The notes: generated by a model from the sequence alone, not told the origin. A stretch of 31,736 nt of DNA from a virus (IMGVR_UViG_3300025102_000148:1-31736); one strand, 5' to 3'; numbered from the stretch's first letter, positions 1-31,736 are shown. Made by a program: numbers and translations.

Positions 1-48
1 ATTGAGTGGGCAGAAGAAGACGGCAACGAGATCCAAGCAGCGGAGTAA
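1..48 (+). CDS. 3' end of an upstream gene (partial)
   Basis: Frame 1 is open from the window edge and ends at TAA 46-48; the visible C-terminus is IEWAEEDGNEIQAAE. The next gene starts six bases later in the same direction, so this is probably the last part of another head or tail gene of the structural operon. Fifteen residues are too few to identify it. Confidence 0.6.
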   Translation: MEWAEEDGNEIQAAE

Positions 49-54
49 TGTTAC

Positions 55-1926
55 ATGCCACTAAGCAAGCTCCAGTTCAAGCCGGGAATCAACCGAGAGG
101 GCACCAACTACTCTAACGAAGGTGGTTGGTTTGACGGAGATAAAATCCGTTTTAAGTCTGGCTATGTGGAGCGCATCGGTGGGTGGGACCGAGTAGCGAC
201 GACAACCTTTGAGGGTAGCTGTCGCAACATGCTAGACTTTGTTACCCTTAATTCAGACAACTTCTTATTTATGGGTACGCACAAGAAAGCATACTTGGAG
301 GACGGTGGCACATATAACGATATAACCCCGCTTCGCACGACCTTGACTCTCGGATCTAATCCCATCACAACAGGAACCGCTGGGTCTGGAACAATTACAG
401 TAACTTTCAACTCTCATGGTTCTGATGCAGGGGACTTCGTGACACTAGCGGGAGCTACTGCGGTAGACGGAATAACTGCTGATGAAATAAACCAGAACTT
501 TGAGATATTAACTGTAGCATCTTCGGGCAACTCTTTCACTGTAAACACAGGTGGGGCAGCATCCTCTGGTTCAACTGCTGGTGGGGGTGGTTCTGTTACA
601 GCCGCTATGGAAATTGGTATTGGCCTTGATACAACGCTATTGGGTAATGGTTGGAGCGCAGGAACTTGGGGCCGTTTTACTTGGGGATCTGGTGCAGGGT
701 CGTTAGCTGGACAAAACCTACGTCTTTGGTTCTCGGACTCATGGGGCGAGGATCTTGTGGTTAACCTAGTGGACGGTAGGCTTTATTACTGGGATGCTAC
801 AAACGGTAAGACTACTAGATTGGCTGATTTAAGTACTGTATCTGGTGCGTCTAATGTTCCAACAACTGTTCGAAGAGTTATGGTATCTGATACAGACAGA
901 CACGTCCTGTGCTTTGGATCTAACCCTTTAGGCAGTACCACATTCGATCCTTTGTTAATACGCTGGTCTAGCCAAGAAAGTGTTTTGGATTGGACGCCTA
1001 CGGCTACAAATACTGCTGGAGATATACGTTTATCGCAAGGGTCGGAAATTGTTACAGCCATTCGAACAACGCGACAGATTCTTGTATTCACAGAAAACAG
1101 TTTGCACAGTGTACAGTTTATTGGTCCTCCGTATACGTTCGGTACAGCAATCCTTGGTACAAACGTTCGTATTGCAGGGCCAAACACAGCCATTAGTGTA
1201 AATGATTTAGTGTTTTGGATGGGTCAGGAAAACTTCTACGTTTATGATGGTAGGATAAATCCCATACCATGCAGTGTAAGACAGTACGTGTTTGACGACA
1301 TTAACCGCCAGCAATCATTTAAGTTCTTTGCAGGGAGCCTATCGAGCAACTCAGAGGTTTGGTGGTATTACTGTTCCGCAGGGAGCACCGAGGTAGATCG
1401 GTATGTGATCTACAATTACCTAGAGAAGACTTGGTATTACGGCACTCTTGCAAGAACAGCTTGGAACGACAGGGCTTCGGGTTCTAGATTATATCCGCAG
1501 AGCCCCGGAACAGATGGCATTCTTTATAACCACGAGTTTGGTTTGGACGATGGAAGCCAAACCCCTGCTATACCTGTCAATGCGTTCATTCAGTCTTCGG
1601 ACTTTGACATTGGCGACGGGCAACAGTTTATGTTGATTAACAGGGTGCTTCCAGATTTAAACTTTGAGTCGTCTACAGCAGCGGCACCACAGGTTACATT
1701 TAGTATGGGCGCAAGAAACTATAGCGGTAGCGCAGCGGGGCAAGGTAGCGTAAGCGGCGATGTGGTTCGTTCGTCTGTTGTTTCAGGAACGGACAACTAC
1801 ACGGACCAAGTTCAAATGAGATTGCGCGGAAGACAAGTAAACCTAAAGGTTGAAAGTGATACGACTGGAGTAAAGTGGAGGCTGGGCGCACCTAGATTAG
1901 ATGCTAGACCGGACGGTCGTCGATGA
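55..1926 (+). CDS. P22 gp10-like packaged-DNA stabilisation / tail protein
   Basis: This 623-residue virion protein probably sits at the head-tail junction or in the short tail. The N-terminus (GINREGTNYSNEGGWFDGDK, then KIRFKSGYVERIGGW) is a signature I associate with marine-podophage proteins annotated as P22 gp10-like DNA-stabilising factors, which plug the portal after packaging. Residues about 100-190 form a Gly/Ser/Thr-rich beta insertion that looks like an added Ig-like or surface module. The middle, rich in Trp, Tyr and beta strands (about 260-520), suits a beta-propeller-like fold. It is the first complete gene of the structural operon and overlaps the next by ATGA. The family assignment rests on sequence feel and position. 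A generic tail-tube or hub protein is the alternative. Confidence 0.6.
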   Translation: MPLSKLQFKPGINREGTNYSNEGGWFDGDKIRFKSGYVERIGGWDRVATTTFEGSCRNMLDFVTLNSDNFLFMGTHKKAYLEDGGTYNDITPLRTTLTLGSNPITTGTAGSGTITVTFNSHGSDAGDFVTLAGATAVDGITADEINQNFEILTVASSGNSFTVNTGGAASSGSTAGGGGSVTAAMEIGIGLDTTLLGNGWSAGTWGRFTWGSGAGSLAGQNLRLWFSDSWGEDLVVNLVDGRLYYWDATNGKTTRLADLSTVSGASNVPTTVRRVMVSDTDRHVLCFGSNPLGSTTFDPLLIRWSSQESVLDWTPTATNTAGDIRLSQGSEIVTAIRTTRQILVFTENSLHSVQFIGPPYTFGTAILGTNVRIAGPNTAISVNDLVFWMGQENFYVYDGRINPIPCSVRQYVFDDINRQQSFKFFAGSLSSNSEVWWYYCSAGSTEVDRYVIYNYLEKTWYYGTLARTAWNDRASGSRLYPQSPGTDGILYNHEFGLDDGSQTPAIPVNAFIQSSDFDIGDGQQFMLINRVLPDLNFESSTAAAPQVTFSMGARNYSGSAAGQGSVSGDVVRSSVVSGTDNYTDQVQMRLRGRQVNLKVESDTTGVKWRLGAPRLDARPDGRR

Positions 1927-2207
1927 GTAGAAAGATTGTTCGATCTATTATTCCAATTGCCCCTCTACAATATGACTCTGCATATGTGAATCAATTAGCG
2001 CGGTCCTTGGACAACTTTATAGATGAGACTAGGAACCCACTTTTAAACATACCTAACATGCCGAACGTAAGTGTAGTTAGTATTTTAGAAGAAGGCGATC
2101 TTTTTGAGGACAATGGTTTTGTAAAGATCAAACGTGCAAACGCAACGCCTGTCACAACAAACGTGGGCACGTCAGCAATAGGAACAGTAACGGTGGTGAT
2201 ATCATGA
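1923..2207 (+). CDS. small conserved-type structural-operon protein, unknown function
   Basis: A 94-residue protein whose ATG overlaps the preceding stop (ATGA), which indicates translational coupling. It has no signal peptide or membrane segment. The N-terminal half is probably helical (around YVNQLARSLDNFIDETRNP) and the C-terminal third is Thr/Val-rich beta. Such a small protein between the gp10-like protein and the ejection proteins could be a minor tail or head-completion factor, but I do not recognise a family. Confidence 0.7.
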   Translation: MSRKIVRSIIPIAPLQYDSAYVNQLARSLDNFIDETRNPLLNIPNMPNVSVVSILEEGDLFEDNGFVKIKRANATPVTTNVGTSAIGTVTVVIS

Positions 2208-2428
2208 CAGACATACTTATTATGCCAGACGGAAGCAGGTGGAAACCTTCTTCAAGTTCTGATACAGTGGAATGTGTAAACTGTAATAATGCAGTGGACA
2301 CGCCAGAAGAAATTGCTTCTTACCCTGACGGAAATTGCCCGGATTGCGGAGAGTCATGGACAGGAAGCGAAAAGCGGAGTACAGTAATAATTGTTACTAT
2401 GCCAGAACAAATATCAGGAGAGAGTTAA
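2204..2428 (+). CDS. small zinc-ribbon-like protein
   Basis: A 74-residue protein with two CxxC pairs, CVNC (about 24-27) and CPDC (about 45-48), separated by roughly 17 residues, the layout of a zinc ribbon. It overlaps the previous gene by ATGA and its stop overlaps the next start (TAATG), so it belongs to the structural operon. What it binds cannot be told from sequence; a virion role is only suggested by position. Confidence 0.7.
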   Translation: MTDILIMPDGSRWKPSSSSDTVECVNCNNAVDTPEEIASYPDGNCPDCGESWTGSEKRSTVIIVTMPEQISGES

Positions 2429-3858
2429 TGTCCGCTGTTGATGTGATCAATTTACCCAACGGGGGTCTAGCTTCCTTTCTTTCATCTAATTTAGATGAGA
2501 TTGATGACAGAACCTTAGCGTTTGGTCAGCAAAGCGGTTTAAATTCTTTTGACGAAGTTGCGCAAAAAATGGTTTCTTTTGGTAGAAACGGTGACGATAA
2601 ACTTATTCATGCCAAAACTGGGGAGCTTGTTGTTTCTCCAGAAATTTTAGAAGAAAACCCAGAGCTTGCATCAAAACTTGCGGAAGGTTTTAAAAACTCC
2701 GACGTTGATATGGCAAGATATATTGTTGGTAATGAAAACAATAGCATAAATCCCTTTACGGGGCAGTCCGAGTTTTTTCTCAAAAAACTTGTATCTGGCG
2801 TAAAAAAACTAACGAAAAAAGCTTTTAACGTTGTTAAGAAAATTGCTCCTGTAATTTTACCTTTTGCAATCAATGCCATAGCGCCGGGTTTGGGCTCTAT
2901 AGGTGCTGGTGCGTTAGGCGCGGGCCTCGGCTCCTTAATGCAGGGAAAGAGCGTCAAAGACAGTCTTAAATCTGCTTTAATTGGTGGCGCTATAGGGGGT
3001 TTGACGGCGGGCTTTAAAGGCATGACAATGGAAGGTGGATCCTTCGGTCAAGGATTGGAGCAGTTTGGTATGCCAAAAGGTATGCTCGGAGGAACGGGTC
3101 AACCTATTATTGGTGGGGAACTTGCTCAGCAAGCAGCCGACCGAGCTGCTGGCAGCAGCTCTAATTTCGTAGGGGATGCTGTAAATAAAACAGTTCAATC
3201 AGGAAAAGACTTTTATAATTATTTAACGCCTGATGCCTCCAGTTTGCAGCAGGCTAACTTTGAAGCGGCGAAACAAGCAATGGGAACAGACGCGTTTAAT
3301 GCACTTAAGTCCGCTGAGAAATTTAAAATGTTCGAAGCGGCGACGCCGACCTTCATGCAGCAATATGGTAAGCTTGCCTTAGCAGGCGGCGCAGGGGCTG
3401 CGGCTCTCGGCGCTTTTGATCCACCTGACCAAAGCGATTTAAATGTTGCGGGGTACGATCCCAACGACACCGCAGAAAAAAGATTGGAAGAAAACGAAGG
3501 AAAATATCGAGTAGGCGTTCCCGTAAATCCTCCGGTTTATGTGGGAAAAGAAGATGTTCTTCAACAATACCCTGACGAAGATTTTAAAATTGCATCAAAT
3601 TATCTAAAACGACCTATTTTTAATATACCTCCCGTATCGGCAGCGGCGGGTGGGGAGATGCAAAATTTTCCTCGGCGTTTGGGAGCAATTGCGGGAGCGG
3701 GCACAGAAACTTCTGATGACGTCCCTGCAATGCTTTCAGATGGCGAATTTGTTATGACGGCTCGTGCTGTTCGTGGGCTAGGTAATGGAAGTAGAAAAGC
3801 GGGTGTTAAAAAAATGTATGATTTAATGTCTAGATTTGAAGGAGGGGCAAGGGCATGA
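2428..3858 (+). CDS. putative internal virion / DNA-ejection protein A
   Basis: The ATG at 2428 is preferred because it overlaps the previous stop (TAATG) and follows an AGGAGAG ribosome site; the in-frame open region begins at 2335, inside the previous gene. The 476-residue product has a basic stretch (KKLVSGVKKLTKKAFNVVKK) followed by a hydrophobic Gly/Ala-rich segment (about 145-200) able to insert in membranes, then a helical region. A C-terminal DDVPAMLSDGEFVMTARAV motif (from about residue 430) is one I associate with marine-phage structural proteins. Placement before three more large ejection-type proteins suggests a role like T7 gp14-gp16 or P22 gp7/gp20. Homology to those is not visible. 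Confidence 0.6.
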   Translation: MSAVDVINLPNGGLASFLSSNLDEIDDRTLAFGQQSGLNSFDEVAQKMVSFGRNGDDKLIHAKTGELVVSPEILEENPELASKLAEGFKNSDVDMARYIVGNENNSINPFTGQSEFFLKKLVSGVKKLTKKAFNVVKKIAPVILPFAINAIAPGLGSIGAGALGAGLGSLMQGKSVKDSLKSALIGGAIGGLTAGFKGMTMEGGSFGQGLEQFGMPKGMLGGTGQPIIGGELAQQAADRAAGSSSNFVGDAVNKTVQSGKDFYNYLTPDASSLQQANFEAAKQAMGTDAFNALKSAEKFKMFEAATPTFMQQYGKLALAGGAGAAALGAFDPPDQSDLNVAGYDPNDTAEKRLEENEGKYRVGVPVNPPVYVGKEDVLQQYPDEDFKIASNYLKRPIFNIPPVSAAAGGEMQNFPRRLGAIAGAGTETSDDVPAMLSDGEFVMTARAVRGLGNGSRKAGVKKMYDLMSRFEGGARA

Positions 3859-4769
3859 GCACAACAACCTCCATACAGATTGCAAAACAAGATCCCGCAA
3901 TTGAGGCTTACCGTTTAGGTTTATTAGCAGACGTACAACAGTTCACAAAAGACCGTATTGCGTCGGGCACGCAAATGCCTGATTATCAGGTGGCGGGCTT
4001 AACAGGTAATGAGCAAGCTGCTATCAAGGCGGCTCAAACAGGCGTTGGGTCGTATCAACCGTTTATTCAGCAGGGTTCCGGTGCAATAGGGTCAGGCATT
4101 GCTAGTCTGACGGGCGCTGCTTCTGAGTTTAACCCCAGTACAAGAATCGGTGCTTATTTCAATCCCTATGAAAATGTTGCTGTGCAGCAGGCAATGGGCG
4201 ACATTAATCGAGCGGGTCAAATGCAACAGAATCAAGCGGCAGCAAGAGCTGTTGGGGCCGGTGCTTTTGGCGGTAGCCGCGAAGGAATAGAAAGAGCAGA
4301 AATAGGCCGTAATATATTAGATCAACAAGGGCGGACCGCTGCTCAAATGAGAGCCGCTGGTTATCAGCAAGCGCAACAAGCGGCCATGTCCGGTTTTGAA
4401 AACGCCCGACAACGCCAGCTTCAAGGATCTCAAATGATGGGGCAGTTAGGTGTTCAACAGGCTGGTTTAGGTGAGATATTACAGAACTTGCAAGGTTCCG
4501 ATATGCAAAACCTCTTAGCGACGGGCGGATTGCAGAGGGGTGTAGATCAATCTGCGCTTGATGCGGCGAGACTTACAAATGTACAAAGATACACACAACC
4601 TTACCAACAATATGGGTTTCTTTCTGACATCTATTCAGGCACACCGACAGGGTCCTCTACATTGACTGCGGCGTCGGCGCCGCAAGTTTCACCTTTTCAA
4701 ACAGCTCTTGGTTTAGGTATACAGGGTTTGTCCGCCGCAGCAGGCGCAAACAGAGCGGGGTTATTTTAA
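3855..4769 (+). CDS. putative internal virion / DNA-ejection protein B, Gln/Ala-rich
   Basis: A 304-residue protein overlapping its upstream neighbour by ATGA. From about residue 100 to 240 it is extremely rich in Gln, Ala, Gly and Met (for example INRAGQMQQNQAAARAVGAG), which predicts long amphipathic helices. The ends carry Gly/Ala-rich stretches. It has no catalytic motif. Composition and location between two other ejection-type proteins suggest a helical bundle protein packed in the capsid and released with the DNA. Similar Ala/Gln-rich proteins occur at this position in many marine podophages. Confidence 0.55.
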   Translation: MSTTTSIQIAKQDPAIEAYRLGLLADVQQFTKDRIASGTQMPDYQVAGLTGNEQAAIKAAQTGVGSYQPFIQQGSGAIGSGIASLTGAASEFNPSTRIGAYFNPYENVAVQQAMGDINRAGQMQQNQAAARAVGAGAFGGSREGIERAEIGRNILDQQGRTAAQMRAAGYQQAQQAAMSGFENARQRQLQGSQMMGQLGVQQAGLGEILQNLQGSDMQNLLATGGLQRGVDQSALDAARLTNVQRYTQPYQQYGFLSDIYSGTPTGSSTLTAASAPQVSPFQTALGLGIQGLSAAAGANRAGLF

Positions 4770-7700
4770 TGAACGTACCTACAAAATACAAAGGCTTCTC
4801 AAAACTACCTGAGCTTGTCCAACAAAGAATGAGCCCTGAATTAGCGGCTAAATATAATATGGGCGGTGCCGTTATGGATCGTCCCTTGTTTAGACAAATG
4901 GGAGGCGATGTGGCGCCCCCGCCGCCAATGCCAAGCGCCCCACCAATGGAAGATCCAAACGCCCAAGGAATTATGTCTGCTGAGATGGGAATGCGCAATA
5001 AAGCAGAAATGATGGCGCAAGATTATATGGCCAATACAGAACAGCGTTTGGACATGGCCGAATCTCCTGAAGAAGTTATTAACGCAATACGGGGTAATGA
5101 TCGTCCCGTAGAGGATCGGTATCGGGAATTAGCTTCTTATGTTGGCGAGCAGGACGCCATGCAAACTCCTGAATCTGTTTTAGCAATGGTGCAGCCCACC
5201 TTAATGTTAACAGAAGAAGGGGCTCTAGACAGCGGAATCGGTGATCTAGTCAAAAATTTAGCTGGCGACATAGAAATGGAAACCTCCGAAGGTGATGCTA
5301 CTGCAATGGGTGGCGGCGTAGGTTCTCTTATGATGGCGGGGGCGGGCAACACTCCACCCGAAAATTTTAACCAAGGCGGCGCCGTCCGCCTAGCCAACGG
5401 CGGCGAAGTCAGACCTTATTACGAAGCAAATTTACCTCTTTATCAAGAAGTATTGGGTAGTGGAGACGACGCTAAACGTATGTCTCAAGCGCAAGCCCTT
5501 TTTGCTATATCAGATGCGGCGGGTCGCTTTGCCTCTGGTGTTGGAGCGCAAGGTCAGGACGTTCGTGGGTTGTCCCCCGCCGCGCAACTGGCAGCGGCGA
5601 CCACGGGTCTTGGCACGCAACTCGGCACTATAGGAGCGCAAGCAGATCAGGCGGATAGACAAGCGCGGCTCGCGGCTCTTAATGCAGGCGCCTCACAGTT
5701 AGAACGAGATAAAGCGGCGGCACAAGCAGCGGCTAATCGACCTATTGGTAAAATGTTTGAGGCGCTAGATTCCGAGGGAAACATTATCGCAACACAGCCG
5801 TTATCGACACAAAGCGATTATGAAGCTTTTCAAAAAGCAAATCCTGATGCTCGTATAAGAGAAAAAGTTCCGCCAAAAGGCGCGTCGATGAAATCAATGA
5901 TCAACCTTAATGATCCAACTCAAATTATTGCTGTTAATGTAAACAATGCAGAGGATTACAAGGCGGCTGTTGGAGCTGGTTTTGTTGATTTGATGGACGC
6001 AAGCGCAATAGATAAGTTTAGAAATCCAGATGTTCAACAGATTAATTTGTATAGCGCGGACGGTGTAATTACTTTTGATTTATCGCAACCAGAAGAACGT
6101 GAACGGTACAATAAATTAAGAAACGAAGACGGCTATTCTGGTGATCCAACAGCCTACAAGCAACAACTTTCAGATAAATCACAAATGAAAGTTTTTAACC
6201 AGAAACAAGAAATTCTTGTTGCTCAAGAAATTGAAAAAGAACTTAGGGCAAGAGGATTTAGAATTGAAGATGAGGATCGTGCGGAGTTAATCAAAATTGC
6301 AGCAGAAGAAAGAGCTCAGGGTTATAAGTTTACTGACGCCGAACGAGATGAACGTTTTCAGATTGCTAAAGAAGAAAGATCCAAAGTTGATGAAATTGAA
6401 AGAGAATTACGGCAGTTAGATACTACGATTGCAGCGGAAGCGCGCGCAGAGGGTAGGGAAGTTTCCGCGGAAGAAAGGTTGCTAAAACGAACTCTTGATT
6501 CTGAAGATCGAGAAATTTTACGAGAAATTGCGGCAGAGGAACGAAAATTACAAACAACTTTAAGTGCAGAAGAGCGGGCACAACGCTATCAAGAACTTAA
6601 GGAAGACCGCCAAGAAGAGCGCGATATAGAGCAAGAACTCAGACAGCAAGGTTTTATCGTAGCCGCAGAAGACAGAGATTTTGTTAGAGAAATTGCTCAA
6701 GAAGAGCGAGATCTTGAAAGAGTCTTGAATAAAGAACAACGCGAACAAAAATACCTTATTTTTAAAGAAGATCGCGAAGTGGCAAGAACAATCGAAGCCG
6801 AACTTAGGCAGCAAGGTTATACCGTTAAAGCAGAAGACAGAGCTTTCCTTAGACAAATTGCTAAAGAAGAGCGCGCGTTGGGCAAAGAACTTAGTGCCGA
6901 AGAGCGTAAGAAAAAGTACGACGAATATCTATATAACAGGGACAGCGCTGATGCAGATACTATTATGTATGAATTGGATGACGGTACGATCCAAACCGTC
7001 CGAAAAGGCTCGAAGGAAGAAGATGCAATACTTAAAGCAGGAAACGCGAAATTAGTTTCTAAAACAAAATCAGAGCGCAGCCTCCTAGAGGACACTGCCT
7101 TAATGAGTCGATACGCAAGCGGGGACGAAACGCTAGACCCTGATACCGTGGCGGAGATTCAACGTGCCATCAATGATTATATTAAACCACAGCCGGGCGC
7201 TACCGTAAGCACTCCTGTACCACCTCTCGTGGAAAATGCCGAAAAGTTAAGATCTAGTTTAGGGCTCTCAACTACAATTCGTTTCCCTCCTCCTCAACCT
7301 ATTTCTACAGCAGATAATTCTGCGTTAGAGAAATTTGGAGGAGCTGCGTTTGGTACAGCCGCCTTCTTCAGAAATATGGTAAACCTTGGCGCGGGACTGC
7401 TCGACATTAATGCACCCGCAGAGCAGACGGAAACCGCTTTGACTGAGCTGAATACGCTTAATGAAAGTGCAAAAATAGCTTTCAGAAATATTGTGCCCGG
7501 CAGATCACAAGAAGCAGTTAACCAGTTTGCTACAACACTTCCAAAAGGTAAGGCTCTTACTGGCACAAAACAAAAAGCGGCCAAAGAGGTGCAAGCCTTA
7601 ATTACACTATTTAGAAGGGAAGTGGATAAGGCTCAAGGAGATCTTACTACAATTGTTGATCCGAGTGAGCGAGCCTCCGCAGAAAATGCGATTCTTCAAT

Positions 7701-7825
7701 CAGAGGCAATTATTCAGGCTTACGACGCCTTGTTAGTTGGAATCGGAGGCGGTAAAAAAGTAGGGGTAGATCCATCTAAATTCGATAAACGAAAAACAAA
7801 CAACACAGACACCACGAGAGACTAA
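4769..7825 (+). CDS. large internal virion protein with 21 hendecad (11-residue) repeats
   Basis: A 1018-residue protein started by TAATG overlap. The N-terminus is rich in Met, Gly and Pro (MGGAVMDRPLFRQMGG and a PPPPMPSAPPM stretch). A second Gly-rich motif (NQGGAVRLANGGEV) lies near residue 205. Residues 488-718 (bases 6230-6922) are 21 consecutive 11-residue repeats with consensus hydrophobic-x-x-E-(E/D)-R-x5, for example IAAEERKLQTT and LSAEERAQRYQ; they also form larger units of 55, 77 and 55 residues. Hendecads usually form straight or right-handed coiled coils, so a long charged rod is expected. The C-terminal 300 residues are helical without recognised motifs. It is probably an ejection protein or periplasm-spanning rod; a tape-measure role is the alternative. 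Confidence 0.65.
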   Translation: MNVPTKYKGFSKLPELVQQRMSPELAAKYNMGGAVMDRPLFRQMGGDVAPPPPMPSAPPMEDPNAQGIMSAEMGMRNKAEMMAQDYMANTEQRLDMAESPEEVINAIRGNDRPVEDRYRELASYVGEQDAMQTPESVLAMVQPTLMLTEEGALDSGIGDLVKNLAGDIEMETSEGDATAMGGGVGSLMMAGAGNTPPENFNQGGAVRLANGGEVRPYYEANLPLYQEVLGSGDDAKRMSQAQALFAISDAAGRFASGVGAQGQDVRGLSPAAQLAAATTGLGTQLGTIGAQADQADRQARLAALNAGASQLERDKAAAQAAANRPIGKMFEALDSEGNIIATQPLSTQSDYEAFQKANPDARIREKVPPKGASMKSMINLNDPTQIIAVNVNNAEDYKAAVGAGFVDLMDASAIDKFRNPDVQQINLYSADGVITFDLSQPEERERYNKLRNEDGYSGDPTAYKQQLSDKSQMKVFNQKQEILVAQEIEKELRARGFRIEDEDRAELIKIAAEERAQGYKFTDAERDERFQIAKEERSKVDEIERELRQLDTTIAAEARAEGREVSAEERLLKRTLDSEDREILREIAAEERKLQTTLSAEERAQRYQELKEDRQEERDIEQELRQQGFIVAAEDRDFVREIAQEERDLERVLNKEQREQKYLIFKEDREVARTIEAELRQQGYTVKAEDRAFLRQIAKEERALGKELSAEERKKKYDEYLYNRDSADADTIMYELDDGTIQTVRKGSKEEDAILKAGNAKLVSKTKSERSLLEDTALMSRYASGDETLDPDTVAEIQRAINDYIKPQPGATVSTPVPPLVENAEKLRSSLGLSTTIRFPPPQPISTADNSALEKFGGAAFGTAAFFRNMVNLGAGLLDINAPAEQTETALTELNTLNESAKIAFRNIVPGRSQEAVNQFATTLPKGKALTGTKQKAAKEVQALITLFRREVDKAQGDLTTIVDPSERASAENAILQSEAIIQAYDALLVGIGGGKKVGVDPSKFDKRKTNNTDTTRD

Positions 7826-10800
7826 TGGCAGAAGAACAAAAAATAATTACGTCATTTGGTGAAAAGATACCTTTTGGATACGGTCAGGCTCGTAGAGAGG
7901 GTTTAACGGATGAAGACATTGCGTCTTATCTAAGCCAAGAAACAGGGTACGATTTAGACGCAGCGTATGAATCTGGTCTTAGTCCAACCGACGTTATTAC
8001 TTATCTTGCAGATGTTGAAGACGATCCCACCGCAGCAGGCACTAGAGGTCTTTTACGGGGCTTAGGGCAAGGTTCAGGCATGGTCACTGGTGCGATGGCA
8101 GGCGCCCCCTTCGGACCTGTCGGGGTGATTGGCGGAGCTTTGACAGGTCTTATCTTTGCTGAAGGTTTAAATTCAATATTTTTAAACGATGAAGAATATA
8201 CAAACGTTGGCGCAGAAGCTTTTGGAGAGTCAATGGGTGCGGGTATTCCAATGGTGGTCGCTCCTTACAGACTAGCCGCACAACAGCCTCTACAAAGCAC
8301 TAGTATTTTTATACACGATTATCTCAAAAGCAGGGGAGTAAAACCGGGAGTAAGCGTTACGCCCCTTGATAAAATTTTGGATACGGCTAGACGTAGTCCC
8401 GGTGCTTTTGGTGCTTATGAAGTTGGTTCATTAACCTCGGCATCAACATTAGGTGCTTTGGCAGAGCAGTCCGACCCCGGCAATACCCTTAAAAGATTTG
8501 GTGCTGAACTGTTTGGTGGCACAGTAGGGAACCCTGCCAACTATGCTACGTTGCTTTATAATCCAATTAAACAATCTATAACAAGCTTTATTAGTGGTAG
8601 CAGAGAAGGTTCAAGACAAGCAAAGTTAGGGGCGCAACTTGTAAAAATATTAGAGGATTTTGGAGAAGATCCTGAGCAGGTTTCTAAAGCGCTGTCTGAT
8701 TTAAGCGAAACAGAATTACAAACGCGTGCTAGACAATTAAACGTAGAGCCCGGCAAGATTAGATCCGCATTAAAAGCACAAAGTCCTGCCTTAGCTTTAA
8801 TTAACAATGCGTTGATTAGAAGCAAGCGCTCCTCTCCAAAGGCAAAAAGGGCGGTTGAGCAGAACGCTCAAGCGATGAGCATGATTACAGATCTTTTGGT
8901 TCAAATGGACGATCCAGAGGCTTTGGCTCTTGCTTCAGAAATACAATTAAAAAACTATGAAACAACCCTCAGCTCTTTACTAGATTCCGCATTATCCGAT
9001 GCAATGGAAACTGCTGCTAGATCCCTATCAACTTCAGAAGATGAAGGGGCAAAGGCGGGTCAAATCATCGGCGACAGCATTGGTCGTGTAATGACACTGG
9101 CAAGAGAGCAAGAAAAAGCTCTTTACAAAAAAGTCGATCAAAGAGATGGTGCAAATCCAACTAACATCATTATAACATTTGATCGAATTATGGAGAGGGA
9201 GGTTTTGCCCGAAGAGCCTTTGCCTTCTTTAATTACGAAGTTTGTTGGTCGTGTATCGGGTAGAGATGTAGATCAAGTAGACGATTACACTAAAGGGTAT
9301 AACGAGAGCAAAGATGAAATTAAAACCCTGCAAGATCGTGCGAATAAATTTTCACAAACGGCGGAAGATTGGTCACAGAAGTATAGCCATACTCAAGAAG
9401 AAGTTGAAAACAATTTAATTGGTGGTTTTCTTTCCAGACAGGACAATGACTTGGTAAAAGTCATTAATGAGATGAAAGAAGAGACGGGCGCTCCTTGGAA
9501 CGACTTAATTAGAGATCTTTCAAGAACGTCGGCAAAATATCGCGAAAAAGGTGTTTACGGTGTTGAAGAACGCTACGGGAATCAATATTCGGCAATAGAA
9601 CGTAATCGAATAGCGTCATATGCAGAAAAAATGATTGACTACGCTCAAGCTTTAAAAAAAGTAGACGACGCCAAGATACAACAAATAGCAGACTTTAGGC
9701 TTGAACAAAAAGCTAGTGGTGAAATGGCGCCTACTTTTCAGGATATGAATCCTTTTCAAGCAGATCCCGATGTCACCGTTGGGGATTTAATGAAGTTTAG
9801 AAGCACTATGTTGGCTTACACACGAGACTCGATTGCTGCTGGACAATATAGAAACGCACACTTTTATGGGAAAATGGCAGAAGCGGCCTTAGATGATTTA
9901 GGTTTAAACCTTGAGGGCAAAGTAAAAGGCACGATGTTGACAGAAAATCAACAAAGATTAAAAGACGCCTTTAATTACAGCAAAACCTTCAATGATGTTT
10001 TTACAAGAAGTTTTGCGGGAAGTGTCTTGTCGAAAAAAGGAACAGGAAGCGATAGGATACCTCCCGAACTTCTGAAAGACAAAGTGCTCGGTGGTAGTGT
10101 TAATGCAACAAATTTAAACTTGCTTCAGTTACAGGACGCGGCGGAGTTTTTAGTTAAAAATGTTGGTGAAGAATTTGCTGAGACTTCCTCAAAAGAATTA
10201 GGCACCGTTTTAGCGGCTCAAGAAACAATGCTGCGAAGCGCCGTGTCACAATTTTATAATCCGCAAACTGACCGCGTTAACATGAACGGTTTGACAGGTT
10301 GGATGAATAAAAACGATGCTGCTCTATCACGGTTTCCTTCGCTAAAAGAGGAGTTGGGAGAAGCTGTTTTAGCTCAAAAAATATTAAAAGACACAACGGA
10401 CGAAAACAGTTTATTTCAAAAGAATTTAAAAAATCAATTAGCTTTTGGAAAGTTTCTTGGCGAAGACGAACGACCCGGCGACGTAATTGGTACAATTATT
10501 GGGGATCCAAACAACAGAACGTCCACACCTTCAAAAAACATGAATGCTTTGATGTTGGCATCAAGACGCGCTGGAGACAATGTTTTTAAAGGACTACGCT
10601 CCGCAATCTTCGATCATGCCCACGCTTATTCAGGCTTGCATAAAGGTGAGGGCGAAGGCAGTTTGATAGCTTACAAGAATTACTTTACAAAACCCTTGGC
10701 TCGCGGCAAAGACTCGTTGCTTACCCTTATGCGCAAGCAAGGCATGTTTTCAGATGGTGAAGCCACACGTTTCAATACTTTGTTAAATGAAATGTCTTTT

Positions 10801-11478
10801 ATTGAAAGACGTTTGCAAAGTGGAAAAGCCGAAGAACTTACGCCTGAAGATGTGCCAGATAGCCTACGAGACCTTGTTGTTCGTGTCATTGGTGCGCGTA
10901 CTGGTTCTCAAGTTGCGCAGAACTTGGGCATGACAGGATCCATACAAGTGCCGGGTTTCTTTGCGCAAGAAGCAAGAAACCGTTTTATTTACATGCCAAA
11001 GAAATATATGGGCGATCTTTTGGTACAAGCCGCAGAAGATCCCAAATTAATGTCTCTAATATTAGCTAGAGGCGTTGAGGGAAAAACAAATAATCAAAAA
11101 ATGCGTTTAGATCGTCGGTTGCGCGCGTACCTATTTAACGCAGGATTTGTGCCCTCTCGTGAAGAAATAGAAGAAAATATGGAAGAATTTACATTTCCAA
11201 ATGTCAATTTGGGCTCTATGGCTGAAGCCGCAGAAATGCCGTCTCAACAAGAACTTGAAAATTATTTGTCTTCGGTGTCAAACGATTCTCCCCAGACGGC
11301 GCCGATAAAGCCTGTACCACTCCAGCCAACTCCTCCCGTGGCTAACCCCAGTGGTACAGGTAATAATAACCAGAGAACGCAATATTCAACGGTATTTCCA
11401 GATGACCCTATTGCGAAGTTGATTGAAGAACGCCAGCAAGGAACTAAGGCGGGCATTGGCTCTTTGTTTGGTAACTAA
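7825..11478 (+). CDS. largest internal virion / DNA-ejection protein
   Basis: A 1217-residue protein, the last gene of the rightward structural operon, started by TAATG overlap. After about 80 polar residues comes a Gly/Ala-rich hydrophobic hairpin (about 70-120, with VTGAMAGAPFGPVGVIGGAL) that could insert in a bilayer. The rest is mostly helical and charged, with a Pro-rich linker near the C-terminus (KPVPLQPTPPVANP). No lytic transglycosylase or protease motif was found. Size, place and the membrane-active segment match the largest ejection protein of podophages (the T7 gp16 position), but this is analogy. Its stop overlaps the convergent helicase gene by four bases. Confidence 0.6.
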   Translation: MAEEQKIITSFGEKIPFGYGQARREGLTDEDIASYLSQETGYDLDAAYESGLSPTDVITYLADVEDDPTAAGTRGLLRGLGQGSGMVTGAMAGAPFGPVGVIGGALTGLIFAEGLNSIFLNDEEYTNVGAEAFGESMGAGIPMVVAPYRLAAQQPLQSTSIFIHDYLKSRGVKPGVSVTPLDKILDTARRSPGAFGAYEVGSLTSASTLGALAEQSDPGNTLKRFGAELFGGTVGNPANYATLLYNPIKQSITSFISGSREGSRQAKLGAQLVKILEDFGEDPEQVSKALSDLSETELQTRARQLNVEPGKIRSALKAQSPALALINNALIRSKRSSPKAKRAVEQNAQAMSMITDLLVQMDDPEALALASEIQLKNYETTLSSLLDSALSDAMETAARSLSTSEDEGAKAGQIIGDSIGRVMTLAREQEKALYKKVDQRDGANPTNIIITFDRIMEREVLPEEPLPSLITKFVGRVSGRDVDQVDDYTKGYNESKDEIKTLQDRANKFSQTAEDWSQKYSHTQEEVENNLIGGFLSRQDNDLVKVINEMKEETGAPWNDLIRDLSRTSAKYREKGVYGVEERYGNQYSAIERNRIASYAEKMIDYAQALKKVDDAKIQQIADFRLEQKASGEMAPTFQDMNPFQADPDVTVGDLMKFRSTMLAYTRDSIAAGQYRNAHFYGKMAEAALDDLGLNLEGKVKGTMLTENQQRLKDAFNYSKTFNDVFTRSFAGSVLSKKGTGSDRIPPELLKDKVLGGSVNATNLNLLQLQDAAEFLVKNVGEEFAETSSKELGTVLAAQETMLRSAVSQFYNPQTDRVNMNGLTGWMNKNDAALSRFPSLKEELGEAVLAQKILKDTTDENSLFQKNLKNQLAFGKFLGEDERPGDVIGTIIGDPNNRTSTPSKNMNALMLASRRAGDNVFKGLRSAIFDHAHAYSGLHKGEGEGSLIAYKNYFTKPLARGKDSLLTLMRKQGMFSDGEATRFNTLLNEMSFIERRLQSGKAEELTPEDVPDSLRDLVVRVIGARTGSQVAQNLGMTGSIQVPGFFAQEARNRFIYMPKKYMGDLLVQAAEDPKLMSLILARGVEGKTNNQKMRLDRRLRAYLFNAGFVPSREEIEENMEEFTFPNVNLGSMAEAAEMPSQQELENYLSSVSNDSPQTAPIKPVPLQPTPPVANPSGTGNNNQRTQYSTVFPDDPIAKLIEERQQGTKAGIGSLFGN

Positions 11479-12926
11479 AGCAACCATTGTTTTGCATCTT
11501 CACCTAATACACGGCCTGCCAGATTAATTTTGTTACGCAACGCCTGTATTATCTTTTCGTCGATTGTTTTCTCTGCAAGTAAATCAATGTAGGTTACAGG
11601 CTTTTCCTGCCCTATTCTGTGAGCTCGGTCTTCTGATTGAAGCCGTATCTCTAAATCGTAACTGTTGCTAAAGTAAATCATTGTTGTGGCAGCGGTAAGC
11701 GTAATGCCATAACCACCTGTCTTTGGTTGCCCAACGAAGAAACGTAGCGGATTGTTTTCGTCCTGAAACGTGTTTACAATCTGTTGCCGTTCGCTTTGAG
11801 GGGTTTCTCCGTAGTAGCACGCGGCAGCGTCCTCCCCATATTTTTTCTTAAGAGCTTTTGTAATTTCGACAATATCGTGTGACCACGTTGCCCAGATAAT
11901 AGCTTTGCCGTTAACTTCCTCAACAACATCTAACAGATCATTTAATCTGTTACTTTTAAGGTTAAGCATTTCGCCTTCGTCTGTTTTAAGGTGCCCACAG
12001 GTTATTTGTTGTAAACGCATAATCTGAGTAAGCACACTTTGCGTCGTTGTGAGCTCCCCGTTTTCGAGAAGAACAAGCGCATGTTTTTTCATTTGGTCAT
12101 ATGCTTTGCGCTGGTCTAAAGTAAGATGAACAATACGCGCCTGATAAATCTTTTTCGGCAAATCCAGACAATCCTCTTTTAAAACACGCATGCTAATGGG
12201 TTCCAGCTTCTCTGTGAGCTCGTCTAAGCGCCGATAACCGACTACTTCGTTAAATGATCTAGCCCCCATCATTCGCTTCTGTATGACCGCGTAGCGGCTT
12301 TGAAAGGCAAAGAACGAATTGAACCCCAGACATTTTTCTTCCAAAAAATCACATTGACTAAACAAATCCATAGGGCTTTTTGTAATGGGCGAGCCTGTCA
12401 GAATTCTACGGTATCTACAAAGCCTGCCGCATTTGATAATGTTTTTGGTTCGCTGCGCTTGTCTATTTTTTACAGTGGTGCTTTCGTCCACAATCATTAT
12501 GCTTTTTGGATTAAGCTTAAGAAAATCTAACGCCGTTTCGGAGCCCTTGCCAGATGAAAAGGCTTCCACGTTCATAACAAATATGTGCAAAGTTTCTGGC
12601 TCGCGGAACTTGGGTATAGCAAAATCTTTGAGCTTTTGTAAAAACTTTTTAGACACCATTGGTTGCCAACGGAGTATTTTATGTTTGATTCGGTCTGGCA
12701 GGTGAGTGGGTATTTCGCCTTGAATCCAGTTGTCATAAACTCCTTTGGGGGCCAATATTAAAGCAGTGTCTATCTCCCCTGCCTCAAACAAAGCAGCCAT
12801 AGTATCTATAGCAACTTTGGACTTTCCTGTGCCCATTTCCATAAACAAAGCATAGTATTCTTTACGCCAAGACTCTTTCCATGCTTGCCTTTGGTGTTCG
12901 TATGGTTCAGTCTTAAATTCATACAT
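11475..12926 (-). CDS. SNF2-type superfamily 2 helicase / DNA translocase
   Basis: An ATP-dependent DNA translocase of 483 residues. Motif I is MGTGKS (about 31-36), motif II is DEST in MIVDESTTVKN, motif III is LTGSPI, and motif VI is the SNF2-typical QSEDRAHRIGQ near residue 440. A clear AAGGAG lies about 7 bases before the ATG at 12926. It is the only leftward gene between two rightward operons. It converges with the last structural gene by a 4-base overlap and diverges from the replication operon, sharing a 106-base control region. Phage SNF2-like helicases are linked to replication or recombination; the exact substrate is unknown. Confidence 0.9.
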   Translation of the reverse strand: MYEFKTEPYEHQRQAWKESWRKEYYALFMEMGTGKSKVAIDTMAALFEAGEIDTALILAPKGVYDNWIQGEIPTHLPDRIKHKILRWQPMVSKKFLQKLKDFAIPKFREPETLHIFVMNVEAFSSGKGSETALDFLKLNPKSIMIVDESTTVKNRQAQRTKNIIKCGRLCRYRRILTGSPITKSPMDLFSQCDFLEEKCLGFNSFFAFQSRYAVIQKRMMGARSFNEVVGYRRLDELTEKLEPISMRVLKEDCLDLPKKIYQARIVHLTLDQRKAYDQMKKHALVLLENGELTTTQSVLTQIMRLQQITCGHLKTDEGEMLNLKSNRLNDLLDVVEEVNGKAIIWATWSHDIVEITKALKKKYGEDAAACYYGETPQSERQQIVNTFQDENNPLRFFVGQPKTGGYGITLTAATTMIYFSNSYDLEIRLQSEDRAHRIGQEKPVTYIDLLAEKTIDEKIIQALRNKINLAGRVLGEDAKQWLL

Positions 12927-12939
12927 CTTTCTTTTCTCC

Positions 12940-12973
12940 TTGACACCTTACGTTATATAGAAATATATAAGAT
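12940..12973 (+). promoter_or_regulatory. promoter with tandem TATAAGAT-type boxes, start of replication operon
   Basis: TTGACA (12940-12945) and TATATA (12964-12969), 18 bases apart, make a sigma-70-like promoter pointing to the gene at 13033. It carries TATAGAAA (12956-12963) and TATAAGAT (12966-12973), two boxes 10 bp apart that recur in three other control regions. The -35 overlaps the ribosome site of the divergent helicase gene, so the two directions may interfere. Transcription has not been shown. Confidence 0.5.
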
Positions 12974-13032
12974 GGCAAGAGGCTACAAACCTCTTTGATA
13001 ACGAAACATGAAACACGGAACACGGAGCTTAC

Positions 13033-13605
13033 ATGAGTAGCATTATAAGTTTAATGGAAGACGATGCGTCTTCCGACAGCATTGAAACCGTATCAGGTGA
13101 AGGGCTGAAATCAGTTGCTGAAATAGCAAAAAGAATTCGGGAAACCGAAGAAGAGATCGAAAAGATCGACACATATCTTAAGGAAAAGAAGAAAGAGTTA
13201 CTGAAGTTAACGGATGAAGATATGCCGTCAATGCTTACAGAGCTCGGAGTTTCCTCTTTTACATTAGCGGATGGGGGTAAGGTAGAAGTAAAACCTTTAT
13301 ACGGCGCCGCTATTCCCGCGACAAAGAAAGAAGAAGCATTTGAATGGCTGCGAGACAACAATCATTCCGACATTATTAAGAATGTCGTATCTTGCAGTTT
13401 CGGCAGAGGCGAAGATAAAAAAGCCGCAGAGCTTTTATCAGATATCAGCAGAAAGGGTTTAGTGCCTGAACAGAAAGAAGGCGTGCACAGCTCCACTCTA
13501 CGAGGGTGGGTGCGTGAACGTGTAGAAAATGGGGACTCATTCCCTATGGATTTATTTGGTGCTTTTGTAGGAGAGCGCGCAGTTATTAAGAAAGGAAAAA
13601 TATAA
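13033..13605 (+). CDS. coiled-coil protein at head of replication operon, unknown function
   Basis: A 190-residue protein with a GGAG element before the ATG. Residues about 25-65 are a strongly charged coiled coil (AKRIRETEEEIEKIDTYLKE), followed by a short beta region around FTLADGGKVEVKPLYG and a mixed C-terminal part with KEGVHSSTLRGWVRERVENG. Comparable proteins accompany SSB-like genes in marine phage replication modules, so it may help DNA binding or recombination. I recognise no catalytic motif and make no firm functional claim. It overlaps the next gene by one base (TAATG). Confidence 0.75.
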   Translation: MSSIISLMEDDASSDSIETVSGEGLKSVAEIAKRIRETEEEIEKIDTYLKEKKKELLKLTDEDMPSMLTELGVSSFTLADGGKVEVKPLYGAAIPATKKEEAFEWLRDNNHSDIIKNVVSCSFGRGEDKKAAELLSDISRKGLVPEQKEGVHSSTLRGWVRERVENGDSFPMDLFGAFVGERAVIKKGKI

Positions 13606-14387
13606 TGGCTGGTAAGGAAGTAGCAACGAAAAGAAAGACAGATGTTGCGGCATTTGACATGTCCATCTTCGAAGAGGATGCGGGTGTTGGTAATGAAAAT
13701 ATTACTCAAGACGATCTTGCATTACCGTTTCTCAAAATATTGTCTGGGCTCGATCCTCTGCTTGATGAGTTAGAAGATGCTCGCAAAGGGGACATTTATA
13801 ATACGGTGACTGGAGAATTGTTTGCAGGAAAAGATGGCGTCAAGGTTATTCCGTGCGCGTATCAACGTCGATTTATTGAATGGGCGCCACGCGGCTCTGG
13901 AACTGGCGCTCCTGTTAATATCTTTACTCCAGATGAAAAGCGTCCCGATACAGAACGATCAAAAGAAGATAATCGTGATTATGTCAAAGGCGGAGACGGG
14001 ACGTATATTGAAGATACTCATCAGCATTTTGTATTGGTTATGGACAAAGAAGGGACTGCGCAGCCTGCCTTGATTGCAATGAAGTCCACTCAACTTAAGA
14101 AATCACGTAAGTGGAATTCTATGGTGCAGGGACGCATGGCTACAGGTAAAGACGGCAAGCCGTTTCAAATGCCTCGGTTTAGTCACGTGTATAGTCTTAA
14201 GTCTGTGAAGGAGGAAAACAGCAAAGGTGCATGGCACGGCTGGGACATTTCTTTAGATAAGCAAGTAGACGAGGTCGCTGTTTATGGGCAGGCAAAGCAA
14301 TTTGCTCAATCTATAAAAGCGGGTGATGTAAACGTTAAACATTCTCAGGATGACGAAAACAGCGGTAGCAACGACATACCGTTCTAA
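13605..14387 (+). CDS. putative single-stranded-DNA-binding protein with SSB-like C-terminal tip
   Basis: A 260-residue protein. The start IEPs typical of an OB-fold SSB are not obvious, but the last residues are acidic and end in NDIPF, the same tail that lets bacterial SSB (DDDIPF) recruit partner enzymes. The body contains LALPFLKILSGLDPLLDE, KVIPCAYQRRFIEWAPRG and KPFQMPRFSHVYSLKSV, a pattern I associate with a phage family found beside AEP primases. The gene lies between a coiled-coil protein and the primase-polymerase, as expected for a replisome SSB. Assignment rests on the tail and context. A recombination mediator is the alternative. Confidence 0.6.
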   Translation: MAGKEVATKRKTDVAAFDMSIFEEDAGVGNENITQDDLALPFLKILSGLDPLLDELEDARKGDIYNTVTGELFAGKDGVKVIPCAYQRRFIEWAPRGSGTGAPVNIFTPDEKRPDTERSKEDNRDYVKGGDGTYIEDTHQHFVLVMDKEGTAQPALIAMKSTQLKKSRKWNSMVQGRMATGKDGKPFQMPRFSHVYSLKSVKEENSKGAWHGWDISLDKQVDEVAVYGQAKQFAQSIKAGDVNVKHSQDDENSGSNDIPF

Positions 14388-14394
14388 TTTTAAT

Positions 14395-14416
14395 GGGTCG
14401 CACTTAGTTGCGACCC
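14395..14416. repeat. 8-bp inverted repeat between SSB-like and primase genes
   Basis: GGGTCGCA (14395-14402) pairs perfectly with TGCGACCC (14409-14416) around a 6-base loop. The sequence after it (TAATTGTC) is not T-rich, so this is not a standard intrinsic terminator. It could be an mRNA-stabilising or processing hairpin that adjusts primase levels relative to the upstream SSB-like gene. Confidence 0.5.
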
Positions 14417-14437
14417 TAATTGTCTCTTGAGGTTAAA

Positions 14438-15976
14438 ATGTCTGACGCAAAAAAGTTTGCCGAAATATTTGACGGCCTAAAGCAAGCCTTTGGCACGTAT
14501 AAAATAAATAAACAGCAGGCAAACGGCAAAAACACAGGGAAAGCCACTGTCGTTCGTGAAGAACGGACCACGGAGCTTTGGGAAGGCCACTTATCTGGCA
14601 AAGGCCAAAGCGTTGGTATTATTCCGATTAATGAAGAAAACAAAGTTAAGTGGGGTTGTATCGACGTCGATCAATACCCGCTTGACCACAAAAAGATTAT
14701 TGAGCGGGTTCGAAAAATAAAGCTGCCTTTAATTGTATGCCGATCTAAATCAGGCGGCGCCCACCTGTTTATCTTTGTAGACGACTGGGTGCCCGCCAGA
14801 GAAATGCAGGATGTTCTAAATCACATGTCTGCGGCTCTTGGCTATGGCGGATCAGAGGTGTTTCCAAAGCAAGTAAAATTGTTTCTGGATCGGGGGGATG
14901 TAGGGAACTTCCTTAACTTACCCTACTATGATCAGGAAATGGGATTGCGGTACGCGTTTAATGACGATGGCGCTGCGGCGGATCTGGAAGACTTCTTTAA
15001 ATTACACAAAGAGCATGTGCAAACACGCGAGCAGCTGCTTGCGCTAACAGTAGAAGAAAAGGCGGATGAGCTGTTACCCGACGGACCGCCATGCCTACAG
15101 CTACTAGCTAAGCAGCGTATTTCCGAAGGTGGGCGTAACAACGGCTTGTTTAATCTGGGCGTTTATCTGCGCAAAGCATATCCCGATAGCTGGGAGGCAG
15201 AAATCTTGACTTATAATATGCAGTATCTGGATCCGCCCTTGCCGTTGAGCGAAGTCAACATCGTTGCTAAGCAGCTTCAGAAAAAAGATTATGCGTTTAA
15301 ATGCAAAGACGCTCCCATCAACAGTTATTGTAATGCGGAGCTATGTAGAACTAGGAAACATGGCATAGGAGCGGCTGTATCAGGGGCTACAATCGCGAAC
15401 CTTCGCAAATACAACTCTATCCCACCAGTATGGTTTATGGACGTTAACGGGGAGCCTCTGGAGCTCGACACAGAAGCGTTGATGAACCAGAGCCAATTTC
15501 AGCGGTCTTGTGTAGAGCAGTTGAACCATCTACCGCGAACCGCGCGCAAGGAACAATGGGAAGCTAGGATTAATCAGTTGCTCATGGATATGACAGAAAC
15601 CGAGGGCGCCATAGTAGAAGTGTCCGAGGATGCGTCGATTGACGGTCAGTTCTATGATTATCTGGAAGAGTTCTGTACAACAATGCAGCAGGCAGAAGTC
15701 AGGGAAGAAATATTATTGCGCCGACCTTTTACAGACGACGACGAAGGCCGCACGTATTTTAGGTTAAAAGACTTTGAAGCGCATCTGCGTAAAAACAAAT
15801 TCTTTGAGTACAAGTCCCACAAGATTGCCCAGCGCCTACGGGATCGAAACGGAGAAAGCACCGTCGTAAAGATCAAAGGCAAAGCCGTGCGCGTATGGGT
15901 CATTCCCTCTTTTGATAACGTAGCCGTTGTTATGGATACCCCTGACTTCGGGGCAAATAACGAGGCACCGTTTTAA
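14438..15976 (+). CDS. AEP-type primase-polymerase
   Basis: A 512-residue archaeo-eukaryotic-type primase. The ATG at 14438 follows TTGAGGT at good spacing and is preferred over an in-frame TTG at 14420. The catalytic DxD is in GCIDVDQYP (Asp76, Asp78), followed by CRSKSGGAHLFIF (101-113) with the AEP-type conserved His109. Further on, GYGGSEVFPKQ matches the TOTE/AEP family. Around residues 225-320, SEGGRNNGLFNLGVYLRKAY resembles a PriCT domain. A Cys-rich CKDAPINSYCNAELCRTRK follows, probably a zinc site. It should make primers, and possibly extend them, for PolA. It lies after the SSB-like gene, and its stop overlaps the helicase start (TAATG). Confidence 0.88.
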   Translation: MSDAKKFAEIFDGLKQAFGTYKINKQQANGKNTGKATVVREERTTELWEGHLSGKGQSVGIIPINEENKVKWGCIDVDQYPLDHKKIIERVRKIKLPLIVCRSKSGGAHLFIFVDDWVPAREMQDVLNHMSAALGYGGSEVFPKQVKLFLDRGDVGNFLNLPYYDQEMGLRYAFNDDGAAADLEDFFKLHKEHVQTREQLLALTVEEKADELLPDGPPCLQLLAKQRISEGGRNNGLFNLGVYLRKAYPDSWEAEILTYNMQYLDPPLPLSEVNIVAKQLQKKDYAFKCKDAPINSYCNAELCRTRKHGIGAAVSGATIANLRKYNSIPPVWFMDVNGEPLELDTEALMNQSQFQRSCVEQLNHLPRTARKEQWEARINQLLMDMTETEGAIVEVSEDASIDGQFYDYLEEFCTTMQQAEVREEILLRRPFTDDDEGRTYFRLKDFEAHLRKNKFFEYKSHKIAQRLRDRNGESTVVKIKGKAVRVWVIPSFDNVAVVMDTPDFGANNEAPF

Positions 15977-17484
15977 TGTTTCGTATATTCGGCCCTCCGG
16001 GAACGGGCAAAACAACAACCCTGTTAAACATGGTAGATACAGCCATTCAAGGCGGTACAGAGCCCAGCAATATTGCGTTCCTAGCTTTTACCAGAAAAGC
16101 TGCATATGAAGCCAAGGAACGCGCCGCACGGCGCTTTGACCTGAACCCTGACAAAGACCTTCCGTATTTTAGGACGTTGCATTCTCTGGCCTATATGATG
16201 TTAGGCATTAAAGAAAACCAGCTCATGCAGAGAGAGCATTTTGACGAGCTATCAAATAAGATTGGCATAGTACTTACGATAAGATCGGCAGCGTTGGACG
16301 ACGACGACGTGGGGCTCATAACGTCAGACCATCCCATCATAGGGTTAATCAATTTGTCACGGCTGAAGAAAACAAGCCTAAGAACCGAATACAATTGCAG
16401 CAGTTTAGAAGAAGACTGGATGACGGTGGATTATGTTAACCGAGCGTATCACGACTACAAGAACGCGCATGGTTTGATTGACTACACGGATATGCTGGTT
16501 GAATTTGTAGACAATGCCATCAATTACTGCCCAGAGTTTGATTTATGTTTCATGGACGAAGCTCAGGATTTATCCCCGTTACAGTGGGACATTGCGCATG
16601 CTTTGGATAAAAGGGCAAAGAGCATGTATGCTGCGGGGGATGACGATCAGGCCATTTATAAATGGGCAGGCGCAGACGTCGATCATTTTATAGGTTTGCC
16701 AAGCGGTTCTGAAGTGCTTGAGCAGTCGTATCGTATACCCGCAGAAGTACACAAAGTTGCCGAGAGCATATCTACTAGAATACAAAATAGATTTCCGAAG
16801 AAGTATTTGCCCCGAAAAGAAACAGGAAAAGTACAACGCATCTACAGTGTTTCCGAAGTTGACATGTCCGAGGGAGATTGGCTCGTGTTAGCGCAAGCAA
16901 ACTACATGCTGTCTAGCGTAGCAACGCAGCTTAAGTACGACGGATACCTTTTTGAGCGTAACGGCCACCGATCCATATCCGAGAAGATAAGCACCGCTGT
17001 TAATGGGTGGGAGCGTCTACGAAAAGGGCATCAGATAGATTGTGATACCGCGCAGGCAATATACGATTATATGACAGGAAACGGGGTGCGCATTGCGCGG
17101 GGCTTCAAACGGTTTAGTGTCCACGATAAAGACAAAGTTTTTGATCTGCCGACTTTGCAGCTACAATACGGCCTCGGAGCAAACGATACCATGATCTGGC
17201 ATGAGGCAATGGATAAGTTGCCAATGGTTGATCAAATATACATTACGTCGCTCTTGCGCAGGAAAGAAAAGTTTAATGCCGTGCCTCGCATAAAACTATC
17301 CACGATCCACGGGGCAAAAGGTGGAGAGGCTGACAACGTTGTTTTGTTTACCGATTTAACAACAGCCGCATTAAAAGAGCGCGGCGACGATATTCACCGT
17401 GTGTTTTACGTCGGCGTTACAAGAACAAGACAAAATTTATACATCGTTGAACCTGAAGACGTAACAAGGAGTTATATAATATGA
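15976..17484 (+). CDS. UvrD/PcrA-like superfamily 1 helicase
   Basis: A 502-residue SF1 DNA helicase. It shows motif I GPPGTGKTT (6-14), motif Ia AFTRKAAYEA, motif II FMDEAQD, motif III GDDDQAIYKWAGAD, motif IV-like LEQSYRIP, motif V STIHGAKGGEADNV and motif VI RVFYVGVTRTRQNLYIV. All are intact, so it should be an active ATP-dependent 3'-5' unwinding enzyme. It is shorter than UvrD (about 720 residues), with reduced accessory domains. It starts by TAATG overlap with the primase and ends in an ATGA overlap with a zinc-ribbon gene. It probably works at the phage fork or in recombination. Confidence 0.92.
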   Translation: MFRIFGPPGTGKTTTLLNMVDTAIQGGTEPSNIAFLAFTRKAAYEAKERAARRFDLNPDKDLPYFRTLHSLAYMMLGIKENQLMQREHFDELSNKIGIVLTIRSAALDDDDVGLITSDHPIIGLINLSRLKKTSLRTEYNCSSLEEDWMTVDYVNRAYHDYKNAHGLIDYTDMLVEFVDNAINYCPEFDLCFMDEAQDLSPLQWDIAHALDKRAKSMYAAGDDDQAIYKWAGADVDHFIGLPSGSEVLEQSYRIPAEVHKVAESISTRIQNRFPKKYLPRKETGKVQRIYSVSEVDMSEGDWLVLAQANYMLSSVATQLKYDGYLFERNGHRSISEKISTAVNGWERLRKGHQIDCDTAQAIYDYMTGNGVRIARGFKRFSVHDKDKVFDLPTLQLQYGLGANDTMIWHEAMDKLPMVDQIYITSLLRRKEKFNAVPRIKLSTIHGAKGGEADNVVLFTDLTTAALKERGDDIHRVFYVGVTRTRQNLYIVEPEDVTRSYII

Positions 17485-17636
17485 ACTGTTGGCACTGTAA
17501 AACTGAACTTATCTGGGGTGGGGATCACGACTGTGAAGACGATCCAGAGCATATTATGGAAACAAACCTGAGTTGTCCAAAGTGTGGAACTTTTGTCATG
17601 GTCTACTTACCAAGGGAGAAAGAAGATGAATCGTAA
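17481..17636 (+). CDS. 51-residue zinc-ribbon protein
   Basis: A short gene starting with ATGA overlap at the helicase stop and preceded by AAGGAG. The product begins MNCWHCKTELIWGG and has a second pair SCPKC at about 31-35, so it has CxxC-x25-CxxC, a compact zinc ribbon with an acidic middle (DHDCEDDPEH). It overlaps the next gene by 11 bases. Small zinc ribbons of this kind are common in phage replication operons. A nucleic-acid or protein adaptor role is likely but not shown. Confidence 0.75.
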   Translation: MNCWHCKTELIWGGDHDCEDDPEHIMETNLSCPKCGTFVMVYLPREKEDES

Positions 17637-17964
17637 ACAAATTTTAAACAAGGCAGACAACCTAGTAAACGGAGACCGCGCAAAAGATTATGGCGATGCA
17701 TTTGAAAACCATGAGCGCATTGCTGACGGCTGGAACCTCATATTAAGTGCAGCCCTTCTAAGTCATGGTAAAATAACCCCCGCACATGTGGCTTTAATGA
17801 TGGACTGGGTCAAAACCAGTCGCTTACTTGAAACCATAGACCATCTAGATTCATGGGTGGATAAATGTGGGTATTCCGCATTGGGTGCAGAATTTACAAA
17901 AAATCAAAGAGAGCAGGATGAAAACAACAAAAATGCAATTTCCACTATTCACGCCAAAAACTGA
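17626..17964 (+). CDS. DUF6378-like phage protein
   Basis: A 112-residue protein. The ATG at 17626 follows GGGAGAAAGA and is preferred over an in-frame TTG-type start at 17584. The signature VNGDRAKDYGDAFENHERIA, then WNLIL, VALMMDWVKTSRL and DSWVDKCGYSALG, matches what I recall for DUF6378. This is a helical family common in phages, with a pattern like the all-alpha NTP-pyrophosphatase (MazG-like) fold. If that is right it may bind or clean nucleotides. Catalytic activity cannot be judged. It overlaps the PolA gene, in another frame, by 47 bases. Confidence 0.7.
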   Translation: MNRKQILNKADNLVNGDRAKDYGDAFENHERIADGWNLILSAALLSHGKITPAHVALMMDWVKTSRLLETIDHLDSWVDKCGYSALGAEFTKNQREQDENNKNAISTIHAKN

Positions 17965-19825
17965 ATGGGTTCCGCCCTCGGAGCTGCCAGACCTACGTGA
18001 AGCTAAAGTTCTATGTATAGACGTAGAAACAAGAGACCCGTATATTAAGCAAAAAGGACCGGGCTGGCCCACTAAAGACGGCGAGGTAATTGGCTATGCC
18101 ATAGCCACCGAAGGGTGGTCGGGATACTTTCCAACACGGCATCTTGGCGGCGGCAATATCGACGAAAGCATTGTGAAGAAATGGCTACAAGCGCACCTTA
18201 AAACAGAATGCGACAAGGTCATGCATAACGCCCAATACGATCTGGGCTGGTGCCAAGCAATGGGCTTCGAAGTCAACGGACGTATCATAGATACTATGAT
18301 GACCGCCAATCTGTTAGACGAAAATAGATTTAGCTACAGCCTTAACGCGCTGGGCTACGATTATCTAGGTCAAACGAAAAACGAAAAAGATCTGGTCGAA
18401 GCGGCAAAAGAATTTAACGTTGATCCTAAAAGCGAAATGTGGAAGCTGCCCGCCCAGTTCGTCGGGCAGTATGCAGAACAGGATGCAACACTGACCCTGA
18501 AACTATGGGAGCATTTCCAAATAATGCTCAACAGAGAAGATCTTTGGAATATCTGGGAGCTCGAAACCAAGTTGTTACCGTGTCTCGTCGATATGACCAT
18601 GCGGGGCGTGCGGGTCGATCTGGATAAAGCCGAGCGCAGCAAACAACACGTGATGAAACGTGAAAAAGAATTAATGGTCAAAATTAAAAAGAGTGTTGGG
18701 ACCGACGTAGAAATCTGGGCCGCGCAATCCATTGCCAAAGCCTTCGATAAAGTCGGGCTCGAATATCCCAGAACAGAAAAGGGCGCCCCGTCATTTACCA
18801 AGCAATTCCTAAGCGACCATCCGCACGAGCTGCCGCAAGCAATAGTACAAGCAAGATCGTATAATAAAATCAATGGCACCTTTATCGACGGCATTTTGCG
18901 CTTCGTTGGTAAAGACGGGCGCATACACGGGCATATCAATCAAATTAGATCAGACGATGGCGGTACGGTCTCTGGCCGCGTTTCCATGTCTAACCCCAAC
19001 CTTCAGCAAATTCCTGCGCGGGATCCAGAACTGGGGCCAATGATCCGAAGCCTGTTTCTACCCGAAGAGGGCGAGCAATGGGCGTCCATAGATTTCTCGC
19101 AACAGGAACCACGGATCGCGGTTCATTACGCGGATGCATACGGCAAAAGCACCAAAACAGAGTTAAGTGGCGTCGTAGACATGGTGGATGCATATACAAA
19201 TGATCCAGACACAGATTTCCATACAATGGTTGCAGAAATGACAGGGCTCAAGCGTAAAGCAGCCAAGTCCGTGGGGCTCGGCATCATTTATGGTATGGGC
19301 GTAAACAAGCTTGCAGGCGAATTGGACGTGTCCGTTGATGAAGCCAAAAGCATTTTAAAACAATTTAACTCAAAGTTGCCTTTTCTAAAGCAGCTCAATG
19401 GCGGAGTACAGCGTCGATTGGAAGATCGACGGTCCAGCGGATCCATACGGTCCTTGCAGGGGCGAAAGTGTAGATTTAATCTCTGGGAGCCAGACACGTT
19501 CGATATGCATAAAGCCATGCCTTACGACGAAGCAGTCGCGGCCCACGGTGCAACTACCCGTTTAAAGCGTGCAATGACCTACAAAGCGCTCAATCGTTTG
19601 ATACAGGCGTCTGCCGCAGATATGACTAAGACGGCTTGGGTCAAAGTATACGAAGCAGGGCACCTACCGCTTATCCAAGTACACGACGAACTGGCATTTA
19701 GCGTGCCAAACTTGGAAAAAGCTAAAGAAATACGAGAAATTATGGAGAATTCTATGCCATTATGCATTCCAAACAAATGCGATATTGACATTGGAGCAAA
19801 TTGGGGAGAGACTAAAGAGACTTAA
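17918..19825 (+). CDS. polA: family A DNA polymerase (PolA) with 3'-5' exonuclease, Leu762 type
   Basis: A 635-residue replicative polymerase of T7-like layout, without a 5'-3' exonuclease domain. Exo motifs are intact: DVE (Asp35, Glu37), HNAQYD (Asn104, Asp108) and YAEQD (Tyr185, Asp189). Polymerase motif A is DFSQQEPR (from Asp392), motif B KSVGLGIIYGMG (450-461) and motif C VHDE (Asp590, Glu591). Leu454 aligns with E. coli Phe762; Leu here is widespread in virioplankton and has been linked with slower, more faithful synthesis and temperate-like lifestyles. Residues 7-11, QFPLF, resemble the QxxLF clamp-binding motif. The ATG at 17918 is chosen over the in-frame GTG at 17867; ATG 17933 is possible. 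It is the last gene of the replication operon. Confidence 0.95.
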   Translation: MKTTKMQFPLFTPKTEWVPPSELPDLREAKVLCIDVETRDPYIKQKGPGWPTKDGEVIGYAIATEGWSGYFPTRHLGGGNIDESIVKKWLQAHLKTECDKVMHNAQYDLGWCQAMGFEVNGRIIDTMMTANLLDENRFSYSLNALGYDYLGQTKNEKDLVEAAKEFNVDPKSEMWKLPAQFVGQYAEQDATLTLKLWEHFQIMLNREDLWNIWELETKLLPCLVDMTMRGVRVDLDKAERSKQHVMKREKELMVKIKKSVGTDVEIWAAQSIAKAFDKVGLEYPRTEKGAPSFTKQFLSDHPHELPQAIVQARSYNKINGTFIDGILRFVGKDGRIHGHINQIRSDDGGTVSGRVSMSNPNLQQIPARDPELGPMIRSLFLPEEGEQWASIDFSQQEPRIAVHYADAYGKSTKTELSGVVDMVDAYTNDPDTDFHTMVAEMTGLKRKAAKSVGLGIIYGMGVNKLAGELDVSVDEAKSILKQFNSKLPFLKQLNGGVQRRLEDRRSSGSIRSLQGRKCRFNLWEPDTFDMHKAMPYDEAVAAHGATTRLKRAMTYKALNRLIQASAADMTKTAWVKVYEAGHLPLIQVHDELAFSVPNLEKAKEIREIMENSMPLCIPNKCDIDIGANWGETKET

Positions 19826-19905
19826 ACCTCGATCCGCAAATCACGCTGGTTTAAGTACTGCTCGATAATAGTCAAAAGCGGTTCTTTTTGTTCTCGCGTT
19901 GACAT
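19822..19905 (-). CDS. possible 27-residue leftward microprotein
   Basis: On the minus strand an ATG at 19905 preceded by GTGAGGT at good spacing opens a 27-codon frame ending just inside the PolA stop. The product is charged and helical (starting MSTREQKEPLLTIIEQYLNQ). The convergent overlap with PolA is the same style as the other convergent pairs here. At this length chance is a real alternative. The region may simply be a spacer before the terminator. Confidence 0.3.
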   Translation of the reverse strand: MSTREQKEPLLTIIEQYLNQRDLRIEV

Positions 19906-19922
19906 ATTGACCTCACACTTGG

Positions 19923-19960
19923 CCCTCGTTTTCCATCCTTACGGAAACGAGGGTTTTTTT
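19923..19960 (+). terminator. intrinsic terminator after the replication operon
   Basis: CCCTCGTTTTCC (19923-19934) pairs with GGAAACGAGGG (19943-19953) with one bulged T, followed by seven T. It ends the long rightward replication transcript about 100 bases after the PolA stop. Confidence 0.88.
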
Positions 19961-19961
19961 C

Positions 19962-19988
19962 TTGAACTTTCTATAAAATCTTATATAT
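19962..19988 (+). promoter_or_regulatory. promoter-like region with tandem TATAAGAT-type boxes (reverse orientation)
   Basis: TTTCTATA (19968-19975) and ATCTTATA (19978-19985) are the reverse complements of the TATAGAAA and TATAAGAT boxes at 12956-12973, again 10 bp apart. TTGAAC (19962-19967) and TATATT (19983-19988), 15 bases apart, give a weak promoter toward the RHH gene at 20016, with the boxes lying in its spacer. This would suit autoregulation by the RHH protein. Confidence 0.45.
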
Positions 19989-20015
19989 TCTCAGATAAAA
20001 TAAGGGTTTTGTCAC

Positions 20016-20276
20016 ATGGATACAAAAAAATGGGCAAGTGTGCTTGTTCCACGGGAAACCTACGAGGAGCTGGTGGCTGTCGCTTTCATTGAAGGGCGCA
20101 CGATTGGTGGTCAATTGCGCATGATGTTTGAATTTTGGAAAATTAAGAACCTTACACCAAATGATTTAAAGGTTGTTGAGGTTCAAAAAGAAAAAAATAA
20201 AGCGGCTAGGGACAAAGCTAAAAAAGAAGAGCTCGACACTGCCGCCAGAGAAGAATTAGATAAAATAGTTATCTAA
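20016..20276 (+). CDS. ribbon-helix-helix DNA-binding candidate
   Basis: An 86-residue protein. Residues 4-45 fit an RHH fold: strand KKWASVLVP, helix RETYEELVAVAFIEG, then helix TIGGQLRMMFEFWK. The remaining half is a charged helix (QKEKNKAARDKAKKEELDTA) that may form a coiled coil. RHH dimers often bind tandem operators spaced about one helix turn, and such a tandem box lies 31-48 bases upstream, so it may regulate itself and other phage promoters. The fold call is by pattern only. Its stop overlaps the convergent gene by four bases. Confidence 0.65.
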   Translation: MDTKKWASVLVPRETYEELVAVAFIEGRTIGGQLRMMFEFWKIKNLTPNDLKVVEVQKEKNKAARDKAKKEELDTAAREELDKIVI

Positions 20277-20470
20277 ACAAGATAACCCTTATTACGCCAT
20301 CTTGAAGTTATTTTTTTAAGTTGCGCCTGAGCGCGCCATAAGTCTTGCTGCGCGCTCGACGAAGCATCGTTTCTTCGTGCCGTATCTTCAAGATTATCAA
20401 CAATTGTATTCCAATACTTCAAAGTTCGCTTATCTAAGTAATGTAATGGAATACGTTTATCTTCAGTCAT
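20273..20470 (-). CDS. small helical protein, end of leftward operon
   Basis: A 65-residue protein. The ATG at 20470 is chosen because AAGGAGGC precedes it. The sequence is polar and helical (WNTIVDNLEDTARRNDASS, then QQDLWRAQAQLKKITSRWRN) with a basic C-terminus. It overlaps its upstream neighbour by eight bases. No family is recognised. The adjacent HTH gene suggests the two may act together, for example as a small regulatory pair. Confidence 0.65.
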   Translation of the reverse strand: MTEDKRIPLHYLDKRTLKYWNTIVDNLEDTARRNDASSSAQQDLWRAQAQLKKITSRWRNKGYLV

Positions 20471-20669
20471 TTTTAGTTTGCCTCCTTCCGCCACGATTGT
20501 CCTTCTTACGAAAAGAAAGATTATACCTCTTCGCTTGGCTGTAGACGCACTGTGGAGATACGTTCAGCGCGCGAGCGGTCTCAGCTATAGTATAACCATC
20601 TTCAGAAAATTTTCGATAGTTTTCTAACGGTATGCCTTTTTTAAGAGGGTGATTGCTAAGTTCCGCCAT
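20463..20669 (-). CDS. small helix-turn-helix DNA-binding protein
   Basis: A 68-residue protein. Residues about 25-50 (GYTIAETARALNVSPQCVYS) form a canonical HTH with the turn at LNVS, and the C-terminus is strongly basic (FRKKDNRGGRRQTKND). It has no effector domain. It is coupled to the upstream gene by a 14-base overlap and has no strong ribosome site of its own. It is likely a transcription regulator or DNA-binding adaptor and one candidate for the tandem TATAAGAT boxes. Confidence 0.72.
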   Translation of the reverse strand: MAELSNHPLKKGIPLENYRKFSEDGYTIAETARALNVSPQCVYSQAKRYNLSFRKKDNRGGRRQTKND

Positions 20670-20895
20670 CAGGTCTAATCCTCGGTCTAATTAATCTCGA
20701 CACTTTATCAGTAGTCTGGCACGTCATCATAATATCATTGCCATAAAGGTCGTACAGATGGTTGTAGATACCATCTGCACTTCCGCTATTCATGGCCGAC
20801 GCGCAATGTTTCTCGCTTTCAAACCAAACCGCAGTGTCAATCTTTTGATCCTGTACACTATAGGAAATCAAAAGAGCCGTAAAATACTCAATCAT
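20656..20895 (-). CDS. small protein of leftward operon, unknown function
   Basis: A 79-residue protein; the ATG at 20895 follows GGAGGGCCGT. The N-terminus is hydrophobic (MIEYFTALLISYSV) but too short for a clear membrane helix or signal peptide. The middle has AVWFESEKHCASAMNSGSAD and the end is basic and Pro-rich (SRLIRPRIRPDGG). Similar short proteins occur in marine phage genomes, but I cannot name a function. It overlaps the membrane-HTH gene upstream by four bases. Confidence 0.65.
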   Translation of the reverse strand: MIEYFTALLISYSVQDQKIDTAVWFESEKHCASAMNSGSADGIYNHLYDLYGNDIMMTCQTTDKVSRLIRPRIRPDGGT

Positions 20896-21302
20896 ACGGC
20901 CCTCCAAATCAAAACGCCCACAATAATGACGGCTATAAGCAATGCCCAGATAACCATGCGCTTGCGCTTTTGAATTTCTGTTTCCGCCACCAGTTGCCCC
21001 TGAACAGAACGCTCGACAGCTTCAACAAAGGGATCGACCTTCGGCTTTTCTATCGTGCGAATGCGATCGCGCGCCACGGGCATTTTTTTGTTAGCTTTAG
21101 CATTATCGGCTTTAACATTTGCTTTAACCCATTTGGTCACCTCAGTTTTAGCCCAGTGCTTTTTGTTCTTCAGTTTTTCTGGGACATACATTGAATCGAC
21201 GGGTGGTGGAAAGGTCTTGAGCCGTGTACGACGGTAAATGGTTTGTACAGATAAACCAGTGAGCTCGACGACTTGGTCGATATTTAATAATTGTTTTGGC
21301 AT
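20892..21302 (-). CDS. membrane-anchored helix-turn-helix protein
   Basis: A 136-residue protein with AAGGAGGAAAC before the ATG. The N-terminus (LLNIDQVVELTGLSVQTIYR, then RTRLKTFPPPV) is an AlpA/excisionase-type winged HTH, with TEVTKWVKANV as the usual following helix. A charged linker (about 60-110) leads to KRKR and one hydrophobic helix, residues 116-133. Positive residues before the helix predict a cytoplasmic N-terminus, that is, DNA binding tethered at the membrane. Possible jobs include holding phage DNA at the membrane or regulation. The combination is seen directly; its function is unknown. Confidence 0.75.
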   Translation of the reverse strand: MPKQLLNIDQVVELTGLSVQTIYRRTRLKTFPPPVDSMYVPEKLKNKKHWAKTEVTKWVKANVKADNAKANKKMPVARDRIRTIEKPKVDPFVEAVERSVQGQLVAETEIQKRKRMVIWALLIAVIIVGVLIWRAV

Positions 21303-21320
21303 TGTTTCCTCCTTACCAAT

Positions 21321-21632
21321 TTAAATTAATTTTTCTTTTTTTGATGAGCCATAAACCTGTTCAATTTCTAGCCCCATCAAAGTGGCCTTACCCCTTTTGT
21401 CTACATAGAATTCAACGTAAGCCTTAAATATTTTATTAAGAGATTTATAGCAGTCACAGACTACAAAAACTTTCTCTTCTCCTAATCCACTTAGGGCAAC
21501 AGCCGTTTCAATTTCGAACGCGTGAGGGATAAAACCTTTTTTCTTAACAGCAATCTGCGCCCTTTTAAGTAAATCTAAATTTTTTGACGAAATATAACTT
21601 TTCGAAAAAACATATCTATTAAAGGGGTTCAT
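21321..21632 (-). CDS. hypothetical protein of leftward operon
   Basis: A 103-residue protein with GGAGGAAAT before the ATG. The N-terminus is basic (KNLDLLKRAQIAVKKKGF), then comes a beta-rich core (KVFVVCDCYKSLNKIFKAYV) and EFYVDKRGKATLMGLEIEQV. It has no membrane helix or catalytic motif that I recognise. The alternating pattern suggests a small alpha/beta fold. It may be an early host-directed factor, by position only. Confidence 0.65.
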   Translation of the reverse strand: MNPFNRYVFSKSYISSKNLDLLKRAQIAVKKKGFIPHAFEIETAVALSGLGEEKVFVVCDCYKSLNKIFKAYVEFYVDKRGKATLMGLEIEQVYGSSKKEKLI

Positions 21633-21641
21633 ATTTCCTCC

Positions 21642-21818
21642 TTACCAATTTAAAGGTTTTTCGTCCCCAGTAATGGGGCAATCAAAGTGGCCATCAGCAT
21701 TAATGTCCTGCTTGTGATCTTCTTTTAGAATTTGATAGAACTCCTCTTCGTTTTTGGCTTCGATCGTGCCAAACATAGCACCGTAGTCGCCATCAAAACA
21801 AAAATGATACTTATGCAT
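21642..21818 (-). CDS. small beta-alpha-beta protein with EAKNEEE motif
   Basis: A 58-residue acidic protein; the ATG at 21818 follows AGGAGTGCGAAA and is preferred over an upstream ATG at 21836. The core FGTIEAKNEEEFYQILKED is a strand followed by a helix, and is related to VEAKNEDEAIQIIEK in the gene at 22121-22315. Both resemble the DpnD/PcfM-like pattern of small phage and plasmid proteins. The function is unknown. Confidence 0.65.
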   Translation of the reverse strand: MHKYHFCFDGDYGAMFGTIEAKNEEEFYQILKEDHKQDINADGHFDCPITGDEKPLNW

Positions 21819-22128
21819 TTTCGCACTCCTCTTCATATTCTTTATAATCCTGAATACGCTTAGCGGTGCGCTCTTTTAAATGCTCTGGGAGCTCGGCGCC
21901 CTGATAAAGAAAAGCGCTGTCCTCATAAAGAATGTCCATCCACGGTTCAGCGCACATGGGAAGCGGCTTATGATACACTTCCACGTCGTCAGGATATTCC
22001 CAATTGTGAAGATAAACGCAGTGCTTATCGTCAATGACTTGCGTCCAATGCAAATCATAACCCGTGCGCTCGCCCAAGCTAATGGCCAATGCTTTGCGTC
22101 GTTTGACGTCTTCGTTTTCATTACTCAT
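21811..22128 (-). CDS. acidic hypothetical protein
   Basis: A 105-residue protein starting at ATG 22128 after AAGGTTGTGAAG; a GTG six bases upstream is an alternative. It is strongly acidic, with many aromatic residues in the middle (KHCVYLHNWEYPDDVEVYHK) and a charged C-terminal helix (HLKERTAKRIQDYKEYEEEC). It overlaps both neighbours by eight bases. No family is recognised. Small acidic proteins in early phage operons sometimes mimic DNA to block host enzymes, but nothing here proves that. Confidence 0.65.
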   Translation of the reverse strand: MSNENEDVKRRKALAISLGERTGYDLHWTQVIDDKHCVYLHNWEYPDDVEVYHKPLPMCAEPWMDILYEDSAFLYQGAELPEHLKERTAKRIQDYKEYEEECENA

Positions 22129-22315
22129 CTTCACAACCTTCTAAAGTATACAGGATTGAACCGTCTTCGTTCTTATCAAAATCACCATCATAACTTTTTC
22201 GGTGAGTTTCGACGCTTCCTTTTTCAATTATCTGGATAGCCTCATCTTCGTTTTTGGCTTCCACCTCATGCGACTCTACAACCATGTAGCTGCGTAAAAG
22301 ATTAAATTTTGGCAT
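22121..22315 (-). CDS. small beta-alpha-beta protein with EAKNEDE motif
   Basis: A 64-residue acidic protein. Of two adjacent ATGs the second (22315) has better spacing to GGAGGT. The pattern SHEVEAKNEDEAIQIIEKG followed by DGDFDKNEDGSILYTLEGCE parallels the gene at 21642-21818, suggesting duplication. DpnD/PcfM-like by pattern; function unknown. Confidence 0.65.
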   Translation of the reverse strand: MPKFNLLRSYMVVESHEVEAKNEDEAIQIIEKGSVETHRKSYDGDFDKNEDGSILYTLEGCEDE

Positions 22316-22622
22316 CATTTACCTCCTTATGATTTTCCCAATACATTTCAGTTTTAACGTTTTGATAGCGACAGTAACCAATAGCTTCGTGGGCTAAGCG
22401 TTGTTCAGTATGCTCGCCAAACATGGCTTTAGTCGTGCCATCATCCTGCAAAACTAAATCCATAAAGTAACCCCCTTCCCCGTCTTTATTGTCCCAAGCC
22501 AAGACGCGCCCGTTACGAGATAACGAAACAGGCGCCGCACCCAATATGACGCTCAGCTCACACGCCGTATCGACAAACTTGGAAATGCACTCAGGCATTG
22601 GTTCATGGAATTCGTAACACAT
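22302..22622 (-). CDS. hypothetical protein of leftward operon
   Basis: A 106-residue protein with AAGGAGGCGGAATA before the ATG. The middle is beta-rich (SLSRNGRVLAWDNKDGEGGY, then FMDLVLQDDGTTKAMFGEH) and the C-terminus probably helical (RLAHEAIGYCRYQNVKTEMY). No membrane helix or known active site is seen. Its stop overlaps the start of the small EAKNEDE protein downstream. Unknown function. Confidence 0.65.
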   Translation of the reverse strand: MCYEFHEPMPECISKFVDTACELSVILGAAPVSLSRNGRVLAWDNKDGEGGYFMDLVLQDDGTTKAMFGEHTEQRLAHEAIGYCRYQNVKTEMYWENHKEVNDAKI

Positions 22623-22768
22623 TATTCCGCCTCCTTATCGGGCTCAATGCGCCACGTTCCATTCCTAACATCCGCAAACTCGAAGCAGTTGAGAAACTTC
22701 TCTTCCGCTTCTTTCACACTATCCGCTTCAATAGCTTCGGATAGCTCAACAGTGACCCTGTACAACAT
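22622..22768 (-). CDS. 48-residue beta-alpha-beta protein
   Basis: A short frame, ATG 22768 to TAA 22622, that fills the gap between two leftward genes exactly, overlapping each by one base. The product MLYRVTVELSEAIEADSVKE continues with a helix (AEEKFLNCFEF) and a strand (GTWRIEPDKE). This is the same strand-helix-strand plan, with an IEAxSxxEA motif, as two neighbours, so it is probably a third paralogue of DpnD/PcfM-like type. Confidence 0.6.
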   Translation of the reverse strand: MLYRVTVELSEAIEADSVKEAEEKFLNCFEFADVRNGTWRIEPDKEAE

Positions 22769-23052
22769 TATTTAACCCCCGCTTTCTTACCGAGGTTCTT
22801 GAACCGCTCCATCAGATCCCGATTAATCATAAGAGTGTTTTCACTTAGATCCGCTTGCAAGTTTCTGATGGCATTCTCCAACCGTTCGATCGAACAGTTA
22901 ATCTGCCCGTAGTAAGGTATTTCTTTTTCGAAAGCCTCACGATCCGCTTTCTTCCAATCTTTTAAAAGATTTTCAAAAAGAGTTATGTCCGCCTTAGCAG
23001 CGTCCAATTGCTGCCTAAAGTGGTTTTCCAAAATATGGTACTTAATTTTCAT
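22768..23052 (-). CDS. coiled-coil protein, first gene of leftward operon
   Basis: A 94-residue helical protein; ATG 23052 follows AAGGAGACGACA and is preferred over an upstream TTG. It is mostly amphipathic helix (FRQQLDAAKADITLFENLLK, then CSIERLENAIRNLQADLSEN) with a basic end. It has no catalytic motif. As the first gene behind the divergent control region at 23066-23114 it should be the most highly expressed of the cluster. Function unknown. Confidence 0.68.
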   Translation of the reverse strand: MKIKYHILENHFRQQLDAAKADITLFENLLKDWKKADREAFEKEIPYYGQINCSIERLENAIRNLQADLSENTLMINRDLMERFKNLGKKAGVK

Positions 23053-23065
23053 TGTCGTCTCCTTG

Positions 23066-23114
23066 TTACTTGACAAATATAAGATGATATAAGATATATG
23101 GGTTTGTCAAGTAA
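23066..23114. promoter_or_regulatory. divergent control region: 12-bp inverted repeat flanking tandem TATAAGAT boxes
   Basis: TTACTTGACAAA (23066-23077) and TTTGTCAAGTAA (23103-23114) are a perfect inverted repeat that puts a TTGACA -35 element on each strand, facing inward. Between them TATAAGAT occurs at 23078-23085 and again at 23088-23095, 10 bp apart. Rightward -10 candidates lie at 23093-23100; the leftward -10 is weak. The region lies exactly between the leftward cluster and the rightward genes and probably controls both. Confidence 0.6.
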
Positions 23115-23134
23115 AAAAACAAGGAGGTAATATT

Positions 23135-23656
23135 ATGAAAGTAGAAGCGACCGTCGAAAACTGCGAAGAATGCAGTGGCACGGGTAAAATATCATATGAA
23201 CGGCCAGAGCCGTGGTTATGTAGAGATAGCCCCCCTTCTTTAGAAGAGGTCACAGAAGACTGCGAAGAATGCGGCGGTTTAGGGACAGTGCAAATAATTA
23301 ATTTAGATTCGGAAAGCGAAGAACTGAAACAAATACTTAATGCGGAAAGAAAAAAAATGCTCACAACGATAACAGATAAAAGACCCACCTTAAAAGAAGC
23401 TCAAGATATAGTCGGTGGTTATGTGGAAATGGTCATAGATACTGACCTAATGCAGCTCATGGTCGATGAAGAGGGGCTCCTAAAAAACTTACCCTTCAAT
23501 CCCGAAGCCAGCAAAATGGCCGACCGTCATATTGTAGGCAGCGCGCTCGTTCTGACGGGCGCCGCCATGTGGACGCACGAAGAAACACCCGCGCAACAAC
23601 CCATCGACGAAATGCTCGACGGCATCTTTAAAAAAGTTTTTAAAGATAAATGGTAA
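23135..23656 (+). CDS. DnaJ-type zinc-finger fused to DUF3846-like domain
   Basis: A 173-residue protein with AAGGAGGTAATATT before the ATG. Two CxxCxGxG repeats, CEECSGTGK (Cys10, Cys13) and CEECGGLGT (Cys43, Cys46), form a DnaJ-type zinc-binding module; there is no J domain. Residues about 80-145, including LKEAQDIVGGYVEMVIDTDL, DEEGLLKNLPFNPEAS and IVGSALVLTGA, match the DUF3846 pattern. The zinc module may bind unfolded protein or nucleic acid. It is the first rightward gene after the divergent control region and probably an early gene. The DUF3846 call is by pattern. Confidence 0.72.
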   Translation: MKVEATVENCEECSGTGKISYERPEPWLCRDSPPSLEEVTEDCEECGGLGTVQIINLDSESEELKQILNAERKKMLTTITDKRPTLKEAQDIVGGYVEMVIDTDLMQLMVDEEGLLKNLPFNPEASKMADRHIVGSALVLTGAAMWTHEETPAQQPIDEMLDGIFKKVFKDKW

Positions 23657-23684
23657 AAAACACGGCGCCGTGGTACATTTAAGT

Positions 23685-23930
23685 ATGGCAAATAAATTAG
23701 AAAATATGATTATAGACGCTAAAGTCACAACCGAGGTCATATCCGATGCGCTCGATGAGTGCTTCGGTTATGATTGTGAGCCCCACGTCGTCTATACATC
23801 AGCACTTCAAACAGTCCTGCTTAGCATGCTCCAACAAACCAACGATAAACAAAGCGTCATAGACGCGGCCAAGTTTTGTATAACAGCCGCATCCCTCATA
23901 GACGAATTAGATGAAAGCACCATCCACTAA
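23685..23930 (+). CDS. small helical protein
   Basis: An 81-residue protein from ATG 23685, chosen over an in-frame GTG at 23670; the ribosome site is weak. It is acidic and helical (NKLENMIIDAKVTTEVISDA, then CEPHVVYTSALQTVLLSMLQ). Its stop overlaps the next start (TAATG). No family is recognised. Confidence 0.62.
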   Translation: MANKLENMIIDAKVTTEVISDALDECFGYDCEPHVVYTSALQTVLLSMLQQTNDKQSVIDAAKFCITAASLIDELDESTIH

Positions 23931-24118
23931 TGATTTTTATAAATAAACAAAAAAACCTTATCGACGTCGTGTCCTCTCGCAAAGCTGCTGAAAAAGAATA
24001 CGACGATATCGTTTGGGATTACGGGGTCAACGACCCACGGCTCGCGGAGCTCGCAAATCAGATCCAAGAATATGAAGAGCTCGAAAAGGAAGGCGTCACA
24101 ATTTCACCTAATTTTTGA
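23930..24118 (+). CDS. small charged coiled-coil protein
   Basis: A 62-residue protein started by TAATG overlap, with a helical body (RKAAEKEYDDIVWDYGVNDP, then RLAELANQIQEYEELEKEGV). It ends one base before the first parS site. Function unknown. Confidence 0.6.
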   Translation: MIFINKQKNLIDVVSSRKAAEKEYDDIVWDYGVNDPRLAELANQIQEYEELEKEGVTISPNF

Positions 24119-24134
24119 TGTTTCACGTGAAACA
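24119..24134. promoter_or_regulatory. parS: parS site 1 (ParB-binding centromere)
   Basis: TGTTTCACGTGAAACA is a perfect 16-bp palindrome identical to the consensus chromosomal parS of most bacteria. Three identical copies in 32 kb of phage, all between genes, are far beyond chance. No ParB gene is visible in the window, so host ParB is the likely ligand. Confidence 0.9.
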
Positions 24135-24166
24135 ATTTAAAATCGTTTAAAAACAAAGGTTTAAGG

Positions 24167-24183
24167 TGCGACAATATGTCGCA
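24167..24183. repeat. 7-bp inverted repeat between two parS sites
   Basis: TGCGACA (24167-24173) and TGTCGCA (24177-24183) around ATA. It could be an operator half-site pair. Its TGCGAC core also appears in the hairpin at 14395-14416. Confidence 0.5.
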
Positions 24184-24213
24184 TCGTAAATATTAGTAAA
24201 CCGTGATACTCTT

Positions 24214-24238
24214 ACGTATCAAACAAAGTTTGATACGT
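24214..24238. repeat. 11-bp inverted repeat between two parS sites
   Basis: ACGTATCAAAC (24214-24224) and GTTTGATACGT (24228-24238) around AAA form a perfect inverted repeat. No T-run follows, so it is more likely an operator than a terminator. A TTGACA (24242-24247) follows, giving a possible repressor site at a promoter for the peptidase-like gene. Confidence 0.6.
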
Positions 24239-24273
24239 TATTTGACATCGTTGATTTTAGCCGACTAGGGCAA

Positions 24274-24289
24274 TGTTTCACGTGAAACA
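24274..24289. promoter_or_regulatory. parS: parS site 2
   Basis: A second identical TGTTTCACGTGAAACA, 155 bp from site 1 (start to start), in the same intergenic region and 48 bases before the peptidase-like gene. ParB spreading from here could also silence that gene. Confidence 0.9.
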
Positions 24290-24336
24290 ATTGAACCCGA
24301 TAATGTCTATTCCAACTTAACAATGAGGTTAATATT

Positions 24337-25083
24337 ATGGTTAAAATAAAACCAGTTAACAATACAACCAGCGACACAAATCGGTATTGCGGACCGGCTG
24401 TGATCAGCGCTGTAACGGGAATGACTACAGGAGAAGCTGCAAGGCTGATCCGACATGTCAGCGGTCAAAGGAAAGTGACAGGTTCTCATACCTTCCACGT
24501 TCTTCGGGCCATGTCACTTTGCAACATTCAAAATGTTAAAACGACGGTTACTACCAAACCAACGTTAGCTCAGTGGCTCAAAGGTTCAAAAGACATTCGA
24601 ACCTCTGGCCGAGTTTTCCTGATCGTTGCAGGCAATCACTTTCAGTTGGTCGAAGGCCGACGGTACGTTTGCGGAAGAACACGAGACATAGTCAGCGTTC
24701 GAAGCAAGTATGTGAAGCGAAGGTGTCGAGTCGAAACGGTTCACGAGCTAATCAACGAAGGTAAAATACAAATACCAAACGCAGCTCGTAAGCCTAAGAC
24801 CGTGGACCACGCGGCCAGTAACAGAGCCAAAGCACAACGCTTTGCTAAAAAGCTGGACGTCAAAATCAATATCGAAAGATACTATGATTATGACAACCGC
24901 TTCTCCCAGTATTGGGTCGATGGATACAAAGACGTCGATACCAAGGGCGAGCCTATGGACTTTTCTCACGAAGGGATCCTCGATGGCCACTGCGCTTACG
25001 ACTGGGGCGAAGTTCTTGAGAAGCTCTCTGCTATCGAAGGTTATCGCGAAGAACATGGGTACAATGTTAAGGAGGGCGTGTAA
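24337..25083 (+). CDS. C39/papain-like cysteine-peptidase candidate
   Basis: A 248-residue protein with TGAGGT before the ATG. NRYCGPAVISAVTGMTTGEA (Cys18) looks like the nucleophile helix of C39/papain-like peptidases, and GNHFQLVEGRRYVCGRTRD supplies His101 with Asp117 as a possible third residue. These are in the expected order, and spacing fits a small peptidase core of about 130 residues. The C-terminal half is basic, then acidic and aromatic (IERYYDYDNRFSQYWVDGYK), with no known domain. It has no signal peptide, so it would act in the cytoplasm on a phage or host protein. An amidase or inactive fold is possible. Confidence 0.6.
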   Translation: MVKIKPVNNTTSDTNRYCGPAVISAVTGMTTGEAARLIRHVSGQRKVTGSHTFHVLRAMSLCNIQNVKTTVTTKPTLAQWLKGSKDIRTSGRVFLIVAGNHFQLVEGRRYVCGRTRDIVSVRSKYVKRRCRVETVHELINEGKIQIPNAARKPKTVDHAASNRAKAQRFAKKLDVKINIERYYDYDNRFSQYWVDGYKDVDTKGEPMDFSHEGILDGHCAYDWGEVLEKLSAIEGYREEHGYNVKEGV

Positions 25084-25358
25084 TGAACATTTCCTTTGAA
25101 CCCTCCTATGAGCTCGATGACTTCGATAAAAAAGTAGCCGATGAATTGGAATACCATTTCTACGGTTCGAGCGCCTTCGATTGGATAGCCGATGTAAACT
25201 TCCAAGAAGTATACAAATACTTATCCAATAGAACTCCGAAGGGATCGTCTTTCCAAGTGTTTTTTGTACCAGTTCACGTTAAGGTCGGGTACAAGATACT
25301 TAACAGCACCCCACAAGACGTAGACGCACATTGGTTAGGCACCTACCATGTAGAATAA
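25083..25358 (+). CDS. hypothetical protein downstream of peptidase candidate
   Basis: A 91-residue acidic protein started by TAATG overlap, so coupled to the peptidase candidate. It contains YELDDFDKKVADELEYHFYG and, later, FQVFFVPVHVKVGYKILNST, a mixed alpha/beta pattern. It could be a partner or substrate of the upstream protein. No family is recognised. Confidence 0.65.
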   Translation: MNISFEPSYELDDFDKKVADELEYHFYGSSAFDWIADVNFQEVYKYLSNRTPKGSSFQVFFVPVHVKVGYKILNSTPQDVDAHWLGTYHVE

Positions 25359-25364
25359 ACAACG

Positions 25365-25391
25365 AACCCCGCTTCACGGCGGGGTTTTTTT
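25365..25391 (+). terminator. intrinsic terminator
   Basis: AACCCCGC (25365-25372) and GCGGGGTT (25379-25386) enclose a 6-base loop and run into seven T. It ends the transcript of the peptidase pair. Confidence 0.92.
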
Positions 25392-25419
25392 ATGCCATGT
25401 TACATAAAAGGAGGATACC

Positions 25420-25626
25420 ATGTCAAAAATTAGAAAAATAAAAAAAGAAGGCAATTTGCCTGATTACTACTATGTGCTGCCAAACAAGGATCGGATCGAC
25501 ATTCTTGTTCTGCGATCCAAAAGAGGAAATACATATACAATGCACCTCCCGCAGCCGCACGGCGTTAAAGTCTTTCATAAGATGAACGAAATGCGCGAAT
25601 TCCTGATCGCGGCCTTCGGTACATAA
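25420..25626 (+). CDS. small basic protein
   Basis: A 68-residue protein with AAGGAGGATACC before the ATG, one of the best ribosome sites here. It is basic at the N-terminus (MSKIRKIKKEG), then beta-rich (YYYVLPNKDRIDILVLRSKR) with a short C-terminal helix. It lies behind a terminator with no obvious promoter in the 28-base gap. Function unknown; a nucleic-acid-binding protein is possible. Confidence 0.65.
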   Translation: MSKIRKIKKEGNLPDYYYVLPNKDRIDILVLRSKRGNTYTMHLPQPHGVKVFHKMNEMREFLIAAFGT

Positions 25627-25932
25627 TAAACGCCTTATATGTATATACGGCCAGAAAAATAAAAAAAATAATTTTTCAAAAAGTAGCCGCAACCAGTGTA
25701 ACCGTGTAACTTTCCTTAATTCTCCTTATTATATAAGGACTTATTAGTTACAAAGTTAGTTACACTGTTTTTTGGCAGGTGTAACCGTGCTTAATGGGCG
25801 AAAGTCGTTATGCGGGTTTTAAAATAAAAAAAATAATTTTTGTTTTTCTGGCTATATATACATAAAGCGTGTTTACAAGAATATATCCTTTGGTTTAGAG
25901 TGAACTTACTTTATTTTACGAAGGAGAAAAAA
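25627..25932. other. noncoding repeat region upstream of small terminase; possible origin
   Basis: No gene is seen in these 306 bases. Imperfect inverted arms (25631-25659 and 25843-25869) enclose a 21-bp perfect direct repeat, AT-only, at 25656-25676 and 25821-25841. Between them GTGTAAC occurs three times forward (25696, 25704, 25779) and once inverted (25759), and a 7-bp inverted repeat (25723-25729 / 25733-25739) is present. Iterons beside AT-rich DNA suggest a replication origin or a control region for the terminase; a miniature mobile element is the alternative. Confidence 0.55.
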
Positions 25933-26571
25933 ATGAATAAAGCGGATCGTTATGTCATTCCTGAAGGTGCCGAGCGCCCTAAGAAAAAATACCTGAAGAA
26001 ATACTTACCCGAAGATAAACCGTTAAACAGGCGCGAAGAGCTTTTTGTTAAAGAGCTCGTGTCAAAAGATGGTCAGATAACATTGCGCGATGCAGCGACT
26101 AACGCGGGATATCCTGCTAAGTCTGCGCACGTGCGAGCTCATGAACTCACTAACCCTGCAATTAAACCCAACGTTGTTAAAGCGATTAAGCAATATAGGG
26201 CCGAGCTGGATCAAAAGTATGGCGTCGAATATAAACGGCACCTTAAAGACTTACAAACGATCCGCGATGCTGCATTAGATAACGGCGCGTTTAGTGCTGC
26301 CGTCCAAGCCGAATACCGTCGAGGGCAAGCGCAAGGGGATATTTACGTCAATAAATCTGAAATACGGCATGGAACTATTGATAGCATGTCTAAAGAAGAA
26401 GTGTTAAACGCTATTAAAGAGCTAAAGCAAACATATGACCCAGTCACTATTGACATCACTCCCGTCGAAAAAAGCGACAAAAACCGCGACAAAGCCAGAG
26501 AGCGCGTTTTGGGGACAGTTTCGGAAAAAAGTGATGATGCTGCGGAAGTCTTGGAAAATGGAGAGGATTGA
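25933..26571 (+). CDS. terS: terminase small subunit
   Basis: A 212-residue protein; the ATG at 25933 follows AAGGAGAAAAAA, and upstream in-frame sequence is noncoding in character. Residues about 35-80 (LNRREELFVKELVSKDGQIT, then LRDAATNAGYPAKSA and RAHELTNPAIKPNVVKAI) match the Terminase_2 DNA-binding domain. The middle is helical and likely the oligomer core; the C-terminus is charged and probably contacts the large subunit. It recognises the packaging site. It is unusual in being separated from the large subunit by 4.65 kb, and its last 137 bases may encode the start of a nuclease in another frame. Confidence 0.85.
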   Translation: MNKADRYVIPEGAERPKKKYLKKYLPEDKPLNRREELFVKELVSKDGQITLRDAATNAGYPAKSAHVRAHELTNPAIKPNVVKAIKQYRAELDQKYGVEYKRHLKDLQTIRDAALDNGAFSAAVQAEYRRGQAQGDIYVNKSEIRHGTIDSMSKEEVLNAIKELKQTYDPVTIDITPVEKSDKNRDKARERVLGTVSEKSDDAAEVLENGED

Positions 26572-26920
26572 AAACTGGGCGGGGCTTGGTTTTCCTGACG
26601 TTTTCATAAACGCGGACGGGCAGTTTCACTTGTTGGAATTGAAATATTCTGAGCATAACGCGGTAAAGCTGCGACCTCATCAAGTATCTTTTCATAGCCG
26701 CAATCAAAACGGTTCAAGTTGGATATTGGTTAAGCGAGCGCCTGAAAATAAAACAGCTGGATATGAAATGTGTCTTTACCATGCATCGCAGGCTATTGAA
26801 GTATCTCAAAACGGTTTAAAGACAAAACCAAAGTATAAACAGAATAGTCGGGATAATTGGGAAAATCTTTTTGACGCAATAACAAAACAAAAAGAGGCGC
26901 CGCAATGCTTTGGCTATTAG
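26435..26920 (+). CDS. PD-(D/E)XK nuclease, VRR-NUC / resolvase-like
   Basis: A nuclease candidate of up to 161 residues. GLGFPDVFI and HLLELKYSE give the G-x-PD...ExK core, and KLRPHQVSFH matches the Gln helix of VRR-NUC enzymes. SAFWGQFRKKVMM and RIENW before the core also look like the family, so the start is probably at or near 26435, inside terS. ATG 26534 or 26558 would shorten it and lose part of the domain. There is no good ribosome site at any of them, so coupling to terS translation is likely. It probably cuts branched DNA before or during packaging. Confidence 0.75.
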   Translation: MTQSLLTSLPSKKATKTATKPESAFWGQFRKKVMMLRKSWKMERIENWAGLGFPDVFINADGQFHLLELKYSEHNAVKLRPHQVSFHSRNQNGSSWILVKRAPENKTAGYEMCLYHASQAIEVSQNGLKTKPKYKQNSRDNWENLFDAITKQKEAPQCFGY

Positions 26921-27033
26921 ACTATTTTGCTAAATGGCTGGATAGGGGTGAAACAGATATAGATAAAGAGCTGAAACAAGTTTATGAGAGATTAGGCTGG
27001 GATCGCCATGATGATGACAAGCGGGGCAAATGA
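26905..27033 (+). CDS. 42-residue small protein
   Basis: ATG 26905 follows AAGAGG and overlaps the nuclease gene by 16 bases; its stop is inside the terminator stem. The product starts MLWLLDYFAKWLDRGETDID and ends DRHDDDKRGK: an amphipathic N-terminal helix, acidic middle and charged end. Function unknown. Confidence 0.55.
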   Translation: MLWLLDYFAKWLDRGETDIDKELKQVYERLGWDRHDDDKRGK

Positions 27034-27046
27034 GCCCCGTTTTTTT
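27022..27046 (+). terminator. intrinsic terminator after terS-nuclease genes
   Basis: CGGGGC (27022-27027) pairs with GCCCCG (27034-27039) and is followed by seven T. It separates the packaging-linked genes from the clamp gene. Confidence 0.9.
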
Positions 27047-27107
27047 ATTTGACAAAAAAAGCTGCATAGTTTACGGGTTTTTACATAATTAGTTTATGGA
27101 GGTCAAA

Positions 27108-27791
27108 ATGACTAATGCAAAAATAACTATTAATCCAAAATACCTTAAAGCCGCAATGATATGCGCATCAACGGAGGGAACCCGATATTATTTAAACGGC
27201 GTTCATTTTATTATTACGCGGAATTGGGTCCGCTTAGTATCAACAGACGGGCATCGCGCTTTTTATTTTAAAGATGAATTGGAAGTGACTACCCGCTCCG
27301 CTTTTCCAGATAATAAGTTGGATTTAATAGTCGATTTAAAAGACTTAAAAAAAGCTTTAACAGGCATAAAAGTTAATTCTGGGGATATTGAAATTAACTT
27401 TGAAAAAGAGCATGCCATAATTAATGGCGTGCAATGTCAGTATATTGACGCAACTTATCCAGATACTACCCGCATAATTCCACAGATCGATAGCCAGCCA
27501 GAATGTTATCAAAAATTAGACGGCAAGCCTTTTGAAATACAATTAGATCCTATTTATGTTGGTGACTTTGGTAAAATGGCTAAATTGCTTGGAATAAGTC
27601 CTGCCAAAGTTTTTATTAAAAAGTTTGGTTTAAGCCCTGCAATTGTAAATTTTGGATCAGAATATAATTGCTTTGCGTTGGTTATGCCAAAACGTACTTT
27701 AGATGAGATGGGTTCGGGAATAGCTTTTCATACAATGCAGTCGATTGCTTCGACCGTTGTTAATAAACCCCAGCTAAGGGAGGCGTCTTAA
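27108..27791 (+). CDS. two-domain DNA polymerase beta-clamp-like protein
   Basis: A 227-residue protein; ATG 27108 follows GGAGGTCAAA and is preferred over ATG 27096, which lies upstream of that site. GTRYYLNGVHFI (24-35) and VRLVSTDGHRAFYF (about 41-54) reproduce the most conserved part of DnaN domain 2. YPDTTRIIP matches the end of that domain (FPDYRRVLP in DnaN), and the region near residue 200, CFALVMPKR, resembles the DnaN C-terminus (MPMR). Domain 1 of the usual three is absent. A two-domain subunit would need to trimerise, like T4 gp45 or PCNA, to close a six-domain ring. It probably tethers PolA. It is coupled to the next gene by TAATG. Confidence 0.8.
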   Translation: MTNAKITINPKYLKAAMICASTEGTRYYLNGVHFIITRNWVRLVSTDGHRAFYFKDELEVTTRSAFPDNKLDLIVDLKDLKKALTGIKVNSGDIEINFEKEHAIINGVQCQYIDATYPDTTRIIPQIDSQPECYQKLDGKPFEIQLDPIYVGDFGKMAKLLGISPAKVFIKKFGLSPAIVNFGSEYNCFALVMPKRTLDEMGSGIAFHTMQSIASTVVNKPQLREAS

Positions 27792-28192
27792 TGTATGAGG
27801 TTTATAAATGGGAACGGGACCAACTTGATCAAACGTATTGGGCAGGCAAGGGGAAGCACGAAAAGAAATTAGAAATTTTGCACGATCTAATAGACGATCG
27901 AATTGTTTATAAAAGAACGTTATCCCCTTGCGGCTATTATTACACTTCAACTAAGGCTTATATGCCCAGTTCACAAAAAGGCGGGAAAAATTGGCGTTTG
28001 GAGCAATTAAGACGGGCAAAAAATGCTTATTATCGTTTGTTTAATGATGGAGATTATAATCAACTTTTTGGCAATGCTTTAAAAGAATTGCCGCCTTTAA
28101 TGGGTTATCGCTCACTTTGCCCCAGAAATATTGACCGTGTTATAGATCTAAAAATTAAGCGCGCTTGGAATGAGCAATTCGTGAATTTATAA
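27791..28192 (+). CDS. hypothetical protein coupled to clamp-like gene
   Basis: A 133-residue basic, Tyr-rich protein started by TAATG overlap. It has a helical charged N-terminus (YEVYKWERDQLDQTYWAGKG), a middle with CGYYYTSTKAYMPSSQKGGK and a helical basic C-terminus (DRVIDLKIKRAWNEQF). No membrane helix or active-site motif is recognised. Coupling suggests a link with DNA replication or clamp function; this is only positional. Confidence 0.65.
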   Translation: MYEVYKWERDQLDQTYWAGKGKHEKKLEILHDLIDDRIVYKRTLSPCGYYYTSTKAYMPSSQKGGKNWRLEQLRRAKNAYYRLFNDGDYNQLFGNALKELPPLMGYRSLCPRNIDRVIDLKIKRAWNEQFVNL

Positions 28193-28195
28193 AAA

Positions 28196-28255
28196 ACTTG
28201 CCATTTACTGAAATTTACTATTTAACTTAGGGCGGGGTAAAACCGCCCCTTTTTT
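28196..28255 (+). repeat. intergenic module copy A: TTTACT box plus terminator
   Basis: A 30-bp box (28196-28225) containing ATTTACTGAAATTTACTATT is followed by a stem-loop (GGGCGG 28230-28235, CCGCCC 28243-28248) and six T, then a GAGGT ribosome site. It differs from copy C by one base in the 30-bp box. Box, terminator and ribosome site recur in this order before three gene groups. Confidence 0.78.
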
Positions 28256-28268
28256 ATGAGGTCAAAAA

Positions 28269-28652
28269 ATGAAAGTACATCACACGAAATACAAGCCGCG
28301 TTATGAGGCGTTTATTCTGGAAAATTTAGATTTTGATTATGATGGTAAACTAATACACGTGAAGCCGTCTAAAGATGAAAAAATCAGATATTTGGCCAAA
28401 CGTTTTAAACGCGAGAAAAAATGGCAAATTGAGCAGGACGGCGTCCGCCCCGCTTTAATTGATTGGCTGGCAGGCATCGCGCTGCCTATTCCCGTTTATA
28501 ACGGGGATATAATAGAACTAGCGGAACGCTTGGGCTCAATAGACAAAAACCCCAGCGATCAACTTATAGAACGGGTTTTAGAAAATTATTTCCCATTTAT
28601 GGCTAATATTATTTTGAATATGGAAGGTTTCACAAAATGTTTGAACGATTAA
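28269..28652 (+). CDS. hypothetical protein behind module copy A
   Basis: A 127-residue protein with GAGGTCAAAAA before the ATG. It is basic at the N-terminus (VHHTKYKPRYEAF) with a helical C-terminal half (WLAGIALPIPVYNGDIIELA and later LIERVLENYFPFMANIILNM). It has a hydrophobic patch but no clear membrane helix. It overlaps the next gene by 16 bases. No family is recognised; the size and pattern recall small phage accessory proteins. Confidence 0.65.
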   Translation: MKVHHTKYKPRYEAFILENLDFDYDGKLIHVKPSKDEKIRYLAKRFKREKKWQIEQDGVRPALIDWLAGIALPIPVYNGDIIELAERLGSIDKNPSDQLIERVLENYFPFMANIILNMEGFTKCLND

Positions 28653-29062
28653 ATTTATTTCACACGCCAGAAGATTGGCAGGAATTGCACGCTAAAATCG
28701 AAGAGCACGGCGGCGGGGAAAGAACGGTTGCAACGCTTTTTGCTGCAATGGGCTGGAATTTAGCAATTAGCTTGTTTGATAAAGCAGGAAGCGATCAAAC
28801 CCGCCCCAGCGGATTGGTTCCCGAAAAGCTTAATTCATTTCCCGTTTTAGCTAAAGCGCCATATCATGGCAGGATTGGCGGAGATTATGCCGTTTTAGTA
28901 CGTCGCAACGATAATGAGCTGCACCCCTACGTCGTTGCACATTGGAATAAAGACGCGAAAACGAATTGGAATTGGGGCAATTATTTTGAGACTTATGAAA
29001 ACGCTTTAGAGTGTTTCATTAAAAAGAGCTCAAAACAAACAAGCGAAGCAAAAACGGGTTAA
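28637..29062 (+). CDS. hypothetical protein, second in its gene pair
   Basis: A 141-residue protein with GGAAGG before the ATG, overlapping its neighbour by 16 bases. It contains HTPEDWQELHAKIEEHGGGE, TVATLFAAMGWNLAISLFDK (a hydrophobic helix) and a Trp-rich C-terminal region (PYVVAHWNKDAKTNWNWGNY). The end is basic and Ser/Lys-rich. No family is recognised. Confidence 0.65.
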   Translation: MFERLNLFHTPEDWQELHAKIEEHGGGERTVATLFAAMGWNLAISLFDKAGSDQTRPSGLVPEKLNSFPVLAKAPYHGRIGGDYAVLVRRNDNELHPYVVAHWNKDAKTNWNWGNYFETYENALECFIKKSSKQTSEAKTG

Positions 29063-29063
29063 A

Positions 29064-29123
29064 CTTTACATTTACTTAAATTTACTGTTTAACTAAGGGG
29101 CGGGGCAATCCTGCCCCTTTTTT
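29064..29123 (+). repeat. intergenic module copy B: TTTACT box plus terminator
   Basis: The box at 29064-29097 contains ATTTACTTAAATTTACTGTT, followed by GGGGC (29102-29106) and GCCCC (29113-29117) and six T, then GTGAGGT and a start codon. It is the most divergent of the three copies but keeps the two TTTACT elements 10 bp apart. Confidence 0.75.
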
Positions 29124-29137
29124 AATGTGAGGTAAAA

Positions 29138-29281
29138 ATGATTGAAGTGACCAAAAAACAAATAGACGCTTTACATAAAGAGGCGTTTGAATTGGAAAAT
29201 AAAGCAAATAGCCTGCGGCAAAATTTGATAGATTTACAATGGAAAATTAACGCGCTTATACATCCAGAAAAGGGAGATTAA
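29138..29281 (+). CDS. 47-residue coiled-coil microprotein
   Basis: ATG 29138 follows GTGAGGTAAAA in module copy B. The product is one charged helix (MIEVTKKQIDALHKEAFELE, then NKANSLRQNLIDLQWKINAL), a clear heptad pattern. It is the first gene behind the module and probably real, but function is unknown. Confidence 0.65.
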   Translation: MIEVTKKQIDALHKEAFELENKANSLRQNLIDLQWKINALIHPEKGD

Positions 29282-29285
29282 AAAA

Positions 29286-29549
29286 ATGGCTTATATTTGT
29301 TTTAAACGCGATTGGTGGAGGGATAACCCCAAATACCCAAACGGCTTAGAGCCCTGCGCAGGGCCTAAGAGCTATTATAAAAATCAAGTTTTTGATTGCG
29401 AGCAGGAAGCGCGCGAATTTTGCCAAGAATATAATGAAAATAATGACGCTGGGCGCTATTCCCGAAAAATGGAATTTGAAGAGCTGGACTTGCGAGTAGT
29501 GACCCCGCGCGCCCATGCTGCCCCAAAATATCAACGCTATAATTTTTGA
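29286..29549 (+). CDS. small aromatic-rich protein
   Basis: An 87-residue protein four bases after the microprotein stop, with GGGAG before it. ICFKRDWWRDNPKYPNG begins it, followed by CAGPKSYYKNQVFDCEQEAR and a basic end. The Trp/Tyr/Cys-rich N-terminus hints at a compact fold, perhaps metal-binding. No family is recognised. Confidence 0.65.
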   Translation: MAYICFKRDWWRDNPKYPNGLEPCAGPKSYYKNQVFDCEQEAREFCQEYNENNDAGRYSRKMEFEELDLRVVTPRAHAAPKYQRYNF

Positions 29550-29560
29550 GGGGTTTTAAA

Positions 29561-30046
29561 ATGTTAGATCAAGAGGGATTTTCAAAAACAGAATTACAAG
29601 ATGCGTTCGTTCGCGTTTTCGATGATTGCAACGGAAATTTAACCGATCAAGATTTAGAACGGTTGCGCCGTTTTGAATTGATCGAAGTTGAACATTTAAA
29701 AACCATTTCTGGCCGCAATGAATTATGGCCAGATCAAAACGATGATAGCAAATTTATTTATTGCCAAATGTCCGCCCGTTTTAACGCCCGCCAATCAAAT
29801 AATCATATTCAGGATCATTTAAGATTATTCGAGCGCCGTTTGGCGAATACATGGTGTTATTTTTTTGGGGTTGGCCGTTGCCATTGCTCGCACGATTGCT
29901 GCGGGTGCGCGTTTGATCAATGGACTACATGCACAATAGAGCCCCATTCAATCGGGGTTTTTAGCCTTCCAGATAGCGCTTATAATAAAAACCACCAATA
30001 CCAGCTCGTTTTTAATATTGAGCATTGCATAGGCTATAATCACTAA
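29561..30046 (+). CDS. Cys-rich hypothetical protein
   Basis: A 161-residue protein; ATG 29561 follows GAGGGG and is preferred over a TTG at 29546. The N-terminal half is acidic and helical (QDAFVRVFDDCNGNLTDQDL). The C-terminal half contains VGRCHCSHDCCGCAFDQW and later CT and EHC, a cluster of Cys and His able to bind one or two metals. This suggests a zinc-binding protein whose job is unknown. Confidence 0.65.
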   Translation: MLDQEGFSKTELQDAFVRVFDDCNGNLTDQDLERLRRFELIEVEHLKTISGRNELWPDQNDDSKFIYCQMSARFNARQSNNHIQDHLRLFERRLANTWCYFFGVGRCHCSHDCCGCAFDQWTTCTIEPHSIGVFSLPDSAYNKNHQYQLVFNIEHCIGYNH

Positions 30047-30047
30047 A

Positions 30048-30107
30048 ACTTGCTATTTACTGAAATTTACTATTTAAATGGGGCTGGGGCATTCCCGCCC
30101 CTTTTTT
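30048..30107 (+). repeat. intergenic module copy C: TTTACT box plus terminator
   Basis: The box at 30048-30077 matches copy A at 29 of 30 positions. A stem (GGGGC 30080-30084, GCCCC 30097-30101) and six T follow, then GTGAGGT and the next start. Same order as copies A and B. Confidence 0.78.
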
Positions 30108-30122
30108 ATGTGAGGTAATCAA

Positions 30123-30359
30123 ATGAATAAAGAACGCAGAAAAATCATTAAAGACGTCATTGAAAAGCTGGATGATGCACATGCTAAACTCGAAGAGGTA
30201 TACGAGGCGGAGCAGGAAGCGATTGAAAACATGCCTGAAAACTTGCGCTATTCAACTAAAGGCGAAGAGCGCGAAGAAATCGCGGACAATATTGAAGAGC
30301 ATATGAACGCTGTTGATAGCTTACGTTGTGAGCTGGAAGAAATCGCGGAGGGCGCGTAA
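30123..30359 (+). CDS. acidic coiled-coil protein
   Basis: A 78-residue protein with GTGAGGTAATC before the ATG. It is almost entirely charged helix (KIIKDVIEKLDDAHAKLEEV and later ADNIEEHMNAVDSLRCELEE), the pattern of a two-helix coiled coil. Similar short proteins are common in phages but have no agreed function. Its stop overlaps the next ATG. Confidence 0.68.
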   Translation: MNKERRKIIKDVIEKLDDAHAKLEEVYEAEQEAIENMPENLRYSTKGEEREEIADNIEEHMNAVDSLRCELEEIAEGA

Positions 30360-30538
30360 TGGAAGCTTTTTATCAAAATAGAAATTTGCGTTTAAAACGC
30401 GTCTTTTTTAAAAAAAGAGAAATTGAACTAATCAAGATTGGTTTGGATCATTTAGTTAATGACAATAAAATAAAAATACCCGCCAAAGATAAGCTTACCC
30501 TTAGCGCTTTAATAAGGGATTTTAAGGGTAGCATGTAA
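30359..30538 (+). CDS. 59-residue basic protein
   Basis: A short gene started by TAATG overlap. The product is basic (FYQNRNLRLKRVFFKKREIE, then LIKIGLDHLVNDNKIKIPAK) and helical, with no motif I recognise. It could bind nucleic acid. It is the last gene before the long noncoding stretch. Confidence 0.62.
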   Translation: MEAFYQNRNLRLKRVFFKKREIELIKIGLDHLVNDNKIKIPAKDKLTLSALIRDFKGSM

Positions 30539-30585
30539 ATATCCCCAGTTCGCGCATCCAGCGCGCTTATAAGCTTTCAAAACGT

Positions 30586-30616
30586 ATCCCCGCTAGAAAT
30601 GGCGGGGATTTTTTTT
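30586..30616 (+). terminator. intrinsic terminator after the accessory gene block
   Basis: ATCCCCGC (30586-30593) pairs perfectly with GCGGGGAT (30602-30609) around an 8-base loop, followed by a run of eight T. Confidence 0.93.
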
Positions 30617-30681
30617 ATCTATGTTAAAAACCGGTAAAACAGCGCCCCGCGCGCCGTCCCCAGTTATCCTAAAACTTATGG

Positions 30682-30895
30682 GCTGGCAGCGCGAACGGCG
30701 GCAGCTGCCGCTCGATGTTGTATTTTAATTCCCGTGTTTGTTTGTTTGTTTGTCATCTTTTGACATACAGCCAGCGCCCCAGATCCGCGCGCCGCGTGCC
30801 GCGTTCGCTGGGGATTGGCGCCAGATCCAGCTGGCCGTTCTACTGGGGAAAATGTGCAACATCGAGCGGCAGCCGTCGCGTTTTTCGCTGCCAGC
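30682..30895. repeat. 39-bp inverted repeat in GC-rich noncoding block
   Basis: Arms 30682-30720 and 30857-30895 are equal in length with no gap needed. The inner 17 bases (GCTGCCGCTCGATGTTG at 30704-30720) and outer 10 bases (GCTGGCAGCG at 30682-30691) pair perfectly, 33 of 39 overall. The 136-base loop contains CCCCAG/CTGGGG pairing (30777-30782 / 30808-30813) and (TTTG)n. CCGCGTGCCGCG (30792, 30906) and CCAGCTGGCC (30827, 30891) are repeated directly. Confidence 0.75.
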
Positions 30896-31081
30896 TGGCC
30901 ATGATCCGCGTGCCGCGACTAGGGGCCCCAGCTCCAATAGAGGCTAAAAAATGCAGCAAAAACAACGATTTAAGCAGCAAAAATTTTTACCCCATCCCCC
31001 CCACACGCGCGCATAAAGTGCATGTTCGTCACTAACAATACAAAAATAAAATTATACGAATATTTTCAATCGGTTATGGAA

Positions 31082-31097
31082 TGTTTCACGTGAAACA
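31082..31097. promoter_or_regulatory. parS: parS site 3
   Basis: A third perfect TGTTTCACGTGAAACA, about 6.8 kb from site 2 and 127 bases before the terL start codon. ParB bound here would sit next to the packaging genes. Confidence 0.9.
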
Positions 31098-31181
31098 TCG
31101 TAAAACGTAAAAAGGTTTGCATGTTTCAGTTTTGCTGGTAAAAGTTTGGGTATAAAAATTTTTAAAAATTTAAAACATATC

Positions 31182-31199
31182 ATCTTATAAAATCTTATA
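31182..31199 (-). promoter_or_regulatory. tandem TATAAGAT boxes upstream of terL
   Basis: ATCTTATA at 31182-31189 and again at 31192-31199, 10 bp apart, is the reverse complement of the box pair at 23078-23095. It lies 25 bases before the terL start codon, in AT-rich DNA. No clear -35 element is seen, so it may be a regulator site or a phage-specific promoter. Confidence 0.5.
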
Positions 31200-31223
31200 C
31201 GGTGATACGTTTCAGGAGCCTCG

Positions 31224-31736
31224 ATGCCGACTATAAATTCCGAGAATGCCAGCGAAAGATTACTGAAGCTTCAATATCGGTTGGCGCAGATCGAAAAAAA
31301 GGAGCGGTCATACGAAGATTTCCTTACTTTTGTGAAACTTATGTGGCCAGAATTTATTGCAGGAAACCACCATAAGATAATCGCAGATAAATTGCAGAGG
31401 ATCGCATCTGGCGAATTAAAAAGATTAATCGTCAATATGCCTCCGAGACACACGAAGTCTGAGTTTGCATCCTTTTTGTTTCCCGCGTGGATGATGGGAC
31501 GCAATCCCAACATGAAGATCATTCAGGCGACGCACACAACCGAGCTCGCGGTGGGCTTTGGTAGAAAAGTTAAGAACCTTCTGGACAGAGACGACTACAA
31601 AGAACTTTTTGACACGCGATTAGCGGCAGACTCAAAAGCTTCTGGACGTTTCGACACGGATCGCGGCGGCATGTACTATGCTGTTGGTGTGGGCTCGAAC
31701 TTAGCTGGTCGTGGTGGTGATCTGGTGATTATTGAT
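31224..31736 (+). CDS. terL: terminase large subunit (5' part, cut by window end)
   Basis: The first 171 codons are visible; AGGAG precedes the ATG. NMPPRHTKSEFASF (about 73-86) is the Walker A-like ATPase motif typical of phage terminases, ATHTTELAVGFGRKVKNLL is the following conserved block, and DLVIID at the very end is the beginning of Walker B. The protein would be the ATP-driven packaging motor with a C-terminal nuclease not seen here. It is preceded by a parS site and tandem TATAAGAT boxes and is separated from terS by accessory genes. Confidence 0.93.
   Translation, partial: MPTINSENASERLLKLQYRLAQIEKKERSYEDFLTFVKLMWPEFIAGNHHKIIADKLQRIASGELKRLIVNMPPRHTKSEFASFLFPAWMMGRNPNMKIIQATHTTELAVGFGRKVKNLLDRDDYKELFDTRLAADSKASGRFDTDRGGMYYAVGVGSNLAGRGGDLVIID

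Follow-up and report, generated by a model that had tools for sequence, protein, structure and literature searches.

The presence of perfect parS sites, the loading sites of the chromosomal partition protein ParB, in a virus with no ParB gene in view raises the question of what a phage does with a bacterial centromere. In the window, meaning here the whole analyzed stretch of 31,736 nt, TGTTTCACGTGAAACA is found three times as a 16/16 match, always between genes: at 24119-24134 (site 1, or A1), 24274-24289 (site 2, A2), and 31082-31097 (site 3, B); neither the sites nor the gaps around them are assigned a strand. The ParB loading site is among the most conserved DNA words of bacteria, and all 16 bases of the sites in the window agree with the parS consensus. 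The exact matches described in the initial annotation, three perfect parS between genes, were recovered at these positions.

Sites 1 and 2 are 155 bp apart and share an intergenic gap of 218 bp (24119-24336). A small ORF of 62 aa without a Pfam match (23930-24118, plus strand) ends at the base adjoining site 1, and an ORF of 248 aa without a family match (24337-25083, plus strand) lies directly 3' of the two sites. Site 3 lies in a gap of 685 bp (30539-31223) upstream of the terminase large subunit gene terL, 142 bp before its start at 31224. Because intergenic DNA makes up just 2,049 of the 31,736 bases in the gene list of this analysis, the intergenic location of all three sites is itself unlikely. 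The 16-mer had also been called improbable by chance in this window, and shuffling bears this out: even when up to three mismatches to TGTTTCACGTGAAACA are allowed, 0.12 matches are expected per window, and no shuffle contained the four that are observed, the sole additional one being at position 20045. Chance or base composition as the source of the sites was ruled out by these shuffles and by three control palindromes, whose counts are given below. The folding of 24119-24336 has a z-score of -5.9 against shuffles (DNA parameters), which comes partly from pairing between the two identical palindromes. This gap also contains two more inverted repeats, TGCGACAATATGTCGCA and ACGTATCAAAC...GTTTGATACGT, and given these it may double as an origin or a regulatory region.

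The polymerase, primase, helicases, terminase, and tail or ejection genes of the window match phage families. They include a DNA polymerase I-type phage polymerase (17867-19825, plus strand; PHROG 17, E = 4e-117), used as the query for finding relatives, a terS-like terminase small subunit gene (25840-26571, plus strand; PHROG 51, E = 1.6e-8, with Pfam Terminase_2 below the cut-off), and terL (31224-31736, plus strand; PHROG 38, E = 1.8e-39), which is cut by the record end. The nearest named relatives are the Pelagibacter phages HTVC027P and HTVC023P, phage 023Pt_psg01, and phage DSL-LC04, with identities of 48-55% in the polymerase and 48-61% in the available part of TerL. The window phage shares its polymerase, primase, helicase, and terminase set and its synteny with the HTVC023P-type pelagiphages, which are recognized by common PolA, primase, helicases, and terminase and a genome of 57-62 kb. 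The window phage is a marine virus and, judged from this gene content, an HTVC023P-type podophage; the window, whose virus record is incomplete, covers half of such a genome. The isolates from SAR11 differ from it in their sites: HTVC023P has none, and HTVC027P has one single-mismatch site elsewhere (16412). HTVC027P, a cultured relative, is described as lytic (PMC12753301). Host assignment through the genome bins of TerL relatives was tried and discarded as too unreliable, the bins being Rhodobacteraceae, Maricaulis, Verrucomicrobia, and others.

Other intergenic elements were also observed in the window. Three near-identical cassettes of 75-76 bp (28193-28268, 29063-29137, and 30047-30122) each run from an A+T-rich TTTACT...AAATTTACT block through a hairpin that is rich in G+C and carries a T run to GAGGT and the next gene, and they look like repeated terminator and promoter modules. 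Promoter-like motifs number 19 against 16.4 expected, all of them consensus matches only. An Rfam search returned no matches.

No ParB gene had been seen in the window, and the domain search agrees: ParB_N (PF02195) was not found in the window, in 14 other relatives, or in the relative G034 from IMG/VR (59,661 bases), which is ~84% identical along the window. The two ends of G034 share a 101-bp overlap that is 99% identical, so that it is a circularly complete assembly. Because the window record is incomplete, the ParB and ParA content of its unseen half was judged from this genome. The search of the remaining genome for ParA and ParB, proposed in the initial annotation, found neither in G034, and on the strength of this complete relative a copy of either gene outside the window was rejected; a ParA-type ATPase (PF13614) was not found in any of the genomes tested, complete G034 included. 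Tyrosine integrase (PF00589) was likewise not found in the window, G034, or the relatives, and the idea of a temperate phage or plasmid-prophage was rejected for a clade without this enzyme. Nothing points to a plasmid state, as integrase and ParA were not found and HTVC027P is described as lytic. The use of host ParB is the simplest account, since the sites are perfect and no phage ParB was found.

Absence of the sites from close relatives, named in the initial annotation as evidence against its reading, was looked for. In G034, parS sites at 3643, 3799, and 10943 reproduce all three sites in the layout of the window, and sites 1 and 2 are also kept in L126 (5655 and 5810). The terL-proximal site is in the same place relative to terL in G034, L009, and L209, and about 20 further relatives have it at a distance of 33-143 bp. 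Over the wider clade, a near-perfect site lies 33-190 bp upstream of terL, and it is present in relatives with 65-90% TerL identity. The flanks are unalignable between subclades; the 16 bases of the site are identical. Conservation while the flanks diverge, as expected of a chromosomal-type parS under selection, is therefore observed here. Departures in the terL-proximal site take the form TGTTCCACGTGGAACA or TGTTCCACGTGAAACA, at the paired position 5/12, and the TGTTCCACGTGAAACA form, on either strand, is also the only site in some SAR11-family chromosomes.

Thirty-one clade members, most of them obtained by polymerase or terminase homology searches and not by the parS scan, were scored within 300 bp upstream of terL: 15 have a site with 0-2 mismatches, 16 have at least 5 mismatches, and none is intermediate. 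As a sequence pattern, this split is that of a functional word present or absent, not of gradual decay. In the terminase tree, which includes rows from the parS scan so that site frequencies are not readable from it, the site is clustered, yet it has been gained or lost several times. Since roughly half of the clade manages with no site at terL, its benefit is conditional. Four low-GC members (GC < 0.40) have no site in the sequence examined, a hint that it depends on the host. Most phages tied to SAR11 lack the site despite the single parS of SAR11 chromosomes, and its function is therefore dispensable or host-dependent.

Two smaller features were seen beside terL. L154 (19537-19576), L099, and L335 have a pair of parS variants with TTTCACGTGAAA and TTCCACGTGGAA cores, separated by 24 bp, immediately upstream of terL. 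In most relatives, the start codon of terL is immediately preceded by a small AGGGGCCCC-type palindrome, which overlaps the ribosome-binding region; it is seen at 31214-31223 in the window and in L009, L103, L121, L155, and others.

The packaging block begins with terL, and a site 33-190 bp upstream of it is what would be expected if ParB clamps controlled transcription there and served as a genome-copy timer for the late operon. A single genome would be coated and its late operon repressed, and replication would dilute a fixed host ParB pool until the late genes were released. ParB spreading silences genes in some systems. However, the site is 34-46 bp downstream of a conserved promoter-like TTAAC in one subclade and ~49 bp upstream of it in another, a flip unusual for an operator, and a fixed operator was rejected on this ground. 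Sites 1 and 2 moreover precede unrelated genes, and in other phages the sites are located elsewhere. Control of the terL operon is possible, and the timer is an unlikely reading overall, if the least unlikely of the alternatives. A combined form, in which ParB beside terL would count genomes, keeping a lone copy partitioned and late-silent until dilution, with many unrelated lytic phages having converged on this, is slightly more doubtful still.

The intergenic sites upstream of genes could also be operators of another phage or host DNA-binding protein that resemble parS and nothing more. The window encodes an AlpA-like helix-turn-helix (HTH) protein (20892-21302, minus strand; Pfam PF05930, E = 8e-5) and a second HTH protein. 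The AlpA-like protein is the best phage-encoded candidate for a binder, though its presence is inconsistent in parS-bearing relatives. The HTH genes are absent from some of these relatives, and a dedicated phage regulator was rejected because these genes do not co-occur with the sites. An operator of this kind would also have to fit the parS consensus at 16 of 16 bases and to be the same exact 16-mer in unrelated phages of Firmicutes and Alphaproteobacteria without ParB. This explanation is quite improbable.

The parS is not specific to the window phage, as judged from genome collections: it is common to its relatives and to unrelated phages. In IMG/VR, an exact-match search of 2.9 million virus contigs gave at least 120 stretches with parS, while the control palindromes gave 1 (reversed), 9 (two outer bases swapped), and 2 (permuted). 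In the 120 listed stretches, 81 of 146 sites fall outside ORFs of at least 100 aa, though such ORFs span 84% of the bases. About a third of these 120 are phages with related terminases. They include a second phage group (L019, L046, L055, and L077), whose TerL is ~27% identical and which has 2-5 exact parS around terL; L046 has its closest named relatives in a Manatee Spring virus and the Roseobacter phages CRP-901/902. ParB_N was matched in just 4 of the 40 parS-bearing records tested, and mislabelled host chromosome was rejected on this count as the main source of these contigs.

Matches to at least 17 bases of the extended site occur in 212 INPHARED records, compared with none for the control; the 212 are not independent, since they comprise near-identical families of Microbacterium, Gordonia, and Lactobacillus phages, and they include assembled "Listeria phage" contigs of doubtful origin. 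No Enterobacterales phage is among the most frequent names; Escherichia, Klebsiella, and Salmonella are neither among the ten most frequent names nor among the matches listed. To our knowledge, these Enterobacterales hosts lack chromosomal ParB, which is otherwise nearly universal in bacteria. The extended parS was also observed in genomes of ~5-6 kb, namely the bajarodino viruses PQ006097-PQ006178 and several Microviridae, with up to 6 sites per genome. In many related Microbacterium phages (e.g., NC_047988.1, 43533-43550), the match is within a gene whose annotated product is a helix-turn-helix DNA-binding protein.

Five unrelated cultured phages carry 2-4 parS each: DSS3P8 (host Ruegeria), B103 (Bacillus subtilis), Lpa804 (Lactobacillus), Arian (Butyrivibrio), and vB_BcoS-136 (Bacillus cohnii). 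None of the five has a ParB_N match; DSS3P8 has tyrosine integrase matches. In cultured phages, sites are found far from the packaging genes, which bears on the idea that the palindrome is a packaging (pac/cos) or replication-origin element whose parS match is unconnected to ParB. Proximity to terL in the clade and again in the group with TerL ~27% identical is in line with that idea. Two of the three sites in the window are nevertheless 7 kb from terL, the site is ~1 kb away from it in G004 and L047, and a packaging signal is not expected to match host parS base for base. Such an element is the least probable of the explanations, and very improbable.

The number of sites is relevant to a further alternative, in which replicated phage genomes would act as decoys that titrate host ParB, and SMC with it, freeing resources or upsetting host segregation. 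Several phages have 2-5 sites per genome, and the hundreds of copies late in infection would exceed the host sites in number. On the other hand, a single site per genome is enough in several relatives, a decoy has no need for placement at terL, and blocked segregation is of little use to a lytic phage. Decoys are improbable on balance, and both titration and unrelated operators are considered less likely than positioning and partition of the phage genome.

The interpretation in the initial annotation is supported in part. The recruitment of host ParB by the phage, as put forward there, is well supported by sequence comparison, through conservation, enrichment over controls, the failure to find ParB or ParA, and the recurrence in unrelated phages. 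The presence and position of the sites, their conservation and recurrence, and the lack of a detectable ParB, ParA, or tyrosine integrase are direct observations on the genomes. The three palindromes are very probably true loading sites of host ParB. At parS, ParB loads as a CTP-dependent clamp, which slides on DNA and on which ParA acts (PMC12704722). By analogy with this established biology, from which binding, clamp loading, and sliding are inferred, host ParB would recognize the phage parS in the infected cell, the phage itself supplying no ParB, and would load as CTP-dependent clamps that slide into the adjacent kilobases of phage DNA. Host ParA, and possibly SMC, would then treat the phage genome as an origin region. 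The incoming genome would be kept at the host segregation machinery, resulting in good placement of its copies, and these could be retained if the cell divides or slows its growth before the lytic programme ends. The purpose of the sites is the weakest part of this explanation: the chance that they serve positioning or partition, and not gene control or titration, is about even. The full explanation, in which genuine parS load host ParB and the phage genome is thereby positioned or partitioned, is favored with modest confidence.

Host-type parS are apparently far more widespread in phages than the searched literature states; the literature search found none on phages beyond the case of phi29. 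If phages routinely carry parS, host genome positioning, inheritance, and condensin loading would be within easy reach for them, with persistence without integration as a consequence. The cultured pairs of DSS3P8 with Ruegeria pomeroyi, B103 and relatives with Bacillus subtilis, and Lpa804 and relatives with Lactobacillus plantarum suit direct tests.

Among known systems, the bacterial chromosomal parS is a 16-bp palindrome identical to the sites in the window, and one exact or one-mismatch copy is found in 20 of 31 SAR11-family genomes. The sites in the window differ from it in being on a virus genome, in several copies, and not adjoining parAB. Phage-plasmids, such as P1 with ParABS, N15 with Sop, and mycobacteriophages with ParABS, also have centromere-like sites on a phage genome, but there the ParA, the ParB, and the sites are all the phage's own, whereas the sites here are of the chromosomal type and neither protein was found in complete G034. 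In alphaproteobacterial phages, sites of the host cell-cycle protein CtrA lie between phage genes as parS does here and have been proposed to defer lysis (PMC9437464); CtrA is a transcription factor, whereas ParB is a partition clamp. The closest parallel is the phi29 family, which is lytic like the window phage, has no detectable ParB, and uses or carries host-type parS; B103, a member of this family, has one exact parS and one with a single mismatch. Spo0J, the Bacillus ParB, is reported to help trap the genome of phi29 inside the spore (Meijer et al. 2005, as cited in PMC9437464), which by analogy offers a precedent for host ParB use by a lytic phage. phi29 is unrelated to the window phage and acts in sporulation with Spo0A, whereas the window phage shows no sign of a sporulating host and has its site upstream of terL. 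With host-type parS present and a phage ParB not found, the phages described here are best read as lytic phages that exploit host ParB, a probable variation on the theme of phi29 and Spo0J.
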